Below, one piece after another: positions 1 through 64,000 of a stretch of DNA of 64,000 bases. The stretch comes from an uncultured Bacteroidota bacterium (GTDB lineage Bacteria > Bacteroidota > Bacteroidia > Flavobacteriales > Flavobacteriaceae): positions 1 to 64,000 of the forward strand of contig CABZJM010000007.1 of assembly GCA_902526075.1 (NCBI GenBank), in the 5' to 3' direction. The position numbers were made by a program, and so were the translations under genes. Numbering within the stretch: position 1 is the stretch's first letter; each line of letters starts with the position of its first letter. The notes under the pieces are model-generated. The model worked only from the letters and a program-made list of their open reading frames with translations, did not search any database and was not told the DNA's origin.

Positions 1-440
1 TTTAAATCATAATATATAATTTCATTTCCAATTAACTTTGTTATAGATGAATATGTTGGATATCCAGGATTTGGTATTAAGACTTTATCATCTTCAGAAA
101 GAAAAGACATTGAAATATGAAAAATTCCTTCTTTACTTCCAATTAGTGGTAAAATTTCAGATTGATAATTTAAATCACAATTATATTGTAACTTATAAAA
201 ATTTGATATTTCCTTTCTAAATTTTTCAACTCCGATATAGCTTTGATATTTATGCGCTCCAGCAACATTTAACGAATCTTTTAATTTTTTTATTACTAGT
301 GTTGGAGGAGATAAATCTGGACTCCCAATTCCAAGGTTTATAATATCTTCTCCAGAGTCAATTAAAGACTTTACCTCTCTCAGCTTGGAGGAAAAATAAT
401 ACTCACTCAATTCTTCTATTCTTTTTGAAAATTCAATCAT
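1..440 (-). CDS. Class I/II aminotransferase, N-terminal part (cut by window edge)
   Basis: The first ~146 residues of a PLP-dependent fold-type I aminotransferase are visible; the rest lies beyond the left edge. It starts MIEFSKRIEEL and contains NLGIGSPDLSPP, HKYQSYIGVEKFRKEI, LIGSKEGIFHIS and LIPNPGYPTYSS, the usual substrate-entry and cofactor-phosphate regions of the aspartate/LL-diaminopimelate aminotransferase group. The active-site lysine is not in the window. The ATG overlaps the end of pheA by 8 bases (ATGATTGA), so the two are translationally coupled. In Bacteroidota an aminotransferase next to pheA, followed by tyrA and a DAHP synthase gene, is common, so transamination of prephenate/phenylpyruvate or 4-hydroxyphenylpyruvate is the likely job. 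The family is certain; exact substrate is inference. Confidence 0.88.
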   Translation of the reverse strand, partial: MIEFSKRIEELSEYYFSSKLREVKSLIDSGEDIINLGIGSPDLSPPTLVIKKLKDSLNVAGAHKYQSYIGVEKFRKEISNFYKLQYNCDLNYQSEILPLIGSKEGIFHISMSFLSEDDKVLIPNPGYPTYSSITKLIGNEIIYYDL

Positions 441-1260
441 CTTTAGAGTTTTTGTATTCACCTAATACTTTAAAATCTTTAGCCATAATTTCAATTATAG
501 ATTTAGCCTTAAAATAATCTTCTAATTTATCAAAAGTGAGATCAACAAAAAATGAGTATCTCCATGGAGTTTGAATCGTAGGCATTGATTGAATCTTTGT
601 TAAATTTAACTTACAATCACTTAAAACATTTAAAATTGCTGCCAAGCTTCCCCTTTTATGATCCAATTCAAATTTAACTGAGGCCTTATTAAAATTTAAG
701 TTTTTAGTTGGACCTTTTTTTTGAAGAATAACAAATCTTGTTTGATTCTTTTTTATCGTTTGAATATTAGCATTTATAATATCCAGCCCATAAATTTTTG
801 AGGCTAAATCACTTGCAATTGCACCTAAACCCTTTATTTTATTTTCAGAAATTTTCTTTGCTACCATAGCCGTATCCTTATCCTCAATTAAAACAATATC
901 CGCATTATCTTTAAAAAAATCTCTGCATTGAAGAAGAGCCATGGGATGAGACTGAACTTCTTTTATATCCTCAATTGATTGACCTTTTAATACCATCAAA
1001 TTATGTGTTATTTGAAGATAATACTCACCTACAATATTTATTCCATATTCATCAATCAATGCATAATTAGGAATAATAGATCCAGCAGTAGAATTTTCTA
1101 TTGCCATTATGGCATAATCTATTTTATCATTAAATAAATTTAAAATCAATTCTTCGAAGGAAAGATATTCAATCAAATTAATATTTTCTTCAAAATAGTT
1201 ATTTGCAACTATGTGATGAAATGAACCCTTTATTCCCTGTATACCTATATTTTTTTTCAT
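433..1260 (-). CDS. pheA: Prephenate dehydratase
   Basis: Converts prephenate to phenylpyruvate for phenylalanine synthesis. About 275 residues: a periplasmic-binding-like catalytic domain (NSTAGSIIPNYALI; catalytic Thr-Arg-Phe in NQTRFVILQ near residue 185) followed by an ACT domain (from FELDHKRGSLAAIL). It is a monofunctional enzyme without a chorismate mutase domain. The Phe-binding ESRP motif of the ACT domain reads QSMP and the GALV motif reads GSLA, so the sensitivity to phenylalanine may differ from the E. coli type. I place the start at ATG 1260 (MKKNIGIQGIKGSFHH), because the in-frame ATG at 1290 lies inside the upstream terminator hairpin. That ATG directly follows the terminator T-run, leaving no room for a Shine-Dalgarno site. 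First gene of the operon, probably under leader-peptide attenuation. Confidence 0.95.
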   Translation of the reverse strand: MKKNIGIQGIKGSFHHIVANNYFEENINLIEYLSFEELILNLFNDKIDYAIMAIENSTAGSIIPNYALIDEYGINIVGEYYLQITHNLMVLKGQSIEDIKEVQSHPMALLQCRDFFKDNADIVLIEDKDTAMVAKKISENKIKGLGAIASDLASKIYGLDIINANIQTIKKNQTRFVILQKKGPTKNLNFNKASVKFELDHKRGSLAAILNVLSDCKLNLTKIQSMPTIQTPWRYSFFVDLTFDKLEDYFKAKSIIEIMAKDFKVLGEYKNSKDD

Positions 1261-1287
1261 AAAAAAAAAGTCTCGAAATTTCGAGAC
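1261..1287 (-). terminator. Intrinsic terminator of the pheA attenuator
   Basis: On the minus strand the perfect palindrome GTCTCGAAATTTCGAGAC (1287 to 1270) is followed by nine Ts (1269 to 1261) and then directly by the pheA ATG. It lies between the Phe/Tyr-rich leader peptide and pheA, so it is read as the attenuator terminator. A competing helix is possible: GAGGCUGU (1324 to 1317) can pair over 8 bp, with three G-U pairs, with AUGGUCUC (1290 to 1283), which includes the left arm of the terminator. Confidence 0.85.
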
Positions 1288-1323
1288 CATAAATAATTTT
1301 GATTAGTTATATTACAACAGCCT

Positions 1324-1383
1324 CTACATCCTTTTTGAATACAAGAAGTAAAAGAAGTTAGAGTTGTAGTTAAAAAATAGCAT
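1324..1383 (-). CDS. Phe/Tyr-rich leader peptide of the pheA operon
   Basis: A 19-codon reading frame, ATG at 1383 and TAG at 1326-1324, encodes MLFFNYNSNFFYFLYSKRM. Eight of 19 residues are aromatic (5 Phe, 3 Tyr). The frame ends about 36 bases before a perfect terminator hairpin that abuts pheA. This is the arrangement of ribosome-mediated attenuation: stalling at Phe or Tyr codons when the charged tRNAs are scarce would leave the region around the stop codon free to form the antiterminator. The presence of both Phe and Tyr codons fits an operon that serves both amino acids. The frame and composition are seen directly; the mechanism is inferred from known attenuators. Confidence 0.85.
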   Translation of the reverse strand: MLFFNYNSNFFYFLYSKRM

Positions 1384-1437
1384 TTTTAAATATTGAATGG
1401 TCTAATGTAAATAATATTTATTAAAAAAGAAAATTAA

Positions 1438-3030
1438 CTAAAGAATATAATCTGTAGATACAAAGTTAGAATTTTCAGAACTTAACAAATCCTTAATTAT
1501 CTTATTGTTATCATTATTATCTTTTGAGGCAACAAATGTACGAATTGAAAATGATCTTAATGCATCATGAACACTTAATGTACTGAATGCAGAATCTTTT
1601 CTTCCTGTAAATGGATAAATATCGGGGCCTCGTTGACATGAGCTATTTATGTTGACCCTACAAACTAAATTCACCAAGGTGTCAATTAGGGGTCCTAGCT
1701 TCTTTGTTTCCTTTCCGAAAATACTGACCTGTTGTCCGTAATTTGATTCTGCCATGTCATCAAGAGGTTCATTAATATCTTTAAATGAAATTATCGGAAT
1801 CACTGGACCAAACTGCTCTTCTTTATAAACACTCATATCTTTAGTAACAGGGTATAAAATAGCTGGATATACATAATTTTCACATTGAATTCCACCTTTT
1901 GGATTAACTATCTTAGCACCCTTCTGTTTTGCATCAGTAATTAGTGATTGTATGTATTCGGGTTTATTTGGTTCTGGTAGCGGAGTTAACTTAACGTTTT
2001 CCTCCCACGGATTTCCGTATTTTAATTCATCAACAGCCTTAGAAAATCTGTTGAGAAATTCATCTCTAATTTCATCATGAACATAAATTATTTTAAGAGC
2101 AGTACATCTTTGTCCGTTATAAGAAAGGGATCCATTTATACATTCCTGAATCGTTAAGCCTAAGTCAGCATCTGGTAATATAATCGCTGGATTTTTTGCC
2201 TCAAGACCCAAGACTAATCTTAGTCTATTTTTCTTTGGATGAGATTCTTGCAGGGAATTTGCAGAAGAGCTATGTCCTATTAGTGCCAAAACATTTACTT
2301 TTCCAGATTCCATAATAGGGGTTGCTAAAACCCTACCTCTTCCAAATAAAATATTTATAACACCCGGAGGAAAATGTTTATTGAAAGCTTCCATTAATGG
2401 AGAAATTAATAATACACCGTGTTTGGCTGGCTTAAATATCACTGTATTACCCATAATTAAAGCTGGAATTAAAAGACAAAATGTCTCATTCAAAGGATAA
2501 TTATATGGTCCTAAACAAAGAACTACACCAAGTGGTCCCCTGCGAATGTGTGCATTGATACCACTATGTTTTTGAAATTTTGCAGAATCTCTATCAATTT
2601 TCTTGTAAGCTTCAATTGTATCGTATATGTAATCTATGGTTCTATCAAATTCTTTTTGGGAATCAATATGGTTTTTTCCAATCTCCCACATTAATAAATT
2701 TACAACAATATCTCTTTTCTGTTTCATTTCTTCAACGAAGTTTTCCATAGCATTAATGCGATCAACAACCTTCATTGTTGGCCATAAACCTTTTCCTTTA
2801 TCAAATGCATTGCATGCAGAGTCTAGTGCTCTAATAGCTTCATCCTTACCCAAACTTGGTATTTCACCAAGCAAGGTAGGCTTATATTCAGGAGTTGAAG
2901 AGATTGTAGAATAAACAGGTGAAAATTCACCATCCCATTTAACCAATTTTCCATTAATAAGAAAATTATCTTGCTTTATCTTATCAATTATCTCAAACTC
3001 TTTCGGTATCTGCTTAAATTTAAATTCCAT
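1438..3030 (-). CDS. gapN: NADP-dependent non-phosphorylating glyceraldehyde-3-phosphate dehydrogenase-like aldehyde dehydrogenase
   Basis: An aldehyde dehydrogenase superfamily protein of about 530 residues. Visible motifs are the cofactor segment [14 protein letters not shown], the general-base region [16 protein letters not shown], the catalytic cysteine in [10 protein letters not shown], and a C-terminal [18 protein letters not shown]. The last resembles the QRGPD.FPF.G.KDS signature of GapN, which oxidises glyceraldehyde 3-phosphate directly to 3-phosphoglycerate with NADP+. That would make it a cytosolic NADPH source bypassing GAPDH/PGK. I choose the ATG at 3030 ([12 protein letters not shown]) over an upstream in-frame ATG at 3066, whose extra 12 residues are atypical. 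It is on the same strand as pheA but separated by the leader region, so it is probably a separate unit. A different aldehyde substrate cannot be excluded. Confidence 0.85.
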
Positions 3031-3073
3031 ATTTACTAATTTACAAAGCATCAATTTCCATTCCAAAAAAATA

Positions 3074-3113
3074 AATCACTATGTTTGAAAATCAATCACT
3101 ATGTTTGAAAATC
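3074..3113 (+). repeat. Perfect 2 x 20 bp tandem duplication carrying a promoter element
   Basis: The 20-base unit AATCACTATGTTTGAAAATC occurs twice head to tail (3074-3093 and 3094-3113). Each copy contains TATGTTTG, an exact match to the Bacteroidota -7 consensus TAnnTTTG (3080-3087 and 3100-3107). The second copy ends 17 bases before the ATG of the glycosyltransferase gene on the same strand, so the repeat looks like a doubled promoter -7 region. Confidence 0.8.
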
Positions 3114-3130
3114 ATTAATTACTTTTTTAG

Positions 3131-4111
3131 ATGCTTTCAAGTATTAAACATCGTAACAATAAGCAGAAATATTACTTTTTAAATTATTTTAGCTTATTAA
3201 TTCCGGATTTTCTCTACAGATATGCTTTAAAAAAGAAATTAAACTCTCTTTCTGATTATGATTTTGAATATATTAAAAATAGGGTAAACTATTACAACAA
3301 ACTAAACAAAGAAATTAAACTAAATAAGGATGTTGAAAGTCTAAATAATTTTAAAATTAAAAACTTCCATAGAACTTATTTTTTTGATACTTACGAATAC
3401 ACAAGATTCTTTGAAAAAAGATTAAAGCTAAAAATGCTATTTGGAGATATCACTCATAGCCCTGAAATTCCATCGATTGTAAAAAGTAGGCCAATCAATG
3501 AAAATAATCAAAATTCAATTTTGCTGAAGCTAAACAAAATCAGACATTTTACATATACAAAAGATTCTAATGAGTTTGATAATAAAATAAATAAACTAAT
3601 TGGAAGATCTGCAATAACTAAAAGTCATAAAAAAAGAATTGATTTTTTTAAAATATATTTTAGTAATCAGTTATGTGACCTTGGAGCAATAAACAAGAAT
3701 ACACCACACCCAGAATGGCTAAAAAATAAAATATCAATAGAAGATCACTTAAAATATAAATTTGTTATGTGTATAGAGGGAGTTGATGTTGCGACAAATC
3801 TAAAATGGGTAATGTCCTCAAATTCAATTGCTGTGATGCCAAAACCTAAAATTGAATCTTGGTTTATGGAAAATAAGTTAATTCCTGACAAACATTACAT
3901 TGAAATAAAGGAAGATTATTCAGATTTAGAAAGTAGAATTAAACACTTCATTAGGAATCCTGAAAAATGTAAAAGAATTATCAAAAATGCCAATGATTAT
4001 GTTGTACAATTCAAAAATAAAAGCAGAGAAGATCTTATATCATTGATGGTTTTAGAAAAATACTTTCATTTCACTGGACAAAAAGAAAAAACTAGTTTTT
4101 TAGATTACTAG
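3131..4111 (+). CDS. GT90 (CAP10-like) glycosyltransferase, probable LPS or surface glycan modification
   Basis: A 326-residue protein without a signal peptide. It has the layout of the GT90/CAP10 family (LpsA-type glycosyltransferases): an FGDITHSPEIPSIVKSRPI block near residue 105, and a C-terminal block KFVMCIEGVDVATNLKWVMS followed by NSIAVMPKPKIESWF and a basic helix. Family members transfer a hexose or xylose to lipopolysaccharide core or to capsule glycans; the donor here is unknown. It stands alone between two minus-strand biosynthetic operons and has its own duplicated promoter element. Its last 20 bases overlap the 3' end of ilvA on the other strand. The family call rests on motif memory and is good; the substrate is not known. 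Confidence 0.75.
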   Translation: MLSSIKHRNNKQKYYFLNYFSLLIPDFLYRYALKKKLNSLSDYDFEYIKNRVNYYNKLNKEIKLNKDVESLNNFKIKNFHRTYFFDTYEYTRFFEKRLKLKMLFGDITHSPEIPSIVKSRPINENNQNSILLKLNKIRHFTYTKDSNEFDNKINKLIGRSAITKSHKKRIDFFKIYFSNQLCDLGAINKNTPHPEWLKNKISIEDHLKYKFVMCIEGVDVATNLKWVMSSNSIAVMPKPKIESWFMENKLIPDKHYIEIKEDYSDLESRIKHFIRNPEKCKRIIKNANDYVVQFKNKSREDLISLMVLEKYFHFTGQKEKTSFLDY

Positions 4112-5099
4112 ATTTCCAAATATCAGCTCTTTTTATTATTTCAGGCATTCTAGAATTATCATTATTACCTCCGCAAATTATACAACAAATATTTTTATTT
4201 ATGATCTTATTTCTGTAATGCCTTAGAGCAGCACTTGACATTGCACCTGCAGGTTCAGCAATAATATTTTCATATGATTTCAGTTCTAGAATAGAATTAC
4301 AGATTTCATTCTCATGTAAAATTATTAAATCATCTAAATATTCTTTACAATAATTAAAGCTATAATTACCAACTTTTTTAACCGCAACTCCATCAACAAA
4401 ACCATCAATACTTCTTAAAGTAATTAACTTATTTTTATTAATTGATCTAGACATTGATGGGGCTCCTTTAGGTTCAATTCCTATTATTTTTGTCATTGGA
4501 CTCAGTTGCTTGAAAACATTTATTGCACCTGATATTAATCCACCACCTCCGATTGGTATAAATAGATAATCAAGATGATCCTTAAATTGATTAATTATTT
4601 CTAAAAATAGTGTAGCCTGTCCTTCAATTACTTTTTTATCATCAAAAGGATGAATAAAAGTTTTATCATATTTATCACATTCTTGCAACGCTTTTTCATA
4701 AGCTTGGGTAAAGTTTTCTCCATATAAAACAACCTCAATATTAGTTTTTCCAAATTTTTTTACTTGTTCAATTTTTTGATTTGGAGTAGTTGTAGGCATA
4801 AATACTTTTCCCATGTACCCTAAGGTGCTACAGCTTACAGCAAAACCCTGAGCATGATTTCCAGCGCTAGCACATACTATTCCATTTATTACTTGAGATT
4901 GATTCAAAGATGAAATTTTATTAAAAGCACCTCTTATCTTAAATGATCTTACTTTTTGTAAATCTTCCCTTTTAAAAAATATATTAGAATTATAGTTTTT
5001 AGAGTAGCTTTCGATTTTCTGGAAAGGAGATTCAATTACTACTCTCTCCAATATTTGGCTAGCTTTCTTTATTTCATTTAATCCGATAAAATTACTCAC
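4092..5099 (-). CDS. ilvA: Threonine dehydratase, short form without regulatory domain
   Basis: PLP enzyme converting threonine to 2-oxobutyrate, the first committed step to isoleucine. The catalytic domain is complete: Schiff-base lysine in VRSFKIRGAFNK (about residue 54), SAGNHAQG, and the glycine-rich phosphate-binding IPIGGGGLISG. The protein stops at 335 residues with NNDNSRMPEIIKRADIW, just where biosynthetic Bacteroidota IlvA proteins of about 420 residues continue into an ACT-like regulatory domain. I find no remnant of that domain downstream, where the convergent GT90 gene overlaps the last 20 bases. The start is GTG, sharing one base with the ilvC stop (TAGTG). Last gene of the ilv operon. 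The biosynthetic role is inferred from context; the length alone would also fit a catabolic-type enzyme. Confidence 0.92.
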   Translation of the reverse strand: MSNFIGLNEIKKASQILERVVIESPFQKIESYSKNYNSNIFFKREDLQKVRSFKIRGAFNKISSLNQSQVINGIVCASAGNHAQGFAVSCSTLGYMGKVFMPTTTPNQKIEQVKKFGKTNIEVVLYGENFTQAYEKALQECDKYDKTFIHPFDDKKVIEGQATLFLEIINQFKDHLDYLFIPIGGGGLISGAINVFKQLSPMTKIIGIEPKGAPSMSRSINKNKLITLRSIDGFVDGVAVKKVGNYSFNYCKEYLDDLIILHENEICNSILELKSYENIIAEPAGAMSSAALRHYRNKIINKNICCIICGGNNDNSRMPEIIKRADIWKSSNLKN

Positions 5100-6568
5100 T
5101 AAAATAAATTTTTCATCGCTGTCATAGACTTTCTAAGCTCTAGTCCAATCTTTTCAATAGGATGATTGTTTATTTCAAAGTTAATTTTTTTGAGTAAGTC
5201 TTTATCAATTTCTTTATTTATGTTAGGCTCTGCCCCAAAAGAGGATAAGCTTAATTTACTGACATAATTTTTTAAAAGGGGTTTTGCTTCATTTGCAAAT
5301 AAGTAACATCCGTATTCAGCTGTGTCAGAAATTATACTATTCATTTCATATAATTTCTTTCTTGCAACTAAATTTGCAATTAAGGGTAATTCATGTAAAG
5401 ATTCATAATATGCTGATTCGTCAATGATACCAGCTTCAACCATTGTTTCAAAAGCTAATTCAACCCCAGATTTTATAAATGCTATCATGGCAATTCCTTT
5501 TTCAAAATATTCCTGATTAGAAATAGCCTTTTCTATGGAAGGTGTTTTTTCAAATGCTGTCTCACCAGTCTCCTCCCTCCAATTAAGAAGTTTTTTATCG
5601 TTGTTTTTCCAATCTTCCATCATACCTTCTGAAAACTCTCCAGACATTATATCATCCATATGCTTTTTAAAAAGAGGCGTCATAATCTCTTTAAGTTCTT
5701 CAGCTATTCGATTTGCTTCAACTTTGGAGTTATTTGAAATACAGTTCATCATCTTAGTAATTCCTCCATGTTTCAAAGATTCGGTTATGACTTCCCATCC
5801 ATTTTGAATTAGTTTAGAGGCATATTTCCTTTCAATTCCGTCATTTACCATCTTGTCAAATAATAATATAGATGCTGTTTGTAGAACCCCACATAAAATA
5901 GTTTGTTCACCCATCAAATCACTTTTAACTTCTGCAACAAATGAGGATTCAAGTACACCGGCTCTATGAGAACCTAATGAGTAAGCATAAGCCTTAGCTA
6001 AATTTAAACCATCCTTGGTTGGGTCGTTTTCTGAATGAACTGCTATCAAGGTTGGAACTCCAAATCCTCTTTTAAATTCTTGCCTTACCTCTGTTCCTGG
6101 GCATTTAGGAGCAACCATAATGACGGTTATATCTTCTCTGATTTTTATACCCTCCTCGACTATATTAAAACCATGAGAATAAGAAAGGATTGAATTTTTT
6201 TTCATTAGAGGCATAACACTATTAACTACATCCGTGTGATTTTTATCAGGGGTCAAGTTTATAACCATATCAGCATCTGGAATTAAATCATTGTAAGTTC
6301 CAACTTTGAAATTATTACTAGTAGCATTTATAAATGATTTTCTTTTTGAAGTAATTGCACCTTCACGTAAGGCATATGAAATATTTAAACCAGAATCCCT
6401 CATATTCAAACCTTGATTCAAGCCTTGGGCACCACAGCCCACAATCACAATTTCTTTATTTTTTAAAATTAGGTTATTACCATCAAATTCTGATAAATGC
6501 ATAAATCTACACTTTGATAACTGTATCTTTTTTTCTGATTCAGTTAGTGAATTAAAATAGTTATTCAT
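5099..6568 (-). CDS. ilvC: Ketol-acid reductoisomerase, class II (long form)
   Basis: Isomerises and reduces acetolactate and acetohydroxybutyrate with NADPH and Mg2+. At 489 residues it is the class II form, with a duplicated knotted C-terminal domain as in E. coli, not the ~330-residue class I form. The Rossmann motif [18 protein letters not shown] sits near residue 43; the following [15 protein letters not shown] carries the basic residues expected for the NADPH phosphate. Metal-ligand regions include [24 protein letters not shown] and, in the second repeat, [14 protein letters not shown]. It follows ilvH after one base and shares one base with ilvA, so translation of the three is probably coupled. 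Confidence 0.97.
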
Positions 6569-6569
6569 C

Positions 6570-7103
6570 TTAATTATTTTTAAAGTTGGAAAGTTTTTCT
6601 GATATCATCAATGGGGATTTGGTTACTGCAATTCTTCCAGATCTAACATATTGTAAAATTCCGTATTTATTTAATTTTTCATAGAGTTCATCTAATTCAT
6701 GATTTCTGCCAGATTTTTCAATTACAAAAAATTCAGGATTTACAGTTACTATTATAGCGTTACTTTCTTTAATTATATTTTGAATCTGTCTGTCATCAAA
6801 TAACAATGAAGATTTTATTTTGAACAAGCATGATTCCTGGTAAATTGTTTCCTCGTCTGTATGATAATAAGACTGAATTACTTCAACTTGTTTATTAATC
6901 TGTCCAACGATTTTTTTAATAAATGTCTCAGAGGCTATAACAAGAATTGTCCATCTCTGTACGTTTTCAATCTCTGTCATTGAAGAATTAAAACTTTCAA
7001 TATTTATATGCCTTCTCTGAAAAATTGCAGAGATTCTGTTGAGAAGGCCAACACTATTTTCTGTGTAAATTGAAACTGTATATTTTATTAATTTATCACT
7101 CAT
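6570..7103 (-). CDS. ilvH: Acetolactate synthase small (regulatory) subunit
   Basis: About 177 residues with an N-terminal ACT domain ([33 protein letters not shown]) and a second, ACT-like domain, the usual two-domain architecture of IlvH/IlvN. It activates IlvB and confers valine feedback. The conserved VGLLNRI and INIESF segments that form the valine site are present. I start it at ATG 7103 ([11 protein letters not shown]); an in-frame TTG at 7109 would add two residues. It lies between ilvB and ilvC with gaps of a few bases. Confidence 0.95.
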
Positions 7104-7109
7104 AAACAA

Positions 7110-8798
7110 TTAATTTAATCTAATTTCTGAAACCGATGACCCTGTGGGAATCATCGGGAATACATTAGCCTCTTTTTCAACAACAACCTCTAAAAAATAA
7201 GGCTCATTAGATTTTATCATTTCCTCTACAGCATCTGCCAAATTCTTTCTTTCAGTAACTCTTCTTGCTTTTAAATAGTATCCCTCAGCAATTTTTACAA
7301 AATCAGGGTTAACCATTTCTGTTGATGCATATCTTTTATCAAAAAATAATTGCTGCCATTGTCTAACCATACCCAAAAAATCATTATTAAGTACAACTAT
7401 TTTAACAGCTGCTTTAGTTTGAAAAACAGTTCCCAATTCCTGAATTGTCATTTGATAGCCTCCGTCACCAATAACAGCAACAACTTCCCTCTCGGGGCAT
7501 GCCATTTTAGCTCCGATTGCTGCCGGTAGTGCAAACCCCATAGTTCCTAATCCACCAGATGTAATATTACTTTTTGATATATTGAAATCAGAATATCTAC
7601 ATGCAATCATTTGATGCTGGCCAACATCCGAAACAATAGCAGCATAGCCTTTTGTTTGAAGATTTATTTCTTTCATTACTTCGCCCATTGTCAAACCATC
7701 TTTTACAGGGTTGAGATCATTATGAATAACTTTTTCATATTCAATTTGATAAAGCTTTTTGAATTCATTTAACCATTTTTTATGGGTTTTTTTGTTAGTG
7801 ATTTTTAAGATTTCGTTCAAAGATTTTTTAGCATCACCCAAAACCGCAATATCCACCTTAATATTTTTATTAACCTCTGCTGGATCAATCTCAAAATGAA
7901 TGATTTTTGCCTGCTTAGCATATCGATTAACATCTCCAGTAACCCTATCATCAAATCTCATCCCGATTGCAATTAATATATCACATTCATTAGTCAGTAC
8001 ATTAGGCGCATAATTTCCATGCATACCCAACATACCCACGTTTAAAGGATGACTGGTTGGTATGGCTGAAGCTCCAAGAATTGTCCAAGCAGCTGGAATT
8101 CCAGATTTTTCAACAAACTTCATTAACTCATCCTCTGCATTTCCCAAGATTACCCCTTGACCCCACACAATAAGGGGCTTTTTAGCATTGTTTATTAAAT
8201 CTGCTGCATCTTTTAAATCATCAGGGTTTATTTTAGGCTCTGGATTATAACTTCTAATCGCTTCGACCTTTTTGTATGAAAATTCAATTTTATCAAATTG
8301 GGCATCCTTTGTAATATCAATTAAAACAGGACCAGGTCTACCACTCTTAGCAATGTAAAATGCCTTTGCAAAGATTTCTGGAATTTCAGAGGCCTTTGTT
8401 ATTTGATAATTCCATTTCGTAATCGGGGTCGAGATACCAATAATATCAGTTTCTTGGAACGCATCACTTCCAAGAAGATGGGAACTAACCTGACCAGTTA
8501 TACAAACCATTGGAGTGGAATCAATTTGAGCATCAGCAAGTCCAGTAACTAAGTTTGTGGCTCCTGGTCCTGAAGTAGCTATAGCAACTCCTACTTTTCC
8601 TGAGATTCTAGCAAATCCTTGTGCAGAATGAGTTGCACCCTGTTCATGTCTAGTAAGCACATGATGTATTTTATCTTGATATTTATACAATTCATCATAA
8701 ACAGGCATTATTGCTCCTCCAGGGTATCCGTAAATAATATCTACTTGTTCCTCTAATAAACATTTTATAACAGCCTCGCTACCGGTAATTTTAGACAT
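7110..8798 (-). CDS. ilvB: Acetolactate synthase large (catalytic) subunit
   Basis: ThDP- and FAD-dependent enzyme that condenses pyruvate with pyruvate or 2-oxobutyrate. About 562 residues in three domains. The N-terminal domain has GYPGGAIMPVYDEL and the ThDP-activating glutamate in TRHEQGATHSAQG. The central FAD domain has GMLGMHGNYAPN. The C-terminal ThDP/Mg2+ motif is GDGGYQMTIQELGT followed by VVLNN. Chosen start is ATG 8798 (MSKITGSEAVIKCLLEE), which agrees with the family; an ATG at 8819 in the same frame would overlap the end of ilvD. Second gene of the ilv operon, with its regulatory subunit directly downstream. Confidence 0.97.
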   Translation of the reverse strand: MSKITGSEAVIKCLLEEQVDIIYGYPGGAIMPVYDELYKYQDKIHHVLTRHEQGATHSAQGFARISGKVGVAIATSGPGATNLVTGLADAQIDSTPMVCITGQVSSHLLGSDAFQETDIIGISTPITKWNYQITKASEIPEIFAKAFYIAKSGRPGPVLIDITKDAQFDKIEFSYKKVEAIRSYNPEPKINPDDLKDAADLINNAKKPLIVWGQGVILGNAEDELMKFVEKSGIPAAWTILGASAIPTSHPLNVGMLGMHGNYAPNVLTNECDILIAIGMRFDDRVTGDVNRYAKQAKIIHFEIDPAEVNKNIKVDIAVLGDAKKSLNEILKITNKKTHKKWLNEFKKLYQIEYEKVIHNDLNPVKDGLTMGEVMKEINLQTKGYAAIVSDVGQHQMIACRYSDFNISKSNITSGGLGTMGFALPAAIGAKMACPEREVVAVIGDGGYQMTIQELGTVFQTKAAVKIVVLNNDFLGMVRQWQQLFFDKRYASTEMVNPDFVKIAEGYYLKARRVTERKNLADAVEEMIKSNEPYFLEVVVEKEANVFPMIPTGSSVSEIRLN

Positions 8799-8808
8799 AA
8801 TATTTAAA

Positions 8809-10488
8809 TTAAAATTCATCAGTTACACACCCTAAAGAAGCTGAAGAAACAACGTTAGCATATTTGTATAATGATCCTTTTTCAGCCTTTAACGCAGGGG
8901 TTTTCCAATTTTTTTTCCTTGTTTCTAATTCTTGATCGGAAACATGTAAAGTTATAGTATTACTTTCAGCATCGATTGATATTTTATCTCCGTTTTTAAC
9001 AACAGAAATATTTCCACCAACCTGTGCCTCAGGGGTTATATGACCTACAACAAATCCGTGAGTGCCGCCTGAAAATCTACCATCTGTAATTAATGCAACA
9101 TCATTTCCTAAACCAGCACCCATAATTCCAGCAGTAGGCTTTAACATTTCTGGCATTCCAGGGCCACCCTTTGGACCCACATATCTAATTACCACAACAT
9201 CACCCCTTTTTACACTTCCATTTTTTATGCCAATATTTGCTTCTGCTTCAGAATCAAATACATTTGCTGTACCGCTAAAATGAAGCCCTTCCTTTCCTGT
9301 TATTTTAGCAACACTCCCTTCAATGGCTAAATTTCCATATAGTATTCTGATGTGACCGCTATTTTTAATCGGATTCTCACATGGTCTAATTATATCTTGC
9401 TGAAAAGTAAGTTCTTCAACTTCATCAAGATTTTCGCTTAAAGAATTTCCTGTAATTGTTAAGCAATCACCATGTAAATAGCCTTTTTTCAAAAGATACT
9501 TGAGAACAACAGGAACACCTCCGACATCATGTAAATCTTCCATCAGATACTTGCCGCTCGGCTTTAAATCAGCGATAAAAGGGGTTTTCTCGCTAATTCT
9601 TTGAAAATCATCAAGTGTGAAATCAATTTTTGCAGCTCTTGCAATTGCAAGAAAATGTAAAACTGCATTTGTTGATCCTCCAAGGGCAACGACAGTTGTT
9701 ACAGCATTTTCGATTGATTTTTTTGTTATTATATCCAATGGTTTAATATCAGCTTCTATTAGTTTCTTCATTGACTTTCCTGTCTCAATTGAAACTTTAT
9801 TTCTTGTATTATTATTGGCAGGTATCGAAGAAGAAAATGGTAAAGACATACCAAGCGCTTCAATAGCAGAAGCCATGGTATTTGCAGTGTACATCCCTCC
9901 ACAGGCTCCAGACCCTGGACATGATTTTCTGATAATTTCTCTGTACTCTTTATTATCAATTGTTCCCGCAACCTTTTCTCCCCATGCTTCAAATGCCGAA
10001 ACAATATCTAATTTTTTATTTTTATGACAACCTGAATCAATTGTTCCTCCATACAGTAAAATTGATGGTCGATTCAGCCTTATCATTCCCATTAATGCAC
10101 CAGGCATATTTTTATCACATCCAACAACTGTGATTAAACCATCATAACTCATAGCTTGTACTACTGTTTCAACAGAATCAGCAATTATATCTCTAGATGG
10201 TAAAGAATATCTCATTCCAGGAGTACCCATAGAAATTCCATCACTCACCCCAATTGTATTAAAAATTAAGCCAACAAAATCTATACTATTAACTCCATAT
10301 TTTACTTCTAATGCTATATTATTAAGATGCATATTACAAGGGTTGCCTTCGTATCCGGTACTTGCAATTCCTATCAAAGGCTTATTAAAATCTTCATCTG
10401 AGAATCCAATAGCATACAACATTGCCTGTGCAGCAGGTTGTGAATTATCCTGTGTAATCGAGGAACTATATTTATTAAATTTTTCCAT
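8809..10488 (-). CDS. ilvD: Dihydroxy-acid dehydratase
   Basis: Iron-sulfur enzyme that dehydrates dihydroxyvalerates in valine and isoleucine synthesis. At 559 residues it is full length. The cluster cysteines are visible in [13 protein letters not shown] (about residue 124) and in [16 protein letters not shown] (about residue 191), with the C-terminal [21 protein letters not shown] block. The three-cysteine pattern is the [2Fe-2S] type common in IlvD proteins. It is the first gene of the ilvDBHCA operon. The 101-base upstream gap has a weak AT-only hairpin followed by a T-rich run, but I find no Ile/Val/Leu-rich leader peptide. Confidence 0.97.
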
Positions 10489-10502
10489 CTATAAAAAAGA
10501 AA

Positions 10503-10534
10503 ATTATCTACATAAATAAGTTTAAATAGATAAT
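10503..10534 (-). other. Weak terminator-like hairpin just upstream of ilvD
   Basis: In minus-strand RNA an 8-bp AT-rich stem (ATTATCTA with TAGATAAT, loop of 16) is followed by UUUCUUUUUU and then the ilvD ATG. It could end transcription from the barrel-protein operon or act as a weak attenuator. The stem is poor in GC. Confidence 0.3.
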
Positions 10535-10589
10535 CTAATCTGTAAAGAAAAACTTTTTCTTCAATTAAAAAAAGAATTATTTAGAAAAC

Positions 10590-13343
10590 TTAAAGACTAT
10601 AAATTAGTCTTAATGTGATAAATCTTGGTTGAATAAAGTATTCATTAGTACTAACAGAGATGTTAGAAACATTAGATTGACTTTGGGATTTTGTGTCTAA
10701 TAAGTTAGTTGCTCGTAATTCAAACTCCCATTTACTTTCCTTATCATTTCTGTAGGAAATAGCTGCATCAAAAAATTCATAATCGTTAATTATTGAATTT
10801 TGGTCTTTAAACATGGTAGTGGAATAATTTGATCTGAAAGTAAAGGATTTTAGTATAAGTACATCAATTTCAATAAATGGACTTTCTGTGAAATACTTAG
10901 TTTCTAAATCTCCAATATTTGTTTCACTTATGGAGAACTTCATACCGGCTTCGAAGTTCGGAGCATTCTTAAATAAAGTTCTAATAGAAGCATTATAATT
11001 TTGAGAGAAAGTTTCACTTAAGCTAGGTCTTGACGTGTCTTGAATAAACTGATTAAATTTAGATAAATTAAGGTTTGTACCAACAGTCCCTCTTATTTTT
11101 CCAAAGGATCTTTGATATCTTCCATATGCAGACAAGTTTTCATCAGCAAAACCTGAGTTAAATGGGCTGCTTGTAGCTATTACACTTTCAAAACTGGTTA
11201 AATTTCTTATTTGATCAATAAATTTATTGTAGTTAATTCCAGCATAAACATTCGTATAATTAAAAAGATTAAAACTGTTATAATTTAAACTTATATTATG
11301 TGAAATAGCATTTTGTAAATCCTGGGTGCCAATAAAAATTGAGTTGTAATTGTTTAAAACCAATCCTCTTGCAATTTTACTTACATCTGTAAATTGAGTT
11401 CTCATGGCATAATTTAACCTAAGAGTCTCGCTATCCTTAAATTGAATAATCATGTTAAAATCTGGAAGAATTTTAAAAAAAGATTTTTTAAAATTTAGAA
11501 TTCCAGCATCAAAGGACTCATTCTGTGAATTTTCAGAATTATATGAATGAGCTGTAAATCCTGGGCTAATTGTAAACTTACCCGATTTTAATCTATAATG
11601 TAATCCCAAATAAACGTCATTAAAAACATAGCTAACATCATTAAAATCTAAACCGTTATTTATGTAAGGAGTTGGGTTATATATATTCTCATAAGAGTTG
11701 GATAGGAATTGAAAAATATCTGAATCAAATTCTTGTTTACTGTAAATTGTTCCAAAGGTTAAATTAATATCACTCTTTTTATTTAAAATATTCCAATAAT
11801 CAATTTTTGCATCAAGTTGATTTGACTTAACCTTTTTTTCCTGAGCGATATTGTAAAAAGGAAGAGAATTATCTAGTCCCAGTCCAGTAGCTGTGATTTG
11901 ATAGTTCTCATTATTTTCTAAAATAGCATTATAAAAAGGGTCTTCATCTTTGATTAAATGCTGGGCTTCAAACGCAAAAATATTTTTTTCGTTTAAGGTG
12001 TAATAATAGTTTAGGTTTTGATTAATGCTGAAAGTTTCAGCCTCATCATTTTGATCAATAGCTCCGATAACCGAGGATAAATAATTTTGGTCTTGAGTTT
12101 CATTAGTTAATCTACCCAAAACCTCATACTCAAACTGATTATTAACATTTGGTATAAATTTAAGCGAAAACTTACCGATTCCAAGCTCACTAACTTGTGA
12201 AGTATTTGTTTGAGTGTTTTCGTCAGGAATATTTACAGGTAAACCAACATACTGAGTACTATTATTTTGTTGTATTTCTGTCTCACTATTGGTTAAAATT
12301 AAAAAAGCAGAATAATCAATTTTTTTTTCTGGAGAATAGCTAGAGTTTATTGCAACAAACTCAGTATTAATATCCTTTGCTCTATTATTTTGAAGTTGCA
12401 AAAAACTTAAATTATTATTTCCCAGTGAAATGTTTGTTCCACTTTTTCCGCTTGGTCTGTTAAAACCACCTGAAAAATTCCAATAATCCCTTCTTGTAAA
12501 TGCCTGCTCACCAATATTATTTAAATCCCCAACAATATTAATACTGTAATTTGGACTATAAAAGAAAAGCTTTGGCTGAAATATATGTAGGTCCAAATTT
12601 TGATTTTGGGTGTGGCTTGGTGACTCACCAGCACCTGCTATAATATCACCAAACCAAAACTTATCTTTACCCTTCTTTAACTTAATATTAATGGCAATGT
12701 TATCTTGGTTGTTTTGAACAGAGCTAAGTTGTCCAACCTCTGCATAGTTCTTTAAAATTTGAACTTTATCTACTGCGTTAGAAGGTATATTCTTTGAAGC
12801 AATCTTTGAATCACCATCAAAAAAATCTTTTCCTTCAACCATAACTTTTGTAACGGCTTTTCCTTCAACTTCTATCTCTCCATCATCATTTATTTCAACA
12901 CCGGGTAGATTTTTTAATACATCTTCAAGTTTTCTTTCGGTACCAGTTTTGAATGAATCAGCATCATAAACTAACGTATCGCCGCTTACTACAACTGGCA
13001 TTTCGTACGTTAACTCGACTGCATCAAGTTGATTATCTTGTCTTAAAGAGAAATTCTTAACAATATCAATATTTCTGGTATTTAACGTTTGTGAAAAAGT
13101 AGCCATACCGATGTAGCTAACCTGAAGGTTATATTTACTATTCTTTTTTAAAGATAATTTATAATCACCCTTATTATCTGACATTGCAAAAGTTTCAAGC
13201 GTATTTGAATCTGAATCAATTAAAATAATATTTGCCAGCTCTAACGATGTACCTAAACTATCGGTTACCTTACCACTCATCTTTATCTGAGAAAAAATAA
13301 TTGAGCTTGTTAATAAAATAATTAATGTAATATATTTTTTCAC
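10590..13343 (-). CDS. TonB-dependent-receptor-like outer membrane beta-barrel protein with carboxypeptidase-like regulatory domain
   Basis: A 917-residue secreted protein. It has a signal peptide (MKKYITLIILLTSSIIFSQ), a carboxypeptidase-D regulatory-like beta-sandwich (about residues 22-105, GKVTDSLGTSLELANIILID), and a plug-like segment (about 115-215: LEDVLKNLPGVEINDDGEIEV, GKAVTKVMVEGKDFFDGD). A long Asn/Ser/aromatic-rich barrel follows to a C-terminal FITLRLIYSL. This is the outer-membrane beta-barrel family seen across Bacteroidota, often with GLPGLI-family partners; I see no clear TonB box. The start is GTG, five bases after the stop of the AlkB-like gene, so it is the last gene of a three-gene operon. 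Uptake or export of a hydrophobic substrate of the neighbouring hydroxylase is possible but is inference. Confidence 0.85.
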   Translation of the reverse strand: MKKYITLIILLTSSIIFSQIKMSGKVTDSLGTSLELANIILIDSDSNTLETFAMSDNKGDYKLSLKKNSKYNLQVSYIGMATFSQTLNTRNIDIVKNFSLRQDNQLDAVELTYEMPVVVSGDTLVYDADSFKTGTERKLEDVLKNLPGVEINDDGEIEVEGKAVTKVMVEGKDFFDGDSKIASKNIPSNAVDKVQILKNYAEVGQLSSVQNNQDNIAINIKLKKGKDKFWFGDIIAGAGESPSHTQNQNLDLHIFQPKLFFYSPNYSINIVGDLNNIGEQAFTRRDYWNFSGGFNRPSGKSGTNISLGNNNLSFLQLQNNRAKDINTEFVAINSSYSPEKKIDYSAFLILTNSETEIQQNNSTQYVGLPVNIPDENTQTNTSQVSELGIGKFSLKFIPNVNNQFEYEVLGRLTNETQDQNYLSSVIGAIDQNDEAETFSINQNLNYYYTLNEKNIFAFEAQHLIKDEDPFYNAILENNENYQITATGLGLDNSLPFYNIAQEKKVKSNQLDAKIDYWNILNKKSDINLTFGTIYSKQEFDSDIFQFLSNSYENIYNPTPYINNGLDFNDVSYVFNDVYLGLHYRLKSGKFTISPGFTAHSYNSENSQNESFDAGILNFKKSFFKILPDFNMIIQFKDSETLRLNYAMRTQFTDVSKIARGLVLNNYNSIFIGTQDLQNAISHNISLNYNSFNLFNYTNVYAGINYNKFIDQIRNLTSFESVIATSSPFNSGFADENLSAYGRYQRSFGKIRGTVGTNLNLSKFNQFIQDTSRPSLSETFSQNYNASIRTLFKNAPNFEAGMKFSISETNIGDLETKYFTESPFIEIDVLILKSFTFRSNYSTTMFKDQNSIINDYEFFDAAISYRNDKESKWEFELRATNLLDTKSQSQSNVSNISVSTNEYFIQPRFITLRLIYSL

Positions 13344-13348
13344 TTTTT

Positions 13349-14443
13349 CTATTTTCTAAAGGATAGTTCATACATGTCCTTGGGAACTCTAGGATTCATT
13401 ATTTTAAACCATAAAACCGGTATAAAAGACAATAAAATACTTGTTGGGTAACCAAAAGGCAGTTGTGGAGAATTGTTTATTGATTTCAAATTTTGATATT
13501 CCGTTTCAGCAATCCTATGGTGATCACTGTGTCTTGTTAATTCATAAAGCACTATTCTTCCAAAAATATGATTAGAGTTCCAAGAATGTCTTTCTTGAAC
13601 CCTTTCGTATCTTCCAGATGATAATTTTTTTCTTAAAAGGCCATAATGTTCAATATAATTTACACTTTCGAACAAAAGCACCGAAATAAGAGCTGCCAGT
13701 AAACAAAAAGTTAATCCCTTAATACCAAATAAAATGAAAACTAAAAGTATATATGATAATTGAATTATCATATACCAAAACATATCATTATATACAGAAA
13801 AAAAGGATAAATTTTTTCTTGATAACATATTTTTTTGAATTTTAATGGCTCCGAAGAGCTCACCTATAATTGCACTAATCCAAAAGTTGTAGACCGATTC
13901 ATTAAATTTTGCTGTAACGGGATCTTCTTTTGTTGCAACCATTAAATGGTGACCATAATTATGCTCAAGATAGAAATGCATGTAAAGGGATGGTATTAAT
14001 AGAAATTTACCTAAGAATCTTTCTGGGGTTTTGGTACGATGACATAATTCATGTGCTACGTTAATACCATTTGAGGCCAATACAAGCCCTAATGAAAGTA
14101 ATGACCCTAAAAATTCAATAGAAAAATATTCATAAGAGACAATTTTTGTTAAAGAATATATCAGTAGTCCAAATACTATGAAAATATTTAAATACAACAT
14201 TAAATCAAATAGCCAATGAATTCCTTTTTCAGCTCTATGTGTCTCTAACTCATCTATTCCATATCGAGTAAGCATGAATTCCACAGTTGGAATTATGACA
14301 AATATGTAAAATGGGGTAGTAAACAACCAATAACCACCAAAATAAAACCCAATAAAAGCGGTTAAGGGAATTGAGTAGGCCATCAGATATTTAAGGTCTG
14401 ATAGCAGAAAACCGTTAAGTGATTTTATATCTCTGGCAGACAT
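13349..14443 (-). CDS. alkB: AlkB-type membrane di-iron alkane 1-monooxygenase
   Basis: A 364-residue integral membrane protein of the fatty-acid desaturase/hydroxylase superfamily. All AlkB signatures are present: HELCH (131-135), EHNYGHHLMVATKEDP (from about 160), NYIEHYGLLRKK with RYERVQERHSWNSNH (262-292), and LTRHSDHHRIAETEYQNLKS (302-321). The last two blocks separate true AlkB proteins from other di-iron desaturases. Hydrophobic segments near residues 20-60, 75-125 and 215-260 fit six membrane spans. Known members hydroxylate terminal carbons of medium-chain alkanes using rubredoxin; no rubredoxin gene is in the window. It lies 7 bases after the GLPGLI gene and 5 bases before the barrel gene. 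The enzyme class is strong; n-alkane as the true substrate is inferred. Confidence 0.88.
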   Translation of the reverse strand: MSARDIKSLNGFLLSDLKYLMAYSIPLTAFIGFYFGGYWLFTTPFYIFVIIPTVEFMLTRYGIDELETHRAEKGIHWLFDLMLYLNIFIVFGLLIYSLTKIVSYEYFSIEFLGSLLSLGLVLASNGINVAHELCHRTKTPERFLGKFLLIPSLYMHFYLEHNYGHHLMVATKEDPVTAKFNESVYNFWISAIIGELFGAIKIQKNMLSRKNLSFFSVYNDMFWYMIIQLSYILLVFILFGIKGLTFCLLAALISVLLFESVNYIEHYGLLRKKLSSGRYERVQERHSWNSNHIFGRIVLYELTRHSDHHRIAETEYQNLKSINNSPQLPFGYPTSILLSFIPVLWFKIMNPRVPKDMYELSFRK

Positions 14444-14450
14444 TTGATAT

Positions 14451-15284
14451 TTAGTTTTTTCTTATTGATTTAGACCGTCCTCCCCTCCACATATCTCTCA
14501 TTTCTTTAGTCTTAACTTCAACTATATTTTCAAACTCTTTTCTAGTAACAAATTCCCCTTTTTTTGGCTCAGAAATTTGTATTCTCTTATCTGGGTTCAT
14601 TACAACTTTAGTACATAACATTACAGTGTTATCATTTGTTAATTCTAAAATTAATCCAGGAAGACCTCCGTATTGGGCAGGACCATGACTAACTGGGATT
14701 TGAGGAGTATACCATGCAGTGATTGTCAAATGTTCTCCTTCTGACTCGTCAATGGTTGAACCTTTGGTTGAATCATTCTGTTTTTCTGTTTTTCTCCAAA
14801 CACTAGTCATAGTTTTTGGCTTAGTAACTTTTGCCGTTGCCTTAAAACACAAATAATTTCCAATCATTTTTTGCTCTTTTTCCATAACCCATTTAATTTT
14901 ATCAGGATCATTTGAAATTAGAAACTTTTTACCCATAAACTCAGTACTCTGAAGAGATTTTTTTGACGCTAAATCTTTATAAACAGGGCCTCCTGCAGAT
15001 GCCCACATCTTTCCCCAACCTCTTCCTCCACCACTTCCTGGTGCGTTTAATGTTTCCTCTTGCTGGAAAATGGATTTAGTCTTATCAAAAGTGAGGATGT
15101 ACACAGGTTCAAGAAAAGGCTTCATTCTTTCTTTCATTGCCTTTTTTTGTTCAGCAGACATTCTATCGCCCCAAGATCCAAAATCCATAGATGTTTGGGT
15201 CTTGTAAAAAGCTTGTCCTTGGAAATCTTGTGAATAGATACTTATGCTAAAAAAAAAGGTTAGTATGTATAGAATTTTGTTCAT
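14451..15284 (-). CDS. GLPGLI family secreted protein
   Basis: A 277-residue protein with a signal peptide (MNKILYILTFFFSISIYS) and the diagnostic GLPGLI motif at residues 207-212 in PAQYGGLPGLILELTND. The family is restricted to Bacteroidota, of unknown function, and is typically encoded beside outer-membrane receptor-like barrels. Here it opens an operon whose other genes are an AlkB-type hydroxylase and such a barrel. The middle contains a Gly-rich stretch (GSGGGRGWGKMW) and an ITAWYTPQIPVSHGP segment usual for the family. A TATATTTA element lies about 10 bases upstream of the ATG and is one base off the -7 consensus. Confidence 0.9.
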   Translation of the reverse strand: MNKILYILTFFFSISIYSQDFQGQAFYKTQTSMDFGSWGDRMSAEQKKAMKERMKPFLEPVYILTFDKTKSIFQQEETLNAPGSGGGRGWGKMWASAGGPVYKDLASKKSLQSTEFMGKKFLISNDPDKIKWVMEKEQKMIGNYLCFKATAKVTKPKTMTSVWRKTEKQNDSTKGSTIDESEGEHLTITAWYTPQIPVSHGPAQYGGLPGLILELTNDNTVMLCTKVVMNPDKRIQISEPKKGEFVTRKEFENIVEVKTKEMRDMWRGGRSKSIRKN

Positions 15285-15371
15285 AATTTGTTTTAAATAT
15301 AGAAGCTCATGGCATATTATGCTGTTAATTCACAGTTAAATTAATCATAATATTTTTTGTACATTAATATT

Positions 15372-16151
15372 ATGAGAGTAAAATTATTGTTCGTTTTTAT
15401 TTTTCTCCAATCTTTTCTGGCATACAATCAAATTAAAATTAAGAAAATAGAAACAATTAGACATGATGATAATTTTAAATTAATAAAAATTGATAATCTA
15501 GGAAACGAATATTATTTGAGTGATTATCATCTGTTAAAAGGAAAAGATCTTTTATTTTCTGACTCATCAATGGGCTTAATATCAAAAGTTGACTTATATA
15601 ATCCGTTAAAAATTAAAGTTTGGTTTCTGGATTTCAAGAGCCTAGCTATTCTTGACAATTTTTTAAATGAAATAACAAGGATTAATTTTAATGAAATTCC
15701 TTCGTTAGGTGAAATTTACGACATTTCATCAGCCAACGATAATAACATATGGGTTTTTGACGAAACAGACATGAAAATAAAAAAATTTGATTTTTTTAAG
15801 AGACTAATTATTAAGCGTATTGAAACTAAAATTGAAGGAGAATTTCTTGACTTTAAAAGCAATTATAATTATTTGTGGGTTATAACGGACTTGTTTTTTT
15901 ATAAAATCAATTATAATGGCTCAATAATCTATAAATCCGAAAATAACAACAACTTTAATAAAATAAGGATATTTAAAAATGATATTATTCTTGCAAACAA
16001 TAATCAATTAACACATTTTAAAAATGATGATGAATTATTTATTAATATTGAACATGAAAAATTATTTATAAAAGATTTTTCCGTAATCGACGAAACCTTG
16101 TATATTTATGACAAGGATCATTTAAACAAATATTTAATATTAACATACTAA
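15372..16151 (+). CDS. Secreted protein of unknown function, propeller-like
   Basis: About 259 residues with a signal peptide (MRVKLLFVFIFLQSFLAYNQ). I do not recognise a named family. The body has repeated short strands with Asp/Asn turns and recurring patterns such as ANDNNIWVFDETDMKIKKFD and YLWVITDLFFYKINYNG. These suggest blades of a beta-propeller, as in small Bacteroidota lipoprotein-like or periplasmic proteins. I start it at ATG 15372; a TTG at 15357 is in frame but would put a non-signal stretch first. Its stop is followed after one base by the deoxynucleoside kinase gene, so the two are co-transcribed. No functional link to the kinase is evident. Confidence 0.7.
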   Translation: MRVKLLFVFIFLQSFLAYNQIKIKKIETIRHDDNFKLIKIDNLGNEYYLSDYHLLKGKDLLFSDSSMGLISKVDLYNPLKIKVWFLDFKSLAILDNFLNEITRINFNEIPSLGEIYDISSANDNNIWVFDETDMKIKKFDFFKRLIIKRIETKIEGEFLDFKSNYNYLWVITDLFFYKINYNGSIIYKSENNNNFNKIRIFKNDIILANNNQLTHFKNDDELFINIEHEKLFIKDFSVIDETLYIYDKDHLNKYLILTY

Positions 16152-16152
16152 T

Positions 16153-16728
16153 ATGCATATAGCAATAGCAGGAAATATTGGTGCTGGAAAAACCACATTG
16201 ACTAAATATCTAGCTAAACATTATAAATTCAATAAGCAATTAGAAGACGTAGTTAAAAATCCATACCTTGACGATTTCTATAATCAAATGGAAAGATGGA
16301 GTTTTAATCTTCAAATATATTTTTTAAATAGCAGATTTAGACAAGTAAAAGAAATCCACGAAAAAAGTAAAAATGTAATTCAGGACAGAACTATATATGA
16401 GGATGCTAATATTTTTGCCCCCAACCTGCACGCAATGGGACTTATGACAAATCGTGATTTTGAAAACTATAGATCACTTTTTGATTTAATGGAGGAAAAT
16501 GTAGCTGCACCAGATCTTTTGATATATCTAAGAAGTTCTATTCCAAATCTAGTTTCTCAAATTCACAAAAGAGGGCGTGAATATGAAAATTCTATAAGTA
16601 TCGAATATTTAAGTAGATTAAATGAAAGATATGAAGCTTGGATACATAATTATAATAAAGGGGAATTATTAATTGTAGATATTGATGATTTAGATTTTGT
16701 TGAAAAAAGGATGACCTTAAAAAAATAA
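16153..16728 (+). CDS. Deoxynucleoside kinase, probable frameshift at the 3' end
   Basis: Phosphorylates deoxynucleosides (dA/dG/dC-type kinase family). A P-loop GNIGAGKTTL at residues 8-17, the substrate motif VIQDRTIYED near residue 76, and the lid RGREYENSIS near residue 139 are all present. The open frame ends at 191 residues with DFVEKRMTLKK, shorter than usual. Reading one base back at the run of six As (16703-16708) gives DFVEKKDDLKKIISLIDKK and a stop at 16755-16757, just before the terminator. That tail aligns in register with the C-terminus of the paralogous kinase domain at 43.7 kb (DFVKNRLDYLSIINGIN). So there is either a one-base loss, a sequencing error, or slippage at the A-run. 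The core catalytic domain is unaffected. Confidence 0.9.
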   Translation: MHIAIAGNIGAGKTTLTKYLAKHYKFNKQLEDVVKNPYLDDFYNQMERWSFNLQIYFLNSRFRQVKEIHEKSKNVIQDRTIYEDANIFAPNLHAMGLMTNRDFENYRSLFDLMEENVAAPDLLIYLRSSIPNLVSQIHKRGREYENSISIEYLSRLNERYEAWIHNYNKGELLIVDIDDLDFVEKRMTLKK

Positions 16729-16756
16729 TTTCATTGATAGATAAAAAAATGATATG

Positions 16757-16784
16757 AAAAAGGCCTCAATTTGAGGCCTTTTTT
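16757..16784. terminator. Bidirectional intrinsic terminator between the kinase gene and hppA
   Basis: AAAAAGGCCTCAA and TTTGAGGCCTTTTTT form a near-perfect GC-containing stem of about 13 bp with A- and T-runs on the two sides. It sits between the convergent kinase gene and hppA and can end transcription from both. Confidence 0.9.
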
Positions 16785-16790
16785 AGTAAT

Positions 16791-19412
16791 CTATTTGGAA
16801 TACATATTAATAAAATTAATTTTATCACCATCAAAACGGAAAGATTCCATCCAGTTTTTAGTAGTTGATTCACCGTTTGATTCAACAATATTTCCTTCAT
16901 CCCATAATAATACCCATTCATCACCATTATCACCTGTAACTGCAAGGTTAACTGCAATACTATAATCTTCAATATAAACTTCAGAATATGTATCTGATAT
17001 ATGTTTCATGGCAGATTCCTTACCTTCGATTAATGAACCATCAGAAAGATTAAAAACAACATCTTCTGAAAGATAGTCAGCAACTCTCGTGTAATCTTTA
17101 GCTATTAAATCTCTTACCATAGATTGTACTATTAATACCTTCTCCTCGTTTCCCATTTCAAATGTATCAAGATATGTAGCATCATATACATACGTTACAG
17201 ATTTGTGATCAACATCATGAGTTCCATGACCTCCTAATATCGGAGCAATTACCAAACCGATTAAGCATGTGAGTTTAATAAGAATGTTCATAGATGGTCC
17301 TGATGTGTCTTTGAAAGGATCTCCAACCGTGTCTCCAGTAACTGATGCCTTGTGCGCATCAGATCCTTTGAATGTCATTTCTCCGTTAATTTCGACACCT
17401 GCTTCAAAAGATTTTTTTGCATTGTCCCATGCACCCCCAGCATTATTTTGGAAAATTGCCCATAAAACTCCACTGACCGTAACCCCAGCCATATATCCAC
17501 CAAGCATTTCAGCAATTAATTGATTATCTAATCCAAATAACATTGGTAAGACTGTAATAAATATCGGTGTTCCTATTGTTAATATTCCAGGCAACATCAT
17601 TTCTTTAAGAGATGCTTTTGTTGAGATGTCAACACATTTATCATACTCAGGCTTCGCCTTACCCTTCATTATTCCAGGAATCTCTTTAAATTGTCTTCTT
17701 ACTTCAAAAACCATTTCCATAGCAGCCTTTCCGACAGCATTCATAGCTAAGGCAGAAAATACTACAGGAACCATACCCCCAACAAATAACATTGCTAAAA
17801 CTGGTGCTTTAAATATATTGATACCTTCAATTCCTGTAAATGTGACGTAAGCTGCAAATAAAGCGAGAGAAGTAAGAGCTGCAGAAGCAATTGCAAACCC
17901 CTTGCCAGTAGCTGCTGTAGTATTACCAACTGAATCTAATATATCTGTTCTTTCCCTTACAATAGGATCTTGTCCACTCATCTCGGCAACTCCACCTGCA
18001 TTGTCAGATATTGGACCAAAGGCATCAATTGCTAATTGCATTCCAGTTGTTGCCATCATAGCTGAAGCAGATAAAGCTACTCCGTAAAAACCAGCAAAAG
18101 CATATGCTGCCCATATTGCAGCTGCAAATAAGATTACTGATCCAAAAGTTGAAATCATACCAGTTGCTAAACCTGCAATAATATTGGTAGCTGAACCAGT
18201 ACTTGATTTTTGAACGATTTCAAGAACAGGTTTTTTACCTAGGCCAGTGTAATATTCAGTGATTGCAGAAATAAACCAGCCAACAATTAAACCAGTTAAT
18301 GTAGCGTAGAAAACATTAATTGAGGCGATTTCTTTTAAACCTTCACCAAAAAACTCCATATTTAATGTTTCAGGTAGCATATATTGAACCAAGAAAATAC
18401 AGGATACTGCAACCAGCAGTATAGAAATTCCATTTCCTCTGTTAAGAGCACCCATCACTTCGTCCTCCTTTGCATCATTTGAGTTTATTTTTACAAATAG
18501 TGTACCTATTAGGGATATAATAATACCTAGTCCAGCAATTGCCATTGGTAATAAAATTGGTCCAATTCCGCCAAAATTATCTTCAATCGATCCTCCCATA
18601 TCAATGATAACATAATTTCCAAGCACCATGGCAGCGAGGACTGTTGCTACATATGAACCAAATAAGTCAGCTCCCATTCCAGCAACATCTCCAACGTTAT
18701 CTCCAACGTTATCTGCAATTGTAGCTGGATTTCGTGGATCATCTTCTGGGATTCCAGCTTCAACTTTTCCTACTAAATCAGCACCTACATCTGCAGCTTT
18801 AGTATAAATTCCACCACCGACTCTTGCAAATAAAGCTATTGATTCTGCTCCTAACGAAAATCCAGCTAAAGTTTCTAAAACTATAGTCATTGTATCACTA
18901 GCAGATCCATAGTCAGTATCGGCCCAAACACCACCCATGAAATAGTTAAAAAATATAATAAAGAAAGCTGTTAAACCTAATACAGCTAAGCCCGCTACAC
19001 CTAATCCCATAACTGTTCCTCCAGCAAATGAAATTTTGAGGGCATCTGGTAAAGATGTTTTTGCTGCTTGAGTAGTTCTAACATTTGTTTTAGTAGCAAT
19101 CTTCATTCCTATATTACCAGCATAAGCTGAGAAAAATGCTCCAAAAATAAATGATACGACAATTAAAATGTGAGTTGTAGGTACAATAAATGATATACCT
19201 GATAGAACTGCACTTACCACCAATACAAATACAGATAATAAACGATATTCAGCATTTAAAAAGGCCAACGCACCTTCATATATGTGATCAGAAATCTCTT
19301 TCATTTTTCCATCACCAGCATCTTGTTTCATCACCCAGGACCTTCTAATAAAGACATAAGCAAGGCCTAACGCTGACATGATTATTGGCATGTAAATCAT
19401 CATTGAATCCAT
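16791..19412 (-). CDS. hppA: Membrane-bound ion-translocating pyrophosphatase with C-terminal NTF2/SnoaL-like domain
   Basis: Polytopic membrane protein that couples pyrophosphate hydrolysis to export of H+ and/or Na+. The core (about 1-730) carries [30 protein letters not shown] and [28 protein letters not shown] has Ala at the position that separates K+-dependent enzymes (Ala) from K+-independent ones (Lys), so this should be the K+-dependent type; many of those pump Na+. The core normally ends near LVIAPILGG (about residue 727). Here a His/Asp-rich linker and a ~119-residue domain follow ([20 protein letters not shown] ... [20 protein letters not shown]) that looks like an NTF2/SnoaL-type fold. 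Total 873 residues. The ion specificity and the role of the extra domain are not determined by the sequence. Confidence 0.95.
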
Positions 19413-19435
19413 AGTTAATTTTTTTGATTAGTTGG

Positions 19436-19443
19436 CAAAAATA
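19436..19443 (-). promoter_or_regulatory. Promoter -7 element for hppA
   Basis: TATTTTTG on the minus strand matches TAnnTTTG, 23 bases before the hppA ATG. The context ACTATTTTTGCCAA is nearly the same as that upstream of pdhB (ACTATTTTTGTCAA). Confidence 0.5.
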
Positions 19444-19477
19444 GTGAAATAGAGTTAATTAAGGAAAAACTCTTAAA

Positions 19478-20455
19478 TTATTTGTAGAGTACTTTTCTAA
19501 CCGCTTTTATAACATCTTCACTGTTCGGGAGCCATTCTTTAAGCAAAACAGGGGAATATGGAGCGGGTGTATCAGCAGTGTTAATTTTCTCAATTGGAGC
19601 ATCAAGATAATCAAATGCTTGTGATTGAACTTGGTAGGTGATTTCAGTTGCGACATTACCAAATGGCCAAGCTTCTTCTAGAATTACAAGCCTATTAGTT
19701 TTTTTTACAGAATTTAGTATAGCTTCATGATCCATCGGTCTGACTGTTCTAAGGTCAATAACTTCACAAGAAATATTTTCTTTGTCTAATTCATCTGCTG
19801 CCTTATAGGCCTCCTTAATTATTTTACCAAAAGAAACAATTGTAACATCGGAACCTTCTCTTTTTGTATCAGCAACACCAATAGGAATTGTGTACTCTCC
19901 CTCAGGAACCTCACCTTTGTCTCCATACATCTGCTCACTTTCCATAAATATCACTGGGTCATCATCACGAATCGCTGATTTTAATAATCCTTTTGCATCA
20001 TATGGATTTGAGGGTACGATTACCTTTAACCCGGGGGTATTGGCAAACCAATTTTCAAAAGCCTGTGAATGAGTTGCAGCTAGTTGACCAGCAGAAGCAG
20101 TTGGGCCTCTAAAAACAATTGGACATTTGAATTGACCACCTGACATTTGTCTAATTTTTGCAGCATTATTGATTATTTGATCAATTCCTACTAATGAGAA
20201 ATTAAAAGTCATGTATTCAACGATTGGTCTGTTTCCTGTCATGGTTGAACCAATAGCCACTCCAGCAAAACCAAGTTCAGATATTGGGGTATCGATAACC
20301 CTTTTTGGTCCAAATTCATCAAGCATACCTTTTGATGCTTTGTATGCTCCATTGTACTCGGCAACTTCTTCACCCATTAGAAATATACTTTCGTCATTTC
20401 TCATCTCTTCACTCATTGCTTCACAAACAGCCTCTCTGAATTGAATAGTCCTCAT
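19478..20455 (-). CDS. pdhB: Pyruvate dehydrogenase E1 component, beta subunit
   Basis: The beta subunit of a heterotetrameric E1, which with ThDP decarboxylates pyruvate and acetylates the E2 lipoyl group. About 325 residues from ATG 20455 (MRTIQFREAVCEAMSEEM): a transketolase pyrimidine-binding domain (FLMGEEVAEYNGAYKASKGM, DTPISELGFAGVAIG, AATHSQAFENWFANTPGLKV) followed by the transketolase C-terminal domain (VTIVSFGKIIKEAYKAADEL, VRPMDHEAIL, LEEAWPFGNVATEI). The SEQMYGDKGEVPEGEY segment favours the pyruvate enzyme over branched-chain E1. The alpha subunit and E2 are not adjacent, as is usual in Flavobacteriia. It is upstream of hppA on the same strand, but hppA has its own promoter-like element. 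Confidence 0.93.
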   Translation of the reverse strand: MRTIQFREAVCEAMSEEMRNDESIFLMGEEVAEYNGAYKASKGMLDEFGPKRVIDTPISELGFAGVAIGSTMTGNRPIVEYMTFNFSLVGIDQIINNAAKIRQMSGGQFKCPIVFRGPTASAGQLAATHSQAFENWFANTPGLKVIVPSNPYDAKGLLKSAIRDDDPVIFMESEQMYGDKGEVPEGEYTIPIGVADTKREGSDVTIVSFGKIIKEAYKAADELDKENISCEVIDLRTVRPMDHEAILNSVKKTNRLVILEEAWPFGNVATEITYQVQSQAFDYLDAPIEKINTADTPAPYSPVLLKEWLPNSEDVIKAVRKVLYK

Positions 20456-20471
20456 AAAATTTAATTTTTGA

Positions 20472-20479
20472 CAAAAATA
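20472..20479 (-). promoter_or_regulatory. Promoter -7 element for pdhB
   Basis: TATTTTTG on the minus strand, 16 bases before the pdhB ATG, matches TAnnTTTG. No clear -33 element is visible. Confidence 0.5.
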
Positions 20480-20552
20480 GTAAAGCAATTAAAATTAAAC
20501 ATTAATATGCTAAAATTATTTATTAATTAAAGTTTTTTGTCTTTCAAATTAG

Positions 20553-20560
20553 TAACTTTG
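20553..20560 (+). promoter_or_regulatory. Promoter -7 element for etfBA
   Basis: TAACTTTG matches TAnnTTTG and lies 25 bases before the etfB ATG, giving an expected start site in the short region before etfB. Confidence 0.5.
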
Positions 20561-20585
20561 AGGGTGGATTTGAATTAGATAAATT

Positions 20586-21332
20586 ATGAAAATTCTTGTT
20601 TGTATAAGTCATGTTCCAGACACTACATCAAAGATTAATTTTTGCGAGAATAATAGCAAATTTGACAAATCTGGTGTACAGTTTGTAATTAATCCAAATG
20701 ACGAATTTGGATTAACAAGGGCTGTTTGGTTTAAGGAGAAAAATAATGCTACAATTGATGTAATTAATGTAGGATTAAAGGATTCAGAATCAACACTTAG
20801 AAAGGCACTTGCCATCGGGGCAGATAAGGCAATAAGAATCAATCACGATCCTAAAGACGGTTTTTCCGTAGCGAAATTTATATCAGATTACATTAATGAA
20901 AACAATTACAATCTGATAATTGCAGGTAGAGAATCTATTGATTACAATGGTGGTATGGTTCCTGGAATGATTTCAGCTCTTACTAATATAAATTTTGTTG
21001 ACAAATGCATTTCTTTAAATATTTCTGGTAATTCTGTCGAAGCCTCAAGAGAAATTGAGGGTGGTAAAGAAAACATATCAACCCAACTACCTTTGATAAT
21101 TGGTGGCCAAAAAGGTCTAGTTGAAGAGAGTGATTTACGAATTCCCAACATGAGGGGAATTATGATGGCAAGGAAAAAAGAACTAGTTGTATTAGAAACT
21201 ATTGATGATCCAAGAGCAACTCATTCAAAAAGTTTTGAAAAACCCGAACCAAAAGGAGAGGTTACTCTCGTATCATCTGATGATATTGAAAAGTTAATTG
21301 ATTTGTTACATAACGAAGCTAAAGCATTATAA
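20586..21332 (+). CDS. etfB: Electron transfer flavoprotein, beta subunit
   Basis: A 248-residue subunit that binds AMP and pairs with EtfA to carry electrons from acyl-CoA dehydrogenases to the quinone pool. It starts MKILVCISHVPDTTSKI. Family landmarks include NPNDEFGLTRAV, AIGADKAIRI, the nucleotide-binding AGRESIDYNGGMVPGMIS, and LPLIIGGQKGLVEESDLRIP, followed by the C-terminal arm that wraps the alpha subunit. It is followed after one base by etfA, the standard pair. The pairing suggests beta-oxidation or related dehydrogenases elsewhere in the genome. Confidence 0.96.
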   Translation: MKILVCISHVPDTTSKINFCENNSKFDKSGVQFVINPNDEFGLTRAVWFKEKNNATIDVINVGLKDSESTLRKALAIGADKAIRINHDPKDGFSVAKFISDYINENNYNLIIAGRESIDYNGGMVPGMISALTNINFVDKCISLNISGNSVEASREIEGGKENISTQLPLIIGGQKGLVEESDLRIPNMRGIMMARKKELVVLETIDDPRATHSKSFEKPEPKGEVTLVSSDDIEKLIDLLHNEAKAL

Positions 21333-21333
21333 T

Positions 21334-22299
21334 ATGGAAATACTAATTTTTGCAGAAACTGATGAAAAGGGTAATCTTAAAAAAGACGCCTATGAAATTG
21401 CTTCATATGCCTCAGAGATTTCCTCAGAAAATGGAGGTAGTGTAAACGCTTTGTGTTTCAATGCTTTCAATGCTGAAAGTTTATCAGATTATGGAGTTAA
21501 TAAAATAATAAACTCTAAAAACGAAGAACTTAAGAATTTTGACCCAAACAACTATTCAAAATGTATTTCTGAGGTTTTTAACAACGAAAAATGTAATTTA
21601 CTTGTACTAAGCGCGAGTTCAAATTCAAAGCACTTAGGAGGAATATTATCTGTTTTAACGGATGCAAGTTATGTTACAAATGTAATTTCAAAACTCACCA
21701 ATGGTGAAAAGATGACAGTTGTAAGAAACACCTTTACAAATAAAGCTTTTGAAACTGTTGAAATAATTAAAAACAAAATTATTTTAGCTATTTCAAAAAA
21801 TTCTTTTGGTCTTAAAGAAAAACCTGTAAAGTCTGAGTTTTCTGATATAAATTTTAATATTTCTGAATCTAAAAACAAAGTAAAATCAATTGAAAGAGCA
21901 GCTAATAAAGTAACAATTGCCGATGCTGATATTGTTGTTTCAGGAGGAAGAGGATTAAAAGGACCTGAAAATTGGCATCTAGTAGAAAATCTTGCTGAAG
22001 TTCTAGGCGGTGCCACGGCATGCTCAAAGCCTGTCTCAGATTTAGGCTGGAGACCCCACAGTGAACATGTAGGACAAACTGGTAAGCCTGTATCATCAAA
22101 CTTATATATTGCAATTGGTATTTCCGGAGCAATTCAGCATCTTGCTGGTGTTAATTCATCAAAAGTAAAAGTCGTTATAAATACAGACCCTGAGGCTCCC
22201 TTTTTTAAAGCTGCTGATTACGGAATTGTTGGTGATGCTTTTGAAGTTGTACCAAAATTAATTGATAAATTAAAAGAATTTAAAGCTGTAAATGAGTAA
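21334..22299 (+). CDS. etfA: Electron transfer flavoprotein, alpha subunit
   Basis: About 321 residues from ATG 21334 (MEILIFAETDEKGNLKKDA). The C-terminal FAD domain is clear: GGRGLKGPENWHLVENLAE, GATACSKPVSDLGWRPHSEHVGQTG (FAD-binding SRP-like and VGQTG), IAIGISGAIQHLAG and INTDPEAPFFKAADYGIVGD. This matches the ETF alpha signature. The N-terminal half is the ETF adenine-nucleotide-binding-like fold. It is co-transcribed with etfB, one base downstream. The gap to the next gene is 42 bases and shows no terminator. Confidence 0.96.
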   Translation: MEILIFAETDEKGNLKKDAYEIASYASEISSENGGSVNALCFNAFNAESLSDYGVNKIINSKNEELKNFDPNNYSKCISEVFNNEKCNLLVLSASSNSKHLGGILSVLTDASYVTNVISKLTNGEKMTVVRNTFTNKAFETVEIIKNKIILAISKNSFGLKEKPVKSEFSDINFNISESKNKVKSIERAANKVTIADADIVVSGGRGLKGPENWHLVENLAEVLGGATACSKPVSDLGWRPHSEHVGQTGKPVSSNLYIAIGISGAIQHLAGVNSSKVKVVINTDPEAPFFKAADYGIVGDAFEVVPKLIDKLKEFKAVNE

Positions 22300-22341
22300 T
22301 ATTTATTTTTTTAAATTAAAACATAACATTAGATTTACTTT

Positions 22342-22938
22342 ATGAATCTAGTTCAACTGCTAATTAACGGCATTTCCTACAGCCAAACGCAAAATGGTGC
22401 ATATGCATTGATTTTAACTGAAATGCAAGGCGAGAGAAAGTTACCAATAGTAATAGGCACAAATGAGGCACAGTCAATTGCGATTGCTATTGAAAAAGAA
22501 ATTAAACCTCCAAGACCATTGACTCACGATTTATTCAAAAATTTTTGTGTAAGATTTGATATCAAAATAAAACAAGTGATTATCCACAAGCTGGTCGATG
22601 GTGTATTTTACTCTAGCGTCATTTGTGAAAGAGATGGAATTGAAGAAATAATCGACTCCAGATCAAGTGATGCTATCGCACTGGCCATAAGATTTGAAGC
22701 TCCAATTTACACTTATGAAAATATTCTTGAAAAAGCAGGGGTTATTATTAAGGTAGAAAAAGAAATTGACGAAAGGTCATTGCTAAAAGAGTTGTTTGCT
22801 GACGAAAACTCAGAGATTGAATGTAGTGAACTTAAAGAGAAAACAACTAAAGAACTGGAAGAATTATTAAGAATTGCAGTTCAAAATGAAAATTATGAAT
22901 CAGCTGCAAAAATCAGGGATGAAATTTCCAATAGATAA
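22342..22938 (+). CDS. Bifunctional nuclease family protein (DUF151) with UVR motif
   Basis: 198 residues. The N-terminal part is a DUF151/BFN domain (MNLVQLLINGISYSQTQNG, ALILTEMQGERKLPIVIG, THDLFKNF, IDSRSSDAIALAIRFEAPIY). Plant and bacterial relatives have been described as having RNase and DNase activity. The last ~35 residues form a UVR (UvrB/UvrC) helical motif (LEELLRIAVQNENYESAAK). This combination is common in Bacteroidota. Its last 20 bases overlap the start of the nucleoside transporter gene. Function in this organism is unknown; a role in nucleic acid turnover would fit the neighbouring transporter and thyA. Confidence 0.88.
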   Translation: MNLVQLLINGISYSQTQNGAYALILTEMQGERKLPIVIGTNEAQSIAIAIEKEIKPPRPLTHDLFKNFCVRFDIKIKQVIIHKLVDGVFYSSVICERDGIEEIIDSRSSDAIALAIRFEAPIYTYENILEKAGVIIKVEKEIDERSLLKELFADENSEIECSELKEKTTKELEELLRIAVQNENYESAAKIRDEISNR

Positions 22939-24322
22939 AAAAAAGATACTCTTAACAACCTTATTTTTTATTACTGCAAGTACCTTTGTTTTTGCAGAAG
23001 ATCAAAATATTATTCCAAGTAATGGATTTACCTTTGAAGGTTTACTTAGGGGTCTTTTAGGAATATCGTTTCTAATTTTAACAACTTATCTTCTTTCAAA
23101 TAATAAAAAAGCAATCAACTGGAAAACTACATCAACAGGTTTAGTCCTTCAATTGATTTTAGCAATTGGAGTTCTAAAAATTTCTTGGGTAAAGATGCTA
23201 TTTGAAGGAGCAGGAAAGGTTTTTGTTAAAATACTTGATTTTACTATGGAGGGCACCAAATTTTTATTTGGGGATTTAGTTAGTGCAGAAAATTTTGGGA
23301 ATGTATTTATTTTCTCGATTTTACCCACTGTGATTTTCTTTGCAGCACTAACATCCATTTTATTTTATCTTGGTATAATACAAAAAATTGTAAGAGTAAT
23401 GGCTTTACTATTATCAAAACTTCTTGGTGTTTCTGGGCCCGAAAGTCTTAGTGTAGCGGGAAATATATTTCTTGGTCAAACCGAATCTCCTCTAATGATT
23501 AAAGCATACCTTGAAAAAATGTCAAAATCTGAAATTTTGCTAGTCATGATTGGAGGAATGGCAACAGTTGCTGGTGGTGTTCTGGCTGCTTACATTGGTT
23601 TCCTTGGAGGTGAAGATCCTGAACTTAAGGTCTATTATGCTAAACATCTTTTAACAGCATCTGTTATGGCTGCTCCTGGTGCAATCGTTATTTCCAAAAT
23701 TCTTTACCCAGAAACTGAAAAAATCGATTCAAATGTTGAAGTTTCTCAAGAAAAAATTGGCTCAAATTTTTTAGATGCTATTTCTATTGGAACGTTGGAA
23801 GGATTAAAGTTAGCAGCCAACATAGCAGCAATGCTTTTGGTATTCATTGCCTTCATTGCACTAATTAATTATGTATTAAGTGGCTTTGGTGAGATTACAA
23901 ATTTAAATGCTTGGATTAACGAGAAAACCGTATACTCCCAATTATCATTAGAGCTTATATTAGGATATATTTTTGCTCCAGTTATGTGGTTGATAGGTGT
24001 TGCAAAAGAGGATATTACTTTGATGGGGCAACTACTTGGTATAAAATTAGCAGCTAGTGAATTTATAGGATATATACAATTATCGGATTTAAAAGATGGA
24101 GCCAATGTGATTCACCTAAATTATCAAAAATCAATAATCATAGCCACTTATATGCTTTGCGGTTTTGCAAATTTTGCATCAATTGGAATCCAAATAGGAG
24201 GAATTGGTTCTATTGAACCTAAACAAAGAAAAAATCTTTCAAAATTTGGATTTAAAGCTTTAATTGGTGGGACATTGGCATCCCTTTTATCAGCAACAAT
24301 TGCAGGGATGATTATTGGCTAA
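22919..24322 (+). CDS. Concentrative nucleoside transporter (CNT/NupC family)
   Basis: About 467 residues from ATG 22919 (MKFPIDKKKILLTTLFF). An N-terminal hydrophobic segment ends in FVFAEDQ, and a multi-spanning CNT domain follows. The hallmark loop is GPESLSVAGNIFLGQTESPLMIKAYL, with FLGGEDPELKVYYAKHLLTASVMAAPGAIVISKILYP and the nucleoside-site region MGQLLGIKLAASEF. Family members take up nucleosides with H+ or Na+ across the inner membrane. The N-terminal extension with a signal-like end is usual for Bacteroidota CNT proteins. The ATG lies 20 bases inside the upstream gene, which suggests coupling. A weak AT hairpin (AAAAGTTAATAACTTTT) follows the stop and may be a terminator. Confidence 0.93.
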   Translation: MKFPIDKKKILLTTLFFITASTFVFAEDQNIIPSNGFTFEGLLRGLLGISFLILTTYLLSNNKKAINWKTTSTGLVLQLILAIGVLKISWVKMLFEGAGKVFVKILDFTMEGTKFLFGDLVSAENFGNVFIFSILPTVIFFAALTSILFYLGIIQKIVRVMALLLSKLLGVSGPESLSVAGNIFLGQTESPLMIKAYLEKMSKSEILLVMIGGMATVAGGVLAAYIGFLGGEDPELKVYYAKHLLTASVMAAPGAIVISKILYPETEKIDSNVEVSQEKIGSNFLDAISIGTLEGLKLAANIAAMLLVFIAFIALINYVLSGFGEITNLNAWINEKTVYSQLSLELILGYIFAPVMWLIGVAKEDITLMGQLLGIKLAASEFIGYIQLSDLKDGANVIHLNYQKSIIIATYMLCGFANFASIGIQIGGIGSIEPKQRKNLSKFGFKALIGGTLASLLSATIAGMIIG

Positions 24323-24393
24323 AAAGTTAATAACTTTTACCTTTCTTTTTAATTAAGATTATCACTATTAATTATTTTTACTAACTGGATTTT

Positions 24394-25218
24394 ATGAGAC
24401 AATATTTAGACTTAGTTAAACATGTTCTTGACAATGGAGAACTAAAGGAAGATAGAACCGGAACAGGCACTAAAAGTGTTTTTGGCTATCAAATGAGATT
24501 TGATTTAGATGATGGCTTTCCAATGGTAACAACAAAAAAACTTCATCTTAAATCAATAATTTATGAATTACTGTGGTTTTTAAAAGGGGATACAAATATT
24601 AAATATCTACAACAAAATGGAGTAAAAATTTGGGATGCTTGGGCAGATTCAAATGGAGACCTTGGTCCTGTTTATGGTTTTCAGTGGAGAAATTGGAACA
24701 ATGATGGGATTGATCAAATATATATTTTAATCAATAATTTAAAAAATAATCCAAGTAGCAGAAGACATCTTATTTCCGCTTGGAATCCATCCGTTTTACC
24801 TGATACTTCAAAATCTTTTGAAGCCAATGTTGCTAATGGTAAGGCTGCATTGCCCCCTTGTCATGCATTTTTTCAATTTCATGTAATTAACGGAAAACTT
24901 TCTTGTCAATTGTATCAAAGGAGTGCAGATGTTTTTTTGGGGGTCCCCTTTAACATAGCATCATATTCACTTTTAACCATTATGATAGCTCAAGTATGTG
25001 ATTTAAAATTAGGTGATTTTATTCATACTTTCGGAGATGCTCATATTTATAGCAATCACTTTGATCAGATGAGGCTACAACTAACTAGAGAACCTAGGAA
25101 GCTGCCAACTCTTAAAGTCAATAAAAAAATTAAAAGTATTTTTGATTTTAAATTTGAAGATTTTATCCTTGAAGATTATAATCCTCATCCTCACATTAAA
25201 GGAAAAGTTGCAGTTTAG
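24394..25218 (+). CDS. thyA: Thymidylate synthase
   Basis: Converts dUMP to dTMP with methylene-tetrahydrofolate. 274 residues, starting [26 protein letters not shown]. Catalytic cysteine in [13 protein letters not shown] (about residue 153), folate and nucleotide sites in [20 protein letters not shown] and [14 protein letters not shown]-terminal GKVAV. It heads a run thyA-folA-fabD-lspA with small or overlapping junctions. The next gene, dihydrofolate reductase, recycles its folate product, the classic pair. Confidence 0.98.
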
Positions 25219-25226
25219 TCGTTCTC

Positions 25227-25727
25227 ATGATAAAAAAAACTATAACCATTATTGTTGCTGCAGCTGAAAATGATGCTATCGGAAAAAATAATGGTCTTAT
25301 CTGGAGTTTGCCAGATGATCTAAAAAGGTTTAAAAGACTTACCTCCGGTCATTGCATAATAATGGGTAGAAAAACGTTTGATTCATTTCCCGGATTATTA
25401 CCAAACAGAAAACATATTGTTATCTCAAAAAAATCTAAAAGTTACTTTCCAGATGAAGTTATTGTTGTAAATAATTTTGAGGATGCAATAAAAGCAACTA
25501 GTGAGGATGAAAATCCATTCATAATTGGAGGTGGACAAATTTATAATATAGCCTTGAAATACAGCGATACTATTGAATTAACAAGGGTTCATAAAGAGTT
25601 TGAAGCTGATACTTTCTTTCCAAAAATTAACGAAGACGAATGGGAATTAATTAATGAAGAAAACCATGAAATAGATGAACGCCATAAATATTCATTTACA
25701 TATAAAACATATTTAAAAATTAAGTAA
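25227..25727 (+). CDS. folA: Dihydrofolate reductase
   Basis: NADPH-dependent reduction of dihydrofolate, regenerating the cofactor consumed by ThyA directly upstream. 166 residues with the canonical AAAENDAIGKNNGLIWSLPDDLKRFKRLTSG N-terminal region, here split for reading: the acidic residue of WSLPDDLKRF is the substrate-binding Asp. NADPH-site motifs are IIMGRKTFDSFPGLLPNR and FIIGGGQIYNIALKYSD. It begins 8 bases after the thyA stop and its last base is shared with the ATG of fabD. Confidence 0.97.
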   Translation: MIKKTITIIVAAAENDAIGKNNGLIWSLPDDLKRFKRLTSGHCIIMGRKTFDSFPGLLPNRKHIVISKKSKSYFPDEVIVVNNFEDAIKATSEDENPFIIGGGQIYNIALKYSDTIELTRVHKEFEADTFFPKINEDEWELINEENHEIDERHKYSFTYKTYLKIK

Positions 25728-26620
25728 TGAAAGCATATATTTTCCCAGGGCAAGGCGCACAATTTTCAGGAATGGGCAAGGATTTATTTGAAAATTCAAA
25801 AACTGCTTATGAACTTTTTAATAATGCTAACGAAATTTTAGGTTTTAAAATAAGTGATGTGATGTTTAACGGGTCGACTGAAGATTTAAAACAAACCTCG
25901 GTCACTCAACCAGCTATTTTTTTACATTCTGTAATATTGGCAATGAGTAAAGAGAATGAAATCTCGCCTGCAATGGTTGCCGGTCATTCTTTAGGAGAAT
26001 TCTCGGCTCTGGTTATAAATAAATCCATTTCATTTGAAGATGGGCTGAAGTTAGTTTCAATTAGAGCAAATGCAATGCAAAAAGCTTGTGAAAATAATCC
26101 TGGTACTATGGCTGCTGTATTAGGGCTTGAAGATAAACTTATTGAAAATGTTTGTAGCGCAGTTAACGGGGTTGTGGTAGCTGCAAATTATAATTGCCCA
26201 GGCCAATTGGTTATTTCTGGTGAATTAAATGCAATAGAATTAGCATGTGAAAAATTAAAAGAAATTGGAGCCCGACGTGCATTAGTTTTACCCGTTGGGG
26301 GTGCATTTCATTCCCCGCTTATGGAAGAAGCAAAAAGGGAGCTTGAAAATGCTATAAATGAAACAGTTTTTTCTGATCCAGTGTGTCCAATATATCAAAA
26401 TGTAAGTGGCCTTCCCTGCTCGTCAGAAATTGAGATAAAAGAAAATTTAATTTCTCAGCTAACTAATCCAGTTAAGTGGACCCAATCAATAACCAAAATG
26501 GTTGAAGATGGGGCTAAGGAGTTTATAGAGGTCGGGCCTGGTCGTGTGCTGCATGGCTTAGTACGGAAAATTAACGGTGATATAAATTCAAGTTCATTAA
26601 ATTTGGAAAATGTTGAATAA
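25727..26620 (+). CDS. fabD: Malonyl-CoA:ACP transacylase
   Basis: Loads malonyl groups on acyl carrier protein for fatty acid synthesis. 297 residues: FPGQGAQFSGMGKDLFE at the start, catalytic serine in AGHSLGEFSALVI (about residue 88), the conserved arginine in SIRANAMQKACENNPGTMAAV, and catalytic histidine in PVGGAFHSPLME. It closes with the NPVKWTQSI and EVGPGRVLHGLVRKI segments typical of FabD. Its end overlaps lspA by 11 bases. Confidence 0.97.
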   Translation: MKAYIFPGQGAQFSGMGKDLFENSKTAYELFNNANEILGFKISDVMFNGSTEDLKQTSVTQPAIFLHSVILAMSKENEISPAMVAGHSLGEFSALVINKSISFEDGLKLVSIRANAMQKACENNPGTMAAVLGLEDKLIENVCSAVNGVVVAANYNCPGQLVISGELNAIELACEKLKEIGARRALVLPVGGAFHSPLMEEAKRELENAINETVFSDPVCPIYQNVSGLPCSSEIEIKENLISQLTNPVKWTQSITKMVEDGAKEFIEVGPGRVLHGLVRKINGDINSSSLNLENVE

Positions 26621-27098
26621 AAGAGAACGTAATTTATTAATTACAACAATAGTCTTTTTAATTATAACACTTGATCAAATTTCAAAAATTTGTGTTAGGA
26701 ATAATTTTGAAAGTTATATTGAATATAGCATTATTGGTGATGTATTTATTTTAATAAAGGTTGAAAATACAGGTGCATTTTTAGGCATGGGAAGCCAACT
26801 CCCTGAAACACTCAGAATTTTATTACTAATTTTTTTACCCATAATAGTTTTAATTGGAATAACTGCTTATACTTACATTGACAAAGCTCTTGATAAAATG
26901 TCTATAATTGGATTTTCATTGATAATAGGAGGCGGTATAAGTAATATTTTTGACAGAATTGTTTATGGTTCAGTAACTGATTTCTTTTATTTAGATTTTT
27001 GGGGTATATTCCAAACTGGTATATTTAATATTGCCGATTTATCCGTCACAACGGGCATGATTTTAATTTTGATTTCTAGCTTTAAAAAAAATTCTTAA
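26610..27098 (+). CDS. lspA: Lipoprotein signal peptidase (signal peptidase II)
   Basis: Inner-membrane aspartyl protease that removes signal peptides from prolipoproteins. 162 residues with four hydrophobic segments. Conserved DQISK near the first segment, VENTGAFLGM, and the two catalytic aspartates in GGGISNIFDRIVYGSVTDF and FNIADLSVTTG. It overlaps fabD by 11 bases, so it probably shares its transcript. A likely client in this window is the DUF255 protein at the right end, which carries a lipobox. Confidence 0.96.
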   Translation: MLNKRERNLLITTIVFLIITLDQISKICVRNNFESYIEYSIIGDVFILIKVENTGAFLGMGSQLPETLRILLLIFLPIIVLIGITAYTYIDKALDKMSIIGFSLIIGGGISNIFDRIVYGSVTDFFYLDFWGIFQTGIFNIADLSVTTGMILILISSFKKNS

Positions 27099-27169
27099 AT
27101 TTTTTAAATAAGCACTTATTTCATAAAAATATAGATTTAGGACTAACTAATAGAATATTAATTTTTGGT

Positions 27170-27177
27170 TACTTTTG
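27170..27177 (+). promoter_or_regulatory. Promoter -7 element overlapping the waaA start codon
   Basis: TACTTTTG matches TAnnTTTG exactly. Its last three bases are the TTG taken as the waaA start. If this promoter is active, the start site would lie a few bases inside the annotated frame, so waaA would need another start codon or another promoter. Confidence 0.35.
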
Positions 27178-28398
27178 TTTAAAACTGGTAATATTAATTC
27201 TCTATTAATTAAAATATTTGAAGTTATTCTAAGACTCTGCGCTCCTTTTTCAAAAAAAATTGAAAAAGGTATTAAAGGCAGAAAGAATAGTTTTAAAAAA
27301 CTAAAATCATCATTTAAAAAAGGTGATAACATTGTCCATATTCACTGTGCATCTCATGGGGAATATTTAATGTCCGAAAAATTAATAACCCATCTAAAGG
27401 ATAAGTTTGTCAATTATAAATTTCTCTTGTCATTTATTTCACCCTCTGGATATGAAAATGCTAATTTAGATCTCTTTGATTGTGTGATTTATTTACCTCT
27501 TGAATCTAATAAAAATTGTATTGAATTTTATAAAATAATATCACCAAAGGCCACTTTTTTTATCAAAAACGAAATATGGCCAAATTTTATCAAACACGCA
27601 AAAATGAGTGGCTCTAAAGTTTACTCAGCTGGTGGTAATTTCTCATCAAATTATTTAAAAAAAATATTTAAAATAAATTCAGCAATAAAAGAATTTGATT
27701 CAATCTTTGTTTTAAATGAAAATTCCAAAAAAGTAGTTGAACAGATTGGGAATCAAAATGTAATTGTTATTGGTGACTTAAGATATGACACTGTTATCCC
27801 AAAATTAAGTAAAGAAACTAATGAAATTATCAAGGGATTTATTGACAAAAATAATTGTGTTGTTTTTGGAAGTACATGGAAAGAGGATGAAAACATAATC
27901 TTAAAATACATTAATGATTACAAAGGAAATACTAAGTATATTATAGCGCCACATGAAATATCTAAAAATTCTGAAAGGATTAAAAAATATTTAGGAGATA
28001 AATCTATTTTATTTTCAAAAATTACTTCAAATACAAATTTGAAAGAATTTTCGTGTTTAATTATTGATAATATAGGCATGCTATCATCATTATACTCATA
28101 CAGTACAGTTGCCTATGTAGGAGGAGGAATGGGTACAAAAGGACTGCACAACACATTAGAGCCAGCTTACTTTTCCAAACCTATAATTATAGGAAAAAAT
28201 TATAAAGGATTTGATGAAGCAGAAAAAATGATTAAGGATGGAAATATGATCAGTATTTCAAATTACAGTGATTTTACTAATGTTCTCGAGTCAATTATTA
28301 ATAATGAAAATTTAATAAAAGAAATGTCCGATAAATGCACTAAATTTTTTGACAAAAATAAAGGTGGAGTTAAATTAATTTTAAATAATCTAAAATGA
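27175..28398 (+). CDS. waaA: 3-deoxy-D-manno-octulosonic acid (Kdo) transferase
   Basis: Adds Kdo to lipid A precursor in LPS inner-core synthesis (GT30 family). About 407 residues: N-terminal membrane anchor (INSLLIKIFEVILRLCAPF), GRKNSFKKLKSS, the catalytic region IHCASHGEYLMSEKLI with the conserved Gly-Glu, KNEIWPNF, and the C-terminal donor domain with YVGGGMGTKGLHNTLEPAYFSKP. No ATG is available near the expected start: the first in-frame ATG (27370) is inside the catalytic domain. The TTG at 27175 gives the right length but coincides with a promoter-like element; an ATT downstream is the alternative. Gene identity is secure, the start is not. Confidence 0.93.
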   Translation: MFKTGNINSLLIKIFEVILRLCAPFSKKIEKGIKGRKNSFKKLKSSFKKGDNIVHIHCASHGEYLMSEKLITHLKDKFVNYKFLLSFISPSGYENANLDLFDCVIYLPLESNKNCIEFYKIISPKATFFIKNEIWPNFIKHAKMSGSKVYSAGGNFSSNYLKKIFKINSAIKEFDSIFVLNENSKKVVEQIGNQNVIVIGDLRYDTVIPKLSKETNEIIKGFIDKNNCVVFGSTWKEDENIILKYINDYKGNTKYIIAPHEISKNSERIKKYLGDKSILFSKITSNTNLKEFSCLIIDNIGMLSSLYSYSTVAYVGGGMGTKGLHNTLEPAYFSKPIIIGKNYKGFDEAEKMIKDGNMISISNYSDFTNVLESIINNENLIKEMSDKCTKFFDKNKGGVKLILNNLK

Positions 28399-28437
28399 AA
28401 TGTAAAATACAGCAATTTTAATTTCAACAGCTTTGTT

Positions 28438-28473
28438 AAAAATATAAATTGATAAAAATTAATTTATATTTTT
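28438..28473. terminator. AT-rich hairpin between convergent waaA and trpA
   Basis: AAAAATATAAATT pairs perfectly with AATTTATATTTTT over 13 bp around a 10-base loop. It overlaps the last codons of trpA. There are no G-C pairs, so its strength as a bidirectional terminator is uncertain. Confidence 0.4.
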
Positions 28474-29229
28474 AATTTCATCAACAAATATTTTGATTGA
28501 ATTGATCCCATTATTTTTAAGATATTTTATGAATGCGCTACCCACAATACAACCCTGTGAATATTTACTAGCAATTGAGAAATTTTCATTATTTGAAATT
28601 CCAAAACCAATAATTTTGGGTGTTGATAGTCTCATCTTTTCTAATCTTCTAAAATAATTTAGGCTGTTTTCGTTGAATTTATTTGTTGAGCCAGTTATAC
28701 TTGATGAGCTTACAACATATATAAAACCACCACTGTTTTTGTCTATGTAGTCGATTCTTTCATCACTAGTTTGTGGAGTTATTAAAAATATATTTTGGAG
28801 TTGATTTTTTTCAAAAATTAGTTTATACTTTGAAAGATAAATATCAATTGGCAAATCAGGAATTATCAGTCCATCGATTCCAATCTCATTACATTTTTTA
28901 CAAAACTCTTCTACACCAAATTGAAAAATTGGATTAAAATAGCCCATAATTATTAAAGGGATATTCACATTATTTCTTATCCCATTGAGTTGATCAAACA
29001 AAATTTTTGTAGACATTCCATTTTCTAGAGCAATTTTTGAGCTCATCTGAATAGTCTCTCCATCGGCTAAAGGATCGCTAAAAGGCAAACCAATTTCTAT
29101 CATATCTGTTCCTGCTGAAACTAAATTTTTAATAATTTCGGTTGTACTTTTTAAGTGAGGATATCCAGCAGTAAAATATATAGATAAAATATTATCTTTT
29201 TCTTTTAAAGTTTTGTCAATTCTATTCAT
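28459..29229 (-). CDS. trpA: Tryptophan synthase alpha subunit
   Basis: Cleaves indole-3-glycerol phosphate to indole, which passes to TrpB. 256 residues in a TIM barrel. Catalytic Glu in MIEIGLPFSDPLADGETIQ and Asp in DGLIIPDLP are present, with phosphate-binding GFGISN and VGSAFIK. Its ATG shares a base with the trpB stop (TAATG). Last gene of the trp operon; the operon order E-G-D-C-F-B-A is the one common in Bacteroidota. Confidence 0.97.
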   Translation of the reverse strand: MNRIDKTLKEKDNILSIYFTAGYPHLKSTTEIIKNLVSAGTDMIEIGLPFSDPLADGETIQMSSKIALENGMSTKILFDQLNGIRNNVNIPLIIMGYFNPIFQFGVEEFCKKCNEIGIDGLIIPDLPIDIYLSKYKLIFEKNQLQNIFLITPQTSDERIDYIDKNSGGFIYVVSSSSITGSTNKFNENSLNYFRRLEKMRLSTPKIIGFGISNNENFSIASKYSQGCIVGSAFIKYLKNNGINSIKIFVDEIKNIN

Positions 29230-30410
29230 TATATATTAAAATATTTGATATAATTCTCTAGATCTTTATCTCCCCTTCCTGAAAGATTTAAAACAATTAT
29301 ATCATTTGGATTAAATTTTTTATGTTCAAATACAGCTAAAGCATGTGATGTCTCAATGGCAGGGATAATTCCTTCAATTTGTGATAATTGCAATCCTGCC
29401 GACATCGCCTCGTCATCGTCAATCGAAATAAATTCTCCCCTTCCTGTTGTAAATAAATTTGCATGCATAGGTCCAATTCCAGGATAATCTAATCCAGCTG
29501 AAATTGAATAGGGTTCAGTAATTTGACCATCATTGGTTTGCATAAGTAAGGTCTTGCTACCGTGAATAATTCCAGTTTTACCCAATTTTGTAGTTGCAGC
29601 TGATTTTCCAGAATTTACTCCTTTCCCAGATGCCTCAACACAAATAATTTTCACTCTTTTATCATCCAAATAATCATAAAAGGTTCCTGCTGCATTACTG
29701 CCTCCGCCAACACAGGCAATTAAATAATCTGGATAATTTCTTCCTTCTACAGCGAGTAGTTGTTCTTTTATCTCCTTTGAAATAATAGACTGAAATCTGG
29801 CTACCATATCAGGAAAAGGATGTGGTCCAACAACGCTTCCAACAATATAATGAGTATCAATTGGATTGTTAATCCAATCTCTCATAGCTTCATTTGTTGC
29901 ATCTTTTAAAGTTGAACTTCCAGAAATTACATCAATCACATCAGCTCCTAACATTTTCATTCTTGCAACATTTGGAGCCTGTCTTTTAACGTCAGTAGCA
30001 CCCATATATACAATACATTTTAAACCCATTAAAGCACAAACTGTAGCTGTAGCAACTCCATGCTGTCCTGCTCCAGTTTCAGCAATAATTCGAGATTTTT
30101 TTAATCTTTTTGCAAGAATTATTTGTCCTATTGTATTATTAATTTTATGTGCTCCTGTGTGAATTAAATCTTCTCTCTTTAAATATATTTTAGCTGAATA
30201 TTTTTCTGATAAATTTTTTGAAAAATATAATGGAGATGGTCTACCCACGTAATCTTTAAGTAATTGATTAAACTCTTTTTGAAAGCTATCATCACTAATT
30301 ATTTTAATATAATTTTCTTTAAGCTCATCAATATTGTGCAAGAGCATTTCTGGAATATATGCACCTCCAAACTCTCCATAATATCCTTTAGCATTTACAT
30401 TATAACTCAT
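29229..30410 (-). CDS. trpB: Tryptophan synthase beta subunit
   Basis: PLP enzyme that joins indole and serine. 393 residues starting MSYNVNAKGYYGEFGGAYIPEML. PLP lysine in HTGAHKINNTIGQIILAKRL, GAGQHGVATATVCALMGL, phosphate-binding CVGGGSNAAGTF, and GRGDKDLENY at the end. It is the TrpB1 type that partners TrpA, which lies directly downstream. Its start overlaps the 3' end of trpF by 11 bases. Confidence 0.98.
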   Translation of the reverse strand: MSYNVNAKGYYGEFGGAYIPEMLLHNIDELKENYIKIISDDSFQKEFNQLLKDYVGRPSPLYFSKNLSEKYSAKIYLKREDLIHTGAHKINNTIGQIILAKRLKKSRIIAETGAGQHGVATATVCALMGLKCIVYMGATDVKRQAPNVARMKMLGADVIDVISGSSTLKDATNEAMRDWINNPIDTHYIVGSVVGPHPFPDMVARFQSIISKEIKEQLLAVEGRNYPDYLIACVGGGSNAAGTFYDYLDDKRVKIICVEASGKGVNSGKSAATTKLGKTGIIHGSKTLLMQTNDGQITEPYSISAGLDYPGIGPMHANLFTTGRGEFISIDDDEAMSAGLQLSQIEGIIPAIETSHALAVFEHKKFNPNDIIVLNLSGRGDKDLENYIKYFNI

Positions 30411-31008
30411 TTTTAAAATTTTTAATTAATTGAAAATCTTTTTTTGCGTTGTCAATTTCAAAATGACTATTGATATCAACTCCAAAACAGTGTTTTGAAA
30501 TTTTAGAATTAAAAAAGTCTTTTAATTCGTTAATCTTATGTAGACCAATTCCACCACTTAAAAAATATGGTTTACTAAATTTATAATTAGTTAAAATTGT
30601 CCAATCAAAACATTTGCCATTACCTCCAGGTAATTTTCCTTTAGTATCAAAAAGAAAATAATCGCATGACATGTAATTTTCAATTAAATTAAAATTAAAA
30701 TTTTTATCAATTGAAAATGCCTTTATTATTTTAACATCTCGAATTTTTGATATTAAATCAGGTGTCTCATCTCCATGTAGTTGAACCAAATCTAGATTAT
30801 ATTTTTTGATAATTAGACTTAAGTATTCAATTTCTGGATTTACAAAAACACCTACTTTTTTAATAGTTTTATTAAGTCTTGGCATTGGTTCATTTTCGAA
30901 AAATCTTTTTGATTTCTTATAAAATATAAAGCCCATATAATCAGGGTTTAATTTTGAAATTAAATTGATATTATCTTTATATTTCATTCCACAAACCTTT
31001 AATTTCAT
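30400..31008 (-). CDS. trpF: Phosphoribosylanthranilate isomerase
   Basis: Amadori rearrangement of phosphoribosylanthranilate. 202 residues: catalytic Cys in LKVCGMKYKDNI, VGVFVNPEIEYL, VQLHGDETPD, catalytic Asp in YFLFDTKGKLPGGNGKCFDW and a phosphate site near FLSGGIGLHKI. It is encoded as a single domain, separate from TrpC. The ATG overlaps trpC by four bases (ATGA) and the stop overlaps trpB by 11. Confidence 0.96.
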   Translation of the reverse strand: MKLKVCGMKYKDNINLISKLNPDYMGFIFYKKSKRFFENEPMPRLNKTIKKVGVFVNPEIEYLSLIIKKYNLDLVQLHGDETPDLISKIRDVKIIKAFSIDKNFNFNLIENYMSCDYFLFDTKGKLPGGNGKCFDWTILTNYKFSKPYFLSGGIGLHKINELKDFFNSKISKHCFGVDINSHFEIDNAKKDFQLIKNFKNEL

Positions 31009-31790
31009 ACTTCGATTTTTTTTATAAACTCACTTGCAGTAAATCCAGGATTTATTGTTTTCATAAAATATTCTCCTATTAAAAAACCTTTAAACCCATA
31101 TTCCCTTAAATCTTTTACAACATTATAATTATAAATCCCACTTTCTGAAATCTTTAAAAAATCAGCAGGTATTTTCTTTGAAATATTCTTTGAAATATTA
31201 ATATCTGTTTTAAATATTTTTAGATCCCTATTATTAACTCCAATCAAATCTATGTATGGATTTAATACCTTGTCCAATTCATTTTCATTGTGGACCTCAG
31301 CTAATACTTCTAAATTCAATTCTTTGGCTAACTTAGACAGCTTAAAAATTTCTTGTTTGGTTAAGACTGAAGCGATTAATAAGATTACATCTGTACCCAA
31401 GGATTTTGATTCTATAATCTGAAATTCATCTAAAATAAATTCTTTTCTTAAAATTGGACCTTCAAAAATTTCTCTGGTGATTTTTAAATCATCATTTGTT
31501 CCACCAAAGAAATCTAAGTCTGTTAGAACCGAGATTCCACAAACGCCAGCGTCCTGATATCCTTGAATAACATCTCGTATTTTTAAATTATTATTTATGA
31601 TATCTTTTGATGGAGATTTTCTTTTATGCTCTGCGATTATTCCAGAATTACTTGACATTAATTTACTTTTTAGTGAAATCGTTTCTCTTTCAAAAAATGA
31701 AGAAGACTCTAGTTGACTAATAGAATAATTTAGTTTGAGATATTCAATCTCATTTTTTTTATGACGTATTATTTTATTTAGAATATTCAT
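31005..31790 (-). CDS. trpC: Indole-3-glycerol phosphate synthase
   Basis: Ring closure to indole-3-glycerol phosphate. 261 residues in a TIM barrel: catalytic Lys in IIAEHKRKSPSKDIIN, SVLTDLDFFGGTNDDL, the second catalytic Lys in ILRKEFILDEFQI, EVHNENELDKVL, IGVNNRDLKIFKTD and KISESGIYN. Overlaps of four bases on both sides (with trpD and trpF) point to coupled translation. Confidence 0.97.
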   Translation of the reverse strand: MNILNKIIRHKKNEIEYLKLNYSISQLESSSFFERETISLKSKLMSSNSGIIAEHKRKSPSKDIINNNLKIRDVIQGYQDAGVCGISVLTDLDFFGGTNDDLKITREIFEGPILRKEFILDEFQIIESKSLGTDVILLIASVLTKQEIFKLSKLAKELNLEVLAEVHNENELDKVLNPYIDLIGVNNRDLKIFKTDINISKNISKKIPADFLKISESGIYNYNVVKDLREYGFKGFLIGEYFMKTINPGFTASEFIKKIEV

Positions 31791-32782
31791 TTACTTAATT
31801 CCATTAATGTGTTAAATGATTTAAGAGCTTTTTTATTTAGTAATGAGTCTTTTGCTATTTCAAAAGCATCAGATATTCCTATTTCTTTTACTGTAGATAT
31901 TGCCAAAGCAGAGTTTGCAAGAACTACATTTATTTGTTCTTTCGTAGCTCTCAAATTTAGAACATCATGAAAAATTGATGCTGCCTCTTCAATAGTATTG
32001 CCACCAAAAATTTTTTCGGATGAAATAATATCAAAATTAAAATCTTTTGGTTTTATCAAAAACTCATTATTATTAGAAATAACTTTTGTATCTCCAGTAA
32101 GAGAAATTTCATCATATCCATCTAAAGAATGAATAATCGAATATTTAAATCCTTTAGTTGTTTCAAAAACAGACTTATAAAGTCTAAGAATATCTAGCCC
32201 GTATACACCAACAAGTTGATTGTTTGGTCGACAAGGATTTACTAAGGGCCCCAAAATATTGAAAAATGTTTTCATTTCTAATGCCTTTCTCACAGGCGCA
32301 ACATTTTTCATGGCAGGATGAAATAATGGAGCATGTAAAATACAGATATTAGCTTTGTTTAAACATGTTTTTAAAAAGTCTTCTTTATTTGTAAATTTTA
32401 CCCCAAAAAATTCTAAAACGTTTGATGAACCACATGCTGAGGAAACAGAATAATTACCATGTTTTGCAACATGAATTCCAGCACCAGCGGTAACAAAAGA
32501 CGCCAAAGTTGAAATGTTGAATGTATTTTTATTGTCACCACCAGTACCACATAAATCAATTGTTTGAAAATCGCTAAAGTCTAATTTTATACATAATTCT
32601 AATAGTGCTTCTCTAAATCCAATAAGCTCATCAGTTGATGTTCCTCTTAACATAAAGACAGTCAAAAAAGAAGCAACTTGCTCATGATTATATATTCCGT
32701 TTGAAATATCGATGAGAATTTCTTTAGATTCTTTTCTATCTAAATTTTCATGATTTATTAATCTAGTTAAAATTTCTTTCAT
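31787..32782 (-). CDS. trpD: Anthranilate phosphoribosyltransferase
   Basis: Transfers phosphoribose from PRPP to anthranilate. 331 residues with an N-terminal helical domain and the PRPP-binding CGTGGDNKNTFNISTLASFV. KHGNYSVSSACGSSNVLEFFG is the anthranilate site, and NILGPLVNPCRPNNQLVGVY follows. It is a stand-alone enzyme, not fused to TrpG. It lies two bases from trpG and overlaps trpC by four bases. Confidence 0.97.
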   Translation of the reverse strand: MKEILTRLINHENLDRKESKEILIDISNGIYNHEQVASFLTVFMLRGTSTDELIGFREALLELCIKLDFSDFQTIDLCGTGGDNKNTFNISTLASFVTAGAGIHVAKHGNYSVSSACGSSNVLEFFGVKFTNKEDFLKTCLNKANICILHAPLFHPAMKNVAPVRKALEMKTFFNILGPLVNPCRPNNQLVGVYGLDILRLYKSVFETTKGFKYSIIHSLDGYDEISLTGDTKVISNNNEFLIKPKDFNFDIISSEKIFGGNTIEEAASIFHDVLNLRATKEQINVVLANSALAISTVKEIGISDAFEIAKDSLLNKKALKSFNTLMELSK

Positions 32783-32783
32783 T

Positions 32784-33347
32784 TTAATTATTTATCCAAT
32801 TTTCTATAATTTTTTTTCCATTTGGAGTTAAAATAGATTCGGGGTGAAACTGAACCCCCCTAACATCATATTTTGTGTGTCTTATAGACATAATGTGATT
32901 ATTATCATCAACAGATGTTATTTCTAGGTTTTCAGAAATTTTATCAACCACCCATGAGTGGTATCTGGCCGCCTGAAAATTATTTTTGATTCCATGAAAA
33001 ATTGATTCGTCATCTACACATAAATTTATATTGGTAGAAATTCCATGAAAAACCTCATCTAAATTTTTCAGAGATCCTCCGTAAACTTCTGCAATAGCTT
33101 GTTGGCCGAGACATATTCCAAGAATACTTTTTGTTGGACCATATTTGTCAATTACTTTTTTTAATAAACCTGCCTCGTCTGGGATCCCAGGGCCTGGTGA
33201 TAATAAAATTTTATCAAATTTTGAAATATAATCTAAATCAAATTTATCATTTCTAATAACGGTAACATCATAATTCATTTCCCTAATTAGGTGTACCAAA
33301 TTATAAGTAAAACTATCGTAATTGTCTATTACTAAAACTTTATTCAT
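32784..33347 (-). CDS. trpG: Anthranilate synthase component II (glutamine amidotransferase)
   Basis: Releases ammonia from glutamine for TrpE. 187 residues, class I amidotransferase: IDNYDSFTYNLVHLIREM, oxyanion SPGPGIPDEAG, nucleophile Cys in LGICLGQQAIAEVYGG, and the His/Glu pair in RGVQFHPESILTPNG. RYHSWVV is the usual partner segment. The same type can also serve PabB, but its place between trpE and trpD makes tryptophan synthesis the main role. Confidence 0.97.
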   Translation of the reverse strand: MNKVLVIDNYDSFTYNLVHLIREMNYDVTVIRNDKFDLDYISKFDKILLSPGPGIPDEAGLLKKVIDKYGPTKSILGICLGQQAIAEVYGGSLKNLDEVFHGISTNINLCVDDESIFHGIKNNFQAARYHSWVVDKISENLEITSVDDNNHIMSIRHTKYDVRGVQFHPESILTPNGKKIIENWINN

Positions 33348-33348
33348 T

Positions 33349-34746
33349 TTATAATTTATTTGCCATTTTAATTGACTTTGTTAACGCATTTAATTTATTA
33401 TAAACCTCTTGTAATTCATTATTTTCATCAGACTTATCTACGATACCTGCACCTGCTTGCCAATACAAAAAGTTATTTTTACTTAAGAAAGTTCTTATCA
33501 TTATTGCATGATTAAAATCCCCATTAAAACCTAATATACCAATGGCGCCACCATAATAACTCCTGTTAGTTTTTTCGTACTTTTCAATTAGAGTCATAGC
33601 CATGTGTTTTGGTGCTCCCGAAAGTGTTCCGGCAGGGAAAGTATCAGCAATTATTTTTAAATTTTTATCATTGTTTTCTAGCTTACCGGTTACTTTACTC
33701 ACTAAATGAATAACGTGAGAGAAATATTGAACTTCTTTGAATTTTTCAACTTTAACAAACTCACAATTTCTACTTAAGTCGTTTCTGGCCAGATCTACTA
33801 ACATTACATGCTCACTTCCTTCTTTTGGATCATTTAACAATTTTTCAGCAAGTAGTTTGTCCTCTGTTTCATTTCCAGTTCTTTTGAATGTTCCGGCAAT
33901 AGGGTGAATTTCAGCTAGCTTTTCCTTTATTACCAATTGGGCCTCGGGAGAGCTACCCAAAATTTTATAATCTCCATAATCAAAATAAAATAGGTATGGT
34001 GAAGGGTTTATACTTCTTAATGCTCTGTATACATTGAAATCATCTCCTGAAAATTTTTGAGAAAATCGTCTTGATAAAACTAGCTGAAAAACATCTCCCC
34101 TTTTACAATGATTCTTAGCAAAATTGACCTGTTTGATAAATTCTTTATCAGTTAGATTTGAGTTTATCTCATCAATGGAACTAAACTTGTAATTACTTGA
34201 GGTCGCTATTTTAATAAGTTGATATATATTATCAATATTATTTTCGTCATTTAAAGAATGACAAAAAATATATGCCTCGTTCTTAAAATGGTTAATTGCA
34301 ATAATATTTTTGTAGATACCATAGTACATTTCTGAAATTTTCATAGAATTATCTTTCATACTAATTTCTACATCCTCAAAATATTTTACTGCATCATAAG
34401 AAGTATATCCAAAAAGGCCATTATTAATAAATGGTAGATCAGATAATTCAACATCAAATCGATTAATAAAATTTTGTAGTTCGTAAATTAAATTTTCTTT
34501 AGAACAAGGAGTCGAATGGTTTGAATTATCTGGAAATTTAGTTGAAAGAAGATTTTCAAAAACTTCAAAAGATGCAATTTGATTAAAACATATATATGAG
34601 AAGCTATTACTATTAGAATTGTAATCACTACTTTCCAACAGTAAGCTATTTGGGTATTTATCTCTTATTCTTAGGTAAACACTAACAGGGGTAATAGTAT
34701 CTACCAAAAATTTCTTTTTGTATGTATTTAATCTAAATTTTTTCAT
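33349..34746 (-). CDS. trpE: Anthranilate synthase component I
   Basis: Converts chorismate to anthranilate. About 465 residues from ATG 34746 (MKKFRLNTYKKKFLVDTITP). An N-terminal regulatory part carries LLLESSDYNSNS, matching the LLES tryptophan feedback motif, so the enzyme is probably Trp-inhibited. The chorismate-binding domain has FQLVLSRRFSQKFSGDDFNVYRALR, IAGTFKRTGNETEDK, the HVMLVDLARNDLSR region, FPAGTLSGAPKHMAMTLIE and GGAIGILGF. An upstream ATG at 34773 is in frame but lies in a hairpin, so I reject it. First structural gene of the operon, controlled by the WWW leader peptide and terminator upstream. Confidence 0.96.
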   Translation of the reverse strand: MKKFRLNTYKKKFLVDTITPVSVYLRIRDKYPNSLLLESSDYNSNSNSFSYICFNQIASFEVFENLLSTKFPDNSNHSTPCSKENLIYELQNFINRFDVELSDLPFINNGLFGYTSYDAVKYFEDVEISMKDNSMKISEMYYGIYKNIIAINHFKNEAYIFCHSLNDENNIDNIYQLIKIATSSNYKFSSIDEINSNLTDKEFIKQVNFAKNHCKRGDVFQLVLSRRFSQKFSGDDFNVYRALRSINPSPYLFYFDYGDYKILGSSPEAQLVIKEKLAEIHPIAGTFKRTGNETEDKLLAEKLLNDPKEGSEHVMLVDLARNDLSRNCEFVKVEKFKEVQYFSHVIHLVSKVTGKLENNDKNLKIIADTFPAGTLSGAPKHMAMTLIEKYEKTNRSYYGGAIGILGFNGDFNHAIMIRTFLSKNNFLYWQAGAGIVDKSDENNELQEVYNKLNALTKSIKMANKL

Positions 34747-34758
34747 TTTTAATTTTAA

Positions 34759-34778
34759 TGGGGGCTTTAACACCCCCT
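34759..34778 (-). other. GC hairpin between the trp attenuator and trpE
   Basis: Minus-strand RNA GGGGGUGUUAAAGCCCCC forms a 5-6 bp G-C stem 13 bases before the trpE ATG. No T-run follows, so it is not a terminator. It may protect the 5' end or affect translation of trpE. G-C runs are rare in this AT-rich window. Confidence 0.6.
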
Positions 34779-34810
34779 TTAAAAAAACAAACTAAAACTA
34801 ACCATGAATA

Positions 34811-34841
34811 AAAAAAAGCTTATCGTGATGATAAGCTTTTT
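34811..34841 (-). terminator. Intrinsic terminator of the trp attenuator
   Basis: Minus-strand RNA has AAGCUUAUC-AUCAC-GAUAAGCUU, a perfect 9-bp stem extended by A-U pairs, followed by a run of Us. It lies between the trp leader peptide and trpE. A competing helix can form between GUGAGGUAG (34870-34862, spanning the leader stop codon) and UUAUCAUCAC (34834-34825, the left arm and loop), about nine pairs with one bulge. Confidence 0.88.
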
Positions 34842-34866
34842 CTCAAATTAAAATATAGCGACTACC

Positions 34867-34902
34867 TCACGAAATGAATATTTTATGTTTCCACCACCAC
34901 AT
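34867..34902 (-). CDS. trpL: trp operon leader peptide
   Basis: An 11-codon frame, ATG at 34902 and TGA at 34869-34867, encodes MWWWKHKIFIS with three consecutive Trp codons. About 25 bases downstream comes a strong terminator hairpin and then trpE. Three tandem codons for the rarest amino acid right before a terminator and the trp operon are the signature of ribosome-mediated attenuation. A TATATTTA element, one base off TAnnTTTG, lies about 27 bases upstream (34936-34929) and may be the promoter. Confidence 0.9.
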   Translation of the reverse strand: MWWWKHKIFIS

Positions 34903-35041
34903 ATTTAATTGTAATTTCTTCATTGGTGTAAATATAACAATCTATTTTTTTAAATAAAAAACGAAATGAAAAAAATTTAAACAATTTTTTTTGATTAAAT
35001 ACCGAATTAAATAGTCGACATTTGCAGCGAGAAAATATTTT

Positions 35042-36760
35042 ATGTCAAAATTTAAAGAAATTGGGGTAGCAAAAGATTTATGTCAAGGTATAAATGAAAT
35101 GGGCTTTATCAATCCCACTGAAATTCAAGAAAAATCGATTCCATTTTTATTGTTTGAAAATAGGGATTTAATTTCGCTAGCTCAAACAGGTACCGGAAAA
35201 ACAGCAGCATTTGGTCTACCAGTAATTCAAAAAACCGCATTAAAAAATAAATTTGTTCAATCTATAATATTATGCCCCACAAGAGAACTTTGTATTCAAA
35301 TATGTAAAGACTTAAAAACTTACTCAAAATATGTTTCTGGAATAAAAATCTTAGCAGTTTATGGAGGGGCTAATATTGAAACCCAAATTAAATCTTTAAA
35401 TAAAGGAGTTCATATTGTTGTTGGTACGCCTGGAAGAACCAAAGATTTAATCAAGAGAAAAGTTTTAAAATTAGAATTAGTTGATAAGGTTGTATTGGAT
35501 GAAGCTGATGAAATGTTGAGTATGGGTTTTAAGGACGATTTAGATTTTATATTGGAAAGAACAAAATCTGATCGACAAACTATGCTTTTTTCTGCAACAA
35601 TTTCCAAGGAAGTTAAAAGTATTTCCAAAAGATACATGAGTGATGCAAAAGAAATAAGTGTGTCCAAAATTAATTCAGGTGCAAAAAATATTGAGCATCA
35701 TATATATAATGTTAGTTCAAGAAATAAATATGAAGCACTAAAAAGAATTGCTGATTATAATCCTAATATATATGGTATAGTATTCTGTAGGACAAAAAGG
35801 CACACTAAGGATATTGCAAATAAGTTTATGGCTGAAGGATATAATGCAGATGCTATTCACGGGGATTTATCTCAAAATCAAAGAGACGAAGTAATGCAAA
35901 GATTCAGGAATAAATCCTTACAAATTTTAATTGCTACAGATGTAGCTGCTCGCGGTTTAGATGTAGATGATATTACGCATGTGATCAATTATTCTCTTCC
36001 CGATGATCCCGAAGTATATATTCATAGAAGCGGAAGAACAGCAAGAGCAGGTAAAAGTGGAATTTCAATCGCAATCTCTAATGAAAGTGAGAGACAAAAA
36101 ATAAAATCAATTGAAAAAAAGGGAGGGATAAAATTCTTAAATAAAGAAGTGCCAACCGGAGTTGAAATTTGTTCTAACCAACTTTATAAATTGATAGATA
36201 AAATTGAAAATGTGGAAGTTGAAGAAAAGCAAATTAAACCATTTTTAAATGACATTTATAAAAGACTTGAATGGCTTGATCGAGATGAATTAATTAAAAG
36301 ATTTGTTTCTGCGGAGTTTAATAGATTTTTAAACTATTATAAAGAATCAAATAAAATTACTTATAAAAAATCAAAAGATAAAAGTAATTCAAAAAGAGGT
36401 GACAGAAATGGAAAATCACTGATCGGGTTTTGTATTAATATAGGAAGAAAACACAGGGCAACCCCATTAGACATTATCTCAATTGTAAATAGAGCATTAA
36501 AATCAAATAGTATTGAAATTGGTAAAATTGAATTAAGTAGATATAATACGTTTTTTGAAATTGATCAAGATTATAAAGAAGATTTTATAAAAAATATTAA
36601 AAAAATTGATTTTAAGGGTAATGATTTGGTTTTAGGAGAGGCGACTGAATTTGAACAAAAACCATCGAGGAGAAGAAAAGACAGAAAAAATTATAATAAA
36701 AAATCTTATTCCAGCAAATCATCAAGAAAAAGAAAAAAGAAAAAATCTAGATTTAGATAG
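35042..36760 (+). CDS. deaD: DEAD-box ATP-dependent RNA helicase with DbpA-type RNA-binding domain
   Basis: 572 residues. RecA-like domain 1: Q motif (GFINPTEIQEKSIP), motif I AQTGTGKTAAFG, Ia PTRELCIQ, II DEAD, III SATIS. Domain 2: GIVFCRTKRHT, ATDVAARGLDVDD, HRSGRTARAGKSG. Then a linker and a DbpA-like RNA-binding domain (FCINIGRKHRATPLDIISIV), ending in a Lys/Arg/Ser-rich tail (RKRKKKKSRFR). The layout is that of CsdA/DeaD helicases, which act in ribosome assembly and cold adaptation. The gene is divergent from the trp operon; the shared gap of about 140 bases between the leader ATG and this ATG must hold both promoters. Confidence 0.93.
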   Translation: MSKFKEIGVAKDLCQGINEMGFINPTEIQEKSIPFLLFENRDLISLAQTGTGKTAAFGLPVIQKTALKNKFVQSIILCPTRELCIQICKDLKTYSKYVSGIKILAVYGGANIETQIKSLNKGVHIVVGTPGRTKDLIKRKVLKLELVDKVVLDEADEMLSMGFKDDLDFILERTKSDRQTMLFSATISKEVKSISKRYMSDAKEISVSKINSGAKNIEHHIYNVSSRNKYEALKRIADYNPNIYGIVFCRTKRHTKDIANKFMAEGYNADAIHGDLSQNQRDEVMQRFRNKSLQILIATDVAARGLDVDDITHVINYSLPDDPEVYIHRSGRTARAGKSGISIAISNESERQKIKSIEKKGGIKFLNKEVPTGVEICSNQLYKLIDKIENVEVEEKQIKPFLNDIYKRLEWLDRDELIKRFVSAEFNRFLNYYKESNKITYKKSKDKSNSKRGDRNGKSLIGFCINIGRKHRATPLDIISIVNRALKSNSIEIGKIELSRYNTFFEIDQDYKEDFIKNIKKIDFKGNDLVLGEATEFEQKPSRRRKDRKNYNKKSYSSKSSRKRKKKKSRFR

Positions 36761-37924
36761 CTATAAGTAACTAAGCCATTTTTTTTGTTTATTATTCATT
36801 TTATATTCCCCAAATTTTTTACACATAGGATACATAAAAGCAACAAAACAAATCCACAATATTAACATTATAAGTGTATTAAATCCAAAACCTTCAAGTT
36901 TAGAAGGCAGCATCCATATTGGCTGTTTTAAAATCATTAATTCCCATCCAAACCCTGAAAATTCTGCAGTGATCATAGCAAAAAAATGTATGAAATAAAC
37001 ATGTAAAATGTAAAAGAAAAAAGGAACCTTACCAAATACTATGAAAATATTTAAAAAGGATGATTTCTTTATTAATTCAAAAACTGCTAAGAGTAAAAAC
37101 ATTGGACCTAGTGTCATTAACAGATACGATAGAGATGGTGGGTATTTTTGTGGATCCATAAATGAGTAAAAAGTTTGAGAAAATAAATCATAATTAATCC
37201 ACATTTTTGAATTTCCGTATGAATTTAGAAACCTCACGATAAAAAAACCAATAATTGAAATGATTCCGATTCTTTTTAAGATGTTAATCCTTAAATCTTG
37301 AGTAAAATCTTTATGAAAATATTGACCAAAGAAATATCCTAGAGACATTACACCAAACCAAGGTATTATCGGATATGCGACAACAAGAGTTTTTGTTTCA
37401 CAATAATTAAAGAAGTCTAACTTATGAATAACAGCCCAAATAAAATTTCCTGAAATATCAAAAACATCTAACAAATTATGTCCAAAAATAATAAATAAGC
37501 TAAAAATCAAAATTTGCTTTAATGAAAGCCAAATCAATCCAGAAAGTAAAATCATACATATCCCTAACATCCAAATAACCTGTAAAACAAGAAAATTGAA
37601 CTCAATATCAAATCTCCATCCGAAATTCATTATTACAATCTCTACAAAGATTAACCAAACACCCCTTGATAAAAGAAACTTCGATAAATATTTTTTATCA
37701 TACTTATTACCAACAATAAATGCTGAAACACCTGCAAGAAATGCAAAGACAGGTGCACAATAATGAGTTATCCATCTGATAAAAAATGTAGCATTATTAG
37801 TTTTTTGAGGGTCAGTTGGGTTAAAAAAGAAAGCTTCGTAATGAAAATAATCTCTAAAATGATCTAAAGACATTATTACTATTATGATTCCCTTTAAAAT
37901 ATCTAAAGAATTAATTCTTTTCAT
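36761..37924 (-). CDS. DUF1624/heparan-alpha-glucosaminide N-acetyltransferase-like membrane protein
   Basis: 387 residues with about ten hydrophobic segments. The start MKRINSLDILKGIIIVIMSLDHFRDYFHYEAFFFNPTD carries the conserved D-HxRD pattern of this acyltransferase-3-like family (shown here as SLDILKG and SLDHFRDYF). Further landmarks are FIRWITHYCAPVFAFLAG, VYFIHFFA and IPWFGVMSLGYFFGQYF. Eukaryotic HGSNAT acetylates sugar amines across a membrane; the bacterial substrate is unknown. Its 3' end abuts the helicase gene with no base between the two stop codons. The acetyl-transfer role is inference from family membership. Confidence 0.82.
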   Translation of the reverse strand: MKRINSLDILKGIIIVIMSLDHFRDYFHYEAFFFNPTDPQKTNNATFFIRWITHYCAPVFAFLAGVSAFIVGNKYDKKYLSKFLLSRGVWLIFVEIVIMNFGWRFDIEFNFLVLQVIWMLGICMILLSGLIWLSLKQILIFSLFIIFGHNLLDVFDISGNFIWAVIHKLDFFNYCETKTLVVAYPIIPWFGVMSLGYFFGQYFHKDFTQDLRINILKRIGIISIIGFFIVRFLNSYGNSKMWINYDLFSQTFYSFMDPQKYPPSLSYLLMTLGPMFLLLAVFELIKKSSFLNIFIVFGKVPFFFYILHVYFIHFFAMITAEFSGFGWELMILKQPIWMLPSKLEGFGFNTLIMLILWICFVAFMYPMCKKFGEYKMNNKQKKWLSYL

Positions 37925-38027
37925 ATTTTCAATGATTTTATTTATATATTGATAAAATGATAAATATATTTGTTTTTTACTGTAAAATCGTTAGATTTTT
38001 TAAAATTTTATTAAATTTTTGAAAAAA

Positions 38028-38062
38028 AAAACGGAAGAAATCAATATGAAATCTTCCGTTTT
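38028..38062 (-). terminator. Terminator of the tRNA-Gly/tRNA-Leu transcript
   Basis: AAACGGAAGA and TCTTCCGTTT form a 10-bp stem with a 13-base loop. On the minus strand it is followed by a T-run of about ten, two bases beyond the tRNA-Leu 3' end. Confidence 0.88.
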
Positions 38063-38063
38063 G

Positions 38064-38149
38064 TACTGAAGGCGGGACTTGAACCCGCACGGATATTACT
38101 ATCCATTGGATTTTAAGTCCAACGTGTCTACCAATTCCACCACTTCAGC
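38064..38149 (-). tRNA. tRNA-Leu (anticodon UAA)
   Basis: A class II tRNA of 86 bases on the minus strand. The acceptor stem is GCTGAAG with CTTCAGT (one G-U), the D-arm region reads TGGTGGAATTGGTAGACAC, and the anticodon loop CTTAAAA gives UAA (38115-38113). A long variable arm (ATGGATAGTAATATCCGT) and T-arm GCGGGTTCAAGTCCCGC follow. CCA is not encoded. It lies 13 bases after tRNA-Gly and is probably on the same transcript. Confidence 0.96.
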
Positions 38150-38162
38150 AAATATTTTTTGG

Positions 38163-38234
38163 AGCGAAAGACGGGATTTGAACCCGCGACCCTCACCTTG
38201 GCAAGGTGATGCTCTACCCCTGAGCTACTTTCGC
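38163..38234 (-). tRNA. tRNA-Gly (anticodon GCC)
   Basis: A 72-base tRNA on the minus strand: acceptor GCGAAAG with CTTTCGC, D-arm AGCTCAGGGGTAGAGCA, anticodon stem-loop TCACC-TTGCCAA-GGTGA giving GCC, T-arm GCGGGTTCAAATCCCGT, discriminator U. The three bases after the discriminator are CCA, so the 3' end may be encoded. It precedes tRNA-Leu. Confidence 0.96.
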
Positions 38235-38269
38235 ATTATTTTAAAGAACATGCACCAGAAGTGCGGAAG

Positions 38270-38277
38270 CAAATTTA
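38270..38277 (-). promoter_or_regulatory. Promoter -7 element for the tRNA pair
   Basis: TAAATTTG on the minus strand matches TAnnTTTG, about 36 bases before the tRNA-Gly 5' end. It is followed by the GC-richer stretch CTTCCGC. Confidence 0.5.
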
Positions 38278-38300
38278 AGATAAATTTTCAAATATGAAAC

Positions 38301-40499
<2,199 letters not shown>

Positions 40500-43085
40500 C
40501 TAATTATTAATTTTTCTTTTTAACTCGTTTAATTTAAGCATTGCTTCAATTGGAGTTAGTTCGTCGAGATTTAAATCATCCAATTCTTTTCTGATTTCCT
40601 CAATTAAGGGGTCATTGATATCAAAAAATTGTAATTGAGGAGAAATAGCATTCACTGTTAATTCTTTGGAAGATCGAGAATGTTCAAGTTGTTTTAACAT
40701 ATCATTTGCTTTATCTAAAACATCTTTTGGCAAACCAGCCATTTTAGCAACATGAATTCCAAAACTGTGCTCACTACTTCCAGGAATTAATTTCCGCAAA
40801 AACAAAATTTGATTATTTTCATCTTTTATTGATACATTAAAATTTTTAATTCTCTCGAATGAATCGGCCATTTGGTTTAATTCATGATAATGAGTTGCAA
40901 ATAAAGTTTTTGGTTTAAACTTGTGATGGTGTAAGAACTCAGTAATTGCCCATGCGATCGAAATGCCATCATATGTGCTTGTCCCTCTACCAATTTCATC
41001 AAGTAAAATCAAACTTCTTTCTGAAATATTATTTAAAATTAGTGCAGTCTCATTCATCTCTACCATAAATGTTGATTCACCCATACTTATATTATCGGAT
41101 GCGCCAACACGGGTAAATATTTTATCAATTATACCCATCTTTAATTTTTCAGCTGGAACATAACAACCTATCTGTGCAAGCAAGCAAATTATTGCAGTTT
41201 GTCTTAAAATAGCTGATTTTCCAGACATATTGGGTCCAGTAATCATAATAATTTGTTGATTTTCTTTATTTAGAGATATGCTATTAGGTATGTAGGGCTT
41301 ATCAATTGGTAATTGAGATTCTATAACAGGATGTTTTCCATTTATGATCTCGATTTCAAAAGAATCGTTAAATTCAGGTCTGATATAATTTTTTGATATT
41401 GAGAGGTTAGAAAATGAAACAAGGCAATCAAGCTGCGCAATCAATACAGAGTTGTTTTGAATTTCACTTATAAATAGTTGACAAGAATCTAACAATTCAT
41501 CAAAAAATTTAATCTCTAATTGCATAATTCTTTCCTCAGCTCCTAAAATTTTGGACTCATATTCCTTTAATTCCTCAGTTATATATCTTTCTGCATTAAC
41601 AAGAGTTTGCTTTCTAATCCAACTTTCAGGAACCTTTTCTTTGTGAGTATTTCTAACTTCTATATAGTATCCAAATACATTATTTGAAGAAATTTTTAAT
41701 GACGGGATATTGGTTATTTCTGATTGCTGCTTAAGCATATCATCTAAATAATTTTTATTGTTCTTGGATAAACTCCTAAGCTCTTTTAATTCATCAGAAA
41801 ATTCAGATGAAATCGAATTCCCTTTATTGATATTGACAGGAGGATTTTCTGAAAGTGTTTTGTCAATTATTTTTATGAAATCTTCACATGAACTTAATGA
41901 ATTAATCAATTTATTTAAGTCTTTACAGCTGGTCTTTTTTAATTTATTTTTTAAAGGTTTAATAGAATTTAAGGACTCTTTCAGATTATATAATTCTCTT
42001 GGAGTGATTTTTTTAGTGGCTATTTTCGACGCTAATCTTTCTATATCACTTAAAGATGAAAGTAATTCACAAACGAAATTTCTATGCTCATCTTTCGAAA
42101 TAAAATGATCAACAATATTATGTCTTTGTGAAATCAAATCCTTGTCTGTGGATGGTAGAGCTAACCATCTTTTTAATAATCTTCCTCCCATGGGGGAAAT
42201 TGTATTATCAATTACATCAATTAAGCATTTTCCCTCAAAATTATTTGGATGAAATATTTCTAGATTTCTAACCGTAAATCTGTCAAGCCAAACATGACCA
42301 TCAATAGGAATTCTGTTAATTTTTGTTATGTGACTTAACCGGTGATGTTGAGTTTCGCTTAAATAGTGCAAAATACCTGCAGTTGATATAACACCTTCAT
42401 TTAAATCTTTTATGCCAAAACCTTTAATTGAATTAGTTTTAAATTGCTTTTGAATAAGCTCATTGGCGAAGTCTGAATTATAAACCCATTCGTCTAGAAA
42501 AAACAAATTATAAAACTCACCAAATTTTTCCTTAAAAATTTTCTTTTGCTGCTTGGCAATCAATATTTCACTTGGATTAAAGTTTGCTAATAATTTAGCA
42601 ATGTATTCTGAATCACCCTGTGAGAGCAAAAACTCTCCGGTGGAGATGTCTAAAAAAGAAATTCCAATATTATTACTTATAAAAATAGATGCTAAAAAAT
42701 TATTTTTCTTTGGATATAGAACACCGTCAACAGAGGCTAATCCTGGAGTTACGAGTTCGGTTACTCCTCTTTTTACGATTTTTTTTGTTTTTTTTGGATC
42801 TTCTAATTGATCACAAATTGCCACACGTAAACCTGCCTTAACGAGTTTTGGTAAATATAAATTTAGAGAATGGTGAGGGAATCCGGCGAGCTCAGTTTCA
42901 CTTTGACTCCCCGCTCCTCTTTTTGTTAAAATAATATCTAAGATTTTAGATGCTTGAATAGCATCCTCTCCAAAAGTTTCATAAAAATCTCCAACTCTAA
43001 AAAGAAGCAAAGCATCAGGATACTTTGCTTTAATAGCATTATACTGCTGCATTAAAGGAGTAATTTTTTTTGCGTCTTTTTTCAA
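40500..43085 (-). CDS. mutS: DNA mismatch repair protein MutS
   Basis: Recognises mismatches and small loops and recruits MutL. 861 residues, full length: mismatch-binding domain with the Phe-x-Glu wedge in LLFRVGDFYETFGEDA, connector, lever and clamp domains, then the ATPase with Walker A ITGPNMSGKSAILRQTA, signature ASDNISMGESTFMVEM, Walker B LILLDEIGRGTSTYDG and FATHYHELNQ. A C-terminal helix-turn-helix follows. No in-frame ATG fits the start; the protein begins at TTG 43085 (KKDAKKITPLMQQYNAIKAKY), which matches the usual N-terminus. Confidence 0.98.
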   Translation of the reverse strand: MKKDAKKITPLMQQYNAIKAKYPDALLLFRVGDFYETFGEDAIQASKILDIILTKRGAGSQSETELAGFPHHSLNLYLPKLVKAGLRVAICDQLEDPKKTKKIVKRGVTELVTPGLASVDGVLYPKKNNFLASIFISNNIGISFLDISTGEFLLSQGDSEYIAKLLANFNPSEILIAKQQKKIFKEKFGEFYNLFFLDEWVYNSDFANELIQKQFKTNSIKGFGIKDLNEGVISTAGILHYLSETQHHRLSHITKINRIPIDGHVWLDRFTVRNLEIFHPNNFEGKCLIDVIDNTISPMGGRLLKRWLALPSTDKDLISQRHNIVDHFISKDEHRNFVCELLSSLSDIERLASKIATKKITPRELYNLKESLNSIKPLKNKLKKTSCKDLNKLINSLSSCEDFIKIIDKTLSENPPVNINKGNSISSEFSDELKELRSLSKNNKNYLDDMLKQQSEITNIPSLKISSNNVFGYYIEVRNTHKEKVPESWIRKQTLVNAERYITEELKEYESKILGAEERIMQLEIKFFDELLDSCQLFISEIQNNSVLIAQLDCLVSFSNLSISKNYIRPEFNDSFEIEIINGKHPVIESQLPIDKPYIPNSISLNKENQQIIMITGPNMSGKSAILRQTAIICLLAQIGCYVPAEKLKMGIIDKIFTRVGASDNISMGESTFMVEMNETALILNNISERSLILLDEIGRGTSTYDGISIAWAITEFLHHHKFKPKTLFATHYHELNQMADSFERIKNFNVSIKDENNQILFLRKLIPGSSEHSFGIHVAKMAGLPKDVLDKANDMLKQLEHSRSSKELTVNAISPQLQFFDINDPLIEEIRKELDDLNLDELTPIEAMLKLNELKRKINN

Positions 43086-43178
43086 TTGGATAAGTTAAAT
43101 ACTATTTTTACACCTACATCATTACTAATGTAATTATTATTTAGTTGTTTAAAAAACAAATGTTTTGAGTAAGCTTAA

Positions 43179-43712
43179 ATGAAAAAATTAAAAAATAGTG
43201 AATTAAACAGAATTTCAATTGAGGAATTTAAAAGCTCCTCTAAAACCCCAATTAAAGTTTTACTTGATAACATAAGGAGTGCGCATAATGTTGGAAGTAT
43301 ATTTAGATCGTGTGACGCTTTTTTAATAGATGAGATTGTTCTATGCGGTATTACAGCTAAACCGCCAAATAAGGAAATTAGAAAAACTGCATTAGGAAGT
43401 ACAGATTCAGTAAAATGGAGTTATTTTGAAAATATTAAAGATGCAATTTTAAAATTAAAGCAAGAAAAGTATCAAATTATTTCGGTTGAGCAGGCTGACA
43501 AATCAACTGATCTAAAATATTTTAAGATTCAATCTAAAAAAAAGTATGCAATAATTTTTGGTAATGAAATAAATGGTATTAATCAAAAAGTAATTGATAT
43601 GAGTGATGACGTAGTTGAAATACCTCAATTTGGTACAAAGCACTCATTTAATGTTTCGGTGTCAGTAGGAATTGTTATTTGGGATTTTTTCACCAAAATA
43701 AAAACTAATTGA
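43179..43712 (+). CDS. SPOUT (TrmH family) RNA 2'-O-methyltransferase
   Basis: 177 residues, AdoMet-dependent. The three SpoU motifs are visible: LLDNIRSAHNVGSIFRSCDA (motif 1), YAIIFGNEINGINQKVIDMSD (motif 2) and VEIPQFGTKHSFNVSVSVGIV (motif 3, the trefoil-knot cofactor site). It is short and lacks the extra N-terminal substrate-binding domain of RlmB. The target (tRNA Gm18 or another site) cannot be told. The final 8 bases overlap the convergent folK-kinase gene. Confidence 0.92.
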   Translation: MKKLKNSELNRISIEEFKSSSKTPIKVLLDNIRSAHNVGSIFRSCDAFLIDEIVLCGITAKPPNKEIRKTALGSTDSVKWSYFENIKDAILKLKQEKYQIISVEQADKSTDLKYFKIQSKKKYAIIFGNEINGINQKVIDMSDDVVEIPQFGTKHSFNVSVSVGIVIWDFFTKIKTN

Positions 43713-44829
43713 TTCCATTTATGATGGATAAATAATCCAATCTATTTTTTACAAAATCCATTTCAGAAACATCTATAAATTTTACATTTAAATCTGGTCT
43801 GGATTTAAAAAATTCAGAATAACTCTGATTAATTTTTTTTAAATAATCTGCAGAAATTGTCGATTCATAATCTCTGCCTCTTTTTTTGATATTTGTTTTC
43901 AGATTTTCAATCGTTTGATTTAAAAAAATAATTAAATCAGGTTTAACAATACTCCTATATAGTGAATAAAATAATTTCCTATATAAATTAAATTCATCAG
44001 AGCTTAAATTAATTTTTGAGAAAATCAATGACTTATGGATGTCATAATCGCTCATAATATTCTGACTAAAAAAATTTAATTGTGATAAATCTTCACTGGT
44101 TTGTTGATATCTGTCGGCTAAAAAAGACATCTCTAATTTAAAAGCAAAATCTTTTGGATTCTCATAGAATTTAGCTAAAAATGGATTATCAATAAATCTT
44201 TCAAGCATCAATTTTGTATTAAAATCACTTGAAATTAATTTAGATAGGCTAGTTTTTCCTGAACCTATATTGCCTTCAATTGCTATATAATTATAATTTG
44301 TTATGTTAGTTAAATGTGCTGGATTTTCAAGACATAAATCTTTTTTTTGAACTTTTTGATTGGTTTTAAAAGAGCTGAATATTTCTTTAAATGAAATTTT
44401 ACTAATAGGGTGAATTAAATTTGGATCAATTTCTAATAATGGTTCCAAAACAAATTTTCTGTTACAAATTTCTAAGTGAGGTATTTTTAATTCCTCTGAA
44501 TTAATCACCATGTCATCAACTAATAAAATATCAATGTCGATAATTCTAGAAACATATTTTTTTTCTTTACTTCTATACCTTCCTAAAAGAGTTTCAATTT
44601 CAAGCAACTCATTCATTATGTGATAAGGGGATTTAAAAGAATTAAATGTTGCGCATATATTAAAAAAATCATGACCTTCAAATCCAATTGACTCTGTTTC
44701 ATATATTGATGAAAGAGTAAGAATTGATGCAATTCTGGAATGAATTAAATCAATGGATGACTGAATATTTTTCAACCTATCTCCGATATTGGAACCTATT
44801 GAAATATGATATTTTTTATTAAAATCCAT
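43705..44829 (-). CDS. folK: Fusion: HPPK (FolK) plus deoxynucleoside kinase-like domain
   Basis: About 374 residues from ATG 44829 (MDFNKKYHISIGSNIGDR). Residues 1-160 are 6-hydroxymethyl-7,8-dihydropterin pyrophosphokinase: SIGSNIGDRLKNIQSSID, FFNICATFNS, LGRYRSKEKKYVSRIIDIDIL (Mg2+-binding aspartates near 97-99), IPHLEICNRKFVLEPLLEI. Residues 180-374 are a deoxynucleoside kinase-like domain with P-loop IEGNIGSGKTSLSK (about 184-197) and lid KKRGRDYESTISADYL. The kinase substrate motif, DRT in the paralog at 16.2 kb, here reads SDYDIHKS, lacking the conserved arginine. The fusion links folate synthesis with a nucleotide-kinase-like module. Catalysis by the second domain is uncertain. Confidence 0.93.
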   Translation of the reverse strand: MDFNKKYHISIGSNIGDRLKNIQSSIDLIHSRIASILTLSSIYETESIGFEGHDFFNICATFNSFKSPYHIMNELLEIETLLGRYRSKEKKYVSRIIDIDILLVDDMVINSEELKIPHLEICNRKFVLEPLLEIDPNLIHPISKISFKEIFSSFKTNQKVQKKDLCLENPAHLTNITNYNYIAIEGNIGSGKTSLSKLISSDFNTKLMLERFIDNPFLAKFYENPKDFAFKLEMSFLADRYQQTSEDLSQLNFFSQNIMSDYDIHKSLIFSKINLSSDEFNLYRKLFYSLYRSIVKPDLIIFLNQTIENLKTNIKKRGRDYESTISADYLKKINQSYSEFFKSRPDLNVKFIDVSEMDFVKNRLDYLSIINGIN

Positions 44830-44865
44830 AAGAAATAACAAATTAGTCAAAAGAAATTGATTTAC

Positions 44866-44873
44866 TATATTTG
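44866..44873 (+). promoter_or_regulatory. Promoter -7 element for the YhhQ gene
   Basis: TATATTTG matches TAnnTTTG, 15 bases before the ATG at 44889, so the mRNA leader would be very short. Confidence 0.5.
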
Positions 44874-44888
44874 ATTAAAGACAAAATA

Positions 44889-45593
44889 ATGAATCCTGAA
44901 AAAAAAATTTTAGCTCAAAAACTTTATTTAATTCTAGCATCTCTTTTCATTACGTCTTTGGTAGTTTCAAATTTAATTTTTCAAAAGTTTTTTTATTGGC
45001 ATCCCATTGATATAGAAATATTTGGTGAAAAACTATTTTATTTGTCAGTTGGTATTCTTCCATATCCGATTACTTTTCTTATAACCGATATTATTAGTGA
45101 AATTTATGGTAAAAAGAAAGCTAACCAAGTTGTTACCGTCGGGATTTTTGCTGCAGTTTTTTCAACTCTTATAATATATGTAGCTGATTCAGTTCCTGCA
45201 ATGGAAAATTCACCAGTTGATGACTCCTTATTTACAAAAGTATTTGGAAGCACAATAATTGCTGTATTATCAAGTATGCTTAGTTATTTGTTTGCTCAGT
45301 ATATTGATATTCATATATATCATTTTTGGAAAAATCTTACAAAGGGAAAAATGTTATGGCTAAGAAATAACTTTTCAACTTTTTTCTCACAATTTGTTGA
45401 CACATTCACCATTTTATTTTTATTGTGTTTAACAAATATTTTGAGTTGGGATCAATTCGCTGGATTGTTAATTTCAGGGTTTCTATTTAAAGTTTTAGTG
45501 GCGCTTGTTGACACTCCCTTTTTATATTTAGGTGTTTATTTATTTAGAAAAAAATTTAATTTAAAAATTAACGAAGAAGTTAATATAGATTAA
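44889..45593 (+). CDS. Queuosine precursor transporter (YhhQ/VUT family)
   Basis: About 234 residues with six hydrophobic segments. Family landmarks: SLVVSNLIFQKFF, GILPYPITFLITDIISEIYGKKKANQVV, and WLRNNFSTFFSQFVDTFTILFLL with the conserved Arg-Asn and Gln-Asp. YhhQ imports 7-cyano-7-deazaguanine or 7-aminomethyl-7-deazaguanine for queuosine in tRNA. ATG 44889 is chosen over a TTG at 44871 that lies within the promoter element. It diverges from the folK-kinase fusion. Confidence 0.92.
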   Translation: MNPEKKILAQKLYLILASLFITSLVVSNLIFQKFFYWHPIDIEIFGEKLFYLSVGILPYPITFLITDIISEIYGKKKANQVVTVGIFAAVFSTLIIYVADSVPAMENSPVDDSLFTKVFGSTIIAVLSSMLSYLFAQYIDIHIYHFWKNLTKGKMLWLRNNFSTFFSQFVDTFTILFLLCLTNILSWDQFAGLLISGFLFKVLVALVDTPFLYLGVYLFRKKFNLKINEEVNID

Positions 45594-45603
45594 AATTTAT
45601 TTG

Positions 45604-46401
45604 CTAGGACCCAATAGTAATTTGAAATATGTGTCCCTCATGACCTCTGTAATTAATAACTTTATCTTCGTCAAAAATTAAATACTGTCCTTTTACTCCT
45701 AATAGTTTTCCTGAAAACTTTGAGTTTTTTTTGAGCTTAATTGAATTTGGCTTTGAAGGAAATTTTTTAACAGGGAAATCTATATTGAGTACTTTACTAT
45801 TTTCATTAAAATAGTGAATAAGATTACTTGGTATGTAAGTTTTTGCCTGTTCTTTGAAACTTAATAAATTAATATTGTCTCTGTCATTTTTTAACATTTT
45901 TCGCCAGTTAGTCTTGTCACTCATATACTTTTTCAAGGCAACTTCGGCAGTACCGGCTAAAAATCTGTTCGGAGTTTCAATAATCTCAATTGCCTCATGT
46001 GCACCTTGATCAATCCAACGATGAGGTACTTGTGATTTTCTCGTTATACCAACCTTTATAGACCCAGTATTTGATAAATATACAATATGAGGTTGGAGTT
46101 GAATTTTCTTTTCATATTCTAGATCTCGGTCTGCAATATTTAAATGTGCTTTACTTAATTCAGGTCTTATAATCCAGTCACCTGTAAAAGGGCTTTCAAA
46201 AAAACATTTCTTACAAAAGCCTTGTCTAAATATTTCATCATTAGAAGAGCATGAAAGACAACTATAGCCAGTACATTCAATGGTAAATGATTTTTCTAAA
46301 AACTGGTTTAAATGGATGTAACTATTTTTAAACTCAATAAAATAATTGACTACTGAAGAATACTCAGTAGTCATTTTTCTTACCACTCCTTCAAAATGCA
46401 T
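45604..46401 (-). CDS. DUF2797 family protein with zinc-finger-like cysteines
   Basis: 265 residues of a family of unknown function found in Bacteroidota and Actinobacteria. N-terminal MHFEGVVRKMTTEY is typical of the family. A four-cysteine cluster (CLSCSSNDEIFRQGFCKKC, near residues 48-66) could bind zinc. Then come SKAHLNIADRDLEYEKKIQLQ and a GIY-YIG-like segment (PHIVYLSNTGSIKVGITRKS ... PHRWIDQGA), in which a Tyr, Gly and Arg of the nuclease pattern can be seen. Whether it is a nuclease is not established. It lies tail to tail with the YhhQ gene, 10 bases apart, and head to head with the GH3 gene. Confidence 0.82.
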   Translation of the reverse strand: MHFEGVVRKMTTEYSSVVNYFIEFKNSYIHLNQFLEKSFTIECTGYSCLSCSSNDEIFRQGFCKKCFFESPFTGDWIIRPELSKAHLNIADRDLEYEKKIQLQPHIVYLSNTGSIKVGITRKSQVPHRWIDQGAHEAIEIIETPNRFLAGTAEVALKKYMSDKTNWRKMLKNDRDNINLLSFKEQAKTYIPSNLIHYFNENSKVLNIDFPVKKFPSKPNSIKLKKNSKFSGKLLGVKGQYLIFDEDKVINYRGHEGHIFQITIGS

Positions 46402-46443
46402 AAAATTTCATAATTTTAAGATATAGTAAATTACAAAAAAAAG

Positions 46444-47958
46444 ATGCCAATTCCATTAATTAATTCAATTGCTTCATGGCTCCTTAAAAAAAGAATGCAT
46501 CAAATTGAGCTGTTTATAAAATATCCCAATGAGGTGCAAAATGATATACTTTTAAGGCTTGTAAATTCGGCAAAAGACACATTTATTGGAAAAAAATATG
46601 ATTTCAATTCAATTAAAAATTATCAAAACTTTTCAGATAGGGTTCCAGTGTTTAGTTATGAAGAATTTTCAGAAAAAATAGAGCTAGCCAGAAAAGGTGA
46701 AAATAATATTTTTTGGTCCTCAAAAATTAAGTGGTTTGCAAAATCTAGTGGTACAACAAATGCTAAGAGTAAATTTATACCCGTTAGTAATGAATCGCTA
46801 GAAGATTGTCATTATGCTGCGGGCAAAGATTTGTTGTGCATGTATTTAAATAATAATCCAAATTCACAACTCTTCACAGGAAAAAGTCTAAGACTTGGAG
46901 GCAGTAAAGCTCCTTATGAAAAGAACGGAACATTTTATGGTGACCTATCAGCCATTCTCATTGATAATATGCCTTTTTGGGCAGAATTTAGTAGCACGCC
47001 AAGCAATAAGACTTCCTTGATGGAAAATTGGAATTATAAGATGGCAGCAATAATTAATGAAACTCTGAATGAGAATGTTACCAGTCTTGCAGGAGTACCA
47101 TCATGGATGTTAGTTCTTTTAAATAAAATCCTAAAAGAAAGTAAAAAAAAATATATTTCTGAAATCTGGCCAAACCTAGAGGTATATTTTCATGGAGGGG
47201 TAAGTTTTAAACCTTATTTGAATCAGTATGATGCTATAATTAATAAGGATTCAATGCAATATTATGAAATATATAATGCTTCTGAAGGTTTTTTTGCTAT
47301 ACAATATGAGAATAATAAAAACGAACTTTTACTAATGTTAGATTATGGTATTTACTATGAGTTTATACCCATGAAAACATACGCTACAAAGAATGAAAAG
47401 ATTATCCCTTTAAGCCAAGTTGAAAAAGGTGTAAATTACGCAATATTAATAACAACAAATGCCGGATTGTGGAGATATAAAATCGGAGATACAGTGAAAT
47501 TTACAAGCTTAAGCCCTTATAAAATACTTGTTTCTGGTAGAACAAAACATTTTATCAATGTTTTTGGTGAGGAGGTAATAATTGAAAATACAGATAATGT
47601 AATTAATAAATTATCATCCAAGTATAATTTGGAAATTATAGATTATACAGTGGCACCTGTTTTTATGGAAAAAAATAAAAAAGGTGCCCACCAATGGTTC
47701 ATAGAATTCAAAAATATCCCATCTGAAAAAATTAATATTGCCCAAATAATTGATGAAGAATTAAAATTAGAAAACTCAGACTATGATGCAAAAAGGTATA
47801 ATGATTTTACATTAAAAAAACCTGAAATTATAATCTCAAAGAAGGGAGTTTTTTTAAAGTGGTTAGAATTAAATAATAAAATGGGGGGGCAAAATAAAAT
47901 TCCTAGGCTGTCTAATGAAAGAAAATTTATTGAAAGCTTAATAGAGCTAAATAATTAA
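46444..47958 (+). CDS. GH3 family acyl-acid amido synthetase-like protein
   Basis: 504 residues of the GH3 auxin-responsive family, ANL-type adenylating enzymes. Landmarks: [17 protein letters not shown], the ATP loop [52 protein letters not shown], and the hinge region [19 protein letters not shown]-like, here [16 protein letters not shown]. Plant members join amino acids to jasmonate or auxin; the acid used by the many Bacteroidota homologues is unknown. The stop overlaps the convergent clpX stop by four bases. The family call is sure; the substrate is not. Confidence 0.9.
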
Positions 47959-49184
47959 GAAGCTGCTTTTAATTTTTCCAAACTTATCCTAGACATTTGC
48001 TGCTCAGCATATTTCTTATTCACAACCAATTTCTTAATCTCACTGCCAGGTAAGTTAAACATAGCATCATTGAGAATTTCCTCACAAAGAGATCTTAGTC
48101 CTCGGGCTCCTAAGCTATAGTCAATTGCTTTATCTACAATATAATTAAGAGCATCTTGTTTAAATTCCAAAACAATATCATCCATTTGAAATAGTTTAAT
48201 ATATTGTTTGATTAATGCGTTTTTCGGGTCTGTAAGTATACTTAGAAGAGCATCTTTATTGAGTGGATTCATATAAGTAATAACCGGAAGTCTTCCAATA
48301 ATTTCTGGGATCAAACCAAATTCTTTAAGATCTTTTGGATTAATATGCTTTAAAATATTATTCCTAGAAACGGGGTCTTTACCTGTGCTCTTGTAGCCAA
48401 TTACATTTAAATTTAGTCGCCTTGAAATATATCTTTCAATTCCGTCAAATGCACCTCCAGCTATAAAGAGAATCTTTTCGGTATTAATCTCGATAAAATT
48501 TTGATCAGGGTGCTTTCTACCACCCTTGGGAGGAACATTTACTACAGTTCCCTCTAATAACTTTAACAGGGCTTGCTGCACACCTTCTCCTGAAACATCC
48601 CTTGTTATGGAAGGATTATCACTCTTCCGAGTTATTTTATCAATTTCATCAATGAATACAATCCCCTTCTCGGCTTTCTCAACATTGTAATGAGCAGATT
48701 GTAAAAGTTTGGTTAAAATACCCTCAACATCCTCCCCAACATAACCAGCCTCTGTTAAAACAGTAGCATCAACAATAGCTAAAGGTACATCTAACATTTT
48801 AGCGATTGTCTTTGCAATTAATGTTTTACCGGTTCCTGTTTGACCGACCATAATTATATTACTTTTCTCTATCTCAACTTCATTCTCAGTATCTTGACTA
48901 ATTCTTTTGTAATGATTATAAACAGAAACAGAAATTACTTTTTTTGTATAATCTTGGCCTACTATATAATCGTCTAAAAATAGTTTGATTTGTTGTGGTT
49001 TTAGAAGCTCAAAATCTGATTTTTCCTTTGGGTTATTTTCCTTTAGGTTATTTTCCTGAATTATAATCCCGTTAGCTTGTTCTATGCACAAATCACAAAT
49101 ATGGGCATCAATTCCGGCAATAAGGAGTCTGGTTTGATCTTTTTTCTTACCGCAAAATGAACATTGTAAATCAGACTTACTCAT
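47955..49184 (-). CDS. clpX: ATP-dependent Clp protease ATP-binding subunit ClpX
   Basis: AAA+ unfoldase that feeds substrates to ClpP. 409 residues: N-terminal zinc-binding domain with CSFCGKK and ICDLCIEQ, Walker [20 protein letters not shown], pore loop GYVGEDVE, Walker [13 protein letters not shown], sensor [18 protein letters not shown], and the IGF-type ClpP-contact loop near VIGYKST. Six bases downstream of clpP, the standard tig-clpP-clpX order. Confidence 0.98.
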
Positions 49185-49189
49185 TTTAT

Positions 49190-49864
49190 CTAGCTCTTGG
49201 TTAGAATTTCATCAATCATTCCATATTCTAGGGCTTTATCAGCCTTCATCCAATAATCTCTATCACTATCTGCATATACTTTATCGTATTTCTGCCCTGT
49301 GTGTTTACTTATAATCTTATAAAGTTCTTCTTTAAGAGATAGGATTTCTTTAGTTGTTATTTCAATGTCACTTGCTTGACCTTGGGTACCACCCAAGGGT
49401 TGATGAATCATAACTCGAGAATGAGTCAATCCGCTTCTTTTACCCTTTTCCCCAGCACATAAAAGTACGGCTCCCATTGATGCTGCCATCCCTGTGCAAA
49501 TTGTGGCGACATCAGGCTTAATAAGCTGCATAGTATCATAAATACCTAAACCTGCATAAACACTTCCTCCAGGTGAATTAATATATATTTGAATGTCTTT
49601 GGTTGAGTCTGTACTCTCTAAAAATAATAACTGAGCTTGAATAATATTTGCTACCTGATCATTTATCGCAGTACCCATAAAAATAATTCTATCCATCATT
49701 AATCTAGAGAAAACATCAAAAATTGCGATATTCATTTGTCTTTCCTCAATAATATTTGGAGTTAATCCCCTTGGGAACATACTGCTAACAATATCGTTAT
49801 AATAAGTGCTGCTAATACCTTGATCCTTAGTTGCGAATTTTTTAAACTCTTTTCCGAAATCCAT
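49190..49864 (-). CDS. clpP: ATP-dependent Clp protease proteolytic subunit
   Basis: Serine protease that forms the tetradecameric chamber. 224 residues including an N-terminal propeptide-like extension. Catalytic Ser in [14 protein letters not shown], His in [14 protein letters not shown], with [19 protein letters not shown] for substrate strands and the C-terminal [18 protein letters not shown]. It follows tig after 32 bases and precedes clpX, forming a protein-quality operon. Confidence 0.98.
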
Positions 49865-49896
49865 GATTTAAATTTTATTATTTATAAATATAAGAA

Positions 49897-51219
49897 TTAC
49901 GATGGATATGCCTCCTTTATATATTCATCATAGCTAACTTTTTTAGTTTTGTAATTAAAATTATCTTTAAAAAAGTTTAGGATTCTTGTACTGGTTAATT
50001 GTTCAGTTAATCTTTTAATTTCATCTTTATTACTCATCACTCTCGCAACTATTCCATCAACTTCTTTTTCATCTGGAACAGCTTGACCATATTGTAGCAT
50101 CTGATTTTTTATTAAATCAGTGGTGAAAGACTTGAGGTCTTCAAAATTTACCTGCAAATCATTATCGATAATAATTTTACTTTCAATTAATTGATATTTC
50201 ATACCCTTTTCAGACTTTTCATACTCAGATTTTGCTTCATCAATTGAAATTTTATTTTCAGAGCTTAATCTCATCCATTTGATTAAAAATTCAGAGGGTA
50301 AATTAATTTTTGTTGATTCAATTAAATATTCAATAGTATCATTCATTAATTTTTGATCAACTTGATTTTGAAATTGTTTGACAAAATCCTCAGATAGCTT
50401 ATTCTTCATCTCAGTTACACTTTTAACAGAATTCTTACCAAAAACTTTATCAAATAAATCCTGATCAAGATCAGCCATTTCTCTTTCATTAATTTCTTCA
50501 ATCTTAATTGATACTTCGCTTTTAAATTTTTTTGCTTTTTCTAATTCAATCTTCAAATTTCTTGAAAGCTCATAATTTTCTTTGAAAATCTTTGAACCGA
50601 TTTCGGTCAATTCATTACCCACTTTTAATCCTATGATTCTTTTTAAGAATGATGGTTTTAAACTCTCCGTCTTAAACATACTAGAATTATTGATTTCATC
50701 CGTTGTACAATTAAAGTTCGCCGTTATCTCTGAATTGTTTTCAACTTTAGGTTTTGAAATTAATTTTCCGTATTGAGATTGGATATTTTTTATCTGACCA
50801 TCAACCATCTTTTTATCAGCTTTAACTTCATATTTGAGTATGGGTTTTTTTGGTTTTAGATTAATCTTGAATTCTGGAGTATAGCCTATTTCAAAATCAA
50901 AGTTAATTTTTTCAGAATCCCAATTTATTTCATTATCCATATGAGGTATTGGGCCGCCTAAAATATCTAATTTTTCGTCTTGAATATATTTTTTTAAGTT
51001 AGAGTCGAGTAATTTATTAATTTCGTCAACCTTTACAGCATTTCCATATTGCTTTTTTACCAAGCCAATTGGAACAAATCCTTTTCTAAAACCTGGAATT
51101 TTGGCAGTTTTTGAATACCTTTTCAATACATCATTTACATTTTGCTCGTAATCACCCCTATTTATCTCTATAGTGATAATCCCGGTAAGCTTATTTTTTT
51201 TATTAAAGGTAATTTTCAT
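49897..51219 (-). CDS. tig: Trigger factor (ribosome-associated chaperone)
   Basis: 440 residues. The N-terminal ribosome-binding domain has the signature loop KIPGFRKGFVPIGLVKKQYG (about residues 38-57). The middle part, where E. coli has a PPIase (FKBP) domain, is divergent (residues ~150-245), and the C-terminal substrate-binding helical domain ends in NYKTKKVSYDEYIKEAYPS. This form of Tig is usual in Flavobacteriia. It heads the tig-clpP-clpX run and has a promoter-like element about 50 bases upstream. Confidence 0.94.
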   Translation of the reverse strand: MKITFNKKNKLTGIITIEINRGDYEQNVNDVLKRYSKTAKIPGFRKGFVPIGLVKKQYGNAVKVDEINKLLDSNLKKYIQDEKLDILGGPIPHMDNEINWDSEKINFDFEIGYTPEFKINLKPKKPILKYEVKADKKMVDGQIKNIQSQYGKLISKPKVENNSEITANFNCTTDEINNSSMFKTESLKPSFLKRIIGLKVGNELTEIGSKIFKENYELSRNLKIELEKAKKFKSEVSIKIEEINEREMADLDQDLFDKVFGKNSVKSVTEMKNKLSEDFVKQFQNQVDQKLMNDTIEYLIESTKINLPSEFLIKWMRLSSENKISIDEAKSEYEKSEKGMKYQLIESKIIIDNDLQVNFEDLKSFTTDLIKNQMLQYGQAVPDEKEVDGIVARVMSNKDEIKRLTEQLTSTRILNFFKDNFNYKTKKVSYDEYIKEAYPS

Positions 51220-51268
51220 TTATTACAAATTGGTCTGCGAAAGTACTGTTTTTTTTACTTTTTGAAAG

Positions 51269-51276
51269 CAAAAATA
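51269..51276 (-). promoter_or_regulatory. Promoter -7 element for tig-clpP-clpX
   Basis: TATTTTTG on the minus strand matches TAnnTTTG; it lies just after the stop of the alpha/beta hydrolase gene and 49 bases before the tig ATG. Confidence 0.45.
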
Positions 51277-51283
51277 TTAATTA

Positions 51284-52048
51284 TCAGATTAAACTTAACA
51301 AGACAGATAGAAAATCAGTTGGATTATCAACATGTAACCAATGGCCTGCATTTGGAATCTTATAAAACTTTGTATGTGGAAATAGACTATTAATCATAAC
51401 TTTATCAGACTCATTGATATAACCAGAGGTCTCACCCTTGATAAAAATAACCTCTCCATTGAAATTAATGTCTGATTCGATTTTTTGACCGATTCTACCA
51501 ATATTTTCAGAAAGTGATTTTAAATTGAATCTAAAATTTAATTTTCCATCATTCATTCTATAAATATTTTTCATGAGAAAATTTCTTAAATCTTCTTGAT
51601 TAATTGATTTTCTTAACTCAATATCTATTTCTTTTCTAGTCAAGAAAACACTAAAGTCAATTCCTTTAAGTGAATCAATAATATTTTGATGTAGGACCGG
51701 ATATCCCCTTGGTGATGTGTCTAAGACAATGAGTTTAGAGACCAATGTTGGATGAATTAAAGAAAAATTCATAGCTGTTTTTCCACCCATTGAATGACCG
51801 ATTAAAATTGAATTGTCAATGTTATGATGTTTAATATAATTGAATAGATCTTCACACATTAGGTTATAGTCAAATTTTTCAGAATGAAAGCTTCTTCCAT
51901 GATTTCGTTGATCAATAAGATGAACTGTGTGTCCAATTAGGTTTAATTTTCTTGCAATAGAGATCCAATTATCTCCAGAGCCTAAAAACCCATGAAGAAT
52001 TAATATATTCTTGTTTGAACCACTTAGTATTTTTGAGTGAAGAATCAC
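51284..52048 (-). CDS. Alpha/beta-fold hydrolase (YbfF-type esterase)
   Basis: 254 residues with the complete alpha/beta hydrolase layout: oxyanion loop ILHGFLGSGDNWISIARKL, HLIDQRNHGRSFHSEKF, nucleophile Ser in LIGHSMGGKTAMNFS, and catalytic His in NAGHWLHVDNPTDFLSVL. An acidic residue near IFIKGETSGYINESD completes the triad. This matches the YbfF/esterase group that acts on small acyl esters. No signal peptide, so cytoplasmic. It starts three bases after the pdxJ stop and shares its transcript. Natural substrate unknown. Confidence 0.9.
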   Translation of the reverse strand: MILHSKILSGSNKNILILHGFLGSGDNWISIARKLNLIGHTVHLIDQRNHGRSFHSEKFDYNLMCEDLFNYIKHHNIDNSILIGHSMGGKTAMNFSLIHPTLVSKLIVLDTSPRGYPVLHQNIIDSLKGIDFSVFLTRKEIDIELRKSINQEDLRNFLMKNIYRMNDGKLNFRFNLKSLSENIGRIGQKIESDINFNGEVIFIKGETSGYINESDKVMINSLFPHTKFYKIPNAGHWLHVDNPTDFLSVLLSLI

Positions 52049-52051
52049 AAG

Positions 52052-52771
52052 CTAAGATAAAAATTCAAGATATTTTTTGATCGTACTTTCCAGGCCAAAA
52101 TACAAACTCTCCGTTATTAATGCATGGCCTATGGAAACTTCAAGTAGATTTTCAATATTTTCCTTGAAATATTTAATGTTTTTTAAATTAAGATCATGAC
52201 CAGCATTAATACCAATTCCAGCTTTAGCTATTTCTCTGGCACATTCACTATAATTATCTATAACACTAAAGTTGTTTTTGGAGAATTCTCTAGCAAAATC
52301 CTCTGTATATAATTCAATTCTATCAGGGTTTATCTCGCATAAAGAATCTATAAACTGGATATCGGGATCCAAAAAAATTGACACCCTTATTCCGTATGAT
52401 TTAAATTCACCAACAACCTCCTTCAACATACTTTTATTGATATTCGTATCCCATCCAGAATTTGATGTTATAGCATCGATATCATCTGGCACCAGTGTTA
52501 CTTGAGTTGGTTTTATATCAGTAACCATACTAACGAATTTTTCAATCGGATTTCCTTCAATATTAAATTCAGTTGTTACGACATTTTTCAAATCATAGGC
52601 ATCTTTGTATCTGATATGTCGCTCATCAGGCCTAGGGTGGATGGTTATTCCATCGGCACCATATTCTTGAATATCAGCTGCAAAGTCACAAACATTTGGG
52701 TAATTTCCTCCACGTGAATTTCTAAGTGTTGCTATTTTATTTACATTAACGCTAAGCTTTGTCTTTCTCAA
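52052..52771 (-). CDS. pdxJ: Pyridoxine 5'-phosphate synthase
   Basis: Condenses deoxyxylulose 5-phosphate with 3-amino-1-hydroxyacetone phosphate in vitamin B6 synthesis. 239 residues in a TIM barrel: LSVNVNKIATLRNSRGGNYP, GADGITIHPRPDERHIRYKD, FNIEGNP, TLVPDDIDAITSNSGWD, NAGHDLNLKNIKYF and EVSIGHALI. The frame starts at TTG 52771 (RKTKLSVNVNKIATLRN), matching the family N-terminus; no ATG is available. It is divergent from nadK with an 84-base gap. Confidence 0.96.
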   Translation of the reverse strand: MRKTKLSVNVNKIATLRNSRGGNYPNVCDFAADIQEYGADGITIHPRPDERHIRYKDAYDLKNVVTTEFNIEGNPIEKFVSMVTDIKPTQVTLVPDDIDAITSNSGWDTNINKSMLKEVVGEFKSYGIRVSIFLDPDIQFIDSLCEINPDRIELYTEDFAREFSKNNFSVIDNYSECAREIAKAGIGINAGHDLNLKNIKYFKENIENLLEVSIGHALITESLYFGLESTIKKYLEFLS

Positions 52772-52855
52772 GTTATAAGTATGATATTTTCTGCAAAACT
52801 AATTTATTTTTACTTAATTTTGAGCCTTTAATAAGCCTAAATTTTATACCAAATT

Positions 52856-53719
52856 TTGAGATTTGCTGTTTACACAAAATTAGACCTAAAAGAAAATAAC
52901 GATCATATATTTTCAGTACTAAAAAGCCTTCAGAAATACAAAATAGACTTTGACATTGACGGTGATTCGTTTGTTCAATTATCAAATAGTTTTGGTCGAA
53001 AAACTAACCTTAGTCGAATAAAAAAACTAACTAAGAAATATGATTATGTTGTTTCAATTGGTGGTGATGGAACTATTTTAAGATCTGCAGATGAGATTGG
53101 TAAATTGTCAATTCCAATTATTGGTTTAAATAAGGGAAGGCTCGGATTTCTTGCAAATTCACCCGTTGAAGTTTTTGATTCTATATTGGAAAAAATACAA
53201 ACATCAAAATTTAAAATTTCAGAAAGATCAATTATCCAAGTAGAATTTGAAGGAAACATAAAAAATGCCCTTAATGAAATTTCAGTTTCAAGAAAAAATA
53301 CAACATCACTGATTACAATTGATACAAAACTTGATAATCAATATCTAAATACTTACTGGGCTGATGGTTTAATAATATCAACTCCAACTGGATCAACTGG
53401 ATACTCTTTAAGTTGTGGTGGGCCAATAATAATGCCCGATAGCAATAATTTTGTTTTAACCCCAATAGCTCCACACAATCTAAATGCTAGACCATTAGTT
53501 ATCTCTGATGAAAAGAAAATTGAAATTTCAATTAATGGAAGAGAAAATGAATATTTTGTATCAGCTGACTCAAAAATATTTTCAGTGAATATAGACTCGA
53601 AACTAAATATTTCAAAAGCTCCATATGTTTTAAAAATGGTAGTATTTGAAGAGGATAGCTATATAAATACTTTAAGGGAGAAATTAATGTGGGGTAAAGA
53701 CAAAAGAACTGAACAATAA
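52856..53719 (+). CDS. nadK: NAD kinase
   Basis: Phosphorylates NAD to NADP. 287 residues: conserved SIGGDGTILRSADEIG, GLNKGRLGFLA, NEISVSRKN, YWADGLIISTPTGSTGYSLSCGGPI (NAD and ATP sites, shown here in parts), and LVISDEKKIEI with GR motif in NGRENEY. It begins at TTG 52856 (RFAVYTKLDLKENN); no ATG fits. It heads the plus-strand run nadK-DUF6089-uppS-bamA-ompH-ompH-murI, a gene order conserved in Flavobacteriia. Confidence 0.97.
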   Translation: MRFAVYTKLDLKENNDHIFSVLKSLQKYKIDFDIDGDSFVQLSNSFGRKTNLSRIKKLTKKYDYVVSIGGDGTILRSADEIGKLSIPIIGLNKGRLGFLANSPVEVFDSILEKIQTSKFKISERSIIQVEFEGNIKNALNEISVSRKNTTSLITIDTKLDNQYLNTYWADGLIISTPTGSTGYSLSCGGPIIMPDSNNFVLTPIAPHNLNARPLVISDEKKIEISINGRENEYFVSADSKIFSVNIDSKLNISKAPYVLKMVVFEEDSYINTLREKLMWGKDKRTEQ

Positions 53720-53758
53720 ATTAATAAGATTATGGTTTATGTTTAAAACAGAAAAATT

Positions 53759-54451
53759 TTGAACAATTGGTGTATTAAAATAATAGTTATATTTCTTTTT
53801 ACTCAGTTTTCTTTTTCTCAGATTTATGAAGTAGGAATTTCGTATGGGAAGTCAAATTTCATCGGAGATGTCGGTAATACTAATTTCATTAAACCTGAAG
53901 ATGATATATTTGGTGCGATTATAAAATGGAATCGAAGCCCAAGACACTCATACAGAATAACTTATCTTAGATCTACACTCTCAGCTGATGATTTAAAATC
54001 GAAAGACCCTCGAAGAAACGAAAGAGGATATAATTTTAAGACTCCAATTAATGAATTATCATTAGGAATGGAATTTAATTTTTTAGATTTTGATCTACAC
54101 AATTTTGATATTATGTTTTCCCCTTACATATTCTCTGGAATTTCTTACGTGACCTTCAAAGAACAGTTACTATTAAACGGGGTGCTAACTAATACAGGCA
54201 AAAACCAACCTACACTTGCAATTCCAATGGTTGTAGGATTAAAACATAGATTTTATAATAATCTGATTTTATCGATGGAAATTGGAGCTCGGTACACCTT
54301 CTCTGATAAAATTGACGGAAATATAATGATAAGCGATGATTTAAATTATAACTTTGGTAATATAAATAACAAAGATTGGTATATGTTCTCAAACATTAGT
54401 TTAACATATGCTTTTGGAAGAAATCCATGTTATTGTAATATTGGACAATGA
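53759..54451 (+). CDS. DUF6089 family outer membrane beta-barrel protein
   Basis: 230 residues with a signal peptide (NNWCIKIIVIFLFTQFSFSQ) and a small barrel fold. YEVGISYGKSNFIGDVGNTNFI at the N-terminus and a final TYAFGRNPCYCNIGQ are typical of DUF6089, a Bacteroidota family of unknown function placed between nadK and uppS. The start codon is TTG. Its 3' end overlaps uppS by four bases. A role in outer-membrane biogenesis is suggested only by the neighbouring bamA and ompH genes. Confidence 0.85.
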   Translation: MNNWCIKIIVIFLFTQFSFSQIYEVGISYGKSNFIGDVGNTNFIKPEDDIFGAIIKWNRSPRHSYRITYLRSTLSADDLKSKDPRRNERGYNFKTPINELSLGMEFNFLDFDLHNFDIMFSPYIFSGISYVTFKEQLLLNGVLTNTGKNQPTLAIPMVVGLKHRFYNNLILSMEIGARYTFSDKIDGNIMISDDLNYNFGNINNKDWYMFSNISLTYAFGRNPCYCNIGQ

Positions 54452-55191
54452 TTTTTGAAAATATAGATAAAAATAATATTCCTCATCACGTAGCTGTAAT
54501 TATGGATGGTAATGGCAGATGGGCAAAAAAAAGAGGTATGAGTAGGGAATATGGACATCGTGCTGGAAGAAAATCTGTTAAAAAGATTATTGAATCGTGT
54601 ATTGAATTAGGTATTAAAAACTTAACACTTTACGCTTTTTCAACCGAAAATTGGAATAGACCTCAAATAGAAATTGATTTCCTCATGCAATTATTACTTT
54701 TATCACTCAAGGGGGAATTAAAAACTTTGAATAAAAATAATATTAAGTTCGATACTATTGGAAATCTCAATAGACTACCACAGAAAATAGGTAATTACCT
54801 GCAAAAAGTAAAATTAGAGACAAAAGAAAATTCAAAATTAACCTTGACCTTAGCTTTAAGTTACGGAAGTCGAAATGAAATAATAAATGTCGTTAGAGAG
54901 ATATCAGATAAAGTTAAAAATAATATAATTTCTTCAAAAAATATTGATGAAACCGTAATAAATGACCATCTTTATACCCGTAATTTGCCAGATGTTGATT
55001 TATTGATTAGAACTAGTGGTGAAAAAAGAATTAGTAACTTTTTACTATGGCAAATTGCCTACTCTGAGCTGTATTTTACAGAAAAATTATGGCCAGACTT
55101 TAGAAAAAAAGATTTATATAAAGCTATTGTTAGCTATCAAAATAGAGAAAGAAGATTTGGAAAAACCAGTGAACAGATTAGTAAGTACTGA
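54448..55191 (+). CDS. uppS: Isoprenyl transferase (undecaprenyl diphosphate synthase)
   Basis: Cis-prenyltransferase that makes the C55 lipid carrier for cell wall and LPS. 247 residues: HVAVIMDGNGRWAKKRGMSREYGHRAG with the catalytic Asp and phosphate-binding Arg (here in parts), TLYAFSTENWNRP, LALSYGSRNEIINVVREI, and PDVDLLIRTSGEKRISNFLLWQIAYSE with SELYFTEKLWPDF at the C-terminus. It overlaps DUF6089 by four bases and bamA by 23. Confidence 0.97.
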   Translation: MIFENIDKNNIPHHVAVIMDGNGRWAKKRGMSREYGHRAGRKSVKKIIESCIELGIKNLTLYAFSTENWNRPQIEIDFLMQLLLLSLKGELKTLNKNNIKFDTIGNLNRLPQKIGNYLQKVKLETKENSKLTLTLALSYGSRNEIINVVREISDKVKNNIISSKNIDETVINDHLYTRNLPDVDLLIRTSGEKRISNFLLWQIAYSELYFTEKLWPDFRKKDLYKAIVSYQNRERRFGKTSEQISKY

Positions 55192-57757
55192 AATACTGAA
55201 TAAAAAGTTCTCATTTGCAGCTTACTTTGTGCTGCTACCGCTAATCTTCTTTTTATCAATATCATCGTATTCTCAAAATAACGTCGAAAGATATAATATA
55301 GGTAAAATTGAAGTTACAGGAAATACATCATTTAGCCCTATTACCATAGTTACCTTTTCCGGATTAAGGGAAGGTGATGCCATAAGTATTCCAGGAGAGA
55401 AATTGAGTAATGCTATTAAAAAACTGTGGGGCTCTAATCTATTTAGTTCTGTGGATGTTTATAAAACTATGGTTGAAGATGGTATAATTAACCTTGAAAT
55501 AGAATTATATGATCTTCCCGAATTGACAGATTTGACAGTAACAGGTGTTAAAAAAAGAAAAATTGAAGAAATAGTTAAAGAAAATAAGCTTCAAACTGGA
55601 GTAAAGGTAACCGAAAACTTAATTACTACCACAAAAAATTATTTAGAAAATAAATACAAAAAGAAGGGGTTTCTTAATGCAAAAGTCATCATAAAAACTG
55701 AAGAAGTTGTGGACTCCTCAAAAAAATCTAAAGTTAAAATGACATTAGATATTATTAAGGGTAATAAAATCAAGATAAACGAAATTAACTTTGATGGAAT
55801 TAGCGAGCTCAAGGTGAAAACCCTTGAAAGAGCTATGAAAAATACCAAAAGAAGAAAATTTTACAGAATTTTTAAGAGGTCAAAATATGTTCCAGATGAT
55901 TTTAAAGAAGATCTATCTAGCTTAGTTGATAAGTATAAAGAAAACGGGTTTAGAGATGCAAGAATAATTTCAGATACAATTATAAACAATGATGATAAAC
56001 AAATTGACGTATCCATCTCACTAATTGAAGGGTCAAAGTATACTTTTGGAAAAATACAGTATCTAGGTAATAGTGTATATACAGATCAACAACTTAATCA
56101 AATTTTAAAAATTAAAGAAGGAGATACATATAACGGAGTAGAATTAGAGAAAAGAATTGCGGATAGATCTGATCCTGATGCTGATGATTTAAGTAATCTT
56201 TATCAAAATAATGGATATTTATTTTCATCAATCACGCCTGTTGAGGTAAATGCAGATGGAAATATAATTGATTTAGAGATTAGAATAAACGAGGGAAAGC
56301 CTGCTTACTTTAACAAGATTACTGTTGTTGGAAATAATAAGACTAATGATCATGTAATTTATAGAGAAATAAGGACAAGACCTGGTCAGTTGTACAGTAA
56401 AGCCAACGTGTTTAGATCATTAAGAGAGCTAGGTCAATTAGGGTTTTTTGATCCTCAATTAATTTCACCTGATTTTAAAAATATTAATCCCAATGATGGG
56501 ACAGTTGATCTTGAATATACTCTTGTAGAAACTGGATCTAGCCAAATTGAACTGCAAGGTGGTTATGGTGGTGGAGGGTTTATAGGCACTATTGGACTTT
56601 CGTTTAATAATTTCTCGGTCAAAGACATTTTTAAAAAAGAAGCATACACGCCAATTCCTATGGGTGATGGTCAAAGATTAGCATTGAGATTACAAGCAAG
56701 TAGATTTTATACTGTAAACAGTTTCAATTTTACAGAACCCTGGCTAGGTGGTAAAAGACCTGTTCAATTCTCTGTTCAATTATCTCAAACAAAGCAATTC
56801 ATGTTTAATCCTTACAATTACACAGCTGATAAATCCAGATACTTCAACATTTCAGGAATCTCCGTGGGTTTAGCAAAAAGGCTTACTGTTCCAGATGATT
56901 ATTTTACCCTATCTCAATTCATTGGCTTTCAATATTATGATTTGAACGAATACAATACAGGGCTTTTTACTTTTGGTAATGGATCATCTAACAATTTATC
57001 TTATACTGTTGCTTTAAGTAGAAATAACACATACACTGATCCGATTTATCCAACTGGAGGTTCAAACTTTACTCTGTCTGCTAAACTTACTTTTCCCTAC
57101 TCAGCATTTAATGATGTTGATTATAAAGCTTTAAAAGATGAAAGAAATGATCTGGTAGATCAACTAGGGGTTGACCCTACTAATACATACGCTGGGGATA
57201 GAATTGCTGAGATTGATCAAGAAAGATACAAATGGCTTGAATTTTATAAAATTAAATTTAAGGGTGAGTGGTTTACAGCTCTTTCCAAGAAACTAGTTTT
57301 AAGGCCTGCCTTTGAGTTTGGTTTCCTTGGAGCTTATAACAATGACAGGGGTGTAATTCCTTTTGAAAGATTTTTTCTAGGTGGGGATGGAATGGGAATG
57401 TATAATCTTGATGGTAGAGAAAATATTCCTTTAAGAGGTTATCCAAATCAGTCACTATCAGCACAAGACGGAGGATCAATTTATAATAAATATTCCCTGG
57501 AATTAAGATATCCTGTAAGTCTTGGTGAACAAGCAAAAATATTTGCATTAACATTTTTAGAAGGTGGATCATCATATAATAGCTTTAGAGATTTTGACCC
57601 ATTCTTACTAAAAAGATCTGCTGGGATTGGAGTACGTTTATTTATGCCTCAATTCGGACTTTTAGGAATAGATTTTGGACACGGTTTTGATCCTGTTCCA
57701 GGACAGTCATCAAAACATGGCTGGGAAACACACTTTATATTTGGTCAAAACTTTTAA
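55169..57757 (+). CDS. bamA: Outer membrane protein assembly factor BamA
   Basis: Central component of the machine that folds beta-barrels into the outer membrane (Omp85 family). I start it at GTG 55169, inside uppS, giving MNRLVSTEILNKKFSFAAYF with a hydrophobic signal ending LSISSYSQ and about 862 residues. Five POTRA repeats cover about residues 45-420 (for example YNIGKIEVTGNTSFSPI, INEINFDGISELKVKTLERA, FGKIQYLGNSVYTDQQLNQI, FNKITVVGNNKTNDHVIYREI). The 16-stranded barrel follows, with a RGYPNQSLSAQDGG loop and a C-terminal aromatic HFIFGQNF. No ATG exists between the uppS overlap and the signal peptide. Neighbours uppS, ompH x2 support envelope assembly. Confidence 0.96.
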   Translation: MNRLVSTEILNKKFSFAAYFVLLPLIFFLSISSYSQNNVERYNIGKIEVTGNTSFSPITIVTFSGLREGDAISIPGEKLSNAIKKLWGSNLFSSVDVYKTMVEDGIINLEIELYDLPELTDLTVTGVKKRKIEEIVKENKLQTGVKVTENLITTTKNYLENKYKKKGFLNAKVIIKTEEVVDSSKKSKVKMTLDIIKGNKIKINEINFDGISELKVKTLERAMKNTKRRKFYRIFKRSKYVPDDFKEDLSSLVDKYKENGFRDARIISDTIINNDDKQIDVSISLIEGSKYTFGKIQYLGNSVYTDQQLNQILKIKEGDTYNGVELEKRIADRSDPDADDLSNLYQNNGYLFSSITPVEVNADGNIIDLEIRINEGKPAYFNKITVVGNNKTNDHVIYREIRTRPGQLYSKANVFRSLRELGQLGFFDPQLISPDFKNINPNDGTVDLEYTLVETGSSQIELQGGYGGGGFIGTIGLSFNNFSVKDIFKKEAYTPIPMGDGQRLALRLQASRFYTVNSFNFTEPWLGGKRPVQFSVQLSQTKQFMFNPYNYTADKSRYFNISGISVGLAKRLTVPDDYFTLSQFIGFQYYDLNEYNTGLFTFGNGSSNNLSYTVALSRNNTYTDPIYPTGGSNFTLSAKLTFPYSAFNDVDYKALKDERNDLVDQLGVDPTNTYAGDRIAEIDQERYKWLEFYKIKFKGEWFTALSKKLVLRPAFEFGFLGAYNNDRGVIPFERFFLGGDGMGMYNLDGRENIPLRGYPNQSLSAQDGGSIYNKYSLELRYPVSLGEQAKIFALTFLEGGSSYNSFRDFDPFLLKRSAGIGVRLFMPQFGLLGIDFGHGFDPVPGQSSKHGWETHFIFGQNF

Positions 57758-57793
57758 TAAAATATTTGAACTATTTTTACGTTCTAATTTATC

Positions 57794-58528
57794 ATGAAAA
57801 AAAACTATTTCTTTATTTTGCTGTTTTTAGTCACATTCATTGTAAGTGCACAAAGGAGTATTAAAATAGGTTATATTGATACCGAATACATACTAGAAAA
57901 TCTACCAGAATATAATCAAGTTTCCGAAAGATTAGAGGAAAAAGCAGCGGGTTGGAAAAAGGAAATTGAAGATAGAACAAGAAAAATTGATCAAAAAAAA
58001 GAAACATTAAATTCGGAAAGAATTCTGTTGACAGATGAAATGATTGATGAAATTGAAGAAGAGATTACACTTGACGAAGAAGAGTTGTTAGAATATCAGC
58101 AAAAAAGATTTGGTCCAAGAGGTGACCTGATTATACAAAAACAACAACTGATTCAACCTATTCAAGATCAAATATTTAATGCAATAAGGGAATTAGCAGT
58201 ATCTAAAAATTACGACTTTATTTTTGACAAATCAGCTGATATTGTAATGCTTTATTCCGACAAAAGATTTGATGTTAGTGAACAGATACTGAGAACAATT
58301 TCTAGAGCAAATAACAGAAAAAAAATTGACTCAAGAAAAGATAAAAGAGAAATTGAAAATCAAAGTCTAATCGATGATGAATCAGCTTTAATTTTAGATT
58401 TAGAAAATAGAGAAAAGGAAAATAATAAAGAGGAAAATAATGAGAAGACAAAAAATAAATTGACAGTCAAAGAAATACTTGAACAAAGAAAACAAAAAAA
58501 TAGTAATAAAAGAAAAGTAAAAGATTAG
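57794..58528 (+). CDS. OmpH/Skp family periplasmic chaperone (first copy, long tail)
   Basis: 244 residues with signal peptide MKKNYFFILLFLVTFIVSAQ. The OmpH/Skp core follows (IKIGYIDTEYILENLPEYNQVSERLEEKAAG, long coiled-coil helices, then AVSKNYDFIFDKSADIVMLY). Skp is a trimer that holds unfolded outer-membrane proteins. Beyond the core, a charged tail of about 70 residues (rich in Lys, Glu and Asn, such as RKDKREIENQS and EENNEKTKNKLTV) has no counterpart in the second copy. It is 36 bases after bamA. Confidence 0.92.
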   Translation: MKKNYFFILLFLVTFIVSAQRSIKIGYIDTEYILENLPEYNQVSERLEEKAAGWKKEIEDRTRKIDQKKETLNSERILLTDEMIDEIEEEITLDEEELLEYQQKRFGPRGDLIIQKQQLIQPIQDQIFNAIRELAVSKNYDFIFDKSADIVMLYSDKRFDVSEQILRTISRANNRKKIDSRKDKREIENQSLIDDESALILDLENREKENNKEENNEKTKNKLTVKEILEQRKQKNSNKRKVKD

Positions 58529-58570
58529 TACCTTTACTTTCATTAAAAATAAAAATACAAAATATTGATT

Positions 58571-59074
58571 ATGAAAAAGATTAAAATATCATTGGTAATT
58601 TTACTTTTTGCAATTAGTTTTTCTGCAAATGCACAATCAAAAGTTGCTCACATTAATACAACTGAACTGGTAGCTTCAATGCCAGAAATGAATGATGCTA
58701 AAGCTGAATTAGAAAAACTTGCAAAAACCTATGAGACTGATATTCAAACAATGGCTGCAGAACTTCAAAGTAAAGTAAAACAATATGACACAGAAGCTGC
58801 AACTCAGACTGATGAAGAAAACGCCAAAAGACTTCAAGAAGTTCAAGGAATGGAGCAAAGTATTAGACAATATCAAGCTCAGGCACAACAAGAATTACAA
58901 AAAAAGGAGTTTGATCTTTTAAAGCCAATCACTGAAAAAGCTCAAGCTGCAATTAATAAGGTTGCTGAAGCCCTCGGATTTGATTATGTTTTAGACTCCA
59001 CTCAAGGACAAGGAGTTATTGTTGCAAAAGGTACCGATTTAATGGAAGAGGTTAAAAAAGAACTTGGATTCTAA
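58571..59074 (+). CDS. OmpH/Skp family periplasmic chaperone (second copy)
   Basis: About 167 residues from ATG 58571: signal peptide (KKIKISLVILLFAISFSANAQ), then SKVAHINTTELVASMPEMNDAKAELEKL, a Gln/Ala/Glu-rich coiled coil, and a C-terminal INKVAEALGFDYVLDSTQGQ and VIVAKGTDLMEEVK that fit the Skp body. Two tandem ompH genes after bamA are the rule in Flavobacteriia. A terminator follows about 20 bases after the stop. Confidence 0.95.
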   Translation: MKKIKISLVILLFAISFSANAQSKVAHINTTELVASMPEMNDAKAELEKLAKTYETDIQTMAAELQSKVKQYDTEAATQTDEENAKRLQEVQGMEQSIRQYQAQAQQELQKKEFDLLKPITEKAQAAINKVAEALGFDYVLDSTQGQGVIVAKGTDLMEEVKKELGF

Positions 59075-59095
59075 ATATTAGGTCCTCAAAAATTT

Positions 59096-59127
59096 AAAGC
59101 TGTCTGATTTAGACAGCTTTTTTTTTT
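59096..59127 (+). terminator. Intrinsic terminator after the second ompH
   Basis: AAAGCTGTCT and AGACAGCTTT form a 10-bp stem around GATTT, followed by a run of Ts, directly upstream of murI. It should separate ompH expression from murI, at least in part. Confidence 0.9.
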
Positions 59128-59134
59128 AAAAGCT

Positions 59135-59911
59135 ATGAAAAATCCTATTGGTATATTTGATTCGGGTATTGGCGGTATTTCAATTTTAAAAAAATTAAAA
59201 CAGTTATTACCAAATGAAAATTTTATCTACCTTGCAGATAATCGAAATTGCCCATATGGAAGTAAGTCTAAAAAAGAGATAATTTCACTAAGTAAAAAGA
59301 ATTGTAAAAAATTAATTGAACTTAATTGTAAAATTATAATTATTGCCTGTAATACATCCACAACAAATTCAATTAAGAAACTCAGAGAGATAATTGATAT
59401 TCCAATAATAGGTATTGAGCCAGGTTTAAAGCCTGCAATTCATTATACAAAAACAAAAAATATTGGAATTTTGGCTACCGAAAAAACACTTGGAAGCAAG
59501 CTTTTTTTTGAAACTTTAAATCACAACAGAATTGATGATATTCATATTCATGAACAAATTGGTTATGAATTAGTTAATTTGATAGAAGAAGGTTCACATC
59601 CAAAACAAAATATTCAAGAAATATTGGAAAAATATTTAGTACCAATGATTAATAAAAAGATTGATTGCCTTCTTTTAGGGTGTACTCATTATAATCATAT
59701 AAAAGATATAATTAAGGAAGTCATCCCTGGACACATAAAAATAGTTGATACTATAGCCCCAGTAAATAAACGTATTTTGAGCATACTTAAATCCAATAAC
59801 ATACTAAATAAATACACTCATAAAAGAACTATTAAAATATTCTATAATGGAAAGAAATTATCTAGTAATTACCTAGATCAAGAATATGATTTAAGATATT
59901 TAGAATTTTAA
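59135..59911 (+). CDS. murI: Glutamate racemase
   Basis: Supplies D-glutamate for peptidoglycan. 258 residues with the two catalytic cysteines: IIACNTSTTNSIKKL (about residue 72) and LLLGCTHYNHIKDII (about residue 184). IGIFDSGIGGISILKKL and YLADNRNCPYGSKSKKEI at the N-terminus are canonical. It begins 7 bases after a strong terminator hairpin, so its expression needs read-through or a promoter I cannot see. One base separates its stop from the convergent porP-like gene. Confidence 0.97.
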   Translation: MKNPIGIFDSGIGGISILKKLKQLLPNENFIYLADNRNCPYGSKSKKEIISLSKKNCKKLIELNCKIIIIACNTSTTNSIKKLREIIDIPIIGIEPGLKPAIHYTKTKNIGILATEKTLGSKLFFETLNHNRIDDIHIHEQIGYELVNLIEEGSHPKQNIQEILEKYLVPMINKKIDCLLLGCTHYNHIKDIIKEVIPGHIKIVDTIAPVNKRILSILKSNNILNKYTHKRTIKIFYNGKKLSSNYLDQEYDLRYLEF

Positions 59912-59912
59912 A

Positions 59913-60935
59913 TTATTTAAGCCAAGGACACTCACAATCATATCTCTGTTTACGACAACCAAAATTAAAACCTAAGGTAATTTGATGGTATCCTCCATTA
60001 TCAAAAACAACAGAGTTAGATTGGTAAGAATAAGTATATGCAAACACAAAATTATCAAATTGTAATCCTATAAGTGGAGTAATATATTGCAGCTTTTGAG
60101 TTTTAATTTGATCCTGAGAATTTAAATACTCTGCACCATCAAAACTATTTCTATAAGATAAACCTGCCCATAACCTTCCGAAATCAGTTTCTCTATAAAC
60201 TTTAATATTTACATCAGCAAAAGTTTCTTTGGTGGCGTCTTTGTGAGCAAACATCAAAGAGGGCTCAAAATTCCAGTTATTTGAAAAATCAGAAAACAAA
60301 TAACCGGTTGAAAAAAGATAAGTTCTTAAATTATTATAGCTTAGGCCCTGCTCATTAAAGTTGATTCCATCATTATTTAATAAATTTTTAATCGAAGCAT
60401 GTGCGTAAAAATCTAAGTATTGATAGGAAAATCCAAAATCAATATTAAAGTCTGTTGCACTTTGTTCAAAACCAGAAATTAGAGGATCAAAGCCTCCATT
60501 TAAAAAAGCTGATTCATCAAGCTTATATTGAATCATACCTGCGCTGAGTCCAAAAGATAGCATGTCTAAATCCAACTCACTTCTAGAAAACATAATATGA
60601 TGTGCATAAGTAATGTATGCTCCAGATTGTGAGTGATATCCATTTTGATCTTTAAATGCAATTGTTCCAAGAGCAGATTTTGAATCTCCCAGTCTTCCAT
60701 TAATACTTACAGTTTGTAAATTTGGGGCTTCATCCTGGTCCATCCATTGCTTTCTTGCTGTAAATCTAACTTTGGTGCAATTTGCAGCCCCTGCCATTGA
60801 CGGAAATAAAAGGTAATAATTATCTGTAAGGTAATCAGAATAGATTGGTAATCCTTCCTGAGAATAAGATTTTGTATTAAAAATTAAAAATACAATGAAC
60901 GATAAGAATAAGAAATTAGCCCTCATTTGTTTCAT
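59913..60935 (-). CDS. PorP/SprF family type IX secretion system membrane protein
   Basis: About 340 residues from ATG 60935 (MKQMRANFLFLSFIVFLIF), signal peptide ending NTKSYSQ. The mature start EGLPIYSDYLTDNYYLLFPSMAGAANC and following VRFTARKQWMDQDEAP match the PorP/SprF family. A barrel follows (HHIMFSRSELDLDMLSFGLSAG, SYQYLDFYAHASIKNLLNN). Family members work with the T9SS, in particular in delivery of SprB-type adhesins and in gliding. The C-terminus is unusually Cys-rich (FGCRKQRYDCECPWLK). No adhesin or other T9SS gene is in the window, so the partner is unknown. Confidence 0.9.
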   Translation of the reverse strand: MKQMRANFLFLSFIVFLIFNTKSYSQEGLPIYSDYLTDNYYLLFPSMAGAANCTKVRFTARKQWMDQDEAPNLQTVSINGRLGDSKSALGTIAFKDQNGYHSQSGAYITYAHHIMFSRSELDLDMLSFGLSAGMIQYKLDESAFLNGGFDPLISGFEQSATDFNIDFGFSYQYLDFYAHASIKNLLNNDGINFNEQGLSYNNLRTYLFSTGYLFSDFSNNWNFEPSLMFAHKDATKETFADVNIKVYRETDFGRLWAGLSYRNSFDGAEYLNSQDQIKTQKLQYITPLIGLQFDNFVFAYTYSYQSNSVVFDNGGYHQITLGFNFGCRKQRYDCECPWLK

Positions 60936-60977
60936 ATTACAAGCATCAATAACTATACCGATAGGATATAGAACGGT

Positions 60978-60985
60978 CAAATATA
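60978..60985 (-). promoter_or_regulatory. Promoter -7 element for the PorP/SprF gene
   Basis: TATATTTG on the minus strand matches TAnnTTTG, 42 bases before the chosen ATG. It supports that start over an in-frame upstream ATG at 60980. Confidence 0.5.
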
Positions 60986-61038
60986 TAAATTTTAATAGAC
61001 ATATCTCATCAATTATTTTAGTAAAGGCTCTTATTTAT

Positions 61039-61046
61039 TATTTTTG
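61039..61046 (+). promoter_or_regulatory. Promoter -7 element for the NifU-like gene
   Basis: TATTTTTG matches TAnnTTTG, 18 bases before the ATG. Confidence 0.5.
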
Positions 61047-61064
61047 TAGAAATACTTTATAAAC

Positions 61065-61934
61065 ATGAAATACATTGTTAAAATCGAGAGAACCCAAAAT
61101 AAGTTTATAAATAAATTTGAAGTTAATGAGTTTATTACGAATCATCTAAGTTTTGAATATAATAATATTGATGATGCAAAAAATTCTAAACTAGCTCAAG
61201 AATTATTTTATTTGCCTTTTGTCAAAAAAGTATATATCACCTCATCATTTATTTCTGTTGAAAGATTCAACATAGTTGAATGGGATGACGTAGAAGAGGA
61301 AGTGAAAAAATTAATAGAAAACTATCTTAATAGTGGCAGAAAGGTTATCAGTGAAGCTGAAAAAAATAAAAGCAACCCCATTTCAATTTATACTGAAAGT
61401 ACCCCAAATCCTGCAGTCTTAAAATTTGTTTCAAATAAATTGATTGTAGAAGACAGTTTCGAATTCAATAATATTGAGGAAGCTCAGGATATGGAATTTG
61501 CAAAAAAACTATTTGAATTCTCTTATATTAAAAGTATTTATATATCGAAAAATTTTATTTCAATTACCAAATATGATATTAAAAATTGGGATGAGGTCTC
61601 ATTAGAATTGAGAAATTTCATTAAAAATTATTTAGAGAATAATGTTATTACATCATCAATTAATAAAATTGAGGTTTATAAAAATGACCTGGATGAAATA
61701 TCAAAAAAAATAGTATCTATTCTTGATGAATATATTAAACCAGCAGTAGCATCTGACGGAGGAAATATTTTATTTGATTCTTACGACCCTGAAAAAAAAT
61801 TAGTAAAGGTAATACTACAAGGCGCATGCAGTGGATGTCCTTCATCAACGGTAACTTTAAAAGATGGTATTGAAAATATGTTAAAAGAAATGCTCTCAGA
61901 AAAAGTTAATTACGTAGAAGCAATAAACGGATAA
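61065..61934 (+). CDS. nfuA: NifU family iron-sulfur cluster carrier with two Nfu N-terminal domains
   Basis: 289 residues. Two tandem copies of the Nfu N-terminal domain (about 1-95 and 105-200) are recognisable by LPFVKKVYITSSFISVERF and FSYIKSIYISKNFISITKY, each followed by an acidic WD-based helix. The C-terminal NifU domain (about 215-289) carries the cluster-binding GACSGCPSSTVTLKDGIENML. Such proteins carry [4Fe-4S] clusters to client enzymes. The second N domain (ESTPNPAVLKFVSNK) is closer to the consensus; the first lacks the TPNP motif. The gene symbol follows the general family name. Confidence 0.9.
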   Translation: MKYIVKIERTQNKFINKFEVNEFITNHLSFEYNNIDDAKNSKLAQELFYLPFVKKVYITSSFISVERFNIVEWDDVEEEVKKLIENYLNSGRKVISEAEKNKSNPISIYTESTPNPAVLKFVSNKLIVEDSFEFNNIEEAQDMEFAKKLFEFSYIKSIYISKNFISITKYDIKNWDEVSLELRNFIKNYLENNVITSSINKIEVYKNDLDEISKKIVSILDEYIKPAVASDGGNILFDSYDPEKKLVKVILQGACSGCPSSTVTLKDGIENMLKEMLSEKVNYVEAING

Positions 61935-61949
61935 AATCTAAGCATTTTG

Positions 61950-61957
61950 TACTTTTG
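61950..61957 (+). promoter_or_regulatory. Promoter -7 element for the DUF255 gene
   Basis: TACTTTTG matches TAnnTTTG and ends only five bases before the ATG at 61963, so the transcript could be leaderless or nearly so. Confidence 0.45.
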
Positions 61958-61962
61958 ATCGG

Positions 61963-64000
61963 ATGGTAAATAATTTATCTAAAATTTTCGTTGTAGTTTT
62001 TATTTTAATTTCATGCAATATTGATATGAAAAAACAAAATAATTTAAAAAATGAAACTAGTCCATACCTACTTCAACATGTAGAGAATCCTGTGAATTGG
62101 AATCCATGGAATAAAAAATATTTAAATAAAGCAAAAAAGGAAAATAAATTAGTTATTGTTAGTATAGGTTATGCTTCTTGTCATTGGTGCCATGTAATGG
62201 AAAGGGAAAGCTTCCAGGATTCAACAGTTGCTAAACTGATGAATGATAAATTCATTTCAATAAAAGTTGACAGAGAAGAAAGACCGGATATTGATCAGGT
62301 TTACATGAATGCTATTCAACTCATTACTGGTAGTGGTGGTTGGCCATTAAATGTAATAACACTTCCTGATGGTAGGCCAATCTGGGGTGGTACTTACTTT
62401 TCAAAAGATCAATGGACTTCAGCTTTAAAGCAAATATCAGAAATATATGAAGCTGAGCCAGAGAAATTTATGTCCTACGCGGATAGAGTTCAGAAGGGAA
62501 TTAATGCACTCAATATTGTTGAATCTAAGAGTGATAGCTTTGAAAATATTGATCTTGAAAAGTATTCAGAAATATTGCTAAAAAACATTGACGATGAGTT
62601 TGGGGGATTTAAAGGTGCTCCAAAATTTATGATGCCAAATAATCTACAGTATTTATTAAGATATAGTTTTCAGGAAAGTAATGAAAATTCTAAAAGTAAA
62701 ATTTTAAGGACTCTTGATAAGATGGCATATGGTGGAATATATGATCATATTGAAGGTGGTTTTTCAAGGTACTCAACCGATGAAAGATGGCATATCCCAC
62801 ATTTTGAAAAAATGCTATATGATAACGGTCAACTAATGAGTCTTTATTCTATCGGATACCAAATCTCGGGTAAGAATTTATATAAAGAGACGGTGTATAA
62901 AATTCATGAATACATTAGTTCAGAGATGAAAGGCGTTTCAGGTGGATATTATTCATCTTTAGATGCGGATAGTAAGCTGGAAGATGGTAGTTATGTTGAA
63001 GGGGAATATTATTTATGGGAAAAAGACGAACTTAAAGAGTTAACAGGAAATGATTTTGATTTATTCTCAAATTACTATAATGTAAACGAATATGGGTTTT
63101 GGGAGGCAGAAAATAAATATGTTTTGATAAGAAGTATCCCAGATATCGAATTTATAAATAACAATAATCTTGACAAACAATTATTTTATAAAAAGAAATC
63201 TGAGTGGATAAATAAACTTAAGAAGGCAAGAAAAAATAAGAAGAAACCGAGACTAGATTATAAAATAATTACATCATGGAATGGCCTAATGATAACTGGT
63301 TATGTTGATGCATACAAATCTTTTAATGACGATATTTTTAAAAATGAAGCCATTGAGGCTGGAGAATTCATATACTCAAGTTTGATAAAAAGAGATGGTG
63401 GGTTATTTCATAATCATGTTAATGGAAAAAGTAAAATAAACGGCTATCTAGAAGACTATGCTACCATAATTCAGGCAAGTCTTGACCTATATGAAATTAC
63501 ATTAAATCAGAAGTGGATTGAAAGGGCCTTAAAATTATCTGAATATGTTTTAGACAATTTTTCAGACTTGAATTCAGAATTATTTTACTTCACTTCAAAA
63601 GATGATGAGAGCTTAATTTCAAGATCTGTTGAATTTAGGGATAATGTAATAGCTTCAAGCAATTCCATAATGGCGAAAAATTTATTCAGACTATACCACT
63701 ACTTTGATAAGCAGGAATACTACGAAATAGCTGAAAAAATGTGCCTTTTGGTTTCCGAGGAATTTGAAACATATCCAAGTGGATATACTAATTGGTTTGA
63801 TTTGATTTACAATTTAAAATCAAATTATTACGAAGTAGCAATTATTGGTGAGAATTCGATTGATCAGGTCAAAAAAATTAATTTAAAATATATACCTAAC
63901 AAATTAATAATAGGTTCAAAATCAGAAAACAACCTGCCTCTTTTAAAAAACAGGTATATAAAAGGAAAAACTTTAATTTATGTATGTGTAAATAAGGCTT
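61963..64000 (+). CDS. DUF255/SPATA20 (YyaL) family lipoprotein, 3' end beyond window
   Basis: The open frame runs 679 codons to the window edge, probably lacking only a few residues. N-terminal [19 protein letters not shown] ends in a lipobox-like LISC, so the protein should be a lipoprotein; family members are usually taken as cytosolic. A thioredoxin-like domain (about 30-170) has NPVNWNPWN, the redox-type [15 protein letters not shown] and [14 protein letters not shown]. An (alpha/alpha)6 barrel follows, like that of N-acylglucosamine epimerases ([76 protein letters not shown]). The molecular function is not known. Its promoter-like element sits right at the start. Confidence 0.9.

Follow-up and report, generated by a model that had tools for sequence, protein, structure and literature searches.

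The window, as we call the whole stretch of 64,000 nucleotides analysed here, starts at base 1 of its contig, and the first two genes found in it are read from the minus strand: pheA and, following it, an aminotransferase gene which probably starts at 440 (Table 1). The operon is broken off by the contig end, and the assembly of this genome is 62% complete. The aminotransferase was identified through its homologue at L020:3800-4963, which matches PF00155. The start of pheA at 1260 agrees with the homologues, and the ACT-domain match of the encoded protein is weak (PF01842, 1.6e-05, below its cut-off). Upstream of pheA, and on the same strand, an aldehyde dehydrogenase gene has its end at 1438. 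A further ATG in the pheA frame, at 1290 (minus strand) and located inside the antiterminator arm, opens a 285 aa ORF; it would add 10 residues to PheA by reading through the terminator hairpin, and in the comparison of the genus loci it is not preserved throughout.

Between the two genes are a short leader ORF, a predicted intrinsic terminator and a run of nine Ts. When re-read from the window sequence, the coordinates and sequences of the original prediction proved correct for the leader, in which Phe and Tyr account for 8 of the 19 residues (MLFFNYNSNFFYFLYSKRM), for the palindrome GTCTCGAAATTTCGAGAC (1287-1270, minus strand), for the nine Ts and for the pheA ATG abutting them. The terminator scan gives a stem of 1288-1269, and the first T of the run is the last base of this stem. 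The pairing of GAGGCTGT, from the last base of the stop codon onwards, with ATGGTCTC is also present, as a helix of eight pairs, three of them G-U, with a predicted stability of -6.5 kcal/mol when taken alone.

Table 1. Features of the pheA leader region and the adjoining genes, in window coordinates.
Feature	Position	Strand	Remarks
Aminotransferase gene	1..440	-	Overlaps the end of pheA; truncated by the contig end at base 1
pheA, prephenate dehydratase	433..1260	-	275 aa; ATG 1260-1258; PF00800, 1e-54
T9 run	1261..1269	-	Immediately 5' of pheA; read from sequence
Predicted terminator hairpin (region 3:4)	1269..1288	-	GGTCTCGA-AATT-TCGAGACT; -10.9 kcal/mol
Putative antiterminator, 3' strand (region 3)	1283..1290	-	ATGGTCTC; overlaps the terminator 5' arm
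Putative antiterminator, 5' strand (region 2)	1317..1324	-	GAGGCTGT; first base is the last base of the leader stop codon
Leader ORF	1324..1383	-	19 codons and TAG, MLFFNYNSNFFYFLYSKRM; ATG 1383-1381, TAG 1326-1324
Core control codons, Phe10-Phe11-Tyr12-Phe13-Leu14-Tyr15	1339..1356	-	From the register analysis
Promoter-like box (TAnnTTnG type)	1402..1409	-	TACATTAG; kept across the genus with small changes

The composition of the operon is evident from relatives. At L020 the gene order is pheA, the aminotransferase (PF00155), tyrA (PF02153 and PF20463, with the NCBIfam prephenate dehydrogenase model above its cut-off) and a DAHP synthase/chorismate mutase fusion (PF00793 and PF01817), whose reading frame runs past the end of the locus. 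Of the 75 loci examined, all have an aminotransferase gene after pheA and 68 gave a tyrA match; for most of them the downstream sequence is only 1.5 kb long. Both tyrA and the DAHP synthase are present downstream in all 18 loci whose downstream sequence is 2800 nt or longer, fourteen of them from the genus. By analogy, the operon of the window presumably continues beyond the contig end as it does in its relatives. Joint sensing of Phe and Tyr fits such an operon, because it makes both amino acids and feeds their common pathway.

Regions upstream of pheA were collected at increasing taxonomic distance. In the genus, 17 of the 21 searched genomes held pheA, one of these twice; in the family pheA was found in 130 of 149 genomes, corresponding to 130 of 148 genera with one locus per genus; in the order in 115 of 196 genomes and in the class in 42 of 149, part of the order and class matches being analysed. 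Five of 19 named loci were added, the other 14 being repeats of genus loci. The total is 239 upstream regions, including three repeats (L059 of L034, L073 of L068 and L254 of L209). The genome with two pheA copies (G002, 6% contamination) carries them as closely similar loci, L004 and L019, on separate contigs, and is perhaps a mixed bin.

A call was made when the last 200 nt held an intrinsic terminator with a T-rich tail (at least 6 T in 9 bases) preceded by a short ORF with at least 6 Phe, Tyr or Trp residues amounting to at least 27%; the cut-offs for a strong call were fixed after a first look at the loci, and the same rule was then used on the controls. In a few loci (e.g. L010, L033, L045, L055) the caller picked an upstream start, which lengthens the leader. 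Strong calls were obtained in 204 of the 239 regions (202 of 236 without repeats), compared to 3 of 717 dinucleotide shuffles and none of 53 ORF starts of the window; the latter comprise 52 other ORFs plus pheA read from ATG 1290, where the hairpin comes to lie past the start. The leader-terminator arrangement is not due to chance. These counts, like all others given here except the parsimony count below, ignore relatedness.

All 18 loci of the genus gave a strong call, as did 124 of the 130 genomes of the family set. Beyond the family the count is 28 of 57 loci, the 57 including one repeat, with 17 of 26 families represented. The six loci of the family set lacking a strong call are L054, L106, L152, L168, L176 and L179; L054 has the terminator and 128 nt of upstream sequence only. 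In other families no strong call was obtained for f4 (0 of 9 rows, 8 of them distinct, mostly with divergent PheA), f15 (0 of 3, genomes of 0.6 Mb), f26 (0 of 4), f30 (0 of 2) and f11, f37, f49, f66 and f75 (one locus each), and three families were partially positive (f14 1 of 4, f29 2 of 4, f45 2 of 3). Some of these misses look like weaker versions of the putative attenuator: the leaders of the three in f14 contain 5 aromatic residues, and those of L222 and L232 in f30 (MKLTQTYFWFYPTLSTGG and MQLLNTYFWFYPSPETGG) contain the same number, with a longer terminator stem.

The comparison of relatives that had been proposed as a check on the original prediction found the leader frame and the pairing conserved; the Phe and Tyr codons, terminator, antiterminator and masking geometry are likewise retained in relatives, and the non-conservation that would have spoken against the prediction was not found. 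The genus has 14 distinct leaders of 60 nt, from 16 of its 18 loci. Phe13 and Tyr15 are invariant among these, and positions 11 and 14 each deviate in one of the 14, which is the leader of the window itself (Phe11, Leu14). For this set, in which L010 was trimmed to the 60-nt frame and the 66-nt leaders of L017 and L018 were excluded, pN is 0.23, pS 0.50 and pN/pS 0.47. Taken alone this test is weak, because few sites stand behind pS and the three codon positions have nearly equal numbers of variable sites (13, 12 and 15). Conservation points to a genuine short ORF with codons for the products of the operon. In the family 84 of 124 leaders also have a Trp codon, nearly always one each (86 residues), and 85 of these 86 Trp residues are 12 nt or more from the antiterminator on its upstream side, versus 1954 of 2903 for all residues. 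The leaders of the window's genus contain no Trp codon.

In the genus 100% of the cells of the predicted terminator are paired; in the family alignment 1273 of 1323 cells are paired, with 135 two-sided changes in 148 sequences. The family alignment kept 148 of the 204 loci, leaving out L003-L008 and L019 (near-identical genus members), the block L068-L085, L200 onward and identical stretches.

For the antiterminator the genus and the family have to be considered separately. In the genus 97.9% of the antiterminator cells are paired, versus 35-51% in slid versions, and L008 carries an extra base inserted in region 2. No two-sided changes and no excess over the column-shuffle control were seen in the genus, and this pairing alone does not prove the antiterminator but is only consistent with it. 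The compensatory changes sought in both helices were found across the wider family, and in the antiterminator of the genus there were one-sided changes only. In the larger set the duplex of the terminator 5' arm with the preceding 75 nt beats shuffled sequence (p<=0.05) in 164 of 204 loci (162 of 202 without repeats); in the other 40 of the 204 it is not significant, seven of which belong to the genus (L006, L008, L009, L010, L013, L015 and L018). The arm pairs better with its own upstream region than with the mean of the regions of 40 other loci in 184 of 204 cases.

The terminator arm and its partner also change together as motifs. This was seen in 180 loci having one of six common arm cores, with the partner motif sought in the preceding 65 nt. 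GTCTCG was found with GAGAC or GAGGC (GAGRC) in 77 of 93 loci, GTCCCG with GGGAC or GGGGC (GGGRC) in 31 of 36, GTCCTG with AGGAC or AGGGC in 11 of 17, ATCCTG with AGGAT in 11 of 12, ATCCCG with GGGAT in 10 of 18 and GCCTCG with GAGAC or GAGGC in 3 of 4; mismatched motifs also occur, AGGAT for example being present in 12 of the 93 loci with GTCTCG. Within the family alignment, 874 of 1328 cells of the antiterminator register are paired, with 106 two-sided changes, compared to maxima of 853 and 78 in 500 permutations of whole arms among sequences. Slid registers have 28-54% of cells paired and 28-75 two-sided changes, the one reaching 75 pairing 44% of its cells only. Since the consensus of this alignment also supplied the register, more weight belongs to the permutation and slide controls than to the raw counts. 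RNAalifold was run on the family alignment truncated ahead of the 3' arm and returned no antiterminator. One antiterminator pair is A-U in 69 sequences, G-C in 61, G-U in 17 and unpaired in 1 (n=148). Placed on a PheA tree (FastTree, partial proteins for 96 of the 148 loci, midpoint root, one tie-breaking), a single parsimony reconstruction gives 7 double changes from G-C to A-U, 7 changes to G-U and 1 to unpaired. Judged by these alignments, the putative antiterminator covaries with the terminator arm across the family, and it would form a helix alternative to the terminator and excluding it.

Among the sequence comparisons, the spacing between the aromatic codons and the predicted antiterminator is the sharpest evidence. 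In the 164 loci with p<=0.05, codons were numbered upstream from the base at which antiterminator pairing begins. The aromatic share is 90, 99, 99 and 90% at codons 5, 6, 7 and 8 and drops nearer the antiterminator, to 52% at codon 4, 12% at codon 3 and 2% for both codon 2 and codon 1, though the ORF usually continues; in most relatives the antiterminator begins inside the leader frame and not at the stop. Aromatic residues return at codon -3, which falls within or beyond region 2, in 39% of the loci having such a codon, a return which an attenuator does not need and which counts against it. In 195 of 204 loci (193 of 202 once repeats are removed) the last aromatic codon starts 10-17 nt ahead of the antiterminator, a distance taken from the best duplex of each locus with the non-significant ones included; this compares to a mean of 43% and a maximum of 52% of loci when the antiterminator offsets are permuted between them. 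The standard deviation of the distance to the antiterminator is 2.4 nt for the aromatic codon versus 9.1 nt for the stop codon. In the window Tyr15 starts 17 nt before 1324.

The footprint of a ribosome extends about 12 nt downstream of its A site. Because of this, the boundary at 10-17 nt is the place where a stalled ribosome would just free region 2, and a ribosome at the leader stop of the window would cover the RNA to about 1314; the control codons are thus placed where they would either free or mask region 2. Folding models agree with this. RNA left free from 1328 to the hairpin apex, as behind a stalled ribosome which masks the upstream part, is predicted to form the antiterminator with an inner helix (-8.5 kcal/mol), and RNA free from 1313, with the ribosome at the stop, the terminator alone (-10.9 kcal/mol). 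When folding is modelled from an assumed start at 1398 with no ribosome, a structure internal to the leader, of which the hairpin is only weakly conserved, would occupy region 2. For the whole RNA at equilibrium the terminator is the predicted preference even behind a stalled ribosome; the antiterminator would therefore have to form first, and timing would matter, as it does in other attenuators.

TAnnTTTG is the promoter consensus of Bacteroidota. Before the leader, the relaxed motif TAnnTT[TCA][GA] is present in 189 of 204 loci (shuffled mean 101.6, maximum 112), TAnnTTTG in 50 of 204 (mean 15.9, maximum 27) and TTG-N17-23-TAnnTTTG in 35 of 204 (mean 1.9, maximum 5). In the window, transcription would be expected to start between the box at 1402 and position 1384.

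We read the locus as a ribosome-mediated transcription attenuator which would set expression of the pheA operon according to how much charged tRNA-Phe and tRNA-Tyr is available, and put the probability of this reading at about 0.9. RNA polymerase would start some 10-20 nt before the leader ATG, with a ribosome trailing it through the leader. When Phe or Tyr is short, the ribosome would stall on the aromatic codons with its front edge just before 1324, leaving GAGGCUGU free to pair with AUGGUCUC; the terminator would then not form and the operon would be transcribed. When both amino acids are plentiful, the ribosome would reach the stop codon and cover GAGGCUGU, the terminator would form, and we infer that transcription would end in the T-run before the pheA ATG. 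With no translation the leader RNA could itself pair with region 2, and termination would be favoured again.

The position of the hairpin bears on whether transcription or translation would be regulated. In the window its stem ends 8 nt before the pheA ATG with the T-run only in between, and with starts assigned by homology the distance is 15 nt or less in 91 of the 204 loci, 16-40 nt in 71 and more than 40 nt in 42. Control could then be translational, the hairpin by the start codon hiding the ribosome site and stalling freeing it, and the short distances speak for such an arrangement; the 42 loci with spacing above 40 nt, and the T-rich tail found together with the hairpin in 187 of 198 regions, speak against it. 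As the sole mechanism we consider it improbable and set it aside, but it could still add to termination. The suggestion made earlier that the hairpin may also block initiation of pheA translation is accordingly possible for the window, in a geometry which is not conserved: the contact of the putative terminator with the start codon is a local trait.

A hairpin placed after one gene and before another could also serve the former. The aldehyde dehydrogenase gene is on the same strand, and Phe and Tyr codons are abundant in AT-rich DNA, from which it could be argued that the hairpin is the terminator of this upstream gene and the short ORF a product of base composition. The hairpin is however 150 nt beyond that gene and adjoins pheA; of the 75 loci searched, the 14 from the genus were the only ones in which the upstream gene was matched, while the element persists in other genera. 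Such an ORF is also rare in shuffles, and chance accounts neither for the codon register nor for the covariation. This explanation was set aside because the element is conserved even with a different gene upstream, and we regard it as very unlikely. Just as little credence is given to a T-box or riboswitch, i.e. a leader binding tRNA or a metabolite with an incidental ORF, since, though T-boxes control such genes in Firmicutes, no Rfam family reached its threshold, no T-box covariance model was among the Rfam matches at the locus, and it is the reading frame and the codon register that are conserved.

A ribosome-mediated attenuator at pheA has a well known counterpart in the pheL leader of E. 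coli (Rfam Phe_leader, RF01859), which works on the same principle, with a leader peptide rich in the product and an antiterminator and terminator before pheA, and reads Phe alone. In distinction to pheL, the leader of the window would read Phe and Tyr, with Trp in addition in many relatives, and heads an operon which in relatives holds tyrA and DAHP synthase. The Phe_leader model scores 19.5 bits at the leader of the window, below its gathering threshold of 55. Reading several amino acids of an operon on one leader is known from the thr and ilv attenuators of enterobacteria, which sense other amino acids, none of them aromatic. Attenuation of E. coli pheA, and the thr and ilv operons, are named in PMC1183508. 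In Bacteroidota the comparable leader-peptide RNA is Bacteroid-trp (RF01692), found at trp genes, included in the list of PMC2864571 and, according to its Rfam description, reading Trp; it is absent from the nine Rfam matches at 1200-1500, taken up to an E-value of 10.

The control proposed here is of a known kind and partly anticipated in print. In 2010 leader-peptide systems were described as known only from Proteobacteria and Actinobacteria, with Firmicutes then added (PMC2965389). The view that such a leader on pheA is little described in this lineage has to be corrected, since PMC9723704 reports a structured element 5' of pheA in Flavobacterium psychrophilum, conserved in other genera of the Flavobacteriaceae and having no Rfam match, together with strong clues for leader-peptide attenuation at amino-acid operons of that species. 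The likeness to our element is one of gene and family; the description in that paper gives no leader sequence, no sensed amino acids and no range outside the family. No description of a leader reading Phe and Tyr, or Phe, Tyr and Trp, in Bacteroidota was found in titles and abstract openings, in a search which most subscription journals fall outside, and earlier predictions in this phylum may exist.

For Bacteroidota the previous papers found thus provide an Rfam motif at trp and 5' elements with no stated sensor. To these we add the amino acids which are likely sensed, a range extending into other families of the class, which for this putative element is far wider than in the published descriptions found, the covariation of the helices, and a codon register by which the sensing window is delimited. 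Over about 200 loci this register appears to reveal the footprint of the ribosome from sequence alone, and it predicts which codons do the sensing. Together they would amount to a rule by which Bacteroidota regulate the synthesis of aromatic amino acids. We see about even chances that the usual leader of the family, with several Phe and Tyr codons and one Trp codon inside the sensing window, reflects a single ancestral attenuator, spread throughout the class and sensing Phe, Tyr and Trp on one leader, from which the window's genus would have lost Trp to become a sensor of Phe and Tyr. If true, it would act as a one-site OR gate for the three amino acids over an operon which includes the entry enzyme of the shikimate pathway.

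Other hairpins and leaders are present elsewhere in the window. A strong terminator-like hairpin at 59096-59120 (plus strand) is found 14 nt upstream of an ORF at 59135 (beginning MKNPIGIFDSGIGGISILKK), which we take to be glutamate racemase-like; no short ORF was found before this hairpin. The hisG gene, sought for a His leader, was not found in the 62% of the window's genome covered by the assembly. On the minus strand, the stretch 34923-34815 holds a short ORF with three consecutive Trp codons, MKKLQLNMWWWKHKIFIS, and a terminator at 34839-34815, and is followed by a TrpE-like gene (PF00425) starting at 34746; between this terminator and the trpE-like start there is a second hairpin at 34777-34760, GGGGGTGTTAAAGCCCCC, with no T-run. 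Bacteroid-trp matches at 34943-34830 with 39.8 bits, under its threshold of 49, and the MKKLQLNMWWWKHKIFIS region is likely a Trp attenuator related to it. With this second candidate attenuator in the window, control of this kind may not be unusual in such small genomes.
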